Both the position numbers and the translations under genes were made by a program. Below the pieces are notes generated by a model, which worked only from the letters and a program-made list of their open reading frames with translations, did no database searches and was not told where the DNA came from. From an uncultured Chloroflexus sp. (lineage in GTDB: Bacteria > Chloroflexota > Chloroflexia > Chloroflexales > Chloroflexaceae), in contig NZ_CALFBQ010000009.1 in NCBI RefSeq assembly GCF_937951745.1, positions 27,227 to 91,226 on the forward strand: a stretch of 64,000 nt of DNA, written 5' to 3'. Below are positions 1-64,000 of the stretch, one piece after another. Position 1 is the stretch's first letter. Every line of letters starts with the position of its first letter.

Positions 1-740
1 GGGGCCAGAACCCTTCATTAGTGATGTTGTTGCCGCACGGCTACGAGGGTCAAGGCCCCGAACATTCGAGTGCCCGGCTTGAGCGGTTTTTACAACTAGC
101 CGCCAACGATAACATTCGCATCGCCAATTGTACAACTGCGGCACAATACTTCCACCTGCTGCGCTATCAAGCCGCTTCGCTCTACGCTGATCCCAAGCCG
201 CTGATTGTCATGACCCCCAAGAGCTTGCTGCGCCACCCGCGCAGCAGCTCATCATTGCGTGACTTGACCGACAATCGCTTCCAACCAATATTGGGATTGG
301 GAGCTGAAGCGCCGGAGCCTGAAGGCGTAACGCGCCTGATCCTATGTTCGGGCAAGGTCGCTATCGATCTGATTTCCAGCGCCGAATGGGAGAAGACCGG
401 CGGTAGAGCTGATCTGCTGCGGCTGGAGCTGCTCTATCCCTTCCCGGCGGAAGAGTTGCGCGCGGCGCTGCAACGCTACCCCAACCTGCACGAGGTGGTT
501 TGGCTGCAAGAAGAGCCGCAGAATATGGGAGCGTGGACGTTTGTCTGGCCGCGGTTGCAGCAGTTGTTGCCGGCGGGCGTGAAGTTGCGCTACGTGGGTC
601 GGGCCGAGTCGGCCAGCCCCGCTGAGGGTCTGCATAGCATTCACGTGCGCGAGCAGGCTCGCATCCTGCGCGAAGCGGTGGCTGATCTGCCGGAAACGCC
701 TACACCAGCGGTGACCGGGGGAGAGTCGCTAGCGCGGTAG
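1..740 (+). CDS. sucA: 2-oxoglutarate dehydrogenase E1 component, C-terminal part (5' end outside window)
   Basis: The frame is open from the left edge (codons from base 3), so only the last 246 or so residues are present. The thiamine-dependent E1 decarboxylates 2-oxoglutarate and passes the succinyl group to the lipoyl arm of E2 in the TCA cycle. The stretch LLPHGYEGQGPEHSSARLER is a signature of E1 transketolase-type C-terminal domains, followed by a TTAAQYFHLLR segment and a P.SLLRHP segment typical of the family. The tail includes the EEPQNMGAW motif near the family C-terminus, then about 40 extra residues ending ESLAR. The E2 gene follows 314 bp downstream on the same strand, supporting the assignment. 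A GTG at 21 is internal, not the start. Confidence 0.95.
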   Translation, partial: GQNPSLVMLLPHGYEGQGPEHSSARLERFLQLAANDNIRIANCTTAAQYFHLLRYQAASLYADPKPLIVMTPKSLLRHPRSSSSLRDLTDNRFQPILGLGAEAPEPEGVTRLILCSGKVAIDLISSAEWEKTGGRADLLRLELLYPFPAEELRAALQRYPNLHEVVWLQEEPQNMGAWTFVWPRLQQLLPAGVKLRYVGRAESASPAEGLHSIHVREQARILREAVADLPETPTPAVTGGESLAR

Positions 741-1054
741 GAGATGTAGCGCAGAGGGAGCCGAGCATCAAGGCAGGATGGCGGAAACGACCGAACGAGA
801 ACGATGGCGGCGGACTGTCCCAATGTGTCATTGCGAGGGTATTGCACGCCCGCAGCAATCGACCGCATCAGCAGAACGTATGCCTGAGTAGGTACCGCTC
901 CCCGTGGAGGAGATTGCTTCACCGCCTCTGGCGGCTCGCAATGACATACATGGAGTAGAGGCGAAGCCTCGCAGCAATCGCTCGAACAAACATCATGACA
1001 GTGTGGGATCACTCCATCCTAGTTCACAATAGATAAGTAGAGGTAGGTTACGGC
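741..1054. repeat. Intergenic region with small inverted-repeat element
   Basis: This 314-bp gap between the E1 and E2 genes holds a perfect 12-bp inverted repeat, tgtcattgcgag at 826-837 and its complement at 935-946. The interior repeats shorter words such as gcagcaatcg (also outside the arms near 970). The arrangement resembles a small non-coding palindromic element. Related words occur near 24528 (ctcgcaatga) and 51159-51170 (ctcgtaatgaca). The last 35 bases carry the E2 ribosome binding site (gaggtagg). No open reading frame here looks like a gene. Confidence 0.55.
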
Positions 1055-2380
1055 ATGGCATACGAAATCCGAGTACCGTCGCTCGGTGAGTCGATTGTCG
1101 AGGCGACGGTAGCGCGCTGGTTAAAGCGCGAAGGGGAAGCAGTCGCTACCGGCGAGCCGGTGGTCGAACTGGAAACCGATAAGGTTAATCTGGAAGTGGC
1201 TGCTGATCAGAGCGGGGTACTGGCAAGCATTGCCTGCCCCGAAGGCACAACTGTAGCGATCGGCGATCTGCTTGGAACAATCGAGGCTGGTGCACTGCCA
1301 AAGGAGCCACCGGCAGCAACAGCGCCGGTGGCCGCTCCCGCGCCGGCAGTAGCGGCAACGCCAGTAACTGAGGTGATGGCGACGCCGGTCGCACAGAAAG
1401 TGGCCGCCGAGCACGCGATTGATTTGCGCACGGTGCCGGGCAGCGGCCCCGGCGGAAGGGTGACGAAGGAGGATGTGCTGCGTTTGGTGTCGAGCGCCGG
1501 GCCGAGCGAGTCTACGGCGAAGGCTGACGAAGCGCGCGTACAGGTCACCCATCCCGCTCCAACTGTGATCGAGACCGCGCCGCCGCGGCCCACTCCCCCG
1601 CCAGCGCCGGCGACTCCGCCGCCACCTCCGCCACGGCCCGCCCCCGCGCCTCCTGCGCCGGTCATCTCGACTAATGGCGACCGACGCGAAGAGCGACAAC
1701 GGCTCAGCCGTCGCCGCCAGACCATCGCCCGCCGCTTGGTCGAGGCGCAACACACTGCCGCAATGCTCACTACCTTTAACGAGATCGACATGAGCGCGGT
1801 GATGGCGTTGCGCGCCCGCCATAAAGACTCGTTCAAAGAGCGGCATGGCGTTGGTCTTGGCTTTATGTCGTTCTTCACCAAGGCAGTAGTTGGCGCACTC
1901 AAAGCCTTCCCGATCGTCAACGCCGAGATTCAGGGCGACGAGGTTGTGATCAAGTACTACTACGACATCGGTATCGCGGTTGGCGTCGATGAAGGGTTAG
2001 TGGTACCAGTTGTACGCGACGCCGATCGTAAGACTTTTGCTCAGATCGAACGCGAAATCGCCCAACTCGCCAAGAAGGCGCGCGAGGGTACACTGAGCCT
2101 TGCCGAGTTGCAAGGGGGCACATTTACGATCACCAATGGCGGTGTCTACGGATCATTAATGAGCACGCCAATCCTCAATGCGCCGCAGGTCGGCATTCTC
2201 GGCATGCACAAGATCGAAGAGCGGCCAGTCGTCGTTGGCGGGCAGATTGTCATTCGCCCAATGATGTACGTTGCCCTCAGCTACGACCATCGCCTGATCG
2301 ATGGCAGCACCGCAGTGCGCTTCCTTGTGAAGGTGAAGGAGTTGATCGAGGATCCAGAGGCGTTGCTGCTAGAGGGGTAA
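1055..2380 (+). CDS. sucB: Dihydrolipoyllysine succinyltransferase (E2 of 2-oxoglutarate dehydrogenase)
   Basis: E2 transfers the succinyl group from its lipoyl arm to CoA. The 441-residue protein has a single N-terminal lipoyl domain (about 1-78) with the lipoylated lysine at K43 in [10 protein letters not shown] peripheral-subunit-binding domain follows around 108-145 ([20 protein letters not shown]). A long Pro/Ala-rich flexible linker (about 168-205) leads to the catalytic acyltransferase domain. The active-site motif [10 protein letters not shown] (HxxxDG) lies near the C-terminus. The ATG is preceded by gaggtagg. The gene lies directly after the E1 gene. No E3 gene is in the window. Confidence 0.95.
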
Positions 2381-2835
2381 GGCGTTAGCGGGGGGATGTT
2401 GTTTTACCGCAGCGGGCGCAGGGGACGCAGAGGATGATCACCATCCCACATCCCTCTGCGCCTTTGCTCGCTTGACAGCATTGGCATCGGCCTTCACCCC
2501 CTCTCCCACCTGACGGCGGGAAAGGGGAAGCTGCGGGTTTTCGCGACAGGCACTAGTTGAGCGAAACATAGTAGCGCCCCTCTCCGGCACCAGTGGGAGA
2601 GGGGCTAGGGGTGAGGGTTCACCCCTCCCATAGCGGGTTCAAGGGCAGGGATAGGGGCTGCATGATCCTTACCGCAGCGGGCGCAGGGGACGCAGAGGAT
2701 GATCACCATCCCACATCCCTCTGCGCCCGCTGCGCTCCTTTGCGCCTTTGCGTTCTACCCTCTGCACCTTAACTCCCTTTGCGGCTTCGCATTGCACCTC
2801 AACCGTTGGGGGTAAGGCACCCCTGTGCGGCGAGA
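2381..2835. repeat. Repeat-rich intergenic region between convergent E2 and aconitase genes
   Basis: Two identical 58-bp direct repeats lie at 2405-2462 and 2670-2727, starting taccgcagcgggcgcagg. Between them a perfect 12-bp inverted repeat, cccctctcccac (2498-2509) and gtgggagagggg (2593-2604), can form a long hairpin. The right end is pyrimidine-rich (tttgcgcctttgcg, about 2740-2755), like the right arms of the other GCAAAGG-type intergenic repeats in the window. Both flanking genes end here, so the structure may also stop transcription. Confidence 0.7.
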
Positions 2836-5577
2836 TTAGCCTTGGCGATCTTCAGCCAGTAGTTGGCGCAACACATACTGCAAGATACCGCCATGGCGAT
2901 AATACTCGACCTCTTGCGGGGTATCAATCCGAGCACGGGTCTGGAACTCGCGCACTGTGCCATCGGCAGCAGTGACGCGCACGGTGAGGATTCGGCCATT
3001 GGCGAAGCCGCTGGCAATCGCATCAGCCAAACCGATCACATCGTAGACCTCGTGGCCAGTCAAGCCAAGGCTGGCTGCGCTCTCGCCGGGCATAAACTGG
3101 AGCGGCACGATCCCCATCCCGACCAGATTCGAGCGATGGATGCGCTCGAAGCTCTCGGCGATCACCGCCTTGACCCCCTGCAAGTAAGGGCCTTTCGCAG
3201 CCCAATCGCGCGACGAGCCGTTACCGTACTCTTTACCAGCAATCACGATCAGCGGTGTCCCATCGGCCTGATAGCGCATCGCTGCGTCGTAGATGGTCAT
3301 CACCTCGCCGGTAGGCAGGTAGGTGGTAAAGCCGCCCTCGGTGCCCGGTGCCAACTTATTGCGCAGGCGAATGTTAGCGAAGGTGCCACGCACCATCACC
3401 TCGTGATTGCCGCGACGGGCACCATAGCTGTTGAAATCAGCCGGAGCAACGCCATGCTCAATCAGATACTTGCCGGCAGGCGAGTTAATCTTGATGCTGC
3501 CGGCAGGGCTGATATGGTCGGTGGTGATGCTATCACCGAGCAACGCCAACACCCGCGCGCCGTGAATCTCGGCCACTCGCGCAGGCGGGTTCGGACTCAT
3601 CTGATCGAAGTAAGGCGGTCGCCGGACATAGGTGCTGGCAGGATCCCACGCGAAGCGATCGCCGGCCGGCACCGGAATGTTTTCCCAGCGCTCATCACCG
3701 ACAAAGACGCTAGCATACGAGCGGCGATACATCTCGGACTGGACCGCCGTCTCGATCGTCTGCTGTACTTCAGCCTGCGACGGCCAAATATCACGCAGAT
3801 AGACCGGCTGGCCATCCTTACCAATCCCCAACGGTTCTTTATCCAGATCAATATCGATCCGACCAGCAATAGCGTAAGCAACAACCAACGGCGGTGACAT
3901 CAGATAATTGGCCTTTACATCTTGTTGCACCCGCCCCTCGAAGTTACGATTGCCAGAAAGCACTGAAACGGCCACTAAACCCGACTGATCGATCGTCTGA
4001 CTGATTTCCGGCGCCAGCGGGCCAGAGTTGCCGATGCAGGTCGTGCAGCCATACCCGACCACGTGGAAACGTAACGCTTCGAGATAGGGCAATAGGCCAG
4101 CGTTCGCAAGATACTCGGTCACCACCTTTGAGCCGGGGGCGAGCGAGGTCTTGACCCATGGCTTGACGGTCAAACCAGCTTCGACTGCTTTCTTGGCCAA
4201 CAGACCGGCAGCCACCATCACCGACGGGTTGGAGGTGTTGGTGCAGGAGGTAATAGCGGCGATCACGACCGAACCATGGTGCAGCTTATAGCCAGCGCCG
4301 GGAACCTCGACCGCAGTAGCGGCGAAATCAGCCGCCGAGAGCGCGGTATCGGGCTGGGCCGGATTGATAATCGCCGGCACAGCCATGTGGAAGGTGCGGT
4401 TGACCTCGGTCAGCGACACCCGACCTTCGGGACGTTTGGGGCCAGCCACGCTCGGCTCAACGGTGTTCAGATCCAGCTCAAGCACGGTCGAATACGCGGC
4501 TTCGGGGGTATGCTCATCGTGGAAGAGGCCCTGCTCTTTGAAGTATGCCTCAACCAGCGCCACCCGCTCTTCGCTGCGGCCAGAGAAACGCAGATAACGC
4601 AGCGTCTCATCGTCAACCGGGAAGATACCGCAGGTTGCGCCGTATTCGGGGGCCATATTGGCGATGGTGGCACGATCGGCCAGCGGCAGATTGGCCAAAC
4701 CGGGGCCAAAGAACTCGACAAACTTGCCGACCACCCCCAACTTGCGCAACATCTGGGTAACAGTCAGCACCAGATCGGTTGCCGTCGCCCCCTCGCGCAG
4801 ACGACCGGTCAGCTTAAAGCCCACCACCTGCGGGATCAGCATCGAGAGCGGCTGGCCGAGCATCGCTGCCTCGGCTTCAATGCCACCGACACCCCAACCC
4901 AACACACCGAGACCATTGATCATCGTAGTGTGCGAGTCGGTACCGACCAGCGTATCGGGATAGGCTTGCACTGGCCCGCTCGCGCGCGGATTCTCGTCGC
5001 TAGTAAAGACCACGCGGGCCAGATACTCAAGGTTGACCTGATGCACAATCCCGTTGCCGGGAGGCACGACTTTGAAATTATCGAACGCAGTCTGGCCCCA
5101 GCGCAAGAACGCATACCGCTCGACATTGCGCTGGAACTCAAGGTCTTTGTTGATCAGCAGCGCCGCCTCCGAGCCATAGGCATCGACTTGCACCGAGTGG
5201 TCGATCACCAATTCAACCGGCTGCAACGGATTGATCCGGCGCGGATCGCCGCCCAACTCGGCCATAGCATCGCGCATCGCCGCCAGATCGACCACGCACG
5301 GCACGCCGGTAAAGTCTTGCAGAATGACGCGGGCCGGCATAAAGGCTACTTCGCGGTCGGGTTCGGCTTGGGGCTGCCAATTGGCTAGGGCCAGAATATC
5401 ATCGGCAGTGACGGTGCGGCCATCTTCGTGGCGGAGTAGATTTTCGAGCAGGATACGCAGCGAGTAGGGCAAGCGGGCGAGGTTGACGCCGTAGTTGGCG
5501 AGGGCGTCAAGGCGGTAGATTTCATAGGTGCGGCCGCCGACCGTCAAGGTCGAGCGAGCGCCGAAACTGTTGGCCAT
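2836..5577 (-). CDS. acnA: Aconitate hydratase (AcnA type)
   Basis: This cytoplasmic TCA-cycle enzyme isomerises citrate to isocitrate through a [4Fe-4S] cluster. At 913 residues it has the usual length of AcnA/IRP-type aconitases. Cluster cysteines are seen in [13 protein letters not shown] and [13 protein letters not shown]. Other landmarks are [20 protein letters not shown] and the swivelling C-terminal domain with [17 protein letters not shown]. The start is ATG with a strong Shine-Dalgarno (aaggagatgaacg). It is transcribed towards the E2 gene, so the two TCA genes are convergent. The 5' region carries an extended -10 and a small palindrome (separate entry). Confidence 0.97.
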
Positions 5578-5636
5578 CGTTCATCTCCTTCGGCTGACCT
5601 CTGTAACGGAAGGCCATTCCATGTTGTGGTAGAGCG

Positions 5637-5666
5637 ATTATAGCACGAACTGTCACAATGTTGTGA
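5637..5666 (-). promoter_or_regulatory. Predicted acnA promoter with palindromic operator candidate
   Basis: On the minus strand a perfect TATAAT (5642-5637) is preceded by TG one base upstream, giving an extended -10 about 60 bases before the acnA ATG. Just upstream, at 5653-5666, is the palindrome TCACAA-TG-TTGTGA, placed between -35 and -10. A repressor bound there would block polymerase. The -10 is seen in sequence; the operator role is inferred. Confidence 0.5.
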
Positions 5667-6038
5667 TTTGCCGCACAAACCGTGCAAAAGGTTGATAGAC
5701 CACTGAAATTATACCAAATTCACCCGTAGGGCACGAGAATTGTCCCCCGCGCAGCACACAGCATTATGTCGCGTTAACCTAGATAAGACGCATTACTGTC
5801 GTATGAGTGCATGACATTCGCACCGCGCTGCGATTGCTACCGGACAAAATGATGGTGCGTTTGATCCGCACAGTGAGCGGAAGACGCACGCTTGCATCAC
5901 AATCCGGTACCAATGGGTGATTATTTCTGTTGGGATCTTCGTTTAAGATCATGAGAACCTGAAACGCGCCATTACACATCCTCTCTCTTCGCATATCGCT
6001 TCAGGTCACGGATCCGCGTATATCGAGGAGGGATCACG
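5667..6038. other. Divergent intergenic region, acnA / DUF6345-like gene
   Basis: This gap separates the divergent acnA and caspase-like genes. Apart from the acnA promoter at its left edge, I see no RNA gene, no clear hairpin and no convincing ORF. A good ribosome binding site (cgaggagggatcacg) ends at the downstream ATG at 6039. No confident -35/-10 pair was found for the plus-strand gene. Confidence 0.4.
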
Positions 6039-8174
6039 ATGAACATGGTCGTTCGCACGCGTGGATGGTTGGCGCTGTTCGTTATCGGAATGCTGTGGGT
6101 TGCACTATGGCCACCCACACCAACCCCAGCTCAGGGGCCAAACCGGCTACCAGTCTTTCAGTTAACCAAAATTGCTGTTAGCGACGATACTACTCAATTG
6201 TTAGGCGGCACACTTGAGGGCATCGGACGTGCAGCCCAAACCGGGCAAGACGAGTTTCGCGGCAAGAACCGCTTTTTCCGATTGAACGAGCAAAACCGCA
6301 CCGTGCTGACCCAATACGAAGCATCGGGCGGTTTCTTTGCGTATGACCTTGATGATCTCGGACGCGAAACACCTGCTGGTACCATCAACGACGAAACAGC
6401 CAAGCGATTAGCCTGCCAATTCCTCGTCAACAACAACTTCGTTGGACGCGACGGTACACTGGCGAGCAACGGCCAGAGTAATTATCCGGTGCGGCTACCG
6501 GTGACCCCGGGACAATGCGATGCAACGAAAGACTTTGGCCGTGTCTCACTGATCCGCGCTGCCCAAGTCGCAGCCAACGACCCCACTTTAGGTCAAGTAA
6601 GCCAGTCGATCGTCGGAGTCGTGGTCGAAGTGCCGTTTGGTTTTGTCAACAACCAACAGTTTATCCCCATCGGTGGTGCGGGCGGCCACATCTCGTTGCT
6701 CTTCACCACCACCGACACAACCACACCGCAAAATGGCAGCACCTCACTTGACAGCGGCGTCCCCGGACTAGCCGCCGTAGCAATGCCTTTCTTTGGACGT
6801 ACCCTTGAGTTTCGTGGTACGGTACCGGTGCGCGACCTAAACCAAGTGCGCAGCGAGGTTGAATCACTCATCCGGGCAACGTATCCCGACGCAGCCAACC
6901 TGAATGTGCCGGTGCCGGTGTTAACGTACATGGTTGACGATGCTTCGTTCGAGCAAACTATCATCGAGCCGGAAGCCGTCTTCGATAATATTACGGTCAC
7001 ACTGCCAAGTGGCGAGGTGATAGTGCTACGCTCGTTCTCAACCCCGTTGGCTGTAGGTGGATCGGGAGGGTTTGGACCAACTGTCACCATCACTGCGCCG
7101 GCCAACGGCAGCTCCTTCCCCACCACCGGCGCAATCAACCTCACCGGAACCATTACCGACGGCACCGCGCCCTACACCTATCAATGGCTCCTCGGCGACG
7201 GAACCCCGCTCAGCAGCCCGACCACACTCAATGCACCCGGCTCGGTCAGTCGTTCGGTCACCTTACCGGCTGCGGTGCGTGAAACGACCCCAGATGCGGT
7301 AACCATCATCTTACGCGCAACCGATGCAAATGGAGTACAGCGGGAAGCAAGCATCAGCATCACACCGGATTACCGCTTTGTGTACGTACCAACCATCATC
7401 CGTAGCGGGAGCAGTCCGGCGGCGTTACCAGACATCGAGCTGAACCAATCGTCCAGCTACACGTTTGGTGTCGAAGGCAACTGGGACTACCAGCCCTACG
7501 GGCCGGGTGGTTCTGACTTACCGGGAGTAATCCCGGATGTTAACGGCTTTCACAGTGGCATGAGCGATTACGGCTACACCTCGCGCTTCTTCTGGGCGAA
7601 TGCGAGCGCTTGGGAACGCGACTGGCGCGATGTGAGTTTGGGCGGGATTGACAGCACAAGTGGCGTCGATCGGGCGGCCTTCGTCTACTATGCTGGCCAT
7701 GGCGGCGCCGGCAGCATCGTGATGACCTCGAACCAAGACAGCACATGGTTCGATGCCACTAAGGCGCGCTATCAAAATCTGCGCTGGGTTGGGTTTGCTT
7801 CGTGCCAGACACTGCGGGTGCAAGGCTACACGGTGGGCAACGAACCGATCCGTAGGTGGTTCAACGCCTTCCAAGGCGCGCACATGCTGCTCGGTTTCAA
7901 CAGCAACATGAAAGATGTCGCCTTTGGCGGCAATTTGGTAGCAAACATGCGCATGCCATCATTTCTAGGCATCGACTTGCCATGGGCACAGTTGACCATC
8001 GCACAGGCCTGGGTCAAGACGGCGTTTGATATGAACGCCGGCAAGCCAGCGTACATCTATGCCCGCAGCAGCTCGGTCAATCCGTTGAACGACAAACTAC
8101 CCAAACCGGGCACAGCAATGCCGCCGCGACCATTGCCGGTCATATCATACCATTGGGTGTGGTGGGAGTTTTAG
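6039..8174 (+). CDS. Secreted caspase-like protein with Ig/PKD-like domain (DUF6345-like)
   Basis: The 711-residue protein has an N-terminal signal peptide (hydrophobic core LALFVIGMLWVALW, likely cleaved after about residue 31). An N-terminal domain of about 300 residues of unknown fold follows. A Pro/Thr-rich Ig/PKD-like segment at about 346-445 contains TVTITAPANGSSFPTTG and YTYQWLLGDG. The C-terminal domain has YYAGHGGAG around residue 550 and GFASCQTLR around 587. These give the His and Cys of a caspase-fold dyad as in DUF6345 proteins. It is probably exported, perhaps a surface or extracellular peptidase; activity is not shown. It stands alone, divergent from acnA and convergent with the GH32 gene. 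Confidence 0.65.
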   Translation: MNMVVRTRGWLALFVIGMLWVALWPPTPTPAQGPNRLPVFQLTKIAVSDDTTQLLGGTLEGIGRAAQTGQDEFRGKNRFFRLNEQNRTVLTQYEASGGFFAYDLDDLGRETPAGTINDETAKRLACQFLVNNNFVGRDGTLASNGQSNYPVRLPVTPGQCDATKDFGRVSLIRAAQVAANDPTLGQVSQSIVGVVVEVPFGFVNNQQFIPIGGAGGHISLLFTTTDTTTPQNGSTSLDSGVPGLAAVAMPFFGRTLEFRGTVPVRDLNQVRSEVESLIRATYPDAANLNVPVPVLTYMVDDASFEQTIIEPEAVFDNITVTLPSGEVIVLRSFSTPLAVGGSGGFGPTVTITAPANGSSFPTTGAINLTGTITDGTAPYTYQWLLGDGTPLSSPTTLNAPGSVSRSVTLPAAVRETTPDAVTIILRATDANGVQREASISITPDYRFVYVPTIIRSGSSPAALPDIELNQSSSYTFGVEGNWDYQPYGPGGSDLPGVIPDVNGFHSGMSDYGYTSRFFWANASAWERDWRDVSLGGIDSTSGVDRAAFVYYAGHGGAGSIVMTSNQDSTWFDATKARYQNLRWVGFASCQTLRVQGYTVGNEPIRRWFNAFQGAHMLLGFNSNMKDVAFGGNLVANMRMPSFLGIDLPWAQLTIAQAWVKTAFDMNAGKPAYIYARSSSVNPLNDKLPKPGTAMPPRPLPVISYHWVWWEF

Positions 8175-8181
8175 GATTGGC

Positions 8182-8207
8182 GGGCGTGGCGCAGGCGCGT
8201 CACGCCC
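8182..8207. terminator. Hairpin between convergent genes, possible shared terminator
   Basis: GGGCGTG (8182-8188) pairs with CACGCCC (8201-8207), and an inner GCGC/GCGC extends the stem. It lies between the stop of the plus-strand DUF6345-like gene (8174) and the stop of the minus-strand GH32 gene (8200), overlapping the latter. There is no long T-run on either side, so it may need another factor or only stabilise the 3' ends. Confidence 0.45.
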
Positions 8208-9612
8208 AAATATTGGCCATCTCCCACGCACGCATCGCCACTACCTCAACAGAACCACCTTCAGCTTGCAAGGCGATACCAACACTATCAAGTCGAGTGG
8301 GGTAGATACGACTGGTGATCGAGCGACGTTCGTTCGCAAAGACCTCGATCAGCGAGCCATCGAGGAAAATGCGTAGATATAGTGGTTCATCGCGCGATAA
8401 TGGCACATAAGTACGGTGTGCATCACGCCAAACATCCCTTGCTAGACTCGATCGACTACGATCGAGGATCAGAGTCGCCGTAGCGCTCTCGTAGCGCACA
8501 ATCGTCGCTTCAGCGCCGTCAGGGCTGGCGCGCAGCCACACGCTACATGTACCTTGTGGCGGCGGCAGCAGGGTCGCCTCTAGCTCAAGATGCGCACCAC
8601 GAATCGGCACCCACTGCGGCGCACTAGGATCAATCGTACCGGGAGCCACGCGCTGTTCCGCCCCCCGCAATTGCCGCACTTCGGCGATCGGCAACGCCAC
8701 AACACGACCATCACTTGTTAATCGCACTTCGCGCGGCAACGACATCACCCCGGCCCAACCTGCGGCTAACACCGCTGACTCGCTGCGTCCCTCCATCACC
8801 CAACCAAACATAATCCGGCGACCATCGCAGATCGGCATCGTCTGCGGCGCATAGAAGTAGGCATCACCGTCATCAAGCTTATGGATCGTCTGTGGGGTAA
8901 ACCGGCCACCGTAATAGTTGCCACGCATCGCGATTGTATAGTACGGACGCTGATCCCACACCGAGCAGATAAGAACGTGCTCCTGACCTATGGCAAAGAA
9001 ATCTGGGCACTCCCAGAGTGTACCCGTCCAGATCGGCGCAAACTGACCGGCATCACCTACCAACAACGGCCCGCCATACTCCCACCGCCGCAAATCTGAC
9101 GACCGGTACAGCAGAGCCGTGCCACCCTGCCCGCGAATACCAGCGCCGATTAACATACACCAGCCGTCATCCTCGCGCCACACCGAATGATCGCGAAAAC
9201 CGAGCAGATCGAGATCGGAGGGCGGCATAGGAATAATCGGTTCTGGCCACTTTTGCCACGTCAACAAGCCATCGTGGCTCACAGCCAGACAGGGCGTCTG
9301 CCTATCGGGCAGACGGAAACCAGTGTAGATCAACGTAGGAATACCGTGATCATTAATGGCACACCCCGACCAGCAGCCATCAGCATCGAGGCCACCCGGC
9401 GTTGGGGTAAGCGCAATTGGCTGATGTTGCCAATACAACAGATCGGCGCTCGTCGCATGCCCCCAATGGATATTGCGATGACAAGTTCCCGTAGGATTGT
9501 ACTGATAAAAAAGATGGAATATCTCGCCCCACTGGATCAGACCGTTGGGGTCATTCATCCACTTAGCCGGCGGCAAAAAGTGATAGCGCGGGCGATGCGG
9601 GTCGCTGGTCAT
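8200..9612 (-). CDS. Glycoside hydrolase family 32 (invertase / levanase type)
   Basis: GH32 enzymes cleave terminal beta-fructosides such as sucrose or fructans. The nucleophile motif WMNDPNG is at residues 18-24 and the acid/base motif is WECPDFF. The middle RDP motif is altered to FRDHSVW. The C-terminal beta-sandwich carries FLDGSLIEVFANER. No signal peptide is seen, so it probably acts in the cytoplasm on imported sugar. I start at the ATG at 9612 (470 residues), preceded by aaagaga. A frame extension to 9675 adds residues unlike the family. It is the last gene of the minus-strand sugar locus, after two ABC permeases. The exact substrate is not determined. Confidence 0.9.
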   Translation of the reverse strand: MTSDPHRPRYHFLPPAKWMNDPNGLIQWGEIFHLFYQYNPTGTCHRNIHWGHATSADLLYWQHQPIALTPTPGGLDADGCWSGCAINDHGIPTLIYTGFRLPDRQTPCLAVSHDGLLTWQKWPEPIIPMPPSDLDLLGFRDHSVWREDDGWCMLIGAGIRGQGGTALLYRSSDLRRWEYGGPLLVGDAGQFAPIWTGTLWECPDFFAIGQEHVLICSVWDQRPYYTIAMRGNYYGGRFTPQTIHKLDDGDAYFYAPQTMPICDGRRIMFGWVMEGRSESAVLAAGWAGVMSLPREVRLTSDGRVVALPIAEVRQLRGAEQRVAPGTIDPSAPQWVPIRGAHLELEATLLPPPQGTCSVWLRASPDGAEATIVRYESATATLILDRSRSSLARDVWRDAHRTYVPLSRDEPLYLRIFLDGSLIEVFANERRSITSRIYPTRLDSVGIALQAEGGSVEVVAMRAWEMANIWA

Positions 9613-9700
9613 ACCGTTCTCTTTCTGCAAAGAAACAGTAACATCGTGGAGCGCGGCAGGAGAACTACCGCACACCGTATCAATACAGCGTTACTATCGT

Positions 9701-9729
9701 GGAATGCAGCAGTATCACTGCCGCACTCC
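9701..9729 (-). other. Intercistronic stem-loop between permease and GH32 genes
   Basis: On the minus-strand transcript a 13-bp stem forms with two G-U pairs and a 3-base loop (arms 9729-9717 and 9713-9701). On the plus strand the same two positions would be A-C mismatches, which suggests the structure matters in the minus transcript. No T-run follows. It may protect upstream mRNA or tune GH32 expression. Confidence 0.5.
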
Positions 9730-9789
9730 ATACGCGACCTATGCCGGCCTGATCACAACGGTCGCTACGTAGAGGTTGTTGATGCCAAT

Positions 9790-10710
9790 CTACCCTTTCA
9801 CCGAACCAGCCATCAAACCACGCACGAAGAAGCGCTGCAACGAGAAGAAGACGATCAGCGGCACAATCATCGAAATAAACGCACCGGCAGTCAATAGATG
9901 CCACTCTTGGCCGAACTGACCAAGCAGACTAAGCAAGCGCTGCGTCACCACCTGTACTCGCGGCTCGGCACCGAGGAAGACCAGCGCCACCAGCAAGTCA
10001 TTCCACGTCCAGAGAAATTGAAAAATAGCAAAGCTAGCCAACGCTGGCATGGAGAGCGGCAGTATCAGGCGGGTGAAGATGGTAAAGTGCGTCGCACCAT
10101 CGAGAAACGCCGACTCAAAGATATCGCGCGGGATAGTGCTGATGTAGTTATAGAGCAGATAGACCGCGAGCGGCAGACCGAAGCCGGTGTGAGCCAGCCA
10201 GACGCCGAGGTATGTGCCGCCCAATCGCAACGCTACATAATCACGTAAAATTGGCACCAACGAGATTTGCAACGGCACCACCAGCATTGCCACCACGAGA
10301 ATAAACAACGGACGCCGTCCGGGAAAATCGATCCATGCAAAACCATAGGCAGCGAAGGCTGCGATCAAAATTGGGATAATGGTCGCTGGCAACGCCACTG
10401 TCAACGTATTGATCAGCGCCACCTCCATACCGACCCGAGTACCCCCGCCGGGAGCAGGTCGGTCAGGAATTGGAATACCAAGCACCACTCGATAGTTATC
10501 GAGTGTAAAGCGAGCCCGCTCCGGATTCGTCACAACTGTCCACCAACCGCTGGTCTTAACATCATCGGCCGGACGGAATGAACTGACCAACAAACCAATC
10601 GTCGGCGTAATCCAGAGCAAGGTAATTGCAATCATAACCACATAGACCATTACCCTGCCGAAGCGAAAGCGACGGTGACGGCGCGGTGCAGCAAGAGTAG
10701 CACTTGTCAT
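9790..10710 (-). CDS. Sugar ABC transporter permease, MalG type
   Basis: The 306-residue membrane protein has about six hydrophobic helices, starting near residues 19-40 (VMVYVVMIAITLLWITPTIG). The cytoplasmic EAA loop, ESAFLDGATHFTIFTRLILP, contacts the ATPase subunit in carbohydrate uptake transporter-1 systems. Its start overlaps the stop of the upstream permease by four bases (ATGA, 10707-10710), which indicates translational coupling. It works with the MalF-type permease and the binding lipoprotein of the same locus. No ATPase gene is present, so a shared MsmK/MalK-like ATPase elsewhere is likely. Confidence 0.92.
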   Translation of the reverse strand: MTSATLAAPRRHRRFRFGRVMVYVVMIAITLLWITPTIGLLVSSFRPADDVKTSGWWTVVTNPERARFTLDNYRVVLGIPIPDRPAPGGGTRVGMEVALINTLTVALPATIIPILIAAFAAYGFAWIDFPGRRPLFILVVAMLVVPLQISLVPILRDYVALRLGGTYLGVWLAHTGFGLPLAVYLLYNYISTIPRDIFESAFLDGATHFTIFTRLILPLSMPALASFAIFQFLWTWNDLLVALVFLGAEPRVQVVTQRLLSLLGQFGQEWHLLTAGAFISMIVPLIVFFSLQRFFVRGLMAGSVKG

Positions 10711-11843
10711 CGAAAAGCCTCCGTCTGCTTATTAAACTGACGCAAGTTGTAGTACATCACTGGTAGCACGGCCAAGAGCAAGATAATGGCAATTGCCGCC
10801 GCCCGGCCATTATGCACCTGTCGAAAGAGCTGAACAAACTGGACATTAGCGATTACCTGCGTACCGAAGTTACCACCAGTCATTGACTGCACAATATCGA
10901 AGATTTTCAACGTGAAGAGAATAATAGTCGTCGTCACTGTGATCAGAGTACCTTGAATCGACGGCAAAATAATGCTGCGAAAGATCTGGAACTCATTTGC
11001 GCCGTCGATCCGACCAGCTTCAAGAAGATCAGAAGGAATACCCTTGATCGCCGCAGAAAGAATCACCATCGAATACCCAGTCTGCAACCAGACCATAATG
11101 ATCACAAGGAAGAGATTATTCCACGGCTGTATTAACAACCAGCCCTGCGACTCAAACCCTAGCGCAGTGATAATGCCATTGAGCAGACCGATTTGCGTTG
11201 AACCGGTTGGGCGATACTCATAGATGAACTTCCAGATAACTGACGCTCCCACGCCTGAGATGACCATCGGCATAAAGATTAGTGCTTTACAGATAGTTTC
11301 AAATACAGGATGGGTGCGATCAACAAGCACAGCAATTAGTAAACCAAACCCAACACTCATACCGGTGCCAAAGATCATCCAGAAAAGGAAGTTATTACGG
11401 TACGACTGCAACATCTCTTGACTGGTGAAGGCATAGATATAGTTGTCTAGCCCTACAAAATTGATCCCACGCGCATCGTAGAGGCTGGCAATAAGGGAAC
11501 GGATCGTCGGCAACACAAGATACCACGTCAAGATAGCCAGCGCCGGCCCCACAAAAACAAAAGGGATCAAACGCCGACGCCATGTTGGTTCTAACTGTTC
11601 GATTAGATAGTTCGAGAGGGTAAAGAGTGCCAACACGCCGCCGACACCCCACAAAATCGCGATGATCGCCGTAATCCATTGCGGGATCTGGGTATCGCGC
11701 AAAAAGATAAAGATTTGGTAGAGCACCAGAAAGGTGATCGCCGGCACAAAGAGCGACACGATCAGACGGCCAAGCGTTGTCGAGAGAAAAGCGCCAATAC
11801 CACGCGGTTCAGGGGATCGGGTAATCTCACGTGTTGGTCGCAT
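10707..11843 (-). CDS. Sugar ABC transporter permease, MalF type
   Basis: The membrane protein has about 378 residues and seven to eight helices, including two early N-terminal ones. The EAA loop EAGRIDGANEFQIFRSIILP is intact. I place the start at the ATG at 11843 because a strong Shine-Dalgarno (aaggaggag) lies just upstream; the longer frame to 11882 reads through it. It pairs with the MalG-type permease, whose start overlaps its stop. A 240-bp gap with two stem-loops separates it from the binding-protein gene. Confidence 0.92.
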   Translation of the reverse strand: MRPTREITRSPEPRGIGAFLSTTLGRLIVSLFVPAITFLVLYQIFIFLRDTQIPQWITAIIAILWGVGGVLALFTLSNYLIEQLEPTWRRRLIPFVFVGPALAILTWYLVLPTIRSLIASLYDARGINFVGLDNYIYAFTSQEMLQSYRNNFLFWMIFGTGMSVGFGLLIAVLVDRTHPVFETICKALIFMPMVISGVGASVIWKFIYEYRPTGSTQIGLLNGIITALGFESQGWLLIQPWNNLFLVIIMVWLQTGYSMVILSAAIKGIPSDLLEAGRIDGANEFQIFRSIILPSIQGTLITVTTTIILFTLKIFDIVQSMTGGNFGTQVIANVQFVQLFRQVHNGRAAAIAIILLLAVLPVMYYNLRQFNKQTEAFR

Positions 11844-12016
11844 TAGGACTCCTCCTTGAGAGGCAATATTTCTGGTGAACATCTATTAGAAAGGTATACG
11901 GACAGTTTATATGGGAACGGTGCGTTTTGCCACCCCCATTACTGCATCGTTAGGACGAGAAGTAGGGTACCGCTGAAGAGGTTGACAGGCAAGAACGCTG
12001 TAACGCATGGCTACCC

Positions 12017-12072
12017 ATCCTCGCATATACGAGGATCAAGGACGCGGCGGGTACAAATCTACCCACCGCGTC
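12017..12072 (-). other. Two tandem stem-loops after the sugar-binding protein gene
   Basis: Hairpin 1 is 12041-12053 pairing with 12060-12072 (GACGCGGcGGGTA type, 12 of 13 pairs, 6-base loop). Hairpin 2 is ATCCTCG (12017-12023) with CGAGGAT (12030-12036), loop catata. They begin 12 bases after the lipoprotein stop, between it and the permease genes. In maltose-type operons such structures raise the level of the binding-protein message relative to the permeases. That role is inferred here. Confidence 0.6.
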
Positions 12073-12083
12073 GCAGCTTGCAC

Positions 12084-13397
12084 CTACTGATTGTACGCAG
12101 CATCGATCTCAGTTAGGACTTGTTCAAGCGTGCGATTGCCGCTTGCCCAGTCGGTCATTCCTTTCCAGAACGCAGCATTCACCGCAGCCAGCATTGCGTC
12201 GGAAGCATCGAAACGCGCCGCCTGTGCTGCAAGAATGGCCTCGGCGACCTGCCGCTCAATCGAGGTCGGGTAGACGGTCAAATCTTGATCCTTGTGCGGG
12301 AAGACACCACCACCTAGCCGTGCCCACGGCGTGGCCGATGCCCCAGTCGCCATGAACTCCATGAACTTACGCACTTCCGGTCGGTCGCGACCCTTAAGTA
12401 CCACAAATACATCACCACCGACCTCTAACGCTGGAGTGACATTCGGATCAATCGGCGGCATCACAAAGAGGCCAACTTTGTTATCAAGGTCGGCCTTAAC
12501 CGAGTCTTGGAAGAAGTTGGTGACGAAGCTGCCTTGCATGTGCAGCCAACAGTTCGGCGGATCGGTGAAGAGGAAGGTTGCCGCATCACCAAAGTTGGTC
12601 AAGACGATTGACTGGCGGCCACCGTAGACATTACCATCGGTGAACCACAGCTCACCCAAAATCTCGAAGGCGCGCCGCACTTCTGGTGAGCTAAAAGCCA
12701 CTTCACCCGCAATCCAACGATCGTACACATCAGTAGTCTGCGTGCGCAGCATAATATTCTCAATCCAGTCGGTACCCTTCCAACCGGTCGCTGCACCCGA
12801 CTCGATCCCTTCGCACCACGGCGTATGGCCATTGGCCTTCATCTGCTCAGTCAACGCTTTCAGCTCATCCCACGTTGTTGGGACAGTATATCCAGCCGCT
12901 TCAAACGCAGGCTTGTTGTACCAGATAAAGCCTTTTGCATTGACACGGTGAAAGACACCGTAAGGAGTACCGCCAAAAGTACCTAGCTCTTTCCAAAACG
13001 GTGCGTAATTCTGGTCGATCAGCGTCAACACCTCTGGCCACAACGGCACTAGGTTGCCCTCAGCAGCCAATCGCGCCGCGCCACCCGGCTGCGGGAACCC
13101 AGCGATATCGGGTGGATCACCAGCTTGCACACGCACGACAATCTGAGTATCAAAATCATTGACACCAGTATAGACTACATCAATATCGGGATTGGCCGCC
13201 TCGAACACTTTGATCACCTCTTCAAACGCATCGGCCTCACCACCACCAAATGCGCCGAGAATGGTGACCCGCTTTTTTTCGCCACCGGTCTGACCGGTTG
13301 AGCCATTAGACTGAGTTGCCGAACCACCACACGCGGCCAACACAAAGCTGACCACGACCATCAATGAAACAAACAAGGTCAATCGCGAACGATGCAT
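12084..13397 (-). CDS. Sugar ABC transporter substrate-binding lipoprotein (family 1)
   Basis: This is an extracellular solute-binding protein of about 437 residues. The signal peptide ends in a lipobox, VLAAC, with the lipidated cysteine at C23, followed by a Ser/Thr/Gly-rich tether. The domain beginning KRVTILGAFGGGEADAFEEV matches family 1 binding proteins. Later landmarks are PTTWDELKALTEQMKANGHTP and a typical C-terminal helix region. I start at the ATG at 13397 because ggaaggag lies just upstream; a GTG at 13415 would place that site inside the gene. It is the first structural gene of the sugar locus and presumably captures a fructosyl sugar, judged by the GH32 partner. Confidence 0.93.
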   Translation of the reverse strand: MHRSRLTLFVSLMVVVSFVLAACGGSATQSNGSTGQTGGEKKRVTILGAFGGGEADAFEEVIKVFEAANPDIDVVYTGVNDFDTQIVVRVQAGDPPDIAGFPQPGGAARLAAEGNLVPLWPEVLTLIDQNYAPFWKELGTFGGTPYGVFHRVNAKGFIWYNKPAFEAAGYTVPTTWDELKALTEQMKANGHTPWCEGIESGAATGWKGTDWIENIMLRTQTTDVYDRWIAGEVAFSSPEVRRAFEILGELWFTDGNVYGGRQSIVLTNFGDAATFLFTDPPNCWLHMQGSFVTNFFQDSVKADLDNKVGLFVMPPIDPNVTPALEVGGDVFVVLKGRDRPEVRKFMEFMATGASATPWARLGGGVFPHKDQDLTVYPTSIERQVAEAILAAQAARFDASDAMLAAVNAAFWKGMTDWASGNRTLEQVLTEIDAAYNQ

Positions 13398-13517
13398 TGT
13401 TTCGGCTCCTTCCACTGGATACTAGTCACCATTGACAATGTTATGAAGAACGGCAAATGGGATATATACGCCTCCTTTCTAACGCGTTGCTATGCTGCGC
13501 CAAACAACTGGCAGCAA
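13398..13517 (-). promoter_or_regulatory. Promoter/operator region of the sugar ABC genes
   Basis: The 120-bp gap between the LacI gene stop and the binding-protein start contains two palindromes. AACGCGTT (13481-13488) has the central CG common in LacI-family operators, and cattg-a-caatg is at 13430-13440. The regulator gene next door makes an operator here likely. No clear -35/-10 pair could be fixed. Confidence 0.35.
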
Positions 13518-14549
13518 CTAAATTGACGCCCGTTCAACCAGCGGGCAGGGAAGGTAATGCTGTGTTGGTGGTACATTCTCGCCAGCAGGCGAGGCTTGCA
13601 ACAACTCAACCGCACGCCGACCCATCTCGTAGTGGGGTAATGCAATCGTTGTCAGCGGTGGATAAAGTTGCGCAGCGATCAATTCAAGGTTATCGAAACC
13701 GATCACTGCCACATCCTGCGGTATCCGCAAGCCCAGTCGTTTGATGGCATCGTAAACACCCATCGCCATCTTGTCGTTAAAGCAGAAGATCGCCGTCGGC
13801 CGATCTTCACGCTCGAGCAAAGCGAATGCGACGGCAAAGGCATCGTGAGCGTTGGAATGGCAACTCCGCACTAACGTTGGATCAAACGGCAAGCCATAAT
13901 TGGCAAGTGCCTGCCGATAACCTTCCAAGCGCCCAAACAGTGCCGGCATCGGGATCACCTCGTTGATAAAAGCGATCCGATAGTGGCCACGTTGAATGAG
14001 CGCTTCGGTAGCGGTATAGCCCCCCTGCACCTCATCAGGAATGATCGCTGGCAATGAACGGTCGGCAACAAAACAATTGACAAGTATTACCGGTACCGAT
14101 TGCAGCTCAGGTGGAGGGACAACTTCGTGATGGTACATAGTCGCATACATCAACCCCTCCACTCGCCGTTCCAACATGAAACGCAATGCCGTTTGCTCAA
14201 TATCACATTGGCCACTTGTATTCACCACTAATAACATCTGTTGCCCTACCCATGCGGCTTCTTGCGCTCCAAGGATTATGCGTACCGCATACGGCGAGGT
14301 AACAACTTCGTCAGAGATTAACCCCAATGTTTGTGAATGGCGTGTCCGTAAGCTACGCGCCATTGCATTGGGCCGCCAGCCAAGAGCATGAACCGCAGCC
14401 CAGACGCGATCGCGCGTCTCTTGACTGATGGCAGCACTCGCGACGTTGTTGACCACAAACGATACCGTTGTCTGTGAGACACCGGCCAACCGGGCAACAT
14501 CGTACATTGACGGTAGTCGGTTGCGTTTTGTGCGAGTGATCTCGTCCAT
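13518..14549 (-). CDS. LacI-family transcriptional regulator
   Basis: The 343-residue protein has an N-terminal LacI helix-turn-helix (MYDVARLAGVSQTTVSFVVN, about residues 15-34) and the hinge LGWRPNAMARSLRT. A periplasmic-binding-protein-like sensor domain follows, ending in the family motif AVIGFDNLELIAAQLYPPLT. It lies upstream of and in the same direction as the binding-protein, permease and GH32 genes. It is the obvious local regulator, presumably repressing them until the sugar or a breakdown product binds. No strong Shine-Dalgarno precedes the ATG at 14549; M15 is an alternative start. Confidence 0.92.
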   Translation of the reverse strand: MDEITRTKRNRLPSMYDVARLAGVSQTTVSFVVNNVASAAISQETRDRVWAAVHALGWRPNAMARSLRTRHSQTLGLISDEVVTSPYAVRIILGAQEAAWVGQQMLLVVNTSGQCDIEQTALRFMLERRVEGLMYATMYHHEVVPPPELQSVPVILVNCFVADRSLPAIIPDEVQGGYTATEALIQRGHYRIAFINEVIPMPALFGRLEGYRQALANYGLPFDPTLVRSCHSNAHDAFAVAFALLEREDRPTAIFCFNDKMAMGVYDAIKRLGLRIPQDVAVIGFDNLELIAAQLYPPLTTIALPHYEMGRRAVELLQASPAGENVPPTQHYLPCPLVERASI

Positions 14550-14876
14550 TACGTGTTTCTAGTCTAGTAACATGAATTACTAATTCGATTTATCAACGAA
14601 GACAGTCGTACCGTGCCCGTCAAGAGAATACATGGCTTATCGGTATGATATCAGACTTGTCAATAGTTCGGGAAGGATCATGAGATTGCAGGGATACATG
14701 ACACCGTTACAACTAGGAAACAGAAGCCTCATAAGGTGACAAGGTTTGATGTGACATGCACTGTTGACGTTCTGATTCCCAGCTTTGCGCAAATAAAGTC
14801 GCTATCGGTAGCGAGCAGTGGCGACGCACAGCTATGCACCGCTATACTCGCTTTGTTCCCCTCAGACAGCCACTCC
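14550..14876. other. Intergenic region upstream of the LacI gene
   Basis: This 327-bp gap lies between the LacI start and the exonuclease stop, both on the minus strand. A minus-strand TTGACA occurs at 14663-14658 without a matching -10 at standard spacing. An ORF from 14736 on the plus strand is antisense to the exonuclease gene and lacks any coding features. I see no RNA gene. Confidence 0.35.
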
Positions 14877-15578
14877 TCACACCCCCCCGGCCCGGATCAA
14901 CCCGGCCAAATTATTACGTCCCTGATCGGCCAGCAAAGTTGCTTGGGCAATAAACAACTGCGCAGTAGTCACTGCGTCGTTGAGGGCATTGTGCTGGGCA
15001 TAGATCGGCAACCCCAGCGCGCTTACCAACCCGCGCAACTCAACCGCTGGCGCCGGCATATCACGCGACTGTTCACCGAGCCACTGCGCATTCAGGTGCA
15101 GGGTCATCGCCAAACGGGCCGTATCAAGGATGGGCCGGCGCAAACGGCCACCAAACGGTTTGAGCGCCGCGTTGATAAAGCGCACATCAATTTCGGCCAC
15201 ATGCACCACCAACACCCGCCCGGCAATCCGCTGCAACAACTCGGCGAGCACCGCTTCGGGTGGCGGTGCATCGCGCAACTCTTCCGGGGTGAGGTGATGA
15301 ACGCGAATGCTCTCAACGCTCGGCTCGCGATCAGATGGCGGGCGAATGAGCGAATACCACGTCTGTTTCAGCAAGACGCGCCCATTCTCAACATTGACGG
15401 CGCCAATCGCAATCAGCGCATCGTGACGCGGATCGAGGCCGGTGGTTTCGACATCGATCACCGTATAGGGCACTTCCCGCCACGGCAAGCGCCGGTCAGG
15501 TTCGGGGAAGGCTTCGTAGGCCCGCACAAAATCGGCGGGAGGCGTGCGCTGAAAGAGGCGTGACCAAAGCGAAAGCAT
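14877..15578 (-). CDS. DEDDh 3'-5' exonuclease, DNA polymerase III epsilon-like
   Basis: The protein is about 233 residues. It shows the Exo I motif VIDVETTGLD, a middle motif VVHVAEIDVRF (His in place of the usual Asn-rich context) and Exo III HNALNDAVTTAQL with the final His/Asp. It is likely a proofreading or repair-type 3'-5' exonuclease. The start is placed at the ATG at 15578 after gggagaga. The frame to 15698 would overlap the upstream gene and looks non-coding. It follows the cNMP/CBS/DUF294 gene with a 19-bp gap. Exonuclease genes of this type often sit beside DUF294 genes. Confidence 0.88.
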   Translation of the reverse strand: MLSLWSRLFQRTPPADFVRAYEAFPEPDRRLPWREVPYTVIDVETTGLDPRHDALIAIGAVNVENGRVLLKQTWYSLIRPPSDREPSVESIRVHHLTPEELRDAPPPEAVLAELLQRIAGRVLVVHVAEIDVRFINAALKPFGGRLRRPILDTARLAMTLHLNAQWLGEQSRDMPAPAVELRGLVSALGLPIYAQHNALNDAVTTAQLFIAQATLLADQGRNNLAGLIRAGGV

Positions 15579-15597
15579 AGTCTCTCCCGTGCAAGCG

Positions 15598-17439
15598 TCA
15601 CGCCAACCGATCGGTCTGGAACACGAGCGCCACCCCGCGCTGCACCGAGGCAATCGCCTGCAATGACTCTTTGATCTCGCGCCGTTCGCGCGGGCCAAGC
15701 TGGTGGAAATTGACGAGATTATCTGGGGTTAAGCCATTGGCAATCTGCTGCTGCTGATGCTGCAAACGCAACATCGAGAGCAGTTCAAACGCGCTAATCA
15801 GATTATCACCGTCTTCGCGGCTCAACACACCAGCGGCCATCGCCGCGCGCAAGCGCGCGATCGTATTGGTCTCGTTACTGCGCGCTTCCAGCCCAAACAG
15901 ACGGGCAATATCAACCACCATTGCCGTGCCGCGCAGCTTCAGATCGAGCAGATCGCGCTGCTCACCGCGCCGTTCGAGCGCCACTTGGCGGAAGAAGGTG
16001 AGCGGCGCAGGTTGGCGAAGGGCGGCGCGGGCAAGGCGGGCCATAAAGATGCGATGTTCGGCGGCGTGTTGGGTAATCGTGCGCAGGATCGGCTCAGCCG
16101 GCAAGGCGCCATAGACTTGGCGGTAATCGAAAAAGATCGCCGTGCGCAGCAACGACTCCTCATCGGGCACTTCGATCCAGCGCCGGAAGTAGCGTTGCCA
16201 GACCGACAGCGGCTGGCGCCATTCGGGATTGGTAGCCATCACATCGCCGGGGCAACGGGGGAAACCGCACTCAACCAGCCAACCTACCACCAATTCGGCC
16301 AACCGTTCAAAATAGTGTATCACTTCAGGCGAGGCTTCATCATCATACACCAGCGCATTATCTTGATCGGTGCGCAGGGTCTGCTCATAGCGACCTTCCG
16401 AACCGAGCACCAGCCATGCGTAAGGTGCGGGGGGCGGCCCCAATTCGGCCTCAGCATCGTGCAGCAACCGTTGCAACAAGGCATCGTGGGCAACGGCCAC
16501 CACGCGGCCAATATCGCTGACACGAGCGCCGGCAGCCATCAACGTATTAACCGCATCAGCCACCTGATCGGTATAACGGCGCAGATCGGCCAGCGAGGTC
16601 GCTCGTTGCAACAGACGCGGCAAAAAGAGCGGACTATTGCTCTGGCGACGCAAGATATCGGTATGCGTCACCAAGCCGATCACGCGATCGTGATCAACCA
16701 ACGGCAAATGGTGAATACCGCGCTCGAGCATAAGCAATAAGCCCTCGAAGGCCAGCGCATCAGCCGAGATAGTCGTCGCCGGCGCGCTCATCACCTGCCG
16801 CACCAACGTCGTATCAGGCAAGCCTTCGGCCAGCACGCGATTGCGCAGATCGCGGTCGGTAATAATGCCGGGCGGAGACTGATCAACAATCAATGACGAA
16901 ATCCGTTCGGCGCGCATCAAGCGCGCGGCATCCCCCACCGTGGCATCGGCGCTGATAAACACCGGCGGGCGAGCGATCAAATCGCGCAGGCGGGTTTGAA
17001 ACAGAGCCGGGTTCGATTCAGCTTGGCGGGACTGGATCGCATGCCCCAGCCGTTCGATCACCGAGGCGGCAAAAAAGGCGGCGAACTGTGGCTGTTCGGC
17101 GCGCAAGCGATGAAAAATCGCCCCCGGCAACAAGTAGAGCAGCGTATCGGTATGGGCACGCACCGTCACCAACGGCGGCTGGCCGCGGATGAGGGATGGA
17201 TGGCCGAAGGCTTCACCGGGACCGAGCGTATCGACCACCTGATCGCCGCTGCGCAGCAGATCGACCGAACCCTTACACACAATATACAGAAACTGGGCCG
17301 GCTCGCCGCCACGGGTGAGGATAGTCTGGCCAGCGCGGACGAACTCAATCTGCAACTCACCGGCAATCTGGTGAACGACGTGATCGGGCAGGCGATCAAA
17401 CGGGGGGTAAGAGCGCAAAAAGCGGGCGATCTCGTCCAT
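15598..17439 (-). CDS. Cyclic-nucleotide/CBS domain protein with DUF294 nucleotidyltransferase-like domain
   Basis: The 613-residue cytosolic protein has a cNMP-binding domain (about 10-125), two CBS domains (about 150-265) and a nucleotidyltransferase-like domain. The latter contains LGSEGRYEQTLRTDQDNAL (about 345-365), matching the GSxGRxE...TDQD pattern of GlnD-like enzymes. A DUF294 C-terminal helical domain follows. The layout suggests a regulator that senses nucleotides and may modify a partner. It precedes an exonuclease gene by 19 bp on the same strand. No good Shine-Dalgarno is visible before the ATG at 17439. Confidence 0.9.
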   Translation of the reverse strand: MDEIARFLRSYPPFDRLPDHVVHQIAGELQIEFVRAGQTILTRGGEPAQFLYIVCKGSVDLLRSGDQVVDTLGPGEAFGHPSLIRGQPPLVTVRAHTDTLLYLLPGAIFHRLRAEQPQFAAFFAASVIERLGHAIQSRQAESNPALFQTRLRDLIARPPVFISADATVGDAARLMRAERISSLIVDQSPPGIITDRDLRNRVLAEGLPDTTLVRQVMSAPATTISADALAFEGLLLMLERGIHHLPLVDHDRVIGLVTHTDILRRQSNSPLFLPRLLQRATSLADLRRYTDQVADAVNTLMAAGARVSDIGRVVAVAHDALLQRLLHDAEAELGPPPAPYAWLVLGSEGRYEQTLRTDQDNALVYDDEASPEVIHYFERLAELVVGWLVECGFPRCPGDVMATNPEWRQPLSVWQRYFRRWIEVPDEESLLRTAIFFDYRQVYGALPAEPILRTITQHAAEHRIFMARLARAALRQPAPLTFFRQVALERRGEQRDLLDLKLRGTAMVVDIARLFGLEARSNETNTIARLRAAMAAGVLSREDGDNLISAFELLSMLRLQHQQQQIANGLTPDNLVNFHQLGPRERREIKESLQAIASVQRGVALVFQTDRLA

Positions 17440-17462
17440 ACCGATATGCTCATTGATACAAT

Positions 17463-17494
17463 GCGAGGCATCTCCGGAGGAGGAGATGCCTCGC
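17463..17494 (-). terminator. Strong stem-loop downstream of spoVS
   Basis: A perfect 13-bp stem (17463-17475 with 17482-17494, loop ggagga) lies between the spoVS stop and the DUF294 gene start. No T-run follows on the minus strand. It may be a weak or Rho-assisted terminator, or an mRNA-processing or stability element for the RNase Y-SpoVS message. Confidence 0.5.
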
Positions 17495-17520
17495 CAGCGA
17501 CGACGGAACTACACAGGAGG

Positions 17521-17853
17521 CTACCGGCGTTCGATCAAGAGACGAATAGCTGTGCGTTCCTCGTCATCGATCGCGACATCGATAAACGACGGAATGCAAA
17601 CAATATCGATCCCCTCCTCGCTCAGATAGGCGCGGGCAATAGCGACGGCCTTAATTGCCTGATTGGTCGCGCCAGCGCCAATCGACTGCACTTCAGCCGA
17701 ACCATTCTCGCGCATAACACCGGCAATCGCGCCGGCAACGGCACTCGGCCGCGAGCGGGTCGAGACCTTAAGGACCTCGGCACTGCGCTGCTGACGAGCG
17801 GGAACGGCGTTGCTATCACCGACAGCCCGCTCTAGCGGCTGGGCGTTGCTCAT
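17521..17853 (-). CDS. spoVS: Stage V sporulation protein S family (SpoVS)
   Basis: The 110-residue protein carries a complete SpoVS (Alba-like) domain: VLKVSTRSRPSAVAGAIAG, then GAGATNQAIKAVAIARAYL and a conserved C-terminal strand region. The Alba-like fold suggests nucleic-acid binding; in Bacillus SpoVS affects sporulation. The start is the ATG at 17853 after aggaggaagct; the frame to 17988 is spurious. It follows the RNase Y gene on the same strand, a neighbourhood also found in Firmicutes. A role with RNase Y in RNA metabolism is a reasonable inference, since Chloroflexi like this one are not known to sporulate. Confidence 0.92.
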   Translation of the reverse strand: MSNAQPLERAVGDSNAVPARQQRSAEVLKVSTRSRPSAVAGAIAGVMRENGSAEVQSIGAGATNQAIKAVAIARAYLSEEGIDIVCIPSFIDVAIDDEERTAIRLLIERR

Positions 17854-18045
17854 AGCTTCCTCCTGTTGGTGAAGGGTAGATAGACGGCTCGCATCATCGG
17901 GCGGAGTTGCCAGGCTCATACCGGCGCAGCCTCCTCGTGTAAAAGAACCCTGATAGCCGACAACCGATGCGTGAGACAATTGTACCACACGGCATCGTGA
18001 TTAGCAGACCAAATGGCAAGAATTTTTCGCCATTTGGCCTGTAGA

Positions 18046-19578
18046 CTACCGCGCATAATCCACTGCGCGGGTTTCGCGAATAATCGTGACTTTGATTTGG
18101 CCCGGATACTGTAAACTCTCCTCAATTTTCTTAGCCACATTCCGCGCCAAATGGATACTAGCCAGATCATCAATCTGATCGGGTTGGACCATCACGCGCA
18201 CCTCACGGCCGGCCTGCACCGCAAACGCGCGTTGCACACCGGGAAACGAAGTTGCAACCGTCTCTAGCGCTTCGAGGCGCTTAATATACAGATCAAGCGT
18301 CTCGCGTCGGGCGCCGGGGCGCGCGCCCGAAATGGCATCAGCCGCGATCACCAAAAACGCTTCGACGGTTTGCGGTTCTTCATCGTAGTGATGCGCAGCA
18401 ATCGCGTGGACAATCGCCGGCGAACGGCCCAACCGGCGGGCAATTTCAGCACCGATCAGAGCGTGAGGGCCTTGCACTTCGTGATCGACCGCCTTACCAA
18501 TATCGTGCAAGAGCGCCGCCGTTTTGGCAATATTCACATTAGCCCCTAATTCAGCCGCCATATGCGCGGCCAACAGTGCGCATTCCAATGAATGCTGCAA
18601 GACATTTTGGCCATAGCTGGTGCGATACTTCAACCGACCTAGCAGCTTGATCAGATCAGGGTGCAACCCTTGCACATTCGCTTCGTAGGCTACGCGCTCA
18701 CCCTCTTCACGCATAATCTGCTCGATCTCAAGCTGCGTTTTGTGAACCACCTCCTCGATACGTGACGGATGGATGCGACCATCCTTTAATAACTTCAGCA
18801 ACGCCACCCGTGCCACCTCACGGCGCACCGGATCGTGGCACGAGAGCGTTACCGCTTCAGGGGTATCATCAACAATAATATCAACCCCGGTGATCTGCTC
18901 AAACGCGCGGATATTTCGCCCTTCGCGGCCAATAATGCGTCCCTTCAGCTCTTCGCTGGGCAGATTCACCGTTGAGACGGTCATTTCCGCAACGTAATCG
19001 CTCGCGCAGCGCTGAATCGCTAAGCCGATAATCTTGCGGGCAATCTTATCGGCCTCTTCTTTTGTTTGCTGTTCGAGTTCGCGGATGCGGCGAGCGGCAT
19101 CTTCGCGCGTTTCGCGTTCAACCTCGGCCAAAATAATCGACCGCGCTTCATCGCGCGACAACTGCGAAATGCGCTCGAGCTCTTGCGCCTGCTGACGCTT
19201 GAGCCGTTCCGCTTCTTGCGCCAGTTGTTCGATTTGGCGCTCGCGTTGCTGGATCAATCGCTCGCGTCGCTCGATCCCTTCGAGTTTGCGATCGATATTT
19301 TCCTCTTTCCGTTGCAGCCGCTCTTCTTGCTTTTGCAGACTTTGGCGCGACTCGCGCAACTCAGCCTCGGCCTCGTTACGCAACCGCAACGCCTCATCTT
19401 TGGCTTGCAAGAGAATTTCTTTTTGCTGGGATCGCGCCTCTTCGATCAAGAGCCGCGCCTCAGCAGCTTTGCGTTGCACTAGTGAGCTGACCCCATTGTT
19501 CGCCCACCAAATGCCTATGCCGGCGCCGCCGGCCAACCCTGCAAGCAGGGCGACGACGGCCCAGAGTAGCTCTGTCAC
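18046..19578 (-). CDS. rny: Ribonuclease Y
   Basis: This membrane-anchored endoribonuclease starts bulk mRNA decay. The 510 residues begin with a transmembrane helix ([20 protein letters not shown]), then a long charged coiled coil (about 35-195). A KH domain follows ([19 protein letters not shown]), then an HD phosphohydrolase domain with the metal motif [12 protein letters not shown]. The C-terminal extension ends RAVDYAR. The start is GTG at 19578 preceded by taggagg. It is followed by spoVS. Confidence 0.97.
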
Positions 19579-19742
19579 GGTATCCTCCTATGCAGTTGTT
19601 AATGTGCATGGCGCCGAAGAATATATGCTCACCGGCGATATGCGAATAGAATATTGTAACTATGGATCATCAATCCATTAGATAATCATCATCATACTGA
19701 TCGATACCCTTGCTGTCAAGACTTTTGCCGCGAGTCAATGAG

Positions 19743-19771
19743 TTGAAGAGCGGTATTGCATCTGCTATAAT
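19743..19771 (+). promoter_or_regulatory. Predicted sigma-70 promoter of the lipoprotein gene
   Basis: TTGAAG (19743-19748) and TATAAT (19766-19771) are separated by exactly 17 bases, with TG one base before the -10. The downstream gene starts at 19853 after gaggaggatg, giving a leader of about 75 bases. This is the best promoter match seen in the window. Confidence 0.7.
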
Positions 19772-19852
19772 CGACCAAGGTACTAAAGCGCGCACCCTTG
19801 TTGTTGCGCGTCCGCTGTATTGTACGCACCATCCTGAGGAGGATGAAACTGC

Positions 19853-20677
19853 ATGCTTCGTTCATTATGGCGAGCCACGTTGCTCTTGCTTATCCTTGGC
19901 CTAAGTTTGTTGGCGCTGGCGACCTGCGCTAATCAACCAACGCTGGGAACGCCATTGTTCGTACAGCAATTGACTGCGCAACCGAGCAATTATACCGGGC
20001 GTGAGGTGACGGTTGACGGGGCATACGTGTGGCGACCGGGCGATCCGTCGCTGTCGGTGCTGGCAGTGGGGGTCAGCACGCTTGACAATGGTCTCGATGC
20101 GCAGCCGATCGGCGAAGCGATTTGGCTGGAAGGCTTTCCGGCGGACGTGACTGAACATCTGCACCGGCCGGGTGATGCAGTATACGGTTTTGTGCGTGTG
20201 CGTGGTCGTTTCGAGGCGAATGGCAACTATGGCCCCGGCGGCGCGTACCGCTTCTTGTTAACCGTCAGCAGCGCCGAACCGATCGAGCGCATTCGCCGCG
20301 TCGAGCAACGATTAACCGACCGTCCGCTCGGCGCCGATAAAGTGTCGTTTTTTGAACTACTGCGCAATCCGCAGCAATATCAGGGGCAACGGATCACGAC
20401 GCAAGCGTACTATTTCTGGAATTCGATCATCTATGTGCTGGCCGAGGGCATCTCAACCGAAGAAGACGGTTCCAGCCCGCAGCCGGTCGGCGGTGCGATC
20501 TGGGTCGAGCAGTTTCCACCTGATCAGTCGGCGCTGCTAACAGTTGGGCCGAATAACAGTTTCGTATGGGGGCTGGTGGAAGTGACCGGCACCTTCCAGA
20601 CCGGCGGCGGCTTTGGAAAGGACGGCGCCTACCAGAGCATCTTTTTCGTCGAATCGGCCCGGCCCGTGCAACCGTGA
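19853..20677 (+). CDS. Putative lipoprotein with two tandem copies of one domain
   Basis: The 274-residue protein has an N-terminal hydrophobic signal ending LALATC. This resembles a lipobox, although Thr before Cys is unusual. The mature part is two copies of one domain of about 110 residues. Copy 1 has VSTLDNGLDAQPIGEAIWLE and copy 2 has ISTEEDGSSPQPVGGAIWVE, each followed by F(P) and a V.V.G.FE/FQ strand and a GGAY/DGAY motif. The beta-rich pattern suggests an OB-like fold, but no function is recognised. It has its own promoter and is followed by the RimI-like gene after 30 bp. Confidence 0.8.
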   Translation: MLRSLWRATLLLLILGLSLLALATCANQPTLGTPLFVQQLTAQPSNYTGREVTVDGAYVWRPGDPSLSVLAVGVSTLDNGLDAQPIGEAIWLEGFPADVTEHLHRPGDAVYGFVRVRGRFEANGNYGPGGAYRFLLTVSSAEPIERIRRVEQRLTDRPLGADKVSFFELLRNPQQYQGQRITTQAYYFWNSIIYVLAEGISTEEDGSSPQPVGGAIWVEQFPPDQSALLTVGPNNSFVWGLVEVTGTFQTGGGFGKDGAYQSIFFVESARPVQP

Positions 20678-20707
20678 GAACATTTATCACACAGCGAGGC
20701 GAGGGGG

Positions 20708-21370
20708 GTGTATTACTTCATCGAGCCGATGCGCGAAGATGACATCCCGGCTGTGCAAGTGATCGAACGGCAGAGCCAGATGACGCCGTGGTCGGCACAG
20801 ACGTACCGGCGCGAGATCCAGAACCGGCAAGTATGCCGCTATGTGGTCGCCCGCGCCGATACGCGCCCGCCAAACGGCGCACCGCCGCAACCCGATTATC
20901 CGTTATTGACACGCATGTTGCAACGACTTGGCCTGATTGGGCCATCGCCGGAACAACGCGCCCCGATCGTGGGTTACGGCGGCATCTGGCTGAATGAGAC
21001 GAGCGGCCACATTACCACCATCGCCGTCGCCCCACCACACCGCCAGCGCGGCGTCGGCGAGCTGATCCTCAACGCCCTTATCGATGGCGCATATGAATTA
21101 AATGCGCAATACCTCTCGCTGGAAGTGCGGGTGAGCAATCTGACTGCCCAGCGCCTCTACCTCAAATACGGCTTTCGACCAGTCGGCCAGCGCGCCCATT
21201 ACTATATCGACAATCAGGAAGACGCGCTGGTAATGTGGACAGATCCAATCACAACTAGCAGCTACAAAGAGCGTTTGCGGGAGTTGCGCCGCCGGTTATA
21301 CGAACGCCTACGCCAGCAGGCCGATCAGGTCGTTGCCGATAATCCCAGCAGCGGCTCCAGCGTTGGGTAA
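20708..21370 (+). CDS. rimI: GNAT acetyltransferase, RimI-like
   Basis: RimI acetylates the N-terminal alanine of ribosomal protein S18. The N-terminus MYYFIEPMREDDIPAVQVIE and the acetyl-CoA loop HRQRGVGELIL fit the RimI group. The helix and tail around LEVRVSNLTAQRLYLKYGFR are also typical. The protein is longer than RimI (220 residues), with an insert of about 30 residues near 55-85 and a charged C-terminal helix, so another protein target is possible. The start is GTG at 20708 after gaggcgagggg. Its 3' end overlaps the convergent radical SAM gene by 46 bp. Confidence 0.82.
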   Translation: MYYFIEPMREDDIPAVQVIERQSQMTPWSAQTYRREIQNRQVCRYVVARADTRPPNGAPPQPDYPLLTRMLQRLGLIGPSPEQRAPIVGYGGIWLNETSGHITTIAVAPPHRQRGVGELILNALIDGAYELNAQYLSLEVRVSNLTAQRLYLKYGFRPVGQRAHYYIDNQEDALVMWTDPITTSSYKERLRELRRRLYERLRQQADQVVADNPSSGSSVG

Positions 21371-22389
21371 AGCGGGCTTTGGCGAAGGTCGGCGGCGCGG
21401 AACCGACCACGATAAACAGCATCGGCCAATTCGCGATGAAGCTGGGACAGCCGGTCGCGGCCCTGCACGCGATCGCGAAACGCAGCATGGCGCAAGAGTA
21501 ATGCCGCTTCGTTGCGCGGTGAGAGTTTGCCGGCAAAGATGCGGTGCGGCGCGCGTGACGCCAACCCCACCTCATCACAACGGGCTAAGAGTTCGCGGTC
21601 GCGATCTTGCCGGTAGAACGGGTTGACCGTCGCTTGATCGCGGTACATGTCGCGATAATAGCGCGGCGGGTACGAGCCGAGCTGGCTGAGCAAGACATTG
21701 ATCCGGTGACGGTGGCGTTCGTTCGGAATATGCAGGTAATCCCAGACGACGAAATCAACGCCGGCTTCGGCGCAGGCTTGCAACACCCGGCGGAGATTGA
21801 GGTTGCTGTCGTTGATATAGGGCATAATTGGCAAAAGCGCCACACCGACCGGAATACCTGCCCGTTTCAGCTCGGCAATCATCTCAAGCCGTAACTGCGG
21901 CGACGGCGCGCGCCCCTCAAGGCGGACGGCGAGGTGCTGATCGAGCGTGAGCAGAGTTGTGACCACGATTGCCAAACTCTGCTCGTTGATTTTCTGCAAC
22001 AGAGCGCGATCTTCCAACACCAGCGGGCTTTTGGTCATCACCAAACACGGCTGACCGTGTTCGGCAAACAGTTGCAATACTTGCCGGGTGATACGGTAGG
22101 TCTGTTCGGCAGGCTGATACGGATCACTCAGCGCACTTATCGCAATCAGATCACCGCGATCAATCGCCGGCAGCGCCGCTGCCAGCCGCTGCGGTAGATC
22201 AATCGGAATAGCAATTGTCTCGTTGAGCGGACGTTCGCTATACACCCAGCTATCGCAGTAGGGGCACCCCAGCTCGCAGCCGGTATAGATGCTCATCGTA
22301 TAGGCCGAGAGGAAGTACTCGTTGATGAGTGAGCGGCGCGCGCTGAGCGGCGGCAGGTTAGGAGCAAGTTCACGTTGATAGTATGCCAT
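21325..22389 (-). CDS. Radical SAM protein, SPL-like family
   Basis: The 354-residue protein has the radical SAM cluster motif CELGCPYC near residue 40 (YTGCELGCPYCDSW). Downstream are a conserved ISALSDPYQPAEQTYRITR segment and MTKSPLVLEDRALL. These match the spore-photoproduct-lyase-like radical SAM family (often annotated Rv2578c-like). The true substrate is unknown. It is convergent with rimI with a 46-bp coding overlap, and 9 bp downstream of the inositol phosphatase gene on the same strand, so those two are likely co-transcribed. Confidence 0.85.
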   Translation of the reverse strand: MAYYQRELAPNLPPLSARRSLINEYFLSAYTMSIYTGCELGCPYCDSWVYSERPLNETIAIPIDLPQRLAAALPAIDRGDLIAISALSDPYQPAEQTYRITRQVLQLFAEHGQPCLVMTKSPLVLEDRALLQKINEQSLAIVVTTLLTLDQHLAVRLEGRAPSPQLRLEMIAELKRAGIPVGVALLPIMPYINDSNLNLRRVLQACAEAGVDFVVWDYLHIPNERHRHRINVLLSQLGSYPPRYYRDMYRDQATVNPFYRQDRDRELLARCDEVGLASRAPHRIFAGKLSPRNEAALLLRHAAFRDRVQGRDRLSQLHRELADAVYRGRFRAADLRQSPLYPTLEPLLGLSATT

Positions 22390-22398
22390 AGGCAGATC

Positions 22399-23190
22399 TT
22401 ACCCATTGGTACGGTTGCGGCGAGCGGCGGCCAGCGCGGCGAGCAGTTCGGCATGAATAAGGCCGTTAGTAGCAACGATCCGATCGTTGCTGAGCGGGCG
22501 CCAAGCCTCGCCTTGCCAGCCGGTGACCGTCGCGCCGGCTTCGAGCGCGATCAAACCGCCAGCGGCGACATCCCACGGCTTAAGACCCAGTTCCCAGTGG
22601 CCATCGGTGCGGCCAGCCGCGACGGCGCAGAGATCGAGCGCCGCCGAACCGGGCCGGCGAATGTCTTGCACCAGCATCGCCAGATAGGTCATTTCGGCTA
22701 GATTGTTGTCGGGTTGTTCAAAGCGATCATAAGGCAAGCCACTGCTGAGCAGACTGCGGGCCAGCGCCGAGGTCTGCGAGACGCGCAAGCGGCGGCCATT
22801 GAGGAAGGCACCGTGACCACGCTCGGCGTAGAAGAGTTCGTTGCGCATCGGATCGTAGACAACGCCGAGCAGCGGTTCGTTGTAGGCGAGCAGGGCAATC
22901 GAGACGGCAAAGATAGGCAGGCCATGGAGAAAGTTGAGGGTGCCGTCGAGCGGGTCAATGAGCCACGTGTAGGGCGAGGACATACTGACGCCGCTGCCCT
23001 CTTCGGCGATGATGGCATGGTCGGGGTAACGGGCACGGATGGCGCCGACGATCAGGGCTTCGCTGGCCCGATCGACTTCGGTGACGACATCGGCGTGTTG
23101 TTTTGGTTCGTAGCTGATATCACGTTCAGCCCCGGCGCGGATCAGCGCGCCGGCGCGATAGGCGAGTTCGATAGCGAAATCGAGCATCAT
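22399..23190 (-). CDS. Inositol monophosphatase family protein
   Basis: This Mg-dependent phosphatase of about 263 residues hydrolyses inositol phosphates or related sugar phosphates. Metal-binding motifs are intact: AEEGSG, IDPLDGTLNFLHG and the C-terminal WDVAAGGLIALEAGA. I place the start at the ATG pair at 23190/23187, where the family begins (MLDFAIELAYRAG). The frame open to 23340 adds an unrelated hydrophobic segment. It sits directly upstream of the radical SAM gene on the same strand (9-bp gap). Confidence 0.9.
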   Translation of the reverse strand: MMLDFAIELAYRAGALIRAGAERDISYEPKQHADVVTEVDRASEALIVGAIRARYPDHAIIAEEGSGVSMSSPYTWLIDPLDGTLNFLHGLPIFAVSIALLAYNEPLLGVVYDPMRNELFYAERGHGAFLNGRRLRVSQTSALARSLLSSGLPYDRFEQPDNNLAEMTYLAMLVQDIRRPGSAALDLCAVAAGRTDGHWELGLKPWDVAAGGLIALEAGATVTGWQGEAWRPLSNDRIVATNGLIHAELLAALAAARRNRTNG

Positions 23191-23411
23191 AGATGGCAGC
23201 CCTATTGATGGTACAGTAGCAAACACCGTCTTCATTGTAATACCAAAATGCAAAGGCACCGTAGAGCCGGACGGCTGGCCGGCTCCACAGAGGGCGTAAA
23301 GGAATATGAGGTTTGGGAACGGTATTCCGACCCACTGCACCTACCCCGTTGGGAGAAAGGGGTAAAGCGAGACTTGCAAATTTGGCGGGGCGAGGCTACA
23401 ATCGGCCCGCT
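23191..23411. other. Divergent promoter region, inositol phosphatase / GT2
   Basis: This 221-bp gap separates the divergent phosphatase and glycosyltransferase genes. It includes a small hairpin, gagccgg near 23265 with ccggctc near 23279. Plus-strand frames that cross it extend the GT2 gene upstream without a ribosome binding site and look spurious. Confidence 0.4.
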
Positions 23412-24389
23412 ATGGAACACACCTTGTCGCCGATTGGCGTTGTCGTCGTTTCGTATAATACCGCTCCCTTATTGCAGCGCTGTTTAGCGTCGTTGCAGGC
23501 ATGCACGTTGCCGCTGCGGATTGTCGTGGTGGATAACGGCTCGCGGGATGAGAGCGTTGCTCTTGTGCGGCGTGAGTTTCCGGCGGTGACGGTGCGGGAA
23601 CGGCTCGACAATCCCGGTTATGCAGCCGCGTGCAATGAAGGAATAAACTTGCTGGCAGATAGCTGCGAGGCGATGTTGGTGCTCAACCCTGACACCGAGG
23701 TATTGCCGGGGGCGATTGAGGCGCTGGTCGCGTTCTTGGCCGCTCACCCGCGGGTTGGGGTCGTGGGGCCGCGACTGCTCAACCCTGATCGCACGTTGCA
23801 ACGGGCGGCGTTTCGCTTCCCCGATCTGATCACGACAGCGCTCGATCTCTTTCCGCCGGGCGAAGTGTTGCCCGGACGGTTGTACGACTCGTGGTGGCAT
23901 GGGCGCTACCCGGCTGAACTTGGCACTGAACCCTTCCCGATCGATTATCCGTTAGGAGCGTGCATGCTGGTGCGCAGTAGTACGATCGCTGAAGTGGGCG
24001 GTATGGACGAAGGCTACTTCATGTACTGTGAAGAGATCGATTGGTGCCGGCGGATCAAGCAGGCGGGATGGGCGATTTGGCAGGTACCGGCGGCTCAGGT
24101 GATCCACGTGGGCGGGGCAGCGACCGGCCAATTCCACTGGCGGATGCAGGTGGCGCTTTGGCGGGCGCGGGCGCGCTATATGGTCAAGTTCGCATCGCCG
24201 GCAATGCAGCGCGCATACCACCTGCTTGTCATGGTAGGCATGATCCGGCTGATAGGCAAGGCATGGTTGGCCCACCTCAGCGGCCAGTGTGATCGTGATA
24301 CGCTGCGCAGCCACATGCTGGCCTACAGCCTGATTCTCGGTGAAGCCGGCAGATTCGCGCCGATACCGGTTGCGCAGGTGACGCGCTGA
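23412..24389 (+). CDS. Glycosyltransferase family 2
   Basis: The 325-residue protein matches rhamnosyltransferase-like GT2 enzymes. The start of the Rossmann-like domain is VVVVSYNTAPLLQRCLASL, followed by VVVDNGSRDES and the DxD-like LVLNPDTEVLPGA. The acceptor-side motif is GGMDEGYFMYCEEIDWCRRI. A C-terminal amphipathic or hydrophobic helix (LVMVGMIRLIGKAWLA) suggests membrane association. It probably transfers a sugar to a cell-envelope glycan or glycolipid. The start is the ATG at 23412 (MEHTLSPIGVVVV); an earlier ATG at 23313 lies in the intergenic sequence. Confidence 0.9.
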   Translation: MEHTLSPIGVVVVSYNTAPLLQRCLASLQACTLPLRIVVVDNGSRDESVALVRREFPAVTVRERLDNPGYAAACNEGINLLADSCEAMLVLNPDTEVLPGAIEALVAFLAAHPRVGVVGPRLLNPDRTLQRAAFRFPDLITTALDLFPPGEVLPGRLYDSWWHGRYPAELGTEPFPIDYPLGACMLVRSSTIAEVGGMDEGYFMYCEEIDWCRRIKQAGWAIWQVPAAQVIHVGGAATGQFHWRMQVALWRARARYMVKFASPAMQRAYHLLVMVGMIRLIGKAWLAHLSGQCDRDTLRSHMLAYSLILGEAGRFAPIPVAQVTR

Positions 24390-24701
24390 TGCTATAGTAG
24401 CAGTAAGAGCAGGCGCTGTCTGGCGGGATAGCCCCTTCTCGAAAGCCATAGCGTGAAATTCTTTCGCGATTCAAGCCAAACCTTGTGAGGTTGGTTCGCG
24501 TGAACATACCGGCGCATTGCTCCACAACTCGCAATGATCATCGCCGCAACGCAACGTATGCCGATGCTGCTCAGGGTGAACAAGCCATTGGCTGCTGGTC
24601 TTTGCGGTAGGATTATCACCTTGTGTCTTGCGTGAGCTGGCGCCGATGCATGCTCCGCGCTCCGCCCTCTCCTACACGCAACAGGAGCAGATCAGACAAC
24701 G
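24390..24701. other. Intergenic region between GT2 and NYN genes
   Basis: This 312-bp gap has no gene that I can support. It holds an imperfect hairpin ccaaacct-tgtg-aggttgg around 24476-24494 and a ctcgcaatga word (24528-24537) related to the 826-946 element. The last bases carry the Shine-Dalgarno (caacaggagcag) of the NYN gene. A terminator or promoter could not be fixed. Confidence 0.35.
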
Positions 24702-26579
24702 ATGTACGACCAAAAGCGACCTGATGTCGCGGTCTTCATCGACTTCGAGAACATTTATGTGAGCGTGCGCGACAAGCTCAACGCTACCCCCAACTTCGAA
24801 GCGATCATGGACCGCTGCAACGATCTCGGCCGCGTCGTGATTTCACGCGCCTACGCCGACTGGTACCGGTACCCTCGCATCACCAGCGCACTTTACGCCA
24901 ACGCCATCGAACCGATCTACGTAGCTACCTACTATTACGACAAAGATGCCGGACGCACCGGGCGCGCGATCAAGAACAGCGTCGATATGAATCTATGCAT
25001 CGACGCGATGAAAACGCTCTTTCTCCATCCAAACGTCGGCCGATTTGTGCTCGTCACTGGCGACCGTGACTTCATTCCACTGGTGCATAGCATTCGCCAA
25101 CAAGGCAAAGAGGTCTACATTATCGGCATCGGCGGCGCAGCCAGCACCCATCTCGCCCAAAGCGCCGACGAGTTTGTGTTCTACGAGCAGTTGATTGGCC
25201 GCCAGCCGAACGCGAGCGTCGCCGCCACGGCGATTGCCGGCCGGGCCACTGAATTGAACCGGGCGATTGAAGCGGCTGAGATAGCAGCCGCGCCGATTGC
25301 GCCCGCCGCGCCGATTGCACCGGTAGTGCCAGTAACGCCGCCACCTGCCGAGCCGGACATCTACGAGGTGCTAGTGCAGGCGATCCATCTGGCCCGTAAA
25401 CGCGGGTATGTCACCACACTCGGCTCGCTCAAGATGCTGATGAAAGAGCTGATGGGAGGCGATTTCAAAGAGAGCCGGTACCGCGATCTGAATGGACGTC
25501 CCTACACCAAATTCAAAGATCTGGTAATGGACGCGGAACAGCGCGGGAAGGTGCAGATTTTCACCAAAGGTTCGGTGAACGAGGTCTTCTTGCCGGGTGA
25601 AGATCCACTCAAGCTGTCGCGGTTTGCGCCGTTGCTGACCGAGGAATTGCCGCCGGAGCCGGTGGTGCTTGATCCGCCGGTAGGGAGCAACGGCGAGGTG
25701 CAACTGGCTGAAATCAGCCCAGTAGTGATCGAAGAGGCGAAAGTCGCGGTAGCGGAGCCTCTGGTAACTGCTGCGCCGAATGGCAACCGCCGCCGTCGCC
25801 GCCGATCGCGGCGCAACAATCGCAACCGCGATGAGGCGCTGACTGTCAATAGTGTGATTGACGCTAGTGACGAAGATGAAGAAGCAGCGGATGAGCCAGA
25901 GTATAACCCGCCGCAGCTTGACGAACCTCTGCCAGCTATCGAAGCACTGCCGGCGCTAGCCGAACTGCCGATAATAGAGGAGCTGCCAGTACCAGATGCG
26001 CTGCCAGCGATCGAGGAGCTGCCAGTACCAGATGCGCTGCCAGCGATCGAGGAGCTGCTCGCACCGGTTGAGTTGCCGGCGGTTAAGGAACTGCCAGTGC
26101 CGGTTACCCCAGCAGAATCGGCGGTCAGCAGCGAATCGCCGGCCAAGCCAAGCCGGAGCCGCCGCCGGCGGTCACGCAAAGCTACGGCTGAGAGCGAGAC
26201 GATCCCGGCTGAGGAAGTAGTTACCGCCGAGCCGGTCGCCGCCGAGCCGGTCGCCGCCGAGCCAGTCGCCGCCGAGCCAATCGCCGCCGAGCCAGTCGCC
26301 GCCGAGCCAATCGCCGATGGCAGCGCCGGCCACGTTGACCTGACGCTCGAATTCAGCGCCGAAGAGTGGGAACTATTCCGCAACACGGTGCAAGCGCTTG
26401 GCAAACCGGCCACCTTCCAGCAATTGTTGAGCGCATTGCAAGCGGCGCGCAAGCAGCATAGCATGCCGCGCACAACCGAAGAGAACCGCACGATGCTCAA
26501 GCAAGCCATTCATCACGGCATACTTGAGCGCACCACCCGGAATCGCCGCGTCTATTACACCCTAAAGACGAGTGAGTAG
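24702..26579 (+). CDS. NYN-domain (LabA-like PIN) protein with LOTUS/OST-HTH domain
   Basis: The 625-residue protein begins with a NYN/LabA-like nuclease domain (about 1-165). It has acidic motifs VAVFIDFENIY, VDMNLCIDAM and LVTGDRDFIPLV, typical of PIN-fold RNases. A winged-helix LOTUS/OST-HTH-like domain follows at about 223-305 (DIYEVLVQAIHLARKRGY). Then comes a low-complexity linker: a basic patch rich in Arg, two 12-residue repeats (LPVPDALPAIEE) and six AAEPV/AAEPI pentads. A second wHTH-like domain closes the protein (about 545-620). It probably binds and perhaps cuts RNA. Its stop overlaps the trpF start by 8 bp. Confidence 0.85.
   Translation: MYDQKRPDVAVFIDFENIYVSVRDKLNATPNFEAIMDRCNDLGRVVISRAYADWYRYPRITSALYANAIEPIYVATYYYDKDAGRTGRAIKNSVDMNLCIDAMKTLFLHPNVGRFVLVTGDRDFIPLVHSIRQQGKEVYIIGIGGAASTHLAQSADEFVFYEQLIGRQPNASVAATAIAGRATELNRAIEAAEIAAAPIAPAAPIAPVVPVTPPPAEPDIYEVLVQAIHLARKRGYVTTLGSLKMLMKELMGGDFKESRYRDLNGRPYTKFKDLVMDAEQRGKVQIFTKGSVNEVFLPGEDPLKLSRFAPLLTEELPPEPVVLDPPVGSNGEVQLAEISPVVIEEAKVAVAEPLVTAAPNGNRRRRRRSRRNNRNRDEALTVNSVIDASDEDEEAADEPEYNPPQLDEPLPAIEALPALAELPIIEELPVPDALPAIEELPVPDALPAIEELLAPVELPAVKELPVPVTPAESAVSSESPAKPSRSRRRRSRKATAESETIPAEEVVTAEPVAAEPVAAEPVAAEPIAAEPVAAEPIADGSAGHVDLTLEFSAEEWELFRNTVQALGKPATFQQLLSALQAARKQHSMPRTTEENRTMLKQAIHHGILERTTRNRRVYYTLKTSE
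25977..26315 (+). repeat. In-gene tandem repeats of the NYN protein linker
   Basis: Two near-identical 36-bp units (25977-26012 and 26013-26048) encode 12 residues each. Six 15-bp units (26226-26315) of the form gccgagccggtcgcc encode a five-residue period. Only third-position and Val/Ile changes separate the 15-bp units, which points to recent slippage or recombination and likely length variation between strains. Confidence 0.85.
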
Positions 26580-27246
26580 GCTGATCAAAATTTGTGGTCT
26601 GCGCACGATCGATCTGGCGCTGGCAGCCGCCACTGCCGGCGCCGATCTGATCGGGCTAGTGTTGGCGCCGAGCCGCCGGCAGGTGACAGTGGCGGAAGCG
26701 CAAGCGATTGCGGCGGCGGTGCGAGCCTTGCCGCCGCCGCGTCCGTTGATTGTGGGATTGTTCGTAAACGAAACGGCTGATGTGATCGGCCAGATCGCTC
26801 TTGCGGCGGGGTTAGAAGCGATTCAATTGAGCGGCGATGAGCCGGCTGATTTTCCCAACCAAACCGGGCTACCGCTGCTGAAGGCCATCCGCATGACTGG
26901 CGACGCGAACGAAACGGCATGGCTGGCGCGGATCGCAGCGGCGGGGCCGGTGACTGCCCCCGGTTTGCCAACGTTAACAGCACTGATAGACGCGCACGTT
27001 GCCGGGGCTTATGGCGGCACCGGCCAGCGAGCCAATTGGGAGCGGGCAGCACAATTGGCCCGGCGCGTGCCAACGTTCTTAGCAGGGGGGTTGACGCCGG
27101 ATAATGTGGCGCAGGCGATTGCGGCAGTCGATCCGTTGGGGGTGGATGTCAGCAGCGGCGTGGAGCGGGATGGGCAGAAGGACGTCGGATTAATGGCGGC
27201 GTTTGTGCGCGCCGCGCGAGGGTGGGGAGTAAAGAGTGGGGAGTAG
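26572..27246 (+). CDS. trpF: Phosphoribosylanthranilate isomerase
   Basis: TrpF performs the Amadori rearrangement of phosphoribosylanthranilate in tryptophan synthesis. The 224-residue TIM barrel starts RLIKICGLRTIDLALAAA (KICG with the catalytic Cys). It includes LIGLVLAPSRRQV and a C-terminal phosphate-binding LAGGLTPDNV and GVDVSSGVER. A small region near 120-130 appears slightly altered compared with usual TrpF. It starts with GTG inside the end of the NYN gene (8-bp overlap), so the two are translationally linked. trpB lies 2.5 kb downstream on the same strand. Confidence 0.93.
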   Translation: MSRLIKICGLRTIDLALAAATAGADLIGLVLAPSRRQVTVAEAQAIAAAVRALPPPRPLIVGLFVNETADVIGQIALAAGLEAIQLSGDEPADFPNQTGLPLLKAIRMTGDANETAWLARIAAAGPVTAPGLPTLTALIDAHVAGAYGGTGQRANWERAAQLARRVPTFLAGGLTPDNVAQAIAAVDPLGVDVSSGVERDGQKDVGLMAAFVRAARGWGVKSGE

Positions 27247-27507
27247 GGCGTAGAGAGTGGGTTGCAGATACGGGGAGCGAGGGAGTCGGAGCGGGAAGTG
27301 CTACCTACGCTCCTATAGCCGGTACGGTTTCAGCGCGCAGCACGCCATCAGCGCCCCGTAACCGCTCCGCTATCCCGGTACAGGGTGGGTCTGGCACTGC
27401 AATCTGAATCACTCGACCCAATGCGCGGCAGGATTATCTGCACCCATGCATTGCACAAGCTGGAATGATGGTAAGCGGCGCGCGCAGCAACGGCATAGGT
27501 ATAGAGC

Positions 27508-29436
27508 ATGCGGATACAACCACACAACCCATCCCCCCGTCCTACAAGACCGCGCGCCTTTACCACGAGATATGCGCGCCGGATCGTCATCTGGCTGCTT
27601 ACGCTGCTGATTCGGTTCACTATTGCGGTTGCGCTCCTGTTGACCTTACGCTGGATCGTGCTGCGCTTCCGGCGGGTGCGCATCCGGCCCACCCCTTACG
27701 CCACACCGCCGATCGGGCCAGAGGCGATTGACACCAAACGCCGGCGAATTGTGCTCAGTGATTTGCATTTGGGCGGCGGCGACCGACGCGATGATTTTTG
27801 CGATGATGAAGTATTGATTGCCTTTCTCGAACATTACGTCGCGCACGAACCAACCGAACTCATTCTCGCCGGCGACACGTTTGAGTTTTTGCAGATCAGT
27901 TTGCCCGACGTGGCCGATGATGAATGGTCGCAACGGGCTGCTGCCCGGCGCTTGCAAGCGATCATTGCCGCGCATGCCGGCGTATTTGCTGCTCTACGCC
28001 GGTTTGCGCAGCAAGCTGGCAACCAACTGACAATCTTAATCGGCAACCACGACTTTGAACTACACTACCCAGCGGCCAAAGAGGTCTTGCGACAAACGCT
28101 GGGCCTACCGCCGGATGATCCGCGGCTGCGGTTTGGGATCAGCTATCACGGCGGCGGCGTCTATATCGTGCATGGAAACCAATTTGACCGCTGGAACCGC
28201 TTCGTCAATTTTGCCAGCATTAGCGAACCGTTTGAGGTCGTGCGCGGCACCCAGTTGGTCAAAGAGGTCATCAACGAACTCGAAGAAGACCCCTTCCCGC
28301 TCGCGCCACTGGTTGACAACATCAAACCATCATCGGCGTTTTTTTGGTACTTGATCAGCTTGCAACGGTTGCGCGATCCGGCGGCGCGGCGGTTTGTCAC
28401 CCGCGGCGTGATCGGCTTTTTGCAAGTCACGGCGTGGGCGCCGCCGCACCATCTGTCAAGCGAACCGGACGAATGGTTGCAACGGTCGCCGTTGATCGTG
28501 CTGTGGCCACCGATTGCGGCTTTGCGCCGGCGACGGGTGGCACGCCATCAAGCGATTGCGCGCCAGTTTGGGGCGGCTGCCGAAGCGGTGGGTGATCTGC
28601 CAGAGATGGTTGATCAGGTGCGTGATGAAGCGCGCCGGCAAGCCAGCCGCGAAGTGGCCACCTTCAACGACGAGATTGCGCGCGACATTGCACGGCTGGC
28701 CTGCCAGCCAGCCTACCGCGACGACCGACTGTTTGTGTGCGGGCATACTCACGTGGCGCGGGTGATCGATCTCGGCAATGGCCGTCGCTACATCAATGTC
28801 GGTACGTGGACTGATGTAGTATTTGATGTGGAGACGATGCGGCGACCGCGCCAACGCTACCCATTTCTCGAAATCAGCAACGGCAGTGACGGCGCGCCGC
28901 ACGGACGGCTGTTGGTCTGGTATGGGCCAGATCAGCCGCCACAACCGTGGTACGACGAGGAACCGCCGCGGCAGCGACGGCAAAGTCGTGTACAATATAG
29001 GCGCAAAGGAAACGGTGTAACAGCGCAAGCACGAAGTCGCGAAGACCATTCACAACGAGGGTACTACGTTAAGCAGGAGGGAACCATGAAACATGTGTTA
29101 CGCATTCTCGGCATTGCAGCAGTGGTAGGGCTGGCAATTGCCATCTTCCGCGCCGTGCGCCAATATCAGGAGGACAGTGTGTTTGACCTGACTCCGGCGA
29201 CGAATACCAATACGGCGAACAATAGTGGGCAGCGTGGGAGCATTAGCCCTGAACTGCTCAGTATGTTGGCCGATCCCGGCGACAAGGGGCCGGTTGAGCT
29301 GATGGTGGATGCGAACGGCAAGGAGTGGCTAGTGAACCGGCGCAACGGCTACCGCTACCCGATTGAAGACGGCATTCCGATCATGCTGCTCGAAGAGGGT
29401 GAGAAAAACAAAGACGAGAGCCTGATCCAGAAGTAA
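27508..29436 (+). CDS. Membrane-anchored metallophosphoesterase; frame continues into Trm112-like tail
   Basis: The frame encodes 642 residues. An N-terminal helix ([25 protein letters not shown]) anchors the protein. A calcineurin-like phosphoesterase domain (about 78-470) follows, with all metal motifs: [27 protein letters not shown] and GHTHVAR. It resembles UDP-diacylglucosamine hydrolase-type or related phosphatases; the substrate is unknown. From about residue 527 the same frame enters a second membrane helix and a Trm112-like domain. No stop separates the parts, so either this is a true fusion or the tail is a separate gene with its own start at 29086. Confidence 0.8.
29086..29436 (+). 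CDS. Trm112-like small membrane protein (internal start alternative)
   Basis: An ATG at 29086 in the metallophosphoesterase frame is preceded by a strong Shine-Dalgarno (caggaggga). The 116-residue product would have an N-terminal membrane helix ([19 protein letters not shown]), a Ser/Thr/Asn linker and a Trm112/YcaR-like domain. That domain has [20 protein letters not shown], which matches the family's YPI.DGIP.ML core. A possible -10 (tacaat) lies about 95 bases upstream. I think independent initiation at this site is likely, with or without the readthrough form. Confidence 0.55.
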
Positions 29437-29792
29437 GGGCAGGCAAAGGCGCCGGGAGGGTTTCACGCCAAGGTGCGAAGAACGCGAAGCACGCAGAGGG
29501 TTTCACGCCAAGGTGCGAAGAACACTCAGAATGCAAAGTTTTGTTGTGGGGGCGTACACAGGCTGTAGGCTGCCTTGCAGGGTTCGGCGCGTGGTTGGCT
29601 TGGCTAACATTCCTTCCCCCTCCTCCGCTGGAGCAGGGGGATAGAACGCTAAAAGCACGAAGATTTGTTATAGTTGCGCAGCGCGCGAGTAGCACCCCTT
29701 TTCAAATCCTCAGTGACCTTTGCACTCTTTGCGTCCTTGCGTCAGGTTTGATTGCGCCCTTTGCGGCTTGGCTTCGACTAGAAAGTGTGGCT
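29437..29792. repeat. Repeat-containing gap upstream of trpB
   Basis: A 27-bp direct repeat beginning agggtttcacgcc occurs at 29457-29483 and 29497-29523. Purine-rich arms (gcaaaggcgc near 29443) face pyrimidine-rich arms (ctttgcactctttgcgtcc near 29719-29737), so the gap is a member of the window's inverted-repeat family. A frame open from 29541 into trpB makes this sequence look coding, but its translation is not TrpB-like. Confidence 0.6.
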
Positions 29793-30983
29793 ATGCAGGA
29801 CGTGGTTTCGCGACCGGGGAGATTCGGCCCGTATGGTGGGCGATACGTGCCCGAAACGCTGATGCCGGCGGTCACAGCGCTGGAAGAGGCATACGAGGTG
29901 GCGAAGGCCGACCCGTCGTTTTGGGAGGAGTTAGCGCTGCTGCACCGCACCTACACCGGCAGACCGACGCCATTGACGTTTGCGGCGCGGCTGACCGCCC
30001 ACTGCGGCGGGGCGCAGATCTACCTCAAGCGCGAGGATTTGGCTCACACTGGCGCGCATAAGATCAACAATGCGCTGGGACAGGGGTTGCTGGCGAAGCG
30101 CATGGGTAAGCGGCGGGTGATCGCCGAGACCGGCGCTGGCCAGCACGGCGTGGCGACAGCGACGGTCTGTGCGCTGCTTGGGCTTGAGTGCGTGGTGTAT
30201 ATGGGGGTGGATGACATGGCCCGCCAGCGGCCCAATGTCTTCCGCATGCGTTTGCTGGGGGCCGAGGTGCGCGGCGTAACCAGCGGTTCGCGCACGCTGA
30301 AAGATGCGATTAACGAAGCGATGCGCGATTGGGTGACCAATCCCGATAGCTATTATCTGCTGGGATCGGCGTTGGGGCCGCACCCCTACCCAACGATGGT
30401 ACGCGACTTCCAGCGCGTGATCGGTGTAGAAGCCCGCGAACAAATCCTCGCTGCAACGGGCCGGTTGCCGGATGTGGTGGTGGCCTGCGTCGGCGGTGGC
30501 TCGAACGCGATCGGTATCTTTCACCCTTTCCTTGACGATCACGAAGTAGCACTGCGCGGCGTTGAGGCTGGCGGCAGAGGTAAGGGGCTTGGCGAGCATG
30601 CGGCCCGCTTTCGCGCTGCGACCCCCGGTGTGTTGCAGGGCACCTATTCGTATGTGTTGCAGGATGAAGCCGGCCAGATTGCGCTGACCCACTCGGTAAG
30701 CGCCGGGTTGGATTATGCCAGCATTGGCCCCGAGCATGCATGGCTGCACGATAGCGGACGAGCAACGTACACCGCTGCTAGTGATGAGGAAGCGCTAGCT
30801 GCGTTCCAGTTGTTAGCGAAGCTAGAAGGGATCATTCCTGCCTTGGAGAGCGCCCATGCGGTAGCGGAGGCGATCCGGCTTGCACCCACAATGCGGCCCG
30901 ACCAGATTATTTTGATCAACCTATCGGGACGCGGCGACAAAGATATCTTCACCGTCGCCGATCTGTTGGGGGTCGATATCTAG
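29793..30983 (+). CDS. trpB: Tryptophan synthase beta chain
   Basis: This PLP enzyme joins indole and serine to make tryptophan. The 396-residue protein from the ATG at 29793 begins with the family N-terminus ([18 protein letters not shown]). The PLP lysine is in [18 protein letters not shown]. The phosphate-binding loop is [17 protein letters not shown], and LSGRGDKDI lies at the C-terminus. The open frame from 29541 adds 84 residues translated from intergenic repeat sequence and should not be used. trpA is not adjacent; DagK follows after a repeat gap. Confidence 0.97.
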
Positions 30984-31195
30984 AGGCGCAGAGGGAGCAA
31001 AAAACGCAAAGGCGCAGAGTTCGCACAGGACGCTGAAGATGTGAAGGCGAAGGCTATCAGTGCGCTTAAGTAGCCAAACCATCACAAATCTTTGCGACCT
31101 TCGCGTCCTTTACGTTAAAAAATCCTTTGCGTTACCGGCATCTTTTGCGTCTTTGTGTTGGTAGAGACGGACGGTCGTCTCTACAGGGTGTACGT
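30984..31195. repeat. Inverted-repeat gap with hairpin before dagK
   Basis: The left arm (gcaaaaaacgcaaaggcgcagag, about 31000-31021) faces a right arm rich in ctttgcg and cttcgcgtcc words (31089-31160). A perfect small hairpin, gtagagacg (31161-31169) with cgtctctac (31176-31184), sits immediately before the start of dagK and may affect its translation. Confidence 0.65.
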
Positions 31196-32110
31196 ATGAC
31201 AACGACGGTCATCTTGAATCCGGCGGCGGGGCGCGGGTTGGCGGGCCGGCGACGGGGCGCAATTGAAGCCGAATTGCGTAAGCACGAGATTGAGTATGAA
31301 ATCGTCACCACCCACGCTCGCGGCGGTGCGACTGAGCTGGCGATACAAGCTATGAATCGGGGTGCAAACCGGTTGGTAGCAGTAGGTGGCGACGGTACGA
31401 TCAATGAGGTGGTCAACGGGATTATGGATAGCCGCAAAGGCGGGCAGGTTGCTCTAGGCATTATCCCGCTTGGCACCGGCAGCGACTTCGTGAAATCACT
31501 GCCCGGCCTGCGTCTCGGCGATATTGCCGGCGCGGTGCAACGGCTGGCCAATAACCGCACGCAGGCGATTGATGTGGGCCGGATTCGGGTGGAAGCGGGC
31601 CGGTTGCAGCTTACCCGCTGTTTTATCAACGGCTTGGGCATGGGTCTCGATGCAGCGGTGGCAGTCGAGAGCCTTAAGATTAAGCGGTTGCGCGGCTTCG
31701 CGGTGTACTTGATCTCAGTATTCAAGGCGCTGGCCACGTACCGGCCCGGCCCGATGACGGTGCGTTTCGATGGGCAACGGGTCAGCCGCCAGCTTTTTTT
31801 TGCTAGCGTCGGCAATGGGCGTTGCCAAGGCGGCGGTTTCTGGATGACACCGGAGGCGAAGCTGGATGATGGTCTGCTCGATTTGTGTATCGTAGATACA
31901 ATGCCGATCTCGCGCGCGCTGCGCAAGATTCCGTTGCTGATCCGCGGGGTGCATACCAACGAGCCGGAGGTGACGATGGCCCGCGCGCGGCGGATTGAGG
32001 TGACGTGCCCGACGCCGATCCCGGTGGCGACCGATGGCGAAGTGATTGCGACGGCGGCGCAGCGGGTCGAGGTGGAGGTGTTGCCGCGAGCAGTGCGATT
32101 GGTGGTGTGA
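31196..32110 (+). CDS. Diacylglycerol kinase family lipid kinase (YegS/DagK type)
   Basis: The 304-residue protein phosphorylates a lipid such as diacylglycerol for phospholipid recycling. Landmarks are the N-terminal VILNPAAGRGLAGRR and the nucleotide-binding VAVGGDGTINEVVNGI. These are followed by GIIPLGTGSDFVKSL and the C-terminal DLCIVDTMPISR. The Asn of the usual GTANDFA motif is Ser here (GTGSDFV). The start is the ATG at 31196 (MTTTVIL); the upstream frame to 31127 comes from the repeat. It is followed by another repeat gap and the selenocysteine tRNA. Confidence 0.93.
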   Translation: MTTTVILNPAAGRGLAGRRRGAIEAELRKHEIEYEIVTTHARGGATELAIQAMNRGANRLVAVGGDGTINEVVNGIMDSRKGGQVALGIIPLGTGSDFVKSLPGLRLGDIAGAVQRLANNRTQAIDVGRIRVEAGRLQLTRCFINGLGMGLDAAVAVESLKIKRLRGFAVYLISVFKALATYRPGPMTVRFDGQRVSRQLFFASVGNGRCQGGGFWMTPEAKLDDGLLDLCIVDTMPISRALRKIPLLIRGVHTNEPEVTMARARRIEVTCPTPIPVATDGEVIATAAQRVEVEVLPRAVRLVV

Positions 32111-32340
32111 AAGGCGCAGAGAGGGCAGAGGCGCGCAGAGTCTAAACGCAAAGACGCTAAGATCGCAAAGAACGAGAAGGAATTTAATGGTGGGGGCTAC
32201 CAGCGCGCTTGTACCCAATCACTAAAAAACCTTTGCGTCTTTGCGTTATTCCCTCTGTGCCCCGTGGCGTTCTGCTTGCGTTATCCCCTCTGCACCTTTG
32301 CCCACCTTGCGTCTCCATCTTATTGACAAGCGGCTACCAT
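32111..32340. repeat. Inverted-repeat gap between dagK and tRNA-Sec
   Basis: Left arm words (aaaggcgcagagagggcagaggc, near 32111-32133; aaacgcaaagacgctaag near 32144) face right arm words (aacctttgcgtctttgcg near 32226-32245; gcacctttgccc near 32291). This is another member of the GCAAAG/CTTTGC family. No gene is supported here. Confidence 0.6.
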
Positions 32341-32358
32341 CGCACTACAATCGCCGGC

Positions 32359-32452
32359 GAGAGCGCATGTAGCCCGGTGGCTGCCGCGGTCTTCAAAACC
32401 GTTGGGCGGAGTGACGAACTGCGCCGGTGGGTTCGACTCCCACGCGCTCTCG
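32359..32452 (+). tRNA. selC: tRNA-Sec (anticodon TCA)
   Basis: The 94-base sequence folds as a bacterial selenocysteine tRNA. The 8-bp acceptor is GAGAGCGC (32359-32366) with GCGCTCTC (32444-32451). The D arm has six pairs with a four-base loop (GTAGCC-cggt-GGCTGC). The anticodon loop CTTCAAA carries TCA. A long variable arm has stem GGCG.AGT / ACT.CGCC, and the T arm is GTGGG-TTCGACT-CCCAC. The discriminator is G, as expected for Sec. CCA is not encoded. The 8+5 acceptor/T-stem geometry and UCA anticodon separate it from tRNA-Ser and from a suppressor. It implies that the organism has SelA/SelB elsewhere. Confidence 0.93.
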
Positions 32453-32505
32453 CTGGGGCTGCCATCACGATCCGACTGCTCTGTTAGGGAGAAGATTGCG
32501 CCTGT

Positions 32506-33945
32506 TTAGGATAAGACGTGACGCAGGGCTGGAAGCCGGCGGATGACGAGCCAGTCTAACACAACCACTAGCGCGAAAGAGAGACCGGCTAGCGGGAAGA
32601 GCGTCCCTAGCACGATAATAAGTATCAACAAGCCACGCATCAACGGAAGCTGTGGCATTGATGGCGCACCAAGGCGACCTTTTGGCCGACGCCGCCACCA
32701 CATTACTGGCCCGGTGATTGACAGAAGGATCACCGTCAGCGCAGCAAAGAGCATGAGCAACTGATTCCAGAACCCGAAGAGACGCCCTTCATGCACGGCA
32801 ATACCGGTCTCCACTAACTTCGGCACCAAGCCGTACTGCTCCCAGCCAATGTCAGCGAGTACACGACCACTATACTGGTCAATATGAATTGTCCGGCTAT
32901 TGGTCGGCTGATCGGCAAAGATAGTAATCGTGTAGACCCCTTCTGAACTACTTGGCGGCGTCACGCTGAATCCCATCGGTACGCCTACTGCCTGCCCAAA
33001 GGCAACGACCGAGTCGATAGTGACTGGAGTGCTCACCGCCCCATGAGCAACGTTCGCGTTTGTGCTTGCACCCTCGCCTTGATGATCGGCATGCGGATTT
33101 GACTGTGGCAGAGGTGTGTCCTCAACTGCCCACGGCACGATCTTTTCAGAGCCGGTGTTCAAACTGGCCGCGGTCGTATCAGAAAGTGGCACATTCTCCC
33201 AAAGTTCAGGCGGGTATTGCGCCCAGACCCGCGCAAAGTTCGATCCCCAGAACGTCGCCCAAGGAAGACCGGTGATAATGAGCAAAACTATGGCAAGTGA
33301 GGCCCAAACACCGGGCACTGCATGCAAGTCGCGCCAGAAAATCCGCCAGTTCTTGGTCGTAAGGCGGGGAAGCAACACTCCCCAAATGGTTGATCCCTTC
33401 CTTGGCCACCAGAGGTAGAGACCGCTGATGGTCAGTATTAGACCCCAGCAAGCGGCAAGTTCAACTAGATAGTCGCCAATATCGCCGAGCAATAAACTCC
33501 CATGCAATTGAACCGCCGCCTCTTGCAGATTCCAGTCATCGTTGCGCTCACCGAGTATCTCGGCGGTATACGGGTTGACAAACACCGAGCGTGACTCGCC
33601 GCTTGCAGTACTGATCTTCACAATCGTGCTGCGATCCGCTGCCTTTGCGGTCTGAAATTCATTGAAGGTCGCACCGGGATATTGCGCAAGCACGGCAGCG
33701 ATTTGCACGCTTGGAGGTTGGACGGTTGTAGCGGGCGTAACCCGAGTGGGGTACATGAGGTCATCGAGTTGCGGTTTGAAGAGGTAGATGATACCAGTGA
33801 TTGCCAACATGAGCATAAAAGGAAATACGAACAAGCCAGCATAGAAATGCCAGCGCCAAATGAGGCGGTAGAGGCGCGATGCAAGCGGAGTGTCGTTCCC
33901 CAAAGCAGTATCCGCCGATAGGGTTGTATCATTGGTAGTCAACAT
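32506..33945 (-). CDS. PepSY-associated transmembrane protein
   Basis: The 479-residue inner-membrane protein has four helices in the usual PepSY_TM arrangement: YAGLFVFPFMLMLAITGIIYLF near the N-terminus, two in the middle and two near the C-terminus. The helix entry WRWHFYAGL and HDLHAVPGVWAS-type histidines resemble heme-binding or reductase-like members of the family. A large periplasmic domain lies between. Homologues are linked to iron, siderophore or copper handling. The ATG at 33945 has aagaggtt upstream. A small membrane gene lies upstream on the same strand after a palindrome. Confidence 0.85.
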   Translation of the reverse strand: MLTTNDTTLSADTALGNDTPLASRLYRLIWRWHFYAGLFVFPFMLMLAITGIIYLFKPQLDDLMYPTRVTPATTVQPPSVQIAAVLAQYPGATFNEFQTAKAADRSTIVKISTASGESRSVFVNPYTAEILGERNDDWNLQEAAVQLHGSLLLGDIGDYLVELAACWGLILTISGLYLWWPRKGSTIWGVLLPRLTTKNWRIFWRDLHAVPGVWASLAIVLLIITGLPWATFWGSNFARVWAQYPPELWENVPLSDTTAASLNTGSEKIVPWAVEDTPLPQSNPHADHQGEGASTNANVAHGAVSTPVTIDSVVAFGQAVGVPMGFSVTPPSSSEGVYTITIFADQPTNSRTIHIDQYSGRVLADIGWEQYGLVPKLVETGIAVHEGRLFGFWNQLLMLFAALTVILLSITGPVMWWRRRPKGRLGAPSMPQLPLMRGLLILIIVLGTLFPLAGLSFALVVVLDWLVIRRLPALRHVLS

Positions 33946-34045
33946 GATGAACCTCTTGTGGATTGCATATCTTGTCTTGCTAGACACAGTGTCCCGTTCC
34001 GATTAATTCACGGCACGATGCTCATTCCCAACAGGAGACAAGTCG

Positions 34046-34074
34046 TATTCAGCAATATTGTGGATTGCTGAATA
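34046..34074. promoter_or_regulatory. Perfect 11-bp palindrome upstream of the PepSY gene
   Basis: TATTCAGCAAT (34046-34056) and ATTGCTGAATA (34064-34074) form an inverted repeat with a 7-base spacer, in the 180-bp gap between the small membrane gene and the PepSY gene. It could be an operator for a metal-responsive repressor or a stem-loop after the upstream gene. No T-run follows, so I favour an operator. Confidence 0.45.
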
Positions 34075-34125
34075 GAGTAACATCGGATAATGAGCGGTGA
34101 GACAATACTACAGTTGGGAAGAATG

Positions 34126-34563
34126 TTATGCAGCACGAGGTGGCGGAGAGAGCGGGGACATATCTAGATGGGAGAGATGTCCACCGAAGAGTTTTAAAGA
34201 GGTGATGAGAAGGGTCAGAAGAAATAACGCTACTATCGCCGAAGCAACTCCTTCGTAGACAGAACGTGGCAAGAGATTCGTTGCAGTAGAGGTTGTGAGT
34301 ACATCCTCAGCAGCTATTTTGGGAGATGGCTGACTTGTGCGCCACAACATCTCACAAAGATAAAATGATATACCATCATCACGTGCAGTATGCGTGGGAA
34401 CCTGATGTAAGCGCATATCAATTGTTGCACAGTGGATGAGGCAGGCAAGTGGGTTGAGGATCGTGAGGATGAGTGCAATTAGGTATGCAAGGATAAACAA
34501 CCATTTCCTTGCATTCGAGGGCAGTTCATATTGATAGTGAGGGTAACAAGCAGAAAGATGCAT
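34126..34563 (-). CDS. Small membrane protein of unknown function (possibly metal-related)
   Basis: This 145-residue protein has an N-terminal helix (WLFILAYLIALILTILNPLACL) followed closely by IHC, a polar loop of about 60 residues, and a second helix near the C-terminus (AIVALFLLTLLITSL). The tail is GGHLSHLDMSP. Cys, His and Met residues next to the membrane would suit metal binding, and the PepSY gene is downstream on the same strand. I do not recognise the family. The start at 34563 has no strong Shine-Dalgarno. Confidence 0.6.
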   Translation of the reverse strand: MHLSACYPHYQYELPSNARKWLFILAYLIALILTILNPLACLIHCATIDMRLHQVPTHTARDDGISFYLCEMLWRTSQPSPKIAAEDVLTTSTATNLLPRSVYEGVASAIVALFLLTLLITSLKLFGGHLSHLDMSPLSPPPRAA

Positions 34564-34617
34564 AATTCACCTTACTATAATGCTATAAGCATAACAACCA
34601 TGTTGACATTTGTCAAC

Positions 34618-34806
34618 CAACGCGGGGCGCACCACAGGGTGTCGGGACGGGGCACCCCACGATACCCCCACGCCGGGGATACGACGCCCATCCCACGGTG
34701 CGGGACGCTAGGACGGGGTACCCCACACCGTGGGGGGCACCGCATGCGGTGCCCTTACGGGAACGGGGAACCCACTCGGCGGGTACCCCACAGCGGGGCA
34801 CACGGG
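34618..34806. repeat. Dense cluster of GC-rich palindromes
   Basis: About 190 bp of stacked palindromes built on GGGGTACCCC/GGGGCACCCC words. The strongest is a perfect 20-bp palindrome at 34735-34754 (gggcaccgcatgcggtgccc). Others are ccccac-acc-gtgggg (about 34720-34734), tccc-acggtgc-ggga (about 34691-34705) and ataccccc-acgc-cggggat (about 34663-34681). The motif GGACGGGG-C/T-ACCCCAC occurs twice (near 34645 and 34711). The cluster sits between the 3' end of one gene and the 5' end of the small membrane gene. It resembles nothing else in the window. Confidence 0.75.
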
Positions 34807-34833
34807 CATTTGTTATTCACCTGTTGGCATTCG

Positions 34834-35721
34834 TCATCCGCCCGCTGCCAGCATTCGCAGTCGGCGATCAAGCGGGCCACTTGGGCGATACGCTGCGCTG
34901 TGCGCAGACCACGCTGGCAGGAGATCGCGCTCGATCCACATCCAGCGGTCGGTTGTGGTGGCGATGCTGCGCGCACCGCTTAGTACTGTCGGTAGACCAA
35001 AGAAGGTGGAAAAGGATGGCCCACTAACCGGCCCGCCGCCGGTAAAGTCCATCCATGTTCCTAATGAGGCGATAAGACGGCCAAGGTCTGATAACTGTTC
35101 CATGTAGGGCGGTAAGATAGTCATCTGTTCGTGGCCGAGCAGCGTCATTGCAGCTTGGCTCACGAGTTCCCAGCCTTGCGTGAAGGTGGCCGGTTCACAC
35201 AGAAGTCGGGCGCCTTCGTCGAGCAGGCGGAACGAGGTCAGGATGGCGTGATCGGCGTCAGTGGCGCAACGCTCTAGCTCGGCCAACCCGCCATGGATAT
35301 ACGCTAAATGTGCCCAGCCGGTATCTTGGAAGATAGCATCGTTGGCCTGTTTGATGACTAGTAAATCGGCTAACAATTGGTCGGTAGCGGCTGTGTGCAG
35401 CAGCGTGGGTGCAAAGAGGGCAAGGGTTACACCACGCCCTACTAGATCGCCGAGGAGATCGAGAATGGCGGTTGATGGCTGTAGCTGCGATGCGCCATTT
35501 GCGATTATCTGCTGAGGTGCGCGCAGTCGGTCGGCGAGAGCAATACCGATGCCGACTTGGGCCGAGGCAAATGCCGCGAGGCCGGCCCAACGGAAAAGCC
35601 ATGGCTGGCGAAGGTACCAGTCGGCATAGGCAGCAGTAATAGCGCGATTGCGAGCGACGATCTGTTCCCGTGGCGGTAGATGTTGGTCGATGATGGCACA
35701 CCAGTCAGCCTTGGTTGGCAT
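34834..35721 (-). CDS. Conserved hypothetical protein, mostly helical
   Basis: This 295-residue protein from the ATG at 35721 has gaggaacct before it (a GTG at 35748 is less likely). It lacks a signal peptide. The N-terminal part reads RNRAITAAYADWYLRQPWLFRWAGLAAFASAQVGIGI, split over two helices, and the rest is helical with a hydrophobic centre (LGDLVGRGVTLALFAPTLL). No catalytic motif is recognised. It may be weakly related to DUF2515-like proteins, but I am not sure. Its 3' end faces the palindrome cluster, and the adenosine-kinase gene upstream runs in the same direction. Confidence 0.7.
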   Translation of the reverse strand: MPTKADWCAIIDQHLPPREQIVARNRAITAAYADWYLRQPWLFRWAGLAAFASAQVGIGIALADRLRAPQQIIANGASQLQPSTAILDLLGDLVGRGVTLALFAPTLLHTAATDQLLADLLVIKQANDAIFQDTGWAHLAYIHGGLAELERCATDADHAILTSFRLLDEGARLLCEPATFTQGWELVSQAAMTLLGHEQMTILPPYMEQLSDLGRLIASLGTWMDFTGGGPVSGPSFSTFFGLPTVLSGARSIATTTDRWMWIERDLLPAWSAHSAAYRPSGPLDRRLRMLAAGG

Positions 35722-35946
35722 AGGTTCCTCGGGGTAGTAGTGGGTCACCTAAAGGTGCGGAGGAGGTGAAGTGTGCAAGAGACGTTATACCGCAAAGCCG
35801 CCAAGGGCGCAAGGGTAGTAGGGTTATGGGCAAAGCGCGCATGCGACACCCTCCCCCCACCATCTTTTGCGCCTTCGCGCCTTCGCGTTTTACCTCCTTC
35901 ACATCCTTCGCGTTTTGCCTCCTTCGTGCCCTTGCGTTGGATTCAT
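35722..35946. repeat. Inverted-repeat gap between hypothetical and adenosine-kinase genes
   Basis: Left words (accgcaaagccgccaagggcgcaag, about 35790-35814) face right words (tttgcgccttcgcgccttcgcg, about 35867-35888, and repeated to 35936), forming a long imperfect hairpin typical of the window's GCAAAG/CTTCGCG family. No gene is supported. Confidence 0.6.
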
Positions 35947-36432
35947 CTATAGTTTGTACCCGATCCGGCGTAATAGGTCTTTACGCCACGCAATACCGGC
36001 ATCGTCTTCGACGCCGAGCGGTGACGAGCCGTCGATCACACCGAGGATGCCACGGCCTTGATCACTTTCAGCGATGATGACCTCAACAGGGTTGGCAGTA
36101 GCGCAAAAGATGCGGCATACCTCCGGTACCTGTTTTATGGCGTTTAACACATTGATCGGGTAGAAACCATTGCCGAGCACAATAATAAAGCTGTGCCCGG
36201 CGCCAATAGCCAACGCATTCTCACGGGCTAGCCCGATCAATGTTTCGTCGGTGCCACTCCAGCGCACGAGCCGCTCGCCTGACGCTTCACAAAAGGCGAG
36301 GCCAAAGCGGATACCCGGCACTGCGTTGACTAATGCTTCATGCAGGTCTTCGACCGTCTTGATAAAATGGCTTTGGCCGAGAATGATATTCAATTCGGCC
36401 GGCTTGGTAATCGAAACGAGATGTAGTTGCAT
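35947..36432 (-). CDS. Adenosine-specific kinase family protein
   Basis: This 161-residue protein matches the small adenosine-specific kinase family. It starts LHLVSITKPAELNIILGQSHFIKTVEDLHEA (split over adjacent segments) and has FGLAFCEASGERLVRWSG, VLGNGFYPINVLNAIKQVPE and IFCATANPVEVI. It ends GRGILGVIDGSSPLGVE-type plus RIGYKL. The family binds adenosine and ATP in a compact ferredoxin-like fold, and its cellular role is poorly known. It sits between two repeat gaps, upstream of the hypothetical gene and downstream of the YbaK-like gene, all on the minus strand. Confidence 0.92.
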   Translation of the reverse strand: MQLHLVSITKPAELNIILGQSHFIKTVEDLHEALVNAVPGIRFGLAFCEASGERLVRWSGTDETLIGLARENALAIGAGHSFIIVLGNGFYPINVLNAIKQVPEVCRIFCATANPVEVIIAESDQGRGILGVIDGSSPLGVEDDAGIAWRKDLLRRIGYKL

Positions 36433-36610
36433 TGTCCACCCTCAATTAGAAGACGCATAACTGACGATTGCCACCACGCAAAGGCGCGCAGTGTATGTAC
36501 TGCAAAGGCACGAAGGACGCCACGGGGCGTAAGGTCTTGTACGGTTAAGGGTGACGTAGGCGCGAGAATGCTCTACCAACAACATCCTTTACACCTTTGC
36601 GCTAACAACC
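36433..36610. repeat. Inverted-repeat gap between adenosine-kinase and YbaK-like genes
   Basis: Left words (cacgcaaaggcgcgcag near 36476 and gcaaaggcacgaaggacgcc near 36503) face a short right arm (catcctttacacctttgcgc near 36583). Weaker and shorter than the other members. No gene is supported. Confidence 0.5.
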
Positions 36611-37132
36611 CTACCAAGCACCCATTTCTTTGATGTCGTTGCGGGTAGCAGCCACTTCACGCCGGTGTTCAGCGATGAATGAAGCTACTGTTGGCGCAAC
36701 TAGTCGGACAAAGTCGCTGTAAGGCAAACTCATAGCAGTAGTATGCTCGCCGGGTTGGATAAAGATGATTGGATCGGATTGCAATGTCTCATCCACATAC
36801 ACCGGTATCTGGTAGAGATTGCCGAACGGTGGAATCGCACCGATCTCACAGTCAGGAAAGGCTTCGGCAAGCTCAATTTCCGTCGCCAGTCGCACCTCGC
36901 TGACAGCAAGCATGTTGCGTACTTTGACCAGATCAATCCGATGTGAAGCTGGGACAACCAACATGACCAGCTCGCCATCAGCTACGACGACGATCACCTT
37001 CGCGACCATCTGGTTCGGAATATGCTCACGTTCGGCGACCGCCTGCGCCGTGTAGGCCGGTGCGTGATGGTATACGTGGTAGGCGACGCCATTGTCGTTG
37101 AGGTATTGTTCGATTCGTTCGCGGCACCTCAT
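36611..37132 (-). CDS. YbaK/EbsC-type aminoacyl-tRNA deacylase
   Basis: The 173-residue stand-alone editing domain hydrolyses mischarged tRNA. Family landmarks are the N-terminal YHVYHHAPAYTAQAVAEREH, then MVAKVIVVVADGELVMLVVP with the catalytic-region Lys, and the GAIPPFGNLYQIPVYVDE segment with the substrate-pocket GxxPP. The C-terminal helix is longer than usual (about 25 residues). It is divergent from uxaC across a 345-bp gap. Confidence 0.9.
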   Translation of the reverse strand: MRCRERIEQYLNDNGVAYHVYHHAPAYTAQAVAEREHIPNQMVAKVIVVVADGELVMLVVPASHRIDLVKVRNMLAVSEVRLATEIELAEAFPDCEIGAIPPFGNLYQIPVYVDETLQSDPIIFIQPGEHTTAMSLPYSDFVRLVAPTVASFIAEHRREVAATRNDIKEMGAW

Positions 37133-37477
37133 TGTGCTGCCTCCTGTGTATTTGTCAGCTTGTGATCTCTTCGACGTAGGAGCGTAAGGATACGTATACT
37201 GTAGCGTATCAAGCGGCGGTGATGCGAAAGAGATTGCACACGTAGAGCGAAGATCTGTTTACAGTGCAAAGACGCAATGTGTGTACACCGCGACGGGCGC
37301 AAGGGAGGGGAACGCAAAGCCACAACGGCCGCAAAAGGGCGCAAGGGGGAGGGAGGGGCAAAGCGCGCAGGCGACACCCTCCCAACACCACCCTTTGCGT
37401 CTTTGTACCTTTGCATTTTGCCCCCTTCGCGTCTTTGCGTTTTACATCCTCTGCGTCTTTGCTTTGAGAGGAGCGAT
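37133..37477. repeat. Divergent gap with inverted repeat, YbaK-like / uxaC
   Basis: This 345-bp region includes the two promoters and a repeat of the GCAAAG family. Left arm words lie at 37266-37335 (gcaaagacgc, gcgcaagg, gcaaagcc) and right arm words at 37391-37465 (ctttgcgtctttg, ttcgcgtctttgcg, ctgcgtctttgc). The right arm ends just before gagaggagcg, the uxaC ribosome binding site. A frame open from 37277 reads through the repeat into uxaC and is not a real N-terminus. Confidence 0.65.
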
Positions 37478-38905
37478 ATGCAATGGAAACTCTCACCCGA
37501 CCGTTGCTTTAGTAGCGACCCAGCCCAGCGCAGGTTGGCGCGCACGCTGTACGAGCGGGTGAAAAGATTGCCGCTCTTTTGCCCGCACGGCCACGTGCCG
37601 CCCCAGATGCTGGCTGACCCAACGGCGCGGTTTGGGACGCCGGTCGAGCTGTTTATTCTGCCCGATCATTACGTCTTGCGGATGCTGGTCAGCCAAGGGG
37701 TGTCGCTTGAGCAGTTGGGGATTGCGCCGCGCGATGGTGGTTGGTACGAGACCGACCATCGTGTAATTTGGCAACGATTTGCTGAGCACTTCCACCTATT
37801 TCGCGCCACGCCGACTGGTCTCTGGCTGGCAACGACGCTGATCGAGCTGTTTGGCGTTGAGGAGCGGCTTACGGCGGAAAACGCTCAACGTATATACGAT
37901 TATCTGCAACACCGCCTCACTGAGCCAGACTTCACGCCGCGCGCCCTGTTCCGCCGTTTCCAGATTGAGTTGCTAGCCACTACCGACACCGCCACCGATT
38001 CGCTTGCTGCACATCGCGACCTGCACGTCGAGGGATTCGGCAACGTGCGCCCTACCTTCCGCCCCGACGCCTTGCTCGCACTTGATGCACCCGATTGGCG
38101 CACGCAGATTGACCGGTTGAGCACTTTGTCAGGCGTCGAAGTTCACGATTACCACAGCTTTATCACAGCCATCGAGCAGCGACGGGCGGCGTTTAAGGCA
38201 TTGGGAGCACTAGCAACTGATCACGGCGTTGAGACGCCGTACACGGCGCCGTTAAGCAACAGCGAGGCTGAGACCATCTTTGCCCGCGCCATGCGTGGCA
38301 CTGCTACCACGCGCGATACTGCGCGCTTTACTGCCCACATGCTGATCGAGTTTGCTCGCATGAGTTGCGAAGACGGATTGGTGATGCAATTGCACGCTGG
38401 CAGTCTACGCAACCATCACACTGCACTCCTCACCCGCTTTGGTCCCGACAAAGGCGCTGACATACCGGTGGCAACGGAATGGACGCGCAATTTGCGACCG
38501 CTGCTCAACGCTTACGGCAGCGATCCGCGCTTCCGCCTGATCCTCTTTACGCTCGACGAGAGCAGCTACAGCCGCGAGCTAGCACCGCTGGCCGGTTACT
38601 ACTCGGCCGTGCGGCTTGGCCCACCGTGGTGGTTTTTCGACAGCGTGCAGGGGATGCGGCGCTACTTCGATCTCGTGATTGAAACGGCGGGTTTTTACAA
38701 CACTGCCGGCTTCAACGATGACACCCGCGCTTTTTGCTCGATCCCGGCTCGCCACGACGTTTGGCGGCGGGTGAGCTGCGATTGGCTGGCAAGGCAGGTG
38801 GTCGAAGGTCTTCTTACCGAAGATGAAGCGAGCGAATTGGCCGTGGAGTTGGCAATTGGGTTGGCACGGCGGGCGTATCAGTGGCAGATGGGCAATGGCA
38901 CATAA
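37478..38905 (+). CDS. uxaC: Glucuronate isomerase
   Basis: UxaC interconverts D-glucuronate and D-fructuronate (or galacturonate and tagaturonate). The 475-residue protein begins MQWKLSPDRCFSSDP. The metal-site motif FCPHGHVPPQMLADP lies near the N-terminus, followed by LFILPDHYVLRMLVSQG. Later are LVMQLHAGSLRNHH and GADIPVATEWTRNL. The C-terminus has the usual SIPARHDVWRRVSCDWLA segment. The start is the ATG at 37478 after gagaggag. No other uronate-pathway gene is nearby, so it stands alone between repeat-rich gaps. Confidence 0.95.
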   Translation: MQWKLSPDRCFSSDPAQRRLARTLYERVKRLPLFCPHGHVPPQMLADPTARFGTPVELFILPDHYVLRMLVSQGVSLEQLGIAPRDGGWYETDHRVIWQRFAEHFHLFRATPTGLWLATTLIELFGVEERLTAENAQRIYDYLQHRLTEPDFTPRALFRRFQIELLATTDTATDSLAAHRDLHVEGFGNVRPTFRPDALLALDAPDWRTQIDRLSTLSGVEVHDYHSFITAIEQRRAAFKALGALATDHGVETPYTAPLSNSEAETIFARAMRGTATTRDTARFTAHMLIEFARMSCEDGLVMQLHAGSLRNHHTALLTRFGPDKGADIPVATEWTRNLRPLLNAYGSDPRFRLILFTLDESSYSRELAPLAGYYSAVRLGPPWWFFDSVQGMRRYFDLVIETAGFYNTAGFNDDTRAFCSIPARHDVWRRVSCDWLARQVVEGLLTEDEASELAVELAIGLARRAYQWQMGNGT

Positions 38906-38953
38906 CACCCGCCGTGCCCCCATCGCATACCGTGTCCTGTGACCCCTTGGCTG

Positions 38954-39388
38954 TTACCAACCCCACAGCAAAGCAAGGATTACGGTTATCAAGCAGGCCG
39001 TTCCAAAGAGGAACATGGCTTGCGCAGCGCGGAGCAGGTTTGCTTTACGCCCTTGGAGATGGCGGTACATTTGTTGCATCTCGGTGAGGTTGTCTTGCTG
39101 AACGCTGAGGCGGCGCGGCAATGCAACCAGCATAGCGGCGATGAGGGAGGCAAAGAATGCGCAAATACCGGCAGTACCGGCCCATTGCACAACCGGGTTC
39201 TGAAGGTATGCAGGTTGATCACTCAGGGCCAGCACGGCAAAGAGCACGCCGTACAATCCCGTGACCAATTGGGTGATCGTTTGCGCACCAGCTTCGAGTC
39301 GCTCGATATTGCCGCGCTGCTGACTCTCAAACCATTCGCGCAGTTCACGATCGTCAGTTGTTTCGGGGCCAAGGATACGCATAGCCAT
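38954..39388 (-). CDS. Small three-helix membrane protein, last gene of the CHAT operon
   Basis: The 144-residue protein has a charged N-terminal helix (RELREWFESQQRGNIERLEAG) and three predicted membrane helices: ITQLVTGLYGVLFAVLAL, AGTAGICAFFASLIAAMLVAL and AMFLFGTACLITVILALLWGW. A cytoplasmic helix of about 25 residues lies between the second and third. The topology recalls small membrane effectors of the SLATT/Pycsar type, but no sequence family is recognised with certainty. It starts 3 bp after the zinc-ribbon gene stop, so the two are co-translated. It is likely the membrane partner of the CHAT protein upstream. Confidence 0.7.
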   Translation of the reverse strand: MAMRILGPETTDDRELREWFESQQRGNIERLEAGAQTITQLVTGLYGVLFAVLALSDQPAYLQNPVVQWAGTAGICAFFASLIAAMLVALPRRLSVQQDNLTEMQQMYRHLQGRKANLLRAAQAMFLFGTACLITVILALLWGW

Positions 39389-39391
39389 CCT

Positions 39392-39598
39392 TCACTGGCG
39401 GGTAACTACTATCCGAAACCGTTGATCGCAGCCAACCGGGTTTTTACAGCGTAGACTATACACCACCTCGCGCTCACCGCGGTAAATAACGATTCGCCCG
39501 CGCTGCACGATTTCGTCGCGGGTCCAGACATTGACGTAGCCGCACTTTGGGCAAGTATGTTGCACTGCTGTCTTCCCAGTCGGTTCTGGATTCGTCAC
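39392..39598 (-). CDS. Zinc-ribbon protein, second gene of the CHAT operon
   Basis: This 68-residue protein has the first zinc knuckle TCPKCGYVNVW and a second Cys pair around LRCKNPVGCDQRF, consistent with one zinc ribbon. The start is GTG at 39598. Its first four bases (GTGA) overlap the TGA that ends the extended CHAT reading frame, so the gene was built for translational coupling to full-length CHAT. No function is recognised; zinc ribbons of this size often bind nucleic acid or protein partners. Confidence 0.72.
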   Translation of the reverse strand: MTNPEPTGKTAVQHTCPKCGYVNVWTRDEIVQRGRIVIYRGEREVVYSLRCKNPVGCDQRFRIVVTRQ

Positions 39599-39711
39599 TT
39601 TAGCATCTCCGCTACAAGACTGCGGTAAGGTTCGGGGAGGGCGGCAAGATCAGGCGAACAACCGCGCAGCCATGCGGCGACGAGGCGCAACGCCGCCGCC
39701 GCCGCCAGTCA
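39599..39711 (-). pseudogene. CHAT gene C-terminal remnant beyond an in-frame TGA
   Basis: After TGA at 39711-39709 the CHAT frame stays open for 37 codons, reading LAAAAALRLVAAWLRGC and later LPEPYRSLVAEMLK, then stops at a TGA whose GTGA overlaps the zinc-ribbon start. The composition is protein-like (helical, matched to the preceding GEVDGSP). A TGG-to-TGA change, with Trp at that site, is the simplest reading. Selenocysteine insertion is a less likely alternative given the tRNA-Sec in this genome. Confidence 0.7.
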
Positions 39712-42700
39712 CGGCGATCCGTCCACTTCGCCGGCTTCGGCTTGGTCAGCAGCTTGGTCAAGCCGCTCGGCAAACTGGCTCCGTTCGGCAGCAGTTAGCT
39801 CTGGCTGTCGCAACAACTGCGCCCCCAATTGCACGAGCGGCGCCACCTGCGCCAACACCAACAACTCAGCCTGCTGCGCCGGCGTCAATTGGCTCAGCAG
39901 TACCGCTACTTGTTCGGCGAGAGCCTGCACTTCAGTCGCTGCCGGCAATGTGACCGCTTCGCCCCGGACCTGCTGCTCTATCACGGTCAGTAACAGCGCC
40001 AGTTGAGTCGGCAGGGCTGCTTGAATCTGAGCCGCTCGCTCGGCCATACCCGGCTCGTCGCGCAGGCGAAGCTGCAACACGTGCAGAAAATCGTTCGTGC
40101 CAGCGATGGGCAAAGGCTGAATCGCTCGCAGCACCGCCAAATCGTGGGCTAACTCCCAACGTGATGTGCGATCACCGGTGCGCATTGTTTGCACGTAATG
40201 ATTACAGATCTTTGTGAGCAGCGCGACAAATTGCCAATCATCACGACCTCCGTCGCGCCACGCAATGATCGCCTCGCGGATAGTCGGCTCCGGCACGCCA
40301 GCAGCGCGACGGCGCACCTCTTCCAGCGTTGCTCGGTCGCTAGCTAAATCAGGATGGCCGGTACGCTCATCAAGCTCCACTACCTCTTCAGGTAGAGGGA
40401 CAGCGGTAGCGAAGTCACCTTGGCCGACGTGGAACATAGCAAGGTCGTACAGCGCAATGCTCAGGTTTACAAGGCTTTGGCGGTCATCACCGGCCATACG
40501 GAACGCGGCTACCGCTGCCTCTCGTGCCCGTAACTCAGTCACCTGATCACCGAGCACATTGGCCAGATGACCGATGCCCATCAGTGCATCGGCGCGTTCA
40601 GCGGCTGTGCCTTTGGTTAGCAACGGCTCAGCGGCGAGCAACAACTGAGCGGCAGCATCGGCTTGATCGGCGAGGGCGGCCACCAGTGCAGTGACTACTG
40701 GTGCCAGCGCCTCTTCAGCCAACAGTCGTTCAAGTTCGGCCCGTACCTCAGTGGCTGACATCTGGCCGCGTTTAGCACGCACCACAGCCGCGATCAACGC
40801 CCCGACCAAACGAGACGGCGTTCCCACACTTGCGAGCATCGCTTCCATCTGCTGGACGAGCTGAGCAGCTTGGGCTGCGTCAGGCGCCGCGCCAATTGCT
40901 TGCAGCAACTGCCAGCCCGCGCGGACATTGGCTAGGGCCTTGGCATGCTCACCTTGGATGAACTGCACTTGGGCCATCATTATCAGCGTCGCGCTCTTGC
41001 CCTGCACATCGCCCAAGCGTTCACACAGGGCGAGGGACTCCTCGTACAGGCGCAGCGCCCCGTCGAGGTCGCCCCGAATCACCAGCAAGGTTGCTTGCTG
41101 ATGGAATACGCGGCTCAACAACGGCTGATCCGCTGTTTCCTTGGCCACCGCCTCGGCCAAGCCAATACACTGCTCGGCCTGCACCGGTTGACCCAACTGA
41201 CTGAAGATTGACGCAGCCCGCCACGCGCACCAACCGCGCTGGTCAGTTGGCAGGTACGGTAGTGCGGCAGCGATGTCGGGAAGCAAGAATTGGGTCAAAG
41301 CAGCGACGTCGGGATCAGTGTCAATCCTACTGTAGGCCAGTTTGACCAGTTGAGCAACCCAAGCCGCGTAGCGCGTGCGTGCCGGGCCAAGATCGTGCTC
41401 CTGCGCCAAGCGCCCTAGCACGCTAGCAATGACCGGCTGCACACTGTAGGTCAGCGCACGGTTGCGCTGCTCATCGTAGCCGTGGCCTTGCAGCAGTGAG
41501 GCTTGATGCAGCAGTTCTAAGCGCTGGTGAGCTGCCTCGTCTTCCAATCCCCAAATGACAGCTCCGTGCGAGGGTGTGATGACCGGATTAGCGATAATGG
41601 TCAAAGCCAGCAGGTTGGCCTGTAGGTCAGCGGGGAGCGCGTTGAGCGAGATGCGCACGTTGATTTCGAGCGATGACTGCTGGTACATCGGCGCGGCCGG
41701 GTCGTGGGCTTTAGCCAACTCGTCGCGCAGGTTGGCAAGAAAGGTAGTCTCGTCGTCTTGGCTCTTTGCCCAGCGGGCGGCGGCCAGCGTCATCGCCAGT
41801 GGATGGTACTCGACAGCAGCGGCAAGCTCTTCTAAGAAAGCCTGCGAAGGAATGCGCTCACCTACGTGCTGCCGCATCAACGTTACGCTGTCTGCTAAAC
41901 GCAGTCCCTTGAGCTGATGACCCTGTTCGGCGGGCGGGTAGAATGCTTCGCCGGCCAACCCAACCGGGGATTGGCGGGTAGTAAAGAGAAGATGAACGCC
42001 CGCATCGGCCAGCCGCCGCACCAAGCGCTGTACCGCCGCCGCCTCTTGACGTTGTTCGTCGGTAAAGGGAACGCTATCTGTATCACTCACTTCGCGACCC
42101 AACCGCCAGAGCACGGTCTCATAATTATCCCAGATCAGCAACAGGCGTGGACGGGAACGGGCAGCTTCGACCAGTACACGTTCCTGCTTCTCTATGGCTT
42201 CGGGAACATCAAACGCCTGATCTCGTATACCCAGCAACTCGGCCAGCGTCTTGCGTACCGTCGCCGCACGCAACAGTGTATTGTCGCCGGGCAAGAAGAG
42301 ACTGATAGCCACAATCCCATCGTGGAAGTGAAAGCGCAGTCGTTGGGCGAGGGCATTCACGAGGGTGGTTTTGCCAATACCGCCCGTGCCGCGTACCGTC
42401 ACAATCCGTCGCTGGTCGTGGATAAACAGTCGCGCCAATTCGACCAATTCATGTTGCCGACCGACAAAATAACCGGCGGTTGGATCAGGGGCACGCAATT
42501 GTTCGGTATTCGGCCTCGGTGGTTCGAGCGGTGACAGCGCCGCTGGGAGCGTAGGCTTTTGGGTCGGCCACACATAGCCTTGGGCATAGTAGAGCACCGG
42601 CACAGCCCATTCGCGCGGCTCGCTGCGCAATTGGTCTTTGAGTTTCAAGCGCGCTCGATACAAGGCCTGCGCCGGATGGTTGCCGGCAGCGAGCACGCGG

Positions 42701-43263
42701 TAGAAAGTGCGGGCGAAATGGGCGGCAGCTTCATCAAGAACGTGATATTGGGTACCCAGCACAACCGGCACACCCTGCTTGACCAACGCAAGGGCCAGAT
42801 TAGCCCCCGGCTCGTGACTATCAGCAGTGCGACAGGCATTCAAAAAAGCGAAATAGGCCGAGCCGCGCAGCAAAGCAGCCAAATCAGCCACCGGTTGCGC
42901 ATCCATACAACCTGCACCGTCATCAAAGCACAGAACCGGCGTGCCATTCACCACATCACCATGGCCGGTGTAATGAAACAGAATCGGTTCCGACGCAACG
43001 AGATCATCAGTGAGGGCTTGGCGAGTCGGTGCGATCCGCTGCCATCGGATCGGCACTTGCGGATTTTGGCGGGCAAGATCGTCGCGCAGCAGGTCAAGCT
43101 CCTGCACAACCCTCAGTCGCGAGAGCGGCGCATAGTCGGCAAGCAAACCGGTCTGGGGATCGCGCACTTCCTGCAACAGTGGGTCGCTGCCCATCACGAC
43201 GAGGCGCCACGGTAGGGTGGGATCGGGCGGCGAAGGGAGGGGCGCATTCGGCACTTCACGCAC
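39709..43263 (-). CDS. CHAT-STAND-TPR protein, 3' part of a disrupted gene
   Basis: The remaining 1184-residue frame has a CHAT caspase-like domain with His in FHYTGHGD (H101) and Cys in LNACRTAD (C144). A STAND/NB-ARC NTPase follows, with Walker A GTGGIGKTTL (292-301) and Walker B-like RPRLLLIWDNYE (371-382), then TPR-like helices to the end. The real N-terminus is missing: coding sequence continues in frame to 43308 (FLHDGAEYLIFNYLF), where an IS607-type element enters. GTG at 43263 is only the first available start. At the other end an in-frame TGA (39709-39711) cuts the last 37 residues. The family is used in bacterial caspase-like defence or cell death; this copy is probably dead. Confidence 0.85.
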   Translation of the reverse strand: MREVPNAPLPSPPDPTLPWRLVVMGSDPLLQEVRDPQTGLLADYAPLSRLRVVQELDLLRDDLARQNPQVPIRWQRIAPTRQALTDDLVASEPILFHYTGHGDVVNGTPVLCFDDGAGCMDAQPVADLAALLRGSAYFAFLNACRTADSHEPGANLALALVKQGVPVVLGTQYHVLDEAAAHFARTFYRVLAAGNHPAQALYRARLKLKDQLRSEPREWAVPVLYYAQGYVWPTQKPTLPAALSPLEPPRPNTEQLRAPDPTAGYFVGRQHELVELARLFIHDQRRIVTVRGTGGIGKTTLVNALAQRLRFHFHDGIVAISLFLPGDNTLLRAATVRKTLAELLGIRDQAFDVPEAIEKQERVLVEAARSRPRLLLIWDNYETVLWRLGREVSDTDSVPFTDEQRQEAAAVQRLVRRLADAGVHLLFTTRQSPVGLAGEAFYPPAEQGHQLKGLRLADSVTLMRQHVGERIPSQAFLEELAAAVEYHPLAMTLAAARWAKSQDDETTFLANLRDELAKAHDPAAPMYQQSSLEINVRISLNALPADLQANLLALTIIANPVITPSHGAVIWGLEDEAAHQRLELLHQASLLQGHGYDEQRNRALTYSVQPVIASVLGRLAQEHDLGPARTRYAAWVAQLVKLAYSRIDTDPDVAALTQFLLPDIAAALPYLPTDQRGWCAWRAASIFSQLGQPVQAEQCIGLAEAVAKETADQPLLSRVFHQQATLLVIRGDLDGALRLYEESLALCERLGDVQGKSATLIMMAQVQFIQGEHAKALANVRAGWQLLQAIGAAPDAAQAAQLVQQMEAMLASVGTPSRLVGALIAAVVRAKRGQMSATEVRAELERLLAEEALAPVVTALVAALADQADAAAQLLLAAEPLLTKGTAAERADALMGIGHLANVLGDQVTELRAREAAVAAFRMAGDDRQSLVNLSIALYDLAMFHVGQGDFATAVPLPEEVVELDERTGHPDLASDRATLEEVRRRAAGVPEPTIREAIIAWRDGGRDDWQFVALLTKICNHYVQTMRTGDRTSRWELAHDLAVLRAIQPLPIAGTNDFLHVLQLRLRDEPGMAERAAQIQAALPTQLALLLTVIEQQVRGEAVTLPAATEVQALAEQVAVLLSQLTPAQQAELLVLAQVAPLVQLGAQLLRQPELTAAERSQFAERLDQAADQAEAGEVDGSP

Positions 43264-43310
43264 GAAGAGATAGTTGAAGATCAGATACTCAGCGCCATCG
43301 TGGAGAAACT

Positions 43311-43480
43311 GCTATCAAGAAAGTGCGCAAACATGCGCACGATTCTTTTCCTGCCCCGAAGCGTCTTGCAGACCGCATTCGTATCTGACAGGCGTAACTT
43401 TCCCGACTGTCGGAGAGACCCCCTCTCCCACAGTGCCGCCGTTGCCGGACGGACTCGCCACGGGTAGGGCAGTTGCGGTT
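43311..43480 (-). ncRNA. Predicted TnpB guide RNA (reRNA/omegaRNA) at the right end
   Basis: In TnpB elements the 3' end of tnpB and the element end encode a structured RNA whose 3' guide comes from the flank. Here the tnpB 3' region is followed by a hairpin (GTGCGCA-tgtt-TGCGCAC, 43340-43323), and the element ends at 43311. A guide would then begin TTTCTCCACGATGGCGCT, i.e. CHAT gene sequence from 43308 downward. The 5' limit of the RNA is not determined; this is inferred from family knowledge. Confidence 0.4.
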
Positions 43481-44655
43481 GCCAGCCGTTGCAGGTTGAT
43501 CGCGGCATTGAGATCGCGGTCGTGGTGCGTGCCACACGCTGGACACATCCATTCCCGATCACTCAACGTCAGCGCGTCGTTTTTATAACCACAGACCGAA
43601 CACAGGCGGCTGCTCGGATACCAGCGATCGGCGACGATCAACTGAGTTCCGTAGCGTTTGGCCTTGTATTCGATCTGCGAGCGGAACAGGCCAAAGCCCA
43701 CATCACTGATGGCGCGGGCGAATTTGTCGTTCGCCAGCATCCCCTTGACGTGCACATCCTCGATCACCACCGCTTGGTTTTCGCGGCAAAGCCGAGTTGT
43801 AAGCTTGTGGACAAAGTCTGTTCGGATATTGGCAATGCGAGCATGTAGTCTTGCCACTATCTGAGCTGATTTCCTGCAATTGTTCGAGAGCGTTAGTCGC
43901 ATGCCTTTTGGCATGCGCTGCTTAGGCAGAAAACCAGCATGTATTTTCGCCGCTTCGACCTTACGGCTCAACCGCCTGCTGCGAATGCGCAACCTGCGCA
44001 AGGCTGATGTGAGCGGCTTCGGAGCTTGGATAGCCTCACCGCTGGAGAGCGTAGCTGCCGACTTGATGCCCAGATCAACGCCGACGGTGCCATGCGCCGT
44101 CCTTCTACGGTAAAACTGCGCATCAGGCACATCGACATGGATTGCGACATACCAACGATCCGCCGTGCGCGACACCGTCGCACCCAGGATTTTTCCCGAA
44201 AAGCGCAACGTTTCGGTCATCAATACATCGCCAATCTTTGGCAAGCGGATGGTCTTGCCATCGAGCTTGAACTTGTCGTTCGCAACGTAGCAACTGTCAC
44301 GGCAACGACCCTTCTTCTTGAACTGTGGGGCTTGCGCCGGTTTTCCTGCTTTGATGTCGGCGAAGAACCGATCCCATGCGTTTGCCAGATGAACAAATGG
44401 TCGTGCATGGGCATCCCGATGGATGCCACGCAACCAAGGCTGACCGTTTTCATCGAGCCATTGTGGATCGCTGTATTTGATGGCGTTGAACTGCTTTTTC
44501 AGCGCCATCGCATTCGGCTTGAGGCCTGCCTCATATTGCTTGTTCCACTCAGCCAGCGCCCAGTTCCAGACGCGCCGTGCCGCACCGCAAGCGCGCTTGA
44601 AGTAGTCCACCTGCTCTGGTGTCGGGCAAAGGGCGATTTTGTGGGTCAGGTGCAT
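43315..44655 (-). CDS. tnpB: TnpB RNA-guided nuclease, IS607-type element
   Basis: The 446-residue protein is a complete TnpB. The RuvC-like active site is Asp194 in VGVDLGIKSAATL, Glu299 in VVIEDVHVKGM and the Asp of HHDRDLNAAINL (about 379-381). The zinc finger is CSVC...CPAC (C352, C355, C371, C374). The N-terminus (KIALCPTPEQVDYFKRACG) is the usual OrfB start. TnpB cuts DNA matching its guide next to a TAM and keeps the element in the population. All key residues are present, so it may be active. It lies 189 bp after tnpA, and its stop is about 5 bp from the element end. Confidence 0.95.
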   Translation of the reverse strand: MHLTHKIALCPTPEQVDYFKRACGAARRVWNWALAEWNKQYEAGLKPNAMALKKQFNAIKYSDPQWLDENGQPWLRGIHRDAHARPFVHLANAWDRFFADIKAGKPAQAPQFKKKGRCRDSCYVANDKFKLDGKTIRLPKIGDVLMTETLRFSGKILGATVSRTADRWYVAIHVDVPDAQFYRRRTAHGTVGVDLGIKSAATLSSGEAIQAPKPLTSALRRLRIRSRRLSRKVEAAKIHAGFLPKQRMPKGMRLTLSNNCRKSAQIVARLHARIANIRTDFVHKLTTRLCRENQAVVIEDVHVKGMLANDKFARAISDVGFGLFRSQIEYKAKRYGTQLIVADRWYPSSRLCSVCGYKNDALTLSDREWMCPACGTHHDRDLNAAINLQRLATATALPVASPSGNGGTVGEGVSPTVGKVTPVRYECGLQDASGQEKNRAHVCALS

Positions 44656-44844
44656 GGCTTACTCATATTTCTCGTCAGGAGAACGTCAGACTACCACGCC
44701 AGTCTCGACGCATCCGACCCGACCGTCGACATCTTCTGGTCTTCAACGCCCTCAATGGCTGTTGCCACAGCAGAAGATATGCGTTCGTCATGTCGCGTGA
44801 ATGCCTCTTTGGGAAGCACATCGCTGTTCAGCGGGAAATCTGAT

Positions 44845-45477
44845 TCAATTCGATACGTCATGAGCTGCATCTTGGTTCAGCGCTTCGTTCAGGTGTTTCC
44901 GGTAGTTCCGCAATCCGGAAAGCCTAGACGAAAAGCAATGCACAATGGTCATCAGGTCTTGCACCATTTCCTGTTCTGGCGCGAGACGCTCTTGATTGAG
45001 CACCAGCACCTCGCATCCATGCGATGGTGCGTCGTGCTCAAACCACTCGAAACCGAAGCGAGTACGCCGGTCACGGTGGGCAAGGATCAGGGTCTTCATT
45101 TCCCGCCGACCACGTTCGTCCATCAGCTTCAGAACCTTCTTACGCTTAACGGTGAGACCACCGCCTCCTTCCTCGATGAATTCGACATGTGCCAACCCCT
45201 TTGCTACCACAAACTCTTCCAGCACCTTGCGCTGATGTGCCAAGTCCGGCTTCGGTGCCGCACTTGATATACGGCAGGAAGCGACGATCCGCGTTGGCTC
45301 GGATACCGCCTGCCGCACGCCAATGAACTCACGCAACGGTGTCTCGGTGTAACGACGGCGATTGCTGCCTGTTCGTGCCACCGGAATCAACCGCCCTTCG
45401 CGTTCGCATCGCTGCAAGGTTTTGACCGAACAGCCCAGCAACTTCGCCGCCCTGCCTCTATTCATGGTGGTTTCCAT
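44845..45477 (-). CDS. tnpA: IS607-family serine recombinase TnpA
   Basis: The protein of about 210 residues has an N-terminal MerR-like helix-turn-helix (GRAAKLLGCSVKTLQRCERE). A resolvase-type catalytic domain follows, with the serine in ASCRISSAAPKPDLAHQ. The C-terminal DNA-binding segment is HCFSSRLSGLRNYRK, which ends IS607 TnpA proteins. It cuts and joins DNA through a serine-DNA link and inserts with a 2-bp core, as seen at the element ends. Start choices at 45483 (GTG), 45477 and 45465 differ by a few residues. It appears intact. Confidence 0.93.
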   Translation of the reverse strand: METTMNRGRAAKLLGCSVKTLQRCEREGRLIPVARTGSNRRRYTETPLREFIGVRQAVSEPTRIVASCRISSAAPKPDLAHQRKVLEEFVVAKGLAHVEFIEEGGGGLTVKRKKVLKLMDERGRREMKTLILAHRDRRTRFGFEWFEHDAPSHGCEVLVLNQERLAPEQEMVQDLMTIVHCFSSRLSGLRNYRKHLNEALNQDAAHDVSN

Positions 45478-45492
45478 AAACACAATGATACA

Positions 45493-45813
45493 CTATTGCG
45501 CACTATATGCAATACTAGAGTCGAGCTCCCACGGCACAGCAGCCAATGCGGGATCATCGGTCTGAATAGCGATAAGGCTGTCAGGATGAGGCGCGCGCGG
45601 CAGGGCCGCCAGTGCGGCGCGCAGCGTGTCGCCGCCCAAGGCGGCGAAGAGGCGTTGACCATACGCGAGCGGATCGCTCGGCACATGACGCTGAGCGAAG
45701 AGTGGTTGCTCAACCAGCAGCGCGGCCGGCTCGACAGTGGCAATTGTCTGGTCAGCAATGCATACGTCTACACGATGCGAGTCACGGCGATGGAAGGCGA
45801 TGGTGATGGGCAT
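45493..45813 (-). pseudogene. CHAT gene N-terminal fragment, cut by the IS607 element
   Basis: This frame encodes 106 residues starting MPITIAFHRRDSHRVDV after a good Shine-Dalgarno (ggaggctgc). The first 96 residues end in DDPALAAVPWE, the typical pre-CHAT segment, and then run into element sequence (LDSSIAYSAQ). The rest of the protein resumes at 43308 on the other side of the element. Restored, the gene would encode about 1330 residues. A minus-strand extended -10 (TATACT, 45850-45845) lies 32-37 bases upstream of the ATG. Confidence 0.85.
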
Positions 45814-46081
45814 CGAGCAGCCTCCGAGTCGATTCACACCATACAGTATAGCACACAGATCTAACGAAAAGGCGCGAGGAAAGCAAAGGCGCAGCGGGGC
45901 AAACGCAAAGACGCAACGCACGCAAAGACCGCGGCAGGGATGATATGGTTGAGGGCGACACAGGTGAGCGGTCATCTCACAACGCCCTTCGCGTCCTCTG
46001 CACCCTTTCCGTCTTTGCGTTGTACACCCTTTGGGTTTATCATGTTGATGCGCGTTTTGCGCGTTCTGGAGTGTATCAATT
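45814..46081. repeat. Divergent gap with inverted repeat, CHAT / GNAT genes
   Basis: Contains the CHAT promoter candidate (45845-45850) and a repeat of the window's family: left words aaaggcgcgaggaaagcaaaggcgc (45869-45893) and gcaaagacgcaacgcacgc (45903-45921), right words ttcgcgtcctctgcacc and tttccgtctttgcgttg (45988-46023). Frames that cross it and extend the CHAT fragment to 46170 are translated repeats. Confidence 0.6.
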
Positions 46082-46924
46082 GTGACAACACCCGACATCA
46101 CCATCATTTCTGCCGACGAATGGCCGCCGGTGCTCGAACTCTTTGACCGCTGCAACCGCACTGACGGCATTGTCTTACCGGTGACACTCGATGCCGACCC
46201 ATTGCCAACGCTGGTTGCTGCACGGATCGGAGAGACGGTCGTTGGCGGCGCAGCGATGTACGGCTACTTCGAGATCGAAGCGGTGATTGCGGTAGACCCG
46301 GCGTGGCGGCGACGCGGAATTGGGCGGTGTTTGATCACGCAGATCGGGCAATGGGCACGAGCGCGAGGGGGAAGCTGGGTGGCACTAGCCGACGAAGCGG
46401 GGCCAGCCGTGGCCGGCTTTGCCACCGCGTTAGGGTTACAGCGCTTGCACGGCGAAATCCAACTGGCGCTTGATGCGGCACTGTTACCACCACTACCACC
46501 CCTGCCAGAGGCATGGCAAACCCGCCTTGCCGAAACCAATGATGCCGCAGCGATCAGCGCAATCATCGCCGATGCCTTCGGCGACCCCGCCGAGCAAGTC
46601 GCAGCATTTGTCGCCGACCGCATCGCCAACCCGGTGCATCGCTTTGTAATCGGCGAAATCGCCGGGATTCCGGTGGCGGCAATGCGGCTACTGCGCAGTG
46701 CGCAGGGCATCACGATCACAACGTTCGGCGTGCGCCGCGATCAGCAAGGTCGCGGGTATGGCCGGCTGTTTTTGCTCACCACCCTTTACCGCCTGTTGGC
46801 AGCCGGCTATCACGATATTCGGATTGAAGTGGAAGAGACGAACAAGCCTGCGTATAACCTCTACTGCGCCTGCGGATTTACCCCGCAGCGGCGGTATGGA
46901 GTATACGGTCTGACGCCCACGTAG
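46082..46924 (+). CDS. Tandem GNAT-domain acetyltransferase
   Basis: This 280-residue protein contains two GNAT domains. The first has the acetyl-CoA loop VDPAWRRRGIGRCLITQIG and the second VRRDQQGRGYGRLFLLTTLY, followed by EVEETNKPAYNLYCACGF typical of GNAT C-termini. The fused layout resembles MshD-like or other double-GNAT enzymes; the substrate is unknown. The start is GTG at 46082. It is divergent from the CHAT gene fragment and unlikely to belong to that operon. Confidence 0.85.
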   Translation: MTTPDITIISADEWPPVLELFDRCNRTDGIVLPVTLDADPLPTLVAARIGETVVGGAAMYGYFEIEAVIAVDPAWRRRGIGRCLITQIGQWARARGGSWVALADEAGPAVAGFATALGLQRLHGEIQLALDAALLPPLPPLPEAWQTRLAETNDAAAISAIIADAFGDPAEQVAAFVADRIANPVHRFVIGEIAGIPVAAMRLLRSAQGITITTFGVRRDQQGRGYGRLFLLTTLYRLLAAGYHDIRIEVEETNKPAYNLYCACGFTPQRRYGVYGLTPT

Positions 46925-47107
46925 GGACACACAGCAATGCGACCCTCCAGCCATGTACCCACTGTGGCGGCCCATCTCCCCAAGCAGGGAGCGGGGGAGG
47001 CTTGTTGTGACGAGGAAGCGCAGCCCCCGAAGCAATCCTCTCTTCGACGTACAGGCACATCATGCCGGTAGGGATAGGGTTGAAACCCGCCCCTATCAGC
47101 AGTAACT
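46925..47107. other. Intergenic gap between GNAT and metal-transport genes
   Basis: A 183-bp gap between convergent genes. I see no gene, no strong hairpin and no repeat of the GCAAAG family here. Confidence 0.35.
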
Positions 47108-48211
47108 TCATCCAATACTGGCCTCGCGTGCCAATGCCCGCCCTTGCTCGGTTAGATACAGGACACCATCTAGTTGTTGCACAAGCCCGCTCTGAATAGC
47201 GCGACGAACGACGGCGCCGGCAAACGTCGGTTGCCAGCGTAGTTCCTCAATCAAATGTTGTGAGTGACATTCGACCCCGGCCTCGCCAGTACCCTCGTGG
47301 TTAAGCAGGTGCAGTACAAGCATCTGCACTGCGAATCGCTCGCGCCGACGACGATGCTGCCACGTCTGTGCAACGATACCGCGTTGCGGGGCGAAGAGCC
47401 ACGCAATGCCAAAGCCAATGCCAGTCATCGTTGCCATTGCCCCGGCAATGGAGACATCGAAGAGACGCGCTAGCCAGTAGCCGCTGATTGCGGCGAGCAC
47501 GCCTATCGCGACGCTCAGGCCGACCATACGCGGCAACCGGTCGGTGAGGAGGTAGGCCGTCGCCGGTGGCGCAATCATCAAGGCGATGACTAAAATCGAG
47601 CCGACTGCGTCAAAGGCAGTGACAGCAGTCAGCGAGACGCTCGTCATCAGGCCGTAGTGAATGATGGTGGGAGTAAAACCGAGCGTCGCTGCTAGAGCAG
47701 GATCAAACGTGACTAACTTCAGCTCTTTATAAAAGAGCATAAGCAAAGAGGCGTTTACCAGTAGAACACCACTGCCGAATATTAGCGCTCGTGGCAGACT
47801 GATGCCAAAGAGATCAATGCGGTCGAAGGGCGCAAATGCCAGTTCGCCGAGCAAGACACTATCAGTATCGAGATGAATATTACCGGCGTAGCGCGAGATA
47901 AGGAGTACCGCAATGCTGAAAAGTGCCGGAAAGACAAGCCCAATGGCAGCGTCTTCACGTACTAGTTGGCTGCCGCTGATCAATTCGACAAGCCAGACAG
48001 TGAGAACCCCCATCGCGACTGCACCTACGAACAGCAGTGGTGAAGACAGACTGTCGCTAATGAAATAAGCAAGTACAATGCCGAGCAGGACTGTATGACT
48101 GATCGCGTCGCTGAGCATTGCCATGCGCCGCAATACGAGGAATACCCCCGGCAGAGCACAGGCGGCAGCGATAATGACGGCAATCAGTTGAACTTCGAGT
48201 TGTGGGGTCAT
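47108..48211 (-). CDS. Metal ABC permease with fused C-terminal winged-helix domain
   Basis: This 367-residue ABC-3 family permease has about eight membrane helices. The family start is LIAVIIAAACALPGVFLVLRR, followed by MAMLSDAISHTVLLGI. The last 70 or so residues, after a basic stretch (QHRRRRERF), form a winged-helix-like domain (VQMLVLHLLNHE..., then LYLTEQGRALAREA) resembling DtxR-type DNA-binding domains. The fusion is uncommon and suggests that transport and metal-dependent gene control are linked. It is the last of four co-directional genes of a Mn/Zn/Fe-type transporter. Confidence 0.88.
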   Translation of the reverse strand: MTPQLEVQLIAVIIAAACALPGVFLVLRRMAMLSDAISHTVLLGIVLAYFISDSLSSPLLFVGAVAMGVLTVWLVELISGSQLVREDAAIGLVFPALFSIAVLLISRYAGNIHLDTDSVLLGELAFAPFDRIDLFGISLPRALIFGSGVLLVNASLLMLFYKELKLVTFDPALAATLGFTPTIIHYGLMTSVSLTAVTAFDAVGSILVIALMIAPPATAYLLTDRLPRMVGLSVAIGVLAAISGYWLARLFDVSIAGAMATMTGIGFGIAWLFAPQRGIVAQTWQHRRRRERFAVQMLVLHLLNHEGTGEAGVECHSQHLIEELRWQPTFAGAVVRRAIQSGLVQQLDGVLYLTEQGRALAREASIG

Positions 48212-48262
48212 AGTATGTTTTCGGAATCGGGAAACGCTATGGTGGAAGGCAATATCATCTCG

Positions 48263-49147
48263 TTAATGGTTGTTGCCTATCTGTCGCCAACGAGTGAGTC
48301 GCCATCGTTGCCAGAGCAGCCCGCGTTCAGGGGCGATCAACAGCGAGACAGCGGTTAACCCACTCATCGTCAACACAATCACCGGCCCGGTCGCAATCCT
48401 GTCGCCCAGTGCGCTGATCCACGCCCCTGCAAATGCTGCCAACGCGCCAAAACCGGCAGCCAGCAGCACCATCGTCTCTAACCGGTTCGTCCACTGCCGT
48501 GCAGCCACGGCCGGCGCAATCAGCATTGCGCTCATCAACACGACACCGACTGTCTGTAACCCGATCACAATCGCTGCGACGATAACACCGGTCAGCAGGA
48601 CTTCAACGCGACGTACAGGGAGGCCGAGGCTACGGGCAAAATCGGGGTCAAAACTGATCAGCTTGATGGATGGCCAAAAGAGCGCCACTAGCGCTAGCGC
48701 CGGCCCGCTGATTACCAGCATTGCCCATAGATCACGCTCAACCAACGCTGCTGCTTGCCCGAACAGAAAACTCTTGAGACCAGCCTGCGCCGCAGTAGGT
48801 TGGCGTTGCACATACGAGAGCAGCACCAAGCCGAAGCCAAAAAAGACCGCGAGAACAAGTGCCAATGCCGTATCATCTTTAATCCGACTGGTACGCACGA
48901 TTGCCAACAGCCATAGTGCGGCGGCCAATGCTGCAATCGCCGCGCCGATCAGCAGGGTGAACGTATCGCGCTGACCGGTGATGAGAAAAGCCAATGCAAT
49001 GCCGGGCAATGCTGCGTGTGACATTGCGTCGCCGAGTAGTGCTTGTCGGCGCAGCACTGCAAAGCAGCCCAGCAGACCACTGATTGCGCCCAGCAGCATT
49101 GATCCGATGGTGACGGTGCGTAGCGTGTAGTCAGTGAAGAGTTCCAT
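48263..49147 (-). CDS. Metal ABC transporter permease (ABC-3 family)
   Basis: This 294-residue permease has eight or nine helices. The conserved GCFAVLRRQALLGDAMSHAALPGIALAFL region near the N-terminus is the ABC-3 signature; it is split here by helix boundaries. I place the start at the ATG at 49147 (MELFTDYTLRTV), where the family begins, although the Shine-Dalgarno there is weak. A TTG overlapping the ATPase stop would add 30 residues. With the partner permease it forms the channel for manganese, zinc or iron. Confidence 0.9.
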   Translation of the reverse strand: MELFTDYTLRTVTIGSMLLGAISGLLGCFAVLRRQALLGDAMSHAALPGIALAFLITGQRDTFTLLIGAAIAALAAALWLLAIVRTSRIKDDTALALVLAVFFGFGLVLLSYVQRQPTAAQAGLKSFLFGQAAALVERDLWAMLVISGPALALVALFWPSIKLISFDPDFARSLGLPVRRVEVLLTGVIVAAIVIGLQTVGVVLMSAMLIAPAVAARQWTNRLETMVLLAAGFGALAAFAGAWISALGDRIATGPVIVLTMSGLTAVSLLIAPERGLLWQRWRLTRWRQIGNNH

Positions 49148-49233
49148 ATCCGTGTCTCGCTGTGATCGAGCGTTGCAATGCTCAGATTTTGTGCTCCACG
49201 ACGATGAACAATGCAAGCCGTGCGTCTTATTGC

Positions 49234-50010
49234 TCAATCCCCCGGCGCCGGAGTAGGCGTCGTAACAGCATCGGCTGCGCCATTCCTGCCGAGGATAGCA
49301 AGCCGGCCACCGTAAGTTGCGCGCAGGTTGGTTTCGGTAAACACCTCGCGCACCGGCCCAGCCGCGATACGACGCACGTTGATTAACGCCACCTGATCGA
49401 AATACTCTGGCACCGTTTGCAGATCGTGATGCACGACCACCACCGTCTTACCGGCAGCGCGCAGGTCGCGCAGAATCTGAATAATCGCCCGTTCGGTAAC
49501 GGCGTCTACGCCCTGAAATGGCTCATCCATAAAATAGACTTCGGCATTTTGGGCTAAAGCACGAGCAAGAAAAACACGCTGTTGCTGCCCGCCAGAGAGC
49601 TGACCGATTTGGCGTTGGGCAAAATCGGCCATTTGCACCTGTTCGAGGGCAGCGAGTGCCACAGCGCGCTCGGCCCGTCCCGGTCGGCGGATCCAGCCAA
49701 GATGGCCGTAGCGACCCATAAGCACCACATCAAGCACCGTAGTAGGAAAATCCCAATCAACACTGCTCCGTTGCGGCACATAAGCCACAAGACGCCGTTG
49801 CTGTTCGTAAGGCCGGCCCAGAATGCGCACACTACCTGCAGCCGGCTTTACGAGTCCTAAGGTTGCTTTTAGGAGTGTCGTCTTACCTGCTCCATTCGGG
49901 CCAATAATCCCCATCAAGACACCACGTGGTACGCGCAAATCGACATCCCATAGCACCGGTTTATCACCGTAAGCGACCGTTAAGTCCTCGATTTCAACCG
50001 CTGGATGCAT
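49234..50010 (-). CDS. Metal ABC transporter ATPase
   Basis: The 258-residue ABC ATPase has Walker [14 protein letters not shown], a Q-loop in [12 protein letters not shown], the signature [15 protein letters not shown] and Walker [14 protein letters not shown], followed by the H-loop VVVHHDL. The insert after the Q-loop (SSVDWDFP) is typical of manganese/zinc/iron importers such as MntB or ZnuC. It lies between the binding-protein and permease genes with short gaps, forming one operon. Confidence 0.95.
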
Positions 50011-50034
50011 AGCATCACCTCATCGCTCTAGTTC

Positions 50035-50964
50035 CTATGTGTCGGCCGGAGCCAACGCAGTGACGATCGTCTGCATATTGTGAAGCATCATTCCAAAGTA
50101 CGTGCCTGCCGGCCCATCGGGATCACCAAGTGAATCGGAATAGAGTTCACCGCCGATACGCACTTCGTGGCCGACAGCGCGCGCTGCACTCTGCACTGCC
50201 TCGATGGTGCGCGACGAGACGCTGGTTTCGACGAAGATCGCTGGAACTCGGTGCGTAACCACCAATTCGGTAAGCGCACGAATATCGGCGGCGCTAGCCT
50301 CAGCGGCGGTACTGATGCCTTGCACCGCTTCGACCCGGAAGCCGTAGGCGTGACCGAAGTATTGGAACGCATCGTGCGCCGTTACTAGGATGCGTTGCTC
50401 GAGTGGAATACGCTCGGCCATGATGCGCAACTCGGTATCAAGCGCCTGAAGATCGGCCAGATACTGCTCACTGCGCTGCCAGTATAGAGCACTCCCGGCT
50501 GGATCAACCGCAATTAGTGCATCGCGTACTGCTTCCACCGCGTAGCGCCACCGTTGCGGATCGTGCCAAACGTGTGGGTCATAGGCTTTGTCACCGTCTT
50601 GCCAAGCCAAGAGCAATCCTTCCGGTATCGCTTCTGCAACGGCGATGACGGGAATCCGCCCGCTGCGTTTGATCCCCTCGAACACACGGGCAAGGTTGGC
50701 TTCGAGATGCAGACCGTTGTAAAGAATGAGAGCAGCTTCTTGCAGTGCAAATAGATCGCTCTCAGTAGCAATGTAGGTGTGTGGATCGATGCCGGGGCCG
50801 AGCATCGTGCGCAGCGTAACCCGCTCACCGGCAATTGCCTGCACGATATCGCTGATGGGGCCGGTGGTTGCAACCACTCGGATGCGCCCGTCACTGACCG
50901 GCGTGGCGCAACTTGCGAGTGAGAGTATGGTGAGCGTTATGATTAAGCCAAGCCGAAGATGCAT
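50035..50964 (-). CDS. Metal ABC transporter substrate-binding lipoprotein (ZnuA/MntC type)
   Basis: This cluster A-I metal-binding protein of about 309 residues has a lipobox-like LASCATP after the signal helix. Metal ligands are suggested by GIDPHTYIATESD, YDPHVWHDPQRW, the Glu of VPAIFVETSVSS and the Asp of LYSDSLGDPDGPAG. The loops match manganese/zinc binding proteins; which metal is preferred cannot be read from sequence. I start at the ATG at 50964, since the longer start (50985) would lie next to the regulatory box. It heads the operon. Confidence 0.93.
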   Translation of the reverse strand: MHLRLGLIITLTILSLASCATPVSDGRIRVVATTGPISDIVQAIAGERVTLRTMLGPGIDPHTYIATESDLFALQEAALILYNGLHLEANLARVFEGIKRSGRIPVIAVAEAIPEGLLLAWQDGDKAYDPHVWHDPQRWRYAVEAVRDALIAVDPAGSALYWQRSEQYLADLQALDTELRIMAERIPLEQRILVTAHDAFQYFGHAYGFRVEAVQGISTAAEASAADIRALTELVVTHRVPAIFVETSVSSRTIEAVQSAARAVGHEVRIGGELYSDSLGDPDGPAGTYFGMMLHNMQTIVTALAPADT

Positions 50965-50987
50965 ATGAACCTGTTCAAAAAACATTT

Positions 50988-51001
50988 TTAGCCTATCCTA
51001 A
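50988..51001 (-). promoter_or_regulatory. DtxR/IdeR-like box before the metal transporter
   Basis: On the minus strand TTAGGATAGGCTAA matches the first 14 bases of the IdeR/DtxR consensus (TTAGGTTAGGCTAA) at 13 positions. The wider TTTTAG-gatagg-CTAAAA is a perfect palindrome. It lies 24 bases upstream of the chosen start. Repression by a metal-loaded DtxR-family protein is the natural reading, which fits the winged-helix tail of the last permease. Confidence 0.75.
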
Positions 51002-51007
51002 AACTAA

Positions 51008-51401
51008 CAAAGAAGCGAGCGGTTGTCAAGTACCAAGTCCGAATATGGGGTACAGCAGACCCTGCGGGACTTTGATAGGGGCGTTCTCTTTCTCTCGTGC
51101 CACTGAGGTGAGGGGCCATCTGCGTGTTGAGGAGGAGATTGATTCAGGGGTTACACTCCTCGTAATGACAAACCGCCCCCTCGCCCCCGTGGGGAGAGGG
51201 CGGGAGGGAGGGGCAGGGTCGCTTGACTGGGAAAGTGGGCGGAATACATTTCGCGCGACCGGGGAGTACCAGTCCGCAGCGCACCGCCCCTCGCCCCCGT
51301 AGGGAGAGGGAGGGTGGAGAGGAGCCATACACCTAGTCGCTCCTTAATCTGCGGTACAATGCAGACAACATACCTAACAGCCGTCGAAGGAGGGGAGTCG
51401 C
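51008..51401. repeat. Repeat-rich divergent gap, metal transporter / trkA
   Basis: Two imperfect copies (about 51173-51203 and 51284-51313) of a GC-rich word, ccgccccctcgcccccgtgg and relatives, each contain a CCCCTCGCC / GGGAGAGGG inverted pair. A ctcgtaatgaca word (51159-51170) resembles the arm of the 826-946 element. The right end carries the trkA Shine-Dalgarno (gaaggagggg). No gene is supported. Confidence 0.55.
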
Positions 51402-52076
51402 ATGGCGCGCAAGCCAAGCCAGCTCGAATTCGCCGTGATTGGTCTTGGTCGATTCGGACGCAGCGTTGCCCTGAACTTGATCGAACGCGGCCACACCGTG
51501 TTAGGCATCGATCGCGATCCAAACATCGTCCAACAATTAGCTGACCGCATGACACAGGTCGTTGCGCTCGATTCGACCAACGAAGATGCACTGCGGGCGG
51601 TTGATATTTTGTCCTTCGACACAGTTGTGGTCGCGATCGGGTCGCAATTTGAAGCCAACTTGATGACCACCGTCGCCCTGAAACAACTAGGGGTTAAGCG
51701 TGTCGTGTGCAAGGCGCTTAATGAACGCCAACAGTATATCTTGACCAGAGTCGGTGCCGATATGGTTGTGTTACCTGAACACGAAGCCGGCGCCCGGCTG
51801 GCGTGGCAACTTTCGGAACCGCACCTGCTTGAACACCTAAACCTTGGACACGGCTTCAGCGTAGCAGAAGTCAAAGTGCCAGCGCCGCTGGTGGGGCAAA
51901 CGTTGATGCAAAGCGGGTTGCGCCGGCGCTACGGGATCAATGTCTTGGCAGTGAAGCAAAGCGACAACAAAATGCTCGTCACCCCACCGCCAGACTATGT
52001 CTTTCGCCGTGACGACCGGATGCTCATTATCGGCTCTGATGCGAATATCAGTACGTTCTGCGATTTATCGTCATGA
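51402..52076 (+). CDS. trkA: TrkA/KtrA potassium-uptake regulatory subunit
   Basis: The 224-residue cytoplasmic RCK protein gates a Trk/Ktr potassium channel. The Rossmann fold starts FAVIGLGRFGRSVALNLIE with the GxGxxG nucleotide site. VVVAIGSQFEANLMT and a TrkA-C domain (about 140-224) follow. The stop overlaps the next start by four bases (ATGA, 52073-52076), so TrkA and TrkH are made together. Confidence 0.95.
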   Translation: MARKPSQLEFAVIGLGRFGRSVALNLIERGHTVLGIDRDPNIVQQLADRMTQVVALDSTNEDALRAVDILSFDTVVVAIGSQFEANLMTTVALKQLGVKRVVCKALNERQQYILTRVGADMVVLPEHEAGARLAWQLSEPHLLEHLNLGHGFSVAEVKVPAPLVGQTLMQSGLRRRYGINVLAVKQSDNKMLVTPPPDYVFRRDDRMLIIGSDANISTFCDLSS

Positions 52077-53449
52077 TCTCACTTCCTACTAGCCGTTCCC
52101 TTAACCGCTTACGGCGCAGACCCATCCCGCCGCCACTCAGACTCGTCGGCGGTTTAGCTCTGTCGATAGCAATCGGCACCGGGTTGCTCTTAATACCGCT
52201 CAGCAGTACCCGACCATTATCCTTCATGGAGGCGCTCTTCACGGCCACCTCTGCGCTGAGCGTCACCGGCTTATCGATTATTACACCGGTACAAGACCTT
52301 TCATTCATCGGGCAGATTCTGCTGATGCTGCTGATCCAAATCGGCGGTGTCGGCTTTATGGTCGTCGCCGTGATTATTTTTCGTCTCCTTGGCCGGCGGA
52401 TCAGCTTTACCGACCGGCTGGCGCTGAGCGATTCGCTCGGTCTTCTTTCGCCAGCAGCAATTTTAAGCCTTACGAAACGGGTGCTGATTACCGTCATCAC
52501 GATCGAGGCCATTGGCGCGGCGATGTTGTATTTGCACTGGCGTACCGATCCGCGCCTCAGTGAAGGGCAGGCGCTGTTTTATGCACTGTTTCATTCGGTC
52601 TCGGCATTTTGTAACGCCGGCTTTGATCTCTTCATCGGCACTCCCGGCTTTGCAGATGGCCTCCCCCGCGATAGTGTGACCCTCTTTGTGATGGGGGCTT
52701 TGATCTTTTTAGGTGGTCTCGGTATTCCGGTAGTCGCCGATTTGACTTCGTATTTCCAAGGACACAAATTCTCATTGCATACCCGTATTACCCTGCTCGT
52801 AGTCACGATCCTCGTCGTTGGTGGGTCAGTTGGTCTCTGGCTCAGCGAAGGGTTTGATACCGATGGTGCTCTGCATAACGAACCCCTCGCTCGCCAAATC
52901 ATTGTCACGACCTTCCAATCAATTTCAGCTCGCACGGCTGGCTTTTCTGGCATTGCCAATTTTGAGGAACTGACGCCGGGCAGTCAACTGCTGTTGATCA
53001 CGCTGATGTTCATTGGCTGTGCGCCCGCCTCGATGGGCGGCGGCATTACGACCGGCACCTTTGCTGTGCTCTCTATTTCGCTCTGGAGCTATGCCCGTGG
53101 CCTACCCACTGCGCAGTTTAGTGGACGTAGTCTCGCGACCGGTATGGTGCGGCGTGCGGCTGCAGTGTTGACGATTTCGCTCTTTGTCGTGCTGCTCGCC
53201 ACGTGGCTCATTGTGACAACCCACGATACCACGCTCGACCGTGCCGTCTTTGAAGTTGTGTCGGCTTTTGCCACGTGTGGGCTATCATTGGGATTGACTG
53301 ACGAACTTAATCCCATCGGTCAGTTGGTGATCATTGCGGTGATGTTTTGGGGCAGATTAGGCGCTCTTACGATCATCAGCGCCATCGCTCGACCAAATAC
53401 GTCGCCGCAACACGTGATCTATCCAGAAGAGCAGATTCTGATCGGGTAA
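52073..53449 (+). CDS. trkH: TrkH/KtrB-type potassium transporter
   Basis: This 458-residue membrane protein has repeated helix-pore-helix units. Selectivity-filter-like segments are TATSALSVTGLSIITPV, FHSVSAFCNAGFDLF, SISARTAGFSGIANF and VSAFATCGLSLGLTDEL, one per repeat. It takes up potassium in exchange for membrane potential and is controlled by the TrkA subunit encoded just upstream (4-bp overlap). The length and repeats are typical of Ktr-type channels. Confidence 0.96.
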   Translation: MISLPTSRSLNRLRRRPIPPPLRLVGGLALSIAIGTGLLLIPLSSTRPLSFMEALFTATSALSVTGLSIITPVQDLSFIGQILLMLLIQIGGVGFMVVAVIIFRLLGRRISFTDRLALSDSLGLLSPAAILSLTKRVLITVITIEAIGAAMLYLHWRTDPRLSEGQALFYALFHSVSAFCNAGFDLFIGTPGFADGLPRDSVTLFVMGALIFLGGLGIPVVADLTSYFQGHKFSLHTRITLLVVTILVVGGSVGLWLSEGFDTDGALHNEPLARQIIVTTFQSISARTAGFSGIANFEELTPGSQLLLITLMFIGCAPASMGGGITTGTFAVLSISLWSYARGLPTAQFSGRSLATGMVRRAAAVLTISLFVVLLATWLIVTTHDTTLDRAVFEVVSAFATCGLSLGLTDELNPIGQLVIIAVMFWGRLGALTIISAIARPNTSPQHVIYPEEQILIG

Positions 53450-53473
53450 TATACTCACCGAGAACATCACCAC

Positions 53474-54655
53474 ATGCGCCATCTTTACCTTCATATTCCA
53501 TTTTGCCATCGTCGCTGCTCGTACTGCGATTTTAACACCTACGCCAACCTAGAGCATCGGATTGCGGCGTATGTTGATGCGCTCTGCGCCGAGCTAGCCA
53601 TGCTGCGCGAGTATCTCCCACCATTGCCGATCTCTGCTGAAGCAGCGGCGTTACGACCGAGCATCTTCTTCGGCGGCGGCACACCGAGTATGCTCACACC
53701 GGCCCAGATCGAGCGCATCTTGCAGGCGGCAGCAGCAATTGTGCCCTTAGAGCAGGCCGAAATCTCGCTCGAAGCCAACCCCGGCACGGTGTTGGGGCGC
53801 GATTACCTGCGCGATCTGCGCGTGCTGGGCATCAACCGGCTGAGCATGGGCGTGCAAAGTCTGCACGATCCAACCTTGCGCATGCTCGGACGCATCCACA
53901 CCGCTGCTGAGGCACGCGCTAGCTATGAAGATGCTCGGCGAGTGGGATTTGAGTCGATCAACCTTGACTTTATCTTTGGCCTGCCCGGACAAGACTTGGC
54001 TGAATGGCGGGCCACCTTGCAAGAGGTGATAACGTGGGATGTCGATCACTTCGCACTCTACTCGCTGATTCTGGAAGAGAGCACGCCGCTCTATGCGCAA
54101 GTAACGGCGGGGCGCTTGCGCGTACCTGATGACGATCTGACCGGCGCGATGTACGAGTTAGCGATGGAGCTGCTTGGCAACGCGGGCTACCGTCACTACG
54201 AGATTTCAAATTGGGTTCGTTCCCACCCCGCTGACCGACCTGATGCCCCACCCACACTGGCCTGCCAGCACAATCTCGCCTACTGGCTCAACAGCGACTA
54301 CCTCGCCGCCGGCGCTGGCGCGCACGGTCACGTCTTCCCACAACGGTACGCCAATCTGCGCCCGATCGATGGTTACCTCGCTGCGGTACAGGCCGGACGC
54401 CGCCCAATCGCCGAGACCATCCCGCTCACCAAGGCCGATCTCGCTGCTGAGACGATGTTCATGGGGTTGCGGCTCGATATCGGTGTCAGCTTCAGCCACT
54501 TCGCGGCCCGGGTTGGTCAAGCGTTAACCGACATCTATGGTACGACACTGGCCGACCTAAGCGCACAGGGGTTGATCACAATCGAGAGCGAGCGGGTACG
54601 GTTGACCGAGCGTGGGCGGATGGTAGGGAATAAAGTATTCGCTCACTTTGTGTGA
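53474..54655 (+). CDS. hemW: HemW-like radical SAM protein (coproporphyrinogen III oxidase-like)
   Basis: This 393-residue protein has the N-terminal YLHIPFCHRRCSYCDFNTY with the CxxxCxxC radical SAM cluster motif. SIFFGGGTPSMLTPAQIERI and INLDFIFGLPGQDLAEW follow. These are characteristic of HemW, a heme chaperone often misannotated as HemN. The HemN-specific extra residues are not visible, so I favour HemW. It follows trkH by 24 bp on the same strand but has no obvious functional link. Confidence 0.93.
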   Translation: MRHLYLHIPFCHRRCSYCDFNTYANLEHRIAAYVDALCAELAMLREYLPPLPISAEAAALRPSIFFGGGTPSMLTPAQIERILQAAAAIVPLEQAEISLEANPGTVLGRDYLRDLRVLGINRLSMGVQSLHDPTLRMLGRIHTAAEARASYEDARRVGFESINLDFIFGLPGQDLAEWRATLQEVITWDVDHFALYSLILEESTPLYAQVTAGRLRVPDDDLTGAMYELAMELLGNAGYRHYEISNWVRSHPADRPDAPPTLACQHNLAYWLNSDYLAAGAGAHGHVFPQRYANLRPIDGYLAAVQAGRRPIAETIPLTKADLAAETMFMGLRLDIGVSFSHFAARVGQALTDIYGTTLADLSAQGLITIESERVRLTERGRMVGNKVFAHFV

Positions 54656-54768
54656 TAGCATCGCGCTAGCGCACAATGCCTCTGCATACCAACCACTGCT
54701 CAGCAAAAGAGGGTCATAGGCAAGCAATTTCTCGCTTGACACAGCTATTTGCCGCAGCCTCACAATCG

Positions 54769-54777
54769 TGTTATAAT
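54769..54777 (+). promoter_or_regulatory. Extended -10 promoter of the SAM riboswitch operon
   Basis: TG-t-TATAAT (54769-54777) is an extended -10; the matching -35 is weak. Transcription from about 54784 would begin about 40 bases before the riboswitch P1 stem and read into mtnA. Confidence 0.65.
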
Positions 54778-54825
54778 CGCGCACAACGTTCGCTTGCGCC
54801 ATGGTGCGTCGGCGAACTTCAGATG

Positions 54826-54985
54826 CTCATCGAGATGGGCTGAGGGACTGGCCCGATGACGCCCGGCAACCCCCGTCAGGGAAGGTGCCAAATCCAGCGG
54901 CAATGGACAACATTGGCCGGAAGATGAGAGGAACGACGTGATTATCGGAGCCTCTCGCCGCGCGAGTGGCTCCATCTTATTGCAA
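54826..54985 (+). promoter_or_regulatory. SAM-I (S-box) riboswitch with terminator-type expression platform
   Basis: The aptamer runs from CTCATC (54826) to GATGAG (54928), the P1 stem. Conserved S-box words are present: GAGGGACTGGCCCGATGA, CCCGGCAACC and GGTGCCAAATCC. A 10-bp hairpin follows (54947-54973, GGAGCC-CTCG ... CGAG-GGCTCC). Its 3' side continues into ATCTTATT. AAGATG of P1 (54921-54926) can pair with CATCTT (54973-54978), giving a mutually exclusive antiterminator. With SAM bound, the terminator should form and switch the mtnA operon off. Confidence 0.93.
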
Positions 54986-54990
54986 CGCCT

Positions 54991-56034
54991 ATGGAACTCC
55001 GCACTGTCTGGTGGGAAGATGATACCGTTCGCCTGATCGACCAGCGCAAGCTGCCGCACACGTTTGAAGTGGTGCATTGCACCGAGTTAGCCCACGTCGC
55101 CCATGCGATTCGCAGCATGCAAGTGCGCGGCGCGCCGGCGATCGGTTGCACTGCTGCCTACGGGATGGCATTGGTTGCCCGCCAGAGCAGGGCTGCTACT
55201 CCAGAGGCGCTGCTCACCGAGCTGCAGCAAGCGAAGGCAACCCTCGACGCTCAACGCCCGACCGCAGTGAACTTGGCATGGGCAACGACGCGCATGCTGC
55301 GCCGGGCCGAGGCGGTTGCGGCAGAAGGAGCAGACGCGATCAAGGCGGCGCTACTCGCTGAAGCTGAAGCTATTTACGCCGAAGACCTCGCGATGTGCCA
55401 CGCCATCGGTGATCACGGTGCGCCGCTGATCCCACCTCGTGGCCACGTGCTCACCCACTGCAACGCCGGTGGCCTCGCCACTGCCGGCTACGGCACCGCG
55501 CTGGCGCCGATCCGCACTGCCTTCGCCCAAGGCCGCCCGATCCACGTCTTTGTTGATGAGACCCGCCCCTTCTTGCAAGGTGCGCGCCTGACGGCGTGGG
55601 AACTGTTGCAGGCCGGCATTTCGCAAACCTTGATTACCGACAATATGGCTGCTTTCATGATGCAACGCGGCCTCGTTGATTGCGTGATCGTCGGCGCTGA
55701 CCGCATCGCCGCCAATGGCGATGTTGCTAACAAGATTGGCACCTACGGGTTAGCCGTCTTGGCTCGTTATCACAACATCCCCTTTTACGTCGCCGCCCCC
55801 TCCTCCACGATTGACCTCGCTACCGCCAGCGGCGCTGAGATACCGATTGAGGAGCGCGATCCCGCCGAAGTAACCCATATTGCCGGCGTCGCCATTGCAC
55901 CGCACGGCGTTCAGGCTGCCCATCCAGCGTTCGACGTAACACCGCACGAGCTAGTAACGGCCATTATTACTGAACGCGGCGTGGTGCAGCCACCGTTCAT
56001 CGATGCTCTCCGACACCTTGCGAGCGGATCATGA
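54991..56034 (+). CDS. mtnA: S-methyl-5-thioribose-1-phosphate isomerase
   Basis: MtnA opens the ring of methylthioribose-1-phosphate in the methionine salvage pathway. The 347-residue protein has the N-terminal VRGAPAIGCTAAYGMAL and a central TDNMAAFMMQRGLVDCVIVGADRIAANGDVANKIGT region with the active-site Asp. It ends with the FDVTPHELVTAIITERG segment of eIF2B-like isomerases. It is first in the SAM-cycle cluster and directly follows the SAM riboswitch. The next gene overlaps by four bases. Confidence 0.97.
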   Translation: MELRTVWWEDDTVRLIDQRKLPHTFEVVHCTELAHVAHAIRSMQVRGAPAIGCTAAYGMALVARQSRAATPEALLTELQQAKATLDAQRPTAVNLAWATTRMLRRAEAVAAEGADAIKAALLAEAEAIYAEDLAMCHAIGDHGAPLIPPRGHVLTHCNAGGLATAGYGTALAPIRTAFAQGRPIHVFVDETRPFLQGARLTAWELLQAGISQTLITDNMAAFMMQRGLVDCVIVGADRIAANGDVANKIGTYGLAVLARYHNIPFYVAAPSSTIDLATASGAEIPIEERDPAEVTHIAGVAIAPHGVQAAHPAFDVTPHELVTAIITERGVVQPPFIDALRHLASGS

Positions 56035-57092
56035 GTGGCTTTGGCGCATTTCAACCGGCTTGCCGGCCCCTGCTGCGCGGCGGGTTGCCGCATAACAATC
56101 CGGCAATGGTTGCCCAGTTGATCTGCCAGTATCTGCCGCAAACGCCGGCATGGCCGTTGCCGCCGCCGCGCACGCTGGCCGAGACACCGTTTGCGCTGGC
56201 GGCGCAGGGGTTGCCCGGCGTGCAGATCGATGTTGAACGCGACCGGCTAGCGGTTGAGCACGAAACCCTCGAACGTGATGCCGCGCAAGTCGGCCTCGCC
56301 TACCTTCGCGGCGATGCTCAGTTTGCTGCACTGAGCGGCCCGGCAGTAACGGTGCTGGAAGAAGTCTTGCGCCGGCTCAATACCGAAGAACGGCAACCGC
56401 TGTTGCTTAAATACGAAACGATCGGCCCGGTGAGTCTCAGCTTGGCGCTGACTGATAACCACGACCGGCCACTGGCCTACGAACCGGAATGGCGCGAGCT
56501 ACTGCTCTATCTGTGCAGCTTGCGCGTCGCATGGCAGCACGAACAGGTGCAGGGTTATGCCCTGCGTCGGCTGGCCATGATCGAAGAGCCGTTCCTCGAT
56601 GCGCTGTCAACGCCGCTCTGCCCGCTCACGTGGGAGGATGGACTCGATCTGCTCAACCGGTTGCTGGCCGATCTGCCGAGCCGCCGCGGTCTCTTTCTGA
56701 GCGGCGGGGTGCAGTGGGCAGAGGTGTTGCATCTGCCGGTTGATGTGATCGGCTGTCATCTCGCTGACCACCTGCAACCGCTGCTGGCTGCCGCGACGCC
56801 GCTCGCCGAATTTCTTGCCGATGGCGGATGCATGGCTTGGGGCGTGGTGCCGGCGGAAGCGCGCCTGCTCGCCAACGCGCAGAGTAGCGAGCTGCGCGAT
56901 CAGACGTTGCAGGCGATGCGGCAGATCGCCGCAACCACCGGCGTTGATACGGCAGTGGTGCAGCGCCAATCGTTTATTTCGTTCACTGGTAGCCTAGCCT
57001 ACCTTAACCCGGCCCAAGCCGAACAAGCCTTACAGCTCTGCGCCGAGACGGCGCAGTTAGTCCAACAAGCGGTTGGTTTTACCGAGATATAA
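56031..57092 (+). CDS. MetE/UROD-like TIM-barrel protein of unknown function
   Basis: This 353-residue protein starts inside the mtnA stop (ATGA, 56031-56034). Segments such as YETIGPVSLSLALTDN, ALRRLAMIEEPFLDAL and SGGVQWAEVLHLPVDVIGCHL follow the strand-helix order of cobalamin-independent methionine synthase and uroporphyrinogen decarboxylase barrels. The zinc-binding His and Cys ligands of MetE are not apparent. It could act on a methylated thiol or related compound in methionine salvage, in line with its place after mtnA. I would not name a reaction. Confidence 0.6.
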   Translation: MSGFGAFQPACRPLLRGGLPHNNPAMVAQLICQYLPQTPAWPLPPPRTLAETPFALAAQGLPGVQIDVERDRLAVEHETLERDAAQVGLAYLRGDAQFAALSGPAVTVLEEVLRRLNTEERQPLLLKYETIGPVSLSLALTDNHDRPLAYEPEWRELLLYLCSLRVAWQHEQVQGYALRRLAMIEEPFLDALSTPLCPLTWEDGLDLLNRLLADLPSRRGLFLSGGVQWAEVLHLPVDVIGCHLADHLQPLLAAATPLAEFLADGGCMAWGVVPAEARLLANAQSSELRDQTLQAMRQIAATTGVDTAVVQRQSFISFTGSLAYLNPAQAEQALQLCAETAQLVQQAVGFTEI

Positions 57093-57137
57093 CATTGGTC
57101 TCCCGCTCATCGCGGGGTATGTAGAGGAGTACGTACC

Positions 57138-58108
57138 GTGAAGATCGTGGTCACCGGCTCGCTTGCCTTCGATTACATTATGGATTTTCCCGGCTACTTT
57201 AAGGATTTTATGCTGAGCGACAAAGCGCATATTATCTCGGTCAGTTTTTTGGTCGACTCGATGCGCAAGTTGCGCGGCGGCGTCGCCGGGAATATTGCCT
57301 ATAATTTGGCGCTGCTCGGCGAACGACCACTCATCGTCGGCGCCGCCGGCCACGATTTCGGCGCCTATCGCGAGTGGCTTGAAGATCGAGGCGTAGACAC
57401 GAGCGGGATTACGATCATCGAGCACGAGTTTACCTCCTCTTGCTTTATTAATACCGATCAGGCCAATAATCAGATTGTCGCGTTCTACGCTGGCGCTATG
57501 GGACACGATCACCACAATTCCCTCTTGGACCGCGGCTTGACGGCTGATGATTTGGTGCTGATTTCACCGACCAACCCCGACGCGATGCGCCGGTTCGCCC
57601 GCGAATGCCAGCAGATGGGGGTGCCCTATATTTTCGATCCGGGCAAGCAGACGCCCCGCCTTGACCCTGACTTGCTGGAAGTTGGCTTGAAAGGGGCGCG
57701 AGTGTTGATTAGTAACGACTATGAGTTTGGCATGATGGCGAAGTGCCTTGGGATTAGCGAACCCGAATTGATCGGCCAAGCGCCGATTACGGTGGTAACA
57801 CGCGGGGTTGATGGTTCGCAGATCTATGTTGATGGTCAACTCGCTGCCCAGATTCCAATCGCCCCCGTTACCGAGGTACGCGATCCGACCGGCGCCGGTG
57901 ATGCGTATTTGGCCGGGATTGCGTTTGGGTTGGCACGCGGCTTGCCGCTGGAAATGACCGGCCGGATTGCCGCGCTCTGCGCTGCCTACGCGATTGAAGA
58001 GCGCGGTTGCCAAGAGCATCGCTTTACACTGAGCCAGTTTGCCAACCGGTACCGCGCTGCGTTTGGCCACGATTTGCCGCTCGACGTCTTCTCGCTGCAG
58101 GAGGCGGC

Positions 58109-58112
<4 letters not shown>
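57138..58112 (+). CDS. PfkB-family carbohydrate/nucleoside kinase
   Basis: This 324-residue kinase has the N-terminal VTGSLAFDYIMDFPGYF and the GGVAGNIAYNLALLGERP loop. The C-terminal anion-hole motif DPTGAGDAYLAG carries the catalytic Asp255. The shape resembles adenosine kinases or ribokinases. In this cluster, next to ahcY and metK, phosphorylation of adenosine released from S-adenosylhomocysteine is a good guess but unproven. The Gfo/Idh gene overlaps its stop by four bases. Confidence 0.85.
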
Positions 58113-60432
<2,320 letters not shown>

Positions 60433-60440
60433 TAGGAGTA

Positions 60441-60535
60441 CACGACCGTGCGCCCTACCCACGGTCGTGCGCCCGCATCCGACCGGTCGGCCCGTGCCGG
60501 TGCGGTGCCGACCAACACAAATCGTGAGGATTTGT
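60441..60535 (+). other. Three tandem hairpins in the ahcY-metK leader
   Basis: Hairpin 1 is CACGACCGTG (60441-60450) with CACGGTCGTG (60460-60469), perfect 10 bp. Hairpin 2 is GGTCGGC (60485-60491) with GCCGACC (60507-60513). Hairpin 3 is ACAAATC (60517-60523) with GATTTGT (60529-60535). They fill most of the 122-base spacer before metK, whose Shine-Dalgarno (agaggtt) follows at once. No known SAM or SAH riboswitch core is seen; an attenuator or a new regulatory RNA is possible. Confidence 0.55.
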
Positions 60536-60554
60536 ACAGTAGCAGAGGTTGACT

Positions 60555-61766
<1,212 letters not shown>

Positions 61767-61942
61767 ACGCGAAGGACACGAAGGGGTTATCGCAAAGGCG
61801 CAAAGCACGCGAAGGACACGAAGGATTGTGAGAGGGAGTGATTGCACGCTTATCCCTTGTCTTCCACTTCCTTACGCCTTCGCGTCTTTACGTTTAACGT
61901 TCCCAGCGCCTTTGCGTCTTTGCGTTAACAAGGAGTGTTTCA
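61767..61942. repeat. Inverted-repeat gap between metK and yitT
   Basis: Left words gcgaaggacacgaagg occur twice (61770-61785 and 61809-61824), with gcaaaggcgcaaag between. Right words are cttacgccttcgcgtctttacg (about 61870-61891) and cgcctttgcgtctttgcg (about 61908-61925). The right arm ends about ten bases before the yitT Shine-Dalgarno (aacaaggag). A plus-strand frame from 61642 to 62241 crosses this gap and is not coding. Confidence 0.65.
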
Positions 61943-62806
61943 ATGACCGCTGCATTGCGCTGGCGACGCATTGCCAGAACGTTGTACGACTACGCCCTCC
62001 TTACCATCGGTGCGCTGCTCAGTGCGACTGCTGTCCGCTTCTTTCTTGTGCCCAATCAAGTTGTAACCGGTGGCATCACCGGCGTTGCCCAGCTCCTCAA
62101 CACATTTCTTGGTACACCAGTCGGTATAGTCGTCCTCATCTTGAATGTACCCTTACTCATTGCCGGCTGGCGTTACCTCGGCGGAGCCGTGTTCGGCGCG
62201 CGCACACTCTACACAGTCGTCGTGATGTCACTCGCCATTGACGGCCTTGCCCCCTTCGCTCGCTCCATCACTAACGATCCCTTGCTATATAGCCTCTACG
62301 GCGGTCTCATCGACGGACTAGGGATTGGGTTAGTCCTGCGCGCTCGCGGTACGACCGGTGGAAGCGATATTCTGGCGCGCTTAATCGAACGGCGTTTTAG
62401 CATTCAACCGGGCCGCAGCCTGCTCGGGTTCGACACACTCGTCTTTACCGCTGCCTTATTTAGCTACGGGCCTGAAAAGATACTCTATGCACTGTTGGTG
62501 GCATTTACCGCTAGCCGCACCATCGACACCGTATTGGCGGCCGGCAAGGGCGCACGACAGGCGCTAATCATCACCTCAACCCCAGACCCCATCCGACAAG
62601 CAGTCCTTACCCGCTTAGGACGGGGTATCACCCAACTCGAAGGCATTGGCGGCTATACCGGTGCCAGCCGAGCCGTACTGTTGTGTGTTGTCGCCCGCAC
62701 CGAAATTGGAACGCTCAAGAACATTATTGCCACTGCTGACCCGGCTGCGTTCGTGATTGTCGGCGAGGTTGACGAGGTGATTGGGGAAGGGTTTGGGATG
62801 GCGTAA
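61943..62806 (+). CDS. YitT-family membrane protein with DUF2179-like domain
   Basis: This 287-residue protein has five or so membrane helices in the N-terminal YitT domain. Signatures include FFLVPNQVVTGGITGVAQLL and the GGLIDGLGIGLVLRARGTTGGSDILA stretch. A cytosolic C-terminal domain of about 80 residues (GITQLEGIGGYTGASRAVLL, then EVDEVIGEGF) is the DUF2179-like part. The family is probably a membrane transporter or sensor; function is unknown. It has the ATG at 61943 after aacaaggag and sits downstream of the inverted-repeat gap. Confidence 0.9.
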   Translation: MTAALRWRRIARTLYDYALLTIGALLSATAVRFFLVPNQVVTGGITGVAQLLNTFLGTPVGIVVLILNVPLLIAGWRYLGGAVFGARTLYTVVVMSLAIDGLAPFARSITNDPLLYSLYGGLIDGLGIGLVLRARGTTGGSDILARLIERRFSIQPGRSLLGFDTLVFTAALFSYGPEKILYALLVAFTASRTIDTVLAAGKGARQALIITSTPDPIRQAVLTRLGRGITQLEGIGGYTGASRAVLLCVVARTEIGTLKNIIATADPAAFVIVGEVDEVIGEGFGMA

Positions 62807-62853
62807 CGAAACCCTGTTTCGACCCCACTCACCAACCTAATATTCGACAGCGC

Positions 62854-64000
62854 TCACGGCCACCACCGCCCCACATCGGCAATGGCGCGGGCTACTTCTG
62901 CCACTGCCTTCTCACCGCCCAACGCCGCGATGACCGGCGTCAGTGTGCGCAGATCGGTGAGCAGATCGTGGCGGCGACGCTGCGCCAAGATTGGCAGCGT
63001 CTCAGCCCAGCTCTTATAGAGCCGGGCACGGGGCAGTTCGATGAGGTGCGGCGCCAGCGCCTTCAGCTCCTCGGCGCGCACATCTTCCCACTCAATCGCC
63101 CGCGCCGCCGCCAGCGCCTCCTGCCACACTGTCACCTGCTCTGCCGCCGGCAGGTGCGGCGCCAGCGCCTTTTGCGCCTTTGCGCGCCACCACTCATCCT
63201 CAATCGCCCGCGCCGCCGCCAGCGCCTCCCCCAGCAATCCCGCCGGCAGGTGCGGCGCCAGCGCCCTCAGCGCCGAGGCGCGCGACCGCTCATCCTTAAT
63301 CGCCCGCGCCGCCGCCAGCGCCTCTTGCCACACCGTCACCTGCTCCGCCGCCGGCAGGTGCGGCGCCAGCGCCTTCAGCGCCTCGGCGCGCGCACCTTCC
63401 CCCTCAATCGCCCGCGCCGCCGCCAGCGCCTCCCCCAGCAATCCAGCCGGCAGGTGCGGCGCCAGCGCCTCCAGCGCCTCGGCGCGCGCACCTTCCCCCT
63501 CAATCGCCCGCGCCACCGCCAGCGCCTCCCCCAGCAATCCTGCCGGCAGGTGCGGCGCCAGCGCCCTCAGCGCCTCGGCGCGCCACCGCTCATCCTTAAT
63601 CGCCCGCGCCGCCGCCAGCGCCTCCTGCCACACTGCCACCTGCTCCGCCGCCGGCAGGTGCGGCGCCAGCGCCATAAGCGCCTTAGCGCGCTTCTCAGCA
63701 TCCTTAATCGCCCACGCCGCCGCCAGCGCCTCCCCCAGCAATCCCGCCGGCAGGTGCGGCGCCAGCGCCTCCAGCGCCAAAGCGCGCGACCGCTCATCCT
63801 TAATCGCCCGCGCCGCCGCCAGCGCCTCCCCCAGCAATCCCGCCGGCAGGTGCGGCGCCAGCGCCTCCAGCGCCGAGGCGCGCGCATCTTCCCACTCAAT
63901 CGCCCGCGCCGCCGCCAGCGCCTCCTGCCACACCGTCACCTGCTCCGCCGCCGGCAGGTGCGGCACCAGCGCCCCCAGCGCCGAAGCGCGCGACCGCTCA
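62854..64000 (-). CDS. Helical-repeat protein, C-terminal part (5' end outside window)
   Basis: The frame is open to the right edge, so the N-terminus is missing; a GTG at 63966 is internal. At least nine repeats are visible: short units of 32 residues (PHLPAGLLGEALAAARAI type) and long units of 36 (PHLPAAEQVTVWQEALAA type). From the N-terminal side they come L-S-S-L-S-S-L-S-L, i.e. a 100-residue higher-order period for part of the array. The repeats look like paired helices (HEAT/TPR-like). The last 65 residues are non-repetitive and end DVGRWWP. Such arrays are often sensors attached to STAND NTPases in Chloroflexi, but the rest of this protein is not seen. Confidence 0.85.
   Translation of the reverse strand, partial: ERSRASALGALVPHLPAAEQVTVWQEALAAARAIEWEDARASALEALAPHLPAGLLGEALAAARAIKDERSRALALEALAPHLPAGLLGEALAAAWAIKDAEKRAKALMALAPHLPAAEQVAVWQEALAAARAIKDERWRAEALRALAPHLPAGLLGEALAVARAIEGEGARAEALEALAPHLPAGLLGEALAAARAIEGEGARAEALKALAPHLPAAEQVTVWQEALAAARAIKDERSRASALRALAPHLPAGLLGEALAAARAIEDEWWRAKAQKALAPHLPAAEQVTVWQEALAAARAIEWEDVRAEELKALAPHLIELPRARLYKSWAETLPILAQRRRHDLLTDLRTLTPVIAALGGEKAVAEVARAIADVGRWWP
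63039..64000. repeat. 96/108-bp DNA repeat array inside the helical-repeat gene
   Basis: The DNA shows nearly identical words (e.g. cgcccgcgccgccgccagcg and ggcaggtgcggcgccagcgc) every 96 or 108 bp across about 960 bp. Conservation at third codon positions points to recent duplication or gene conversion. The array continues beyond the window. Confidence 0.9.

Follow-up and report, generated by a model that had tools for sequence, protein, structure and literature searches.

An IS607-family element with an AG exchange core and a GGAG flank interrupts a CHAT-NACHT-TPR gene in an uncultured Chloroflexus

We analyzed a 64,000-nucleotide stretch of DNA (hereafter the window) from an uncultured Chloroflexus, the genome of which (G000; 4.25 Mb in 94 contigs) is 99.39% complete. 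An IS607-family element, delimited by comparing its ends with those of another copy elsewhere in the genome and by a contiguous orthologue in a same-genus genome (G004), occupies positions 43309..45527 on the minus strand, including an AG core at either end; with one core it measures 2217 bp (about 2.2 kb). The element separates two parts of a host gene on the same strand: an N-terminal part of 95 aa plus one base (45528..45813), placed by alignment with the G004 orthologue (locus L063), and a C-terminal part (39709..43308) in which Pfam searches matched most of a CHAT domain (67.4 bits), then NACHT (31.0 bits) and TPR_12 (51.1 bits). Elsewhere, the window holds a selenocysteine tRNA gene (32359-32451; Rfam tRNA-Sec, 74.4 bits) and a SAM riboswitch (54824-54930; 79.2 bits).

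The first gene of the element, tnpA (44845..45483, minus strand), encodes an IS607 serine transposase of 212 aa that scored 163.3 bits against NCBIfam NF033518, the IS607 equivalog with a cut-off of 110, which bears out the family assignment made in an earlier, sequence-only reading of this DNA. Pfam places a MerR domain at residues 10-45 and a Resolvase domain at residues 67-192, the relatives in PDB include the transposases of ISC1904, ISC1926 and IS1535, and the R-x-S motif is kept (R71 and S73, the latter being what we take to be the active-site serine). The second gene, tnpB (43315..44655, minus strand), encodes a predicted RNA-guided nuclease of 446 aa (NCBIfam NF040570, guided_TnpB, 296.9 bits, cut-off 100). 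Alignment with ISDra2 TnpB revealed a complete RuvC triad (D194, E299, D381) and a four-cysteine zinc motif (C352/C355/C371/C374); both proteins keep their active-site residues, as had been claimed. TnpB scored higher against the IS200_TnpB than the IS607_TnpB model (305.3 vs 267.4 bits), both scores lying under the respective cut-offs of 425 and 350. Its closest natural solved structure is ISDra2 TnpB (PDB 8bf8, level with 8h1j; E 1.4e-47), both entries being outscored as structural matches by an AI-designed nuclease, and its best match outside the window, at 95% identity, comes from an uncultured Chloroflexus.

Along the minus strand, the interrupted locus reads ...CCGTGGG-AG-CTCGACTCTAGT...TTGATAGC-AG-TTTCTCCACGATGG..., the left core lying at 45527-45526 and the right core (43309..43310, minus strand), located by end comparison, the G004 alignment and homologue DNA, standing in the context GCAG. 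The left end of the element (45494..45525, minus strand), defined from 36 compared left ends, begins CTCGACTCTAGT, where the family mostly has CTAGACTCTAGT. The GGAG at the left junction (45526..45529, minus strand) consists of host bases, the last two of which form the AG core, and is a predicted TnpB target-adjacent motif (TAM). The overlap is exactly 2 bp because the bases beyond AG differ on both sides: G in the host and C in the element before it, T in the host and C in the element after it. An AG overlap alone is not distinctive, as there are 864 in-frame, stop-free joints nearby and longer chance overlaps outranked AG; the joint therefore rests on relatives.

Window positions 45813-45526 align with 7662-7375 of the G004 orthologue and positions 43310-42201 with 7376-6267, such that both window copies of AG land on a single AG at which the flanks abut; the ends at 43309 and 45527 that had been proposed earlier are right to the base. 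Homologous loci were examined in 22 cases, 13 of which could be anchored across the joint, the nine others being more distant and without a recognisable anchor. PWE[YF] runs unbroken between the N-terminal and C-terminal parts in all 13. Both the 2-bp core, at which the flanks of the contiguous homologues meet, and the adjacency of PWE to the residues that follow it had been predicted and were recovered in this comparison, and the contiguous homologues support the further claim that the CHAT-STAND-TPR gene was continuous before insertion. The residue after PWE is encoded by a Tyr codon in 12 of the 13 and is Phe, as in the window, in L015, where the joint sequence is GGGAGTTTCTGC. When the DNA of these 13 joints was read, with a pattern that itself presupposes PWE[YF], the uninterrupted site was GGAG in eight and GGAA in five (GGGAG vs GGGAA), G003 being among the latter; among the contiguous homologues, L009 has AG and L064 has AA at the site. 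The search for an empty site in relatives that had been suggested succeeded in part, contiguous sites, all from outside the species itself, being present at every anchored locus and the exact 12-mer GGGAGTTTCTCC being seen in none of the relatives searched. Synteny with G004 extends downstream (neighbour genes 38963-39388 and 36584-37144) and is absent upstream, the GNAT gene lying elsewhere in that genome, at 4483527-4484336.

One further copy turned up in the genome, on contig C48, with a TnpA 83% and a TnpB 89% identical to those of the window copy. As far as the AG cores, the ends of the two copies match, apart from the three bases that follow the left core (CTC in the window copy, GAA in copy 2). 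In same-genus relatives, the site of copy 2 reads GGAGG-AG-TACG, with one clean AG in seven out of seven. Since uninterrupted relatives show a single AG at the sites of both copies, the exchange point is, on this comparison, AG. For both copies we found the IS607 hallmark of no target-site duplication, with one AG in uninterrupted relatives and AG at both ends of the occupied site; the GG core of the studied IS607 members is replaced here by AG, and we treat GG as non-defining. Given the divergence of the only other copy, the sequences do not point to recent copying inside this genome. The earlier remark that the element may be young and mobile therefore fared unevenly, with intact frames and a host dN/dS that is not raised in its favour and the divergence of the two copies against it.

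Copy 2 (L059 2797-6293) sits inside a T-box leader upstream of a glycyl-tRNA synthetase gene (glyRS), downstream of an apparent -10 region read by eye. Scores with the T-box model were 48.5 bits in this genome and 57.5-81.4 bits among the seven relatives; none reaches the gathering score of 93. No second glyRS gene of the same type was found in the genome, a search that an unrelated enzyme type would escape. Nested in copy 2, at about 3527-4804 of L059, is an element with TnpB only (376 aa), which follows TTCAC and ends TTGAC.

To place the flanking motif in a wider set, genome contigs were scanned for TnpA, and the best 80 of 94 stretches were kept, giving 82 loci with the window and copy 2. 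Left ends were taken from the 42 loci with a TnpA of at least 55% identity and an N-terminal part, the other 40 being dropped; one strain, Rhabdochromatium marinum, contributes 14 of the 42, at different sites. The left-end motif was found, at no more than two mismatches in eight, in 40 of the 42, and GGAG lies directly upstream of 35 of these 40 left ends and is missing at five. Thirteen more distant TnpA loci (45-51% identity), whose left ends were unreadable by eye, enter none of these counts. Upstream of GGAG, 36 left ends showed no strong base preference. As uninterrupted sites themselves carry GGAG (8/13 at the CHAT gene, 7/7 relatives at the site of copy 2), the motif belongs to the target and not to the element.

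GGAG accompanies two kinds of TnpB. It was present at 12 of 14 left ends paired with the window type of TnpB, at nine of nine paired with a second type and at 14 of 17 from loci that stop short of tnpB. The second type, of 461 aa, scored 104.6 bits in L077 and 98.3 bits in L101 against guided_TnpB (cut-off 100), and its D-E-D-like motifs were read from the sequence. A BLASTP comparison of the second type with the window TnpB was not significant (best E 0.041), the accompanying TnpAs being 76% identical. This nuclease occurs in purple sulfur bacteria, in elements with close TnpA relatives that share the left end and landing motif (L074, L075, L077, L078, L080, L082, L083, L091 and L145). We considered whether it is of the RAGATH-18 kind and rejected this, there being no RAGATH-18 match in L074, L077, L082, L099, L101, L106 or L142. 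Right ends of the window type finish in AG in 10 of 11 cases, as found with a search string that itself ended in AG and after a spurious match in L094 had been dropped, the exception being L031 (CG); second-type right ends in L074, L077 and L082 finish in GGAGCAG. A Shine-Dalgarno-like GGAG precedes the L077 element (left junction near 4955, right end at about 7000-7040) and an ATG follows it; the GGAGCAG at the right end may supply a new ribosome-binding site. Related elements in G003 (L030/L045) and G054 (L031/L043) look decayed, their tnpA matches being scattered across two or three frames.

At the right end, a predicted reRNA scaffold of six helices (43317..43472, minus strand) overlaps the 3' end of tnpB. 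RNAalifold on 11 aligned right ends gave 44 pairs, of which 22 show changes in both partners, a number reached by none of 500 shuffles, bearing in mind that related sequences can exceed shuffles without structure. Shifting the pairing partner along by one to three positions lowered the proportion of paired cells from 92.3% to 36.7-47.0%, a control in which the fold is favoured by having come from the same alignment. The right-end sequence of the window alone gave a folding z of -2.25. Rfam searches retrieved no guide RNA of a known family from the window and, at gathering level, none in 11 related loci, and there was no gathering-level RAGATH-18 match in the window or in L072, L073, L076 and L100. 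By analogy with the TnpB reRNAs described in PMC10711439 and PMC11061315, the 20 host bases beside the right end (43289..43308, minus strand) are the predicted guide. A search of the genome for GGAG plus the next 16 bases, at no more than three mismatches, returned one match, the right junction itself, where the motif reads GCAG; the occupied site would therefore lack the predicted TAM, which an uninterrupted one would have.

The protein interrupted by the element combines CHAT, NACHT/NB-ARC and TPR domains, all three of which are present in two intact homologues, L063 and L009, although L009 is cut off at the locus edge. In L063, the CHAT match spans residues 51-335 (285 residues); the insertion point maps to about residue 96, which places the split near the start of CHAT, and we predict that the split gene no longer yields an active protease. 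For the part of the gene carried by the window, the PADLOC matches were limited to SAVED_CHAT (30.3 bits) and mad8 (18.8 bits), and on this result we rejected identity with a known defence system. The TPR array (39709-43263) is much shorter than in the G004 homologue, with two TPR_12 stretches vs eight. Between 43263 and 43317, tnpB and the host fragment share one frame, separated by TGA TAG, and the next in-frame start is a GTG at 43263.

Pairwise dN/dS over 641 codons was 0.11-0.17 between the window genome and six homologues and 0.11-0.26 among those six; as it is not raised, the sequences give no clear sign of relaxed selection on the C-terminal fragment. Amino-acid relative-rate counts placed more changes on the window genome than on G004 with four of five outgroups (81 to 14 with G036, 70 to 18 with G042, 50 to 29 with G003 and 71 to 21 with G010; 30 vs 34 with G006). 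These selection and rate tests are weak because synonymous sites are near saturation and because exchange of the gene between lineages is likely, judging from G036, which belongs to another genus and is closer to G004 than the window genome is. The gene is also patchily distributed, since no CHAT gene match at E 1e-20 was found in G007, which is 96% identical over the glyS leader.

Compared with IS607, IS1535 and ISC1926 as described in PMC6188088, the element has the same tnpA-tnpB order, the same DNA-binding and serine recombinase domains and the same exchange over an identical dinucleotide with no target duplication, which in the family proceeds via a circular double-stranded form (PMC6188088, PMC10711439); unlike theirs, its termini and target are AG. 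A GG core is the one described for IS607, IS1535, ISC1926 and ISXfa1 in these two accounts, and the literature that we searched on IS607 and the AG dinucleotide yielded no description of an AG core. ISXfa1 (PMC10711439) resembles the element in having an IS607 TnpB and a reRNA that continues past the right end (a prediction here), and differs in its GG crossover and GGG motif, as against an AG core and GGAG flank. The active RAGATH-18-group IS607 TnpBs, such as that of ISFba1, share the IS607 setting, and their TAMs, 5'-AGGAG in 18 of 22 strains and GAGGG in 4 of 22, resemble GGAG; the AGGAG TAM suggests that AG stands beside the left end there too (PMC11061315). Their guide RNA is, according to the same account, separate from the coding sequence and of the RAGATH-18 type, whereas the scaffold predicted here overlaps tnpB and has no RAGATH-18 match in Rfam. 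In that overlap it is like the IS200/IS605 TnpBs, including ISDra2 TnpB (8bf8), whose guide RNAs overlap the coding sequence and which favours an AT-rich TAM (PMC11061315). ISDra2 is nevertheless an IS200/IS605 element with an AT-richer TAM, in contrast to the serine transposase and G-rich flank found here.

The exact joint, the contiguous homologues, the second AG joint, the GGAG flanks and the covarying right-end fold can be read from the sequences. We consider it probable, at roughly 80%, that TnpA-mediated exchange at an AG following GG inserted the element and that a predicted RNA-guided TnpB would cut element-free copies. TnpA would likely have performed the dinucleotide exchange through a circular double-stranded form, as described for the family. 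By analogy, we predict that GGAG is the TnpB TAM and that the guide begins with the host bases that adjoin the right core (from 43308 downward), the right-end RNA carrying these bases. TnpB would then cut element-free copies of the gene, helping the element to persist, and GCAG at the occupied right end would spare the site from self-cutting.

The two copies differ in the bases behind the left core, CTC vs GAA. The element might accordingly start three bases further in, from GACTC, with CTC belonging to the host and the protein reading PWE-L-FLHDG. We rejected this joint as highly improbable: none of the 13 anchored homologues has the extra residue, the seven relatives at the copy 2 site have no GAA, and related elements mostly carry CTA there. 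A more serious alternative, well short of even odds, is that GGAG is a landing preference of TnpA only, with TnpB recognising another motif or none and playing no role in keeping the element at the site. It arises because the IS200/IS605 model fits TnpB better and ISDra2 has an AT-rich TAM; persistence of the motif with two BLASTP-unrelatable TnpBs is as expected if TnpA sets it, and IS607 transposition needs TnpA alone according to PMC6188088. Yet matches to the AGGAG/GAGGG TAMs of RAGATH-18-group IS607 TnpBs adjoin putative left ends (PMC11061315), and, since the active site of TnpB and the RNA fold are both conserved, the nuclease looks selected for.

It is unlikely, in our judgement, that the insertion is old and that the downstream fragment is in use as a truncated protein, started from the GTG at 43263 by reinitiation behind tnpB. 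The fragment is open over 1184 codons, lies in the tnpB frame about 50 bases past the TGA-TAG and has a low dN/dS, but a young insertion accounts for the same data, and the fragment has lost the N-terminal part and, with it, roughly 45 residues at the start of the 285-residue CHAT match. We also advance a tentative proposal, to which we give somewhat less than even odds: one TnpA lineage may have carried two BLASTP-unrelatable TnpBs, both bent to its landing motif (GGAG as TAM, AG as core). On this proposal, an IS607-type TnpA would have captured an IS605-like nuclease, whose TAM would have switched from AT-rich to G-rich, and the one altered base at the right end (GCAG) would serve as its self-protection.

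The element is ordinary in kind, and the AG core and the occurrence of GGAG under two very distant TnpBs are its notable parts. Relative to the described cases in the accounts compared above, what is new is the presence of GGAG before left ends with either TnpB partner and of an AG core where those cases use GG. For both copies, relatives with a contiguous site fix the AG core. A compact TnpB with a predicted G-rich target motif is thereby placed in a Chloroflexus-like host, presumably a thermophile, and the natural swap of TnpB under one TnpA and one motif allows a direct test of whether TnpA sets the motif that its guide-RNA nuclease targets.
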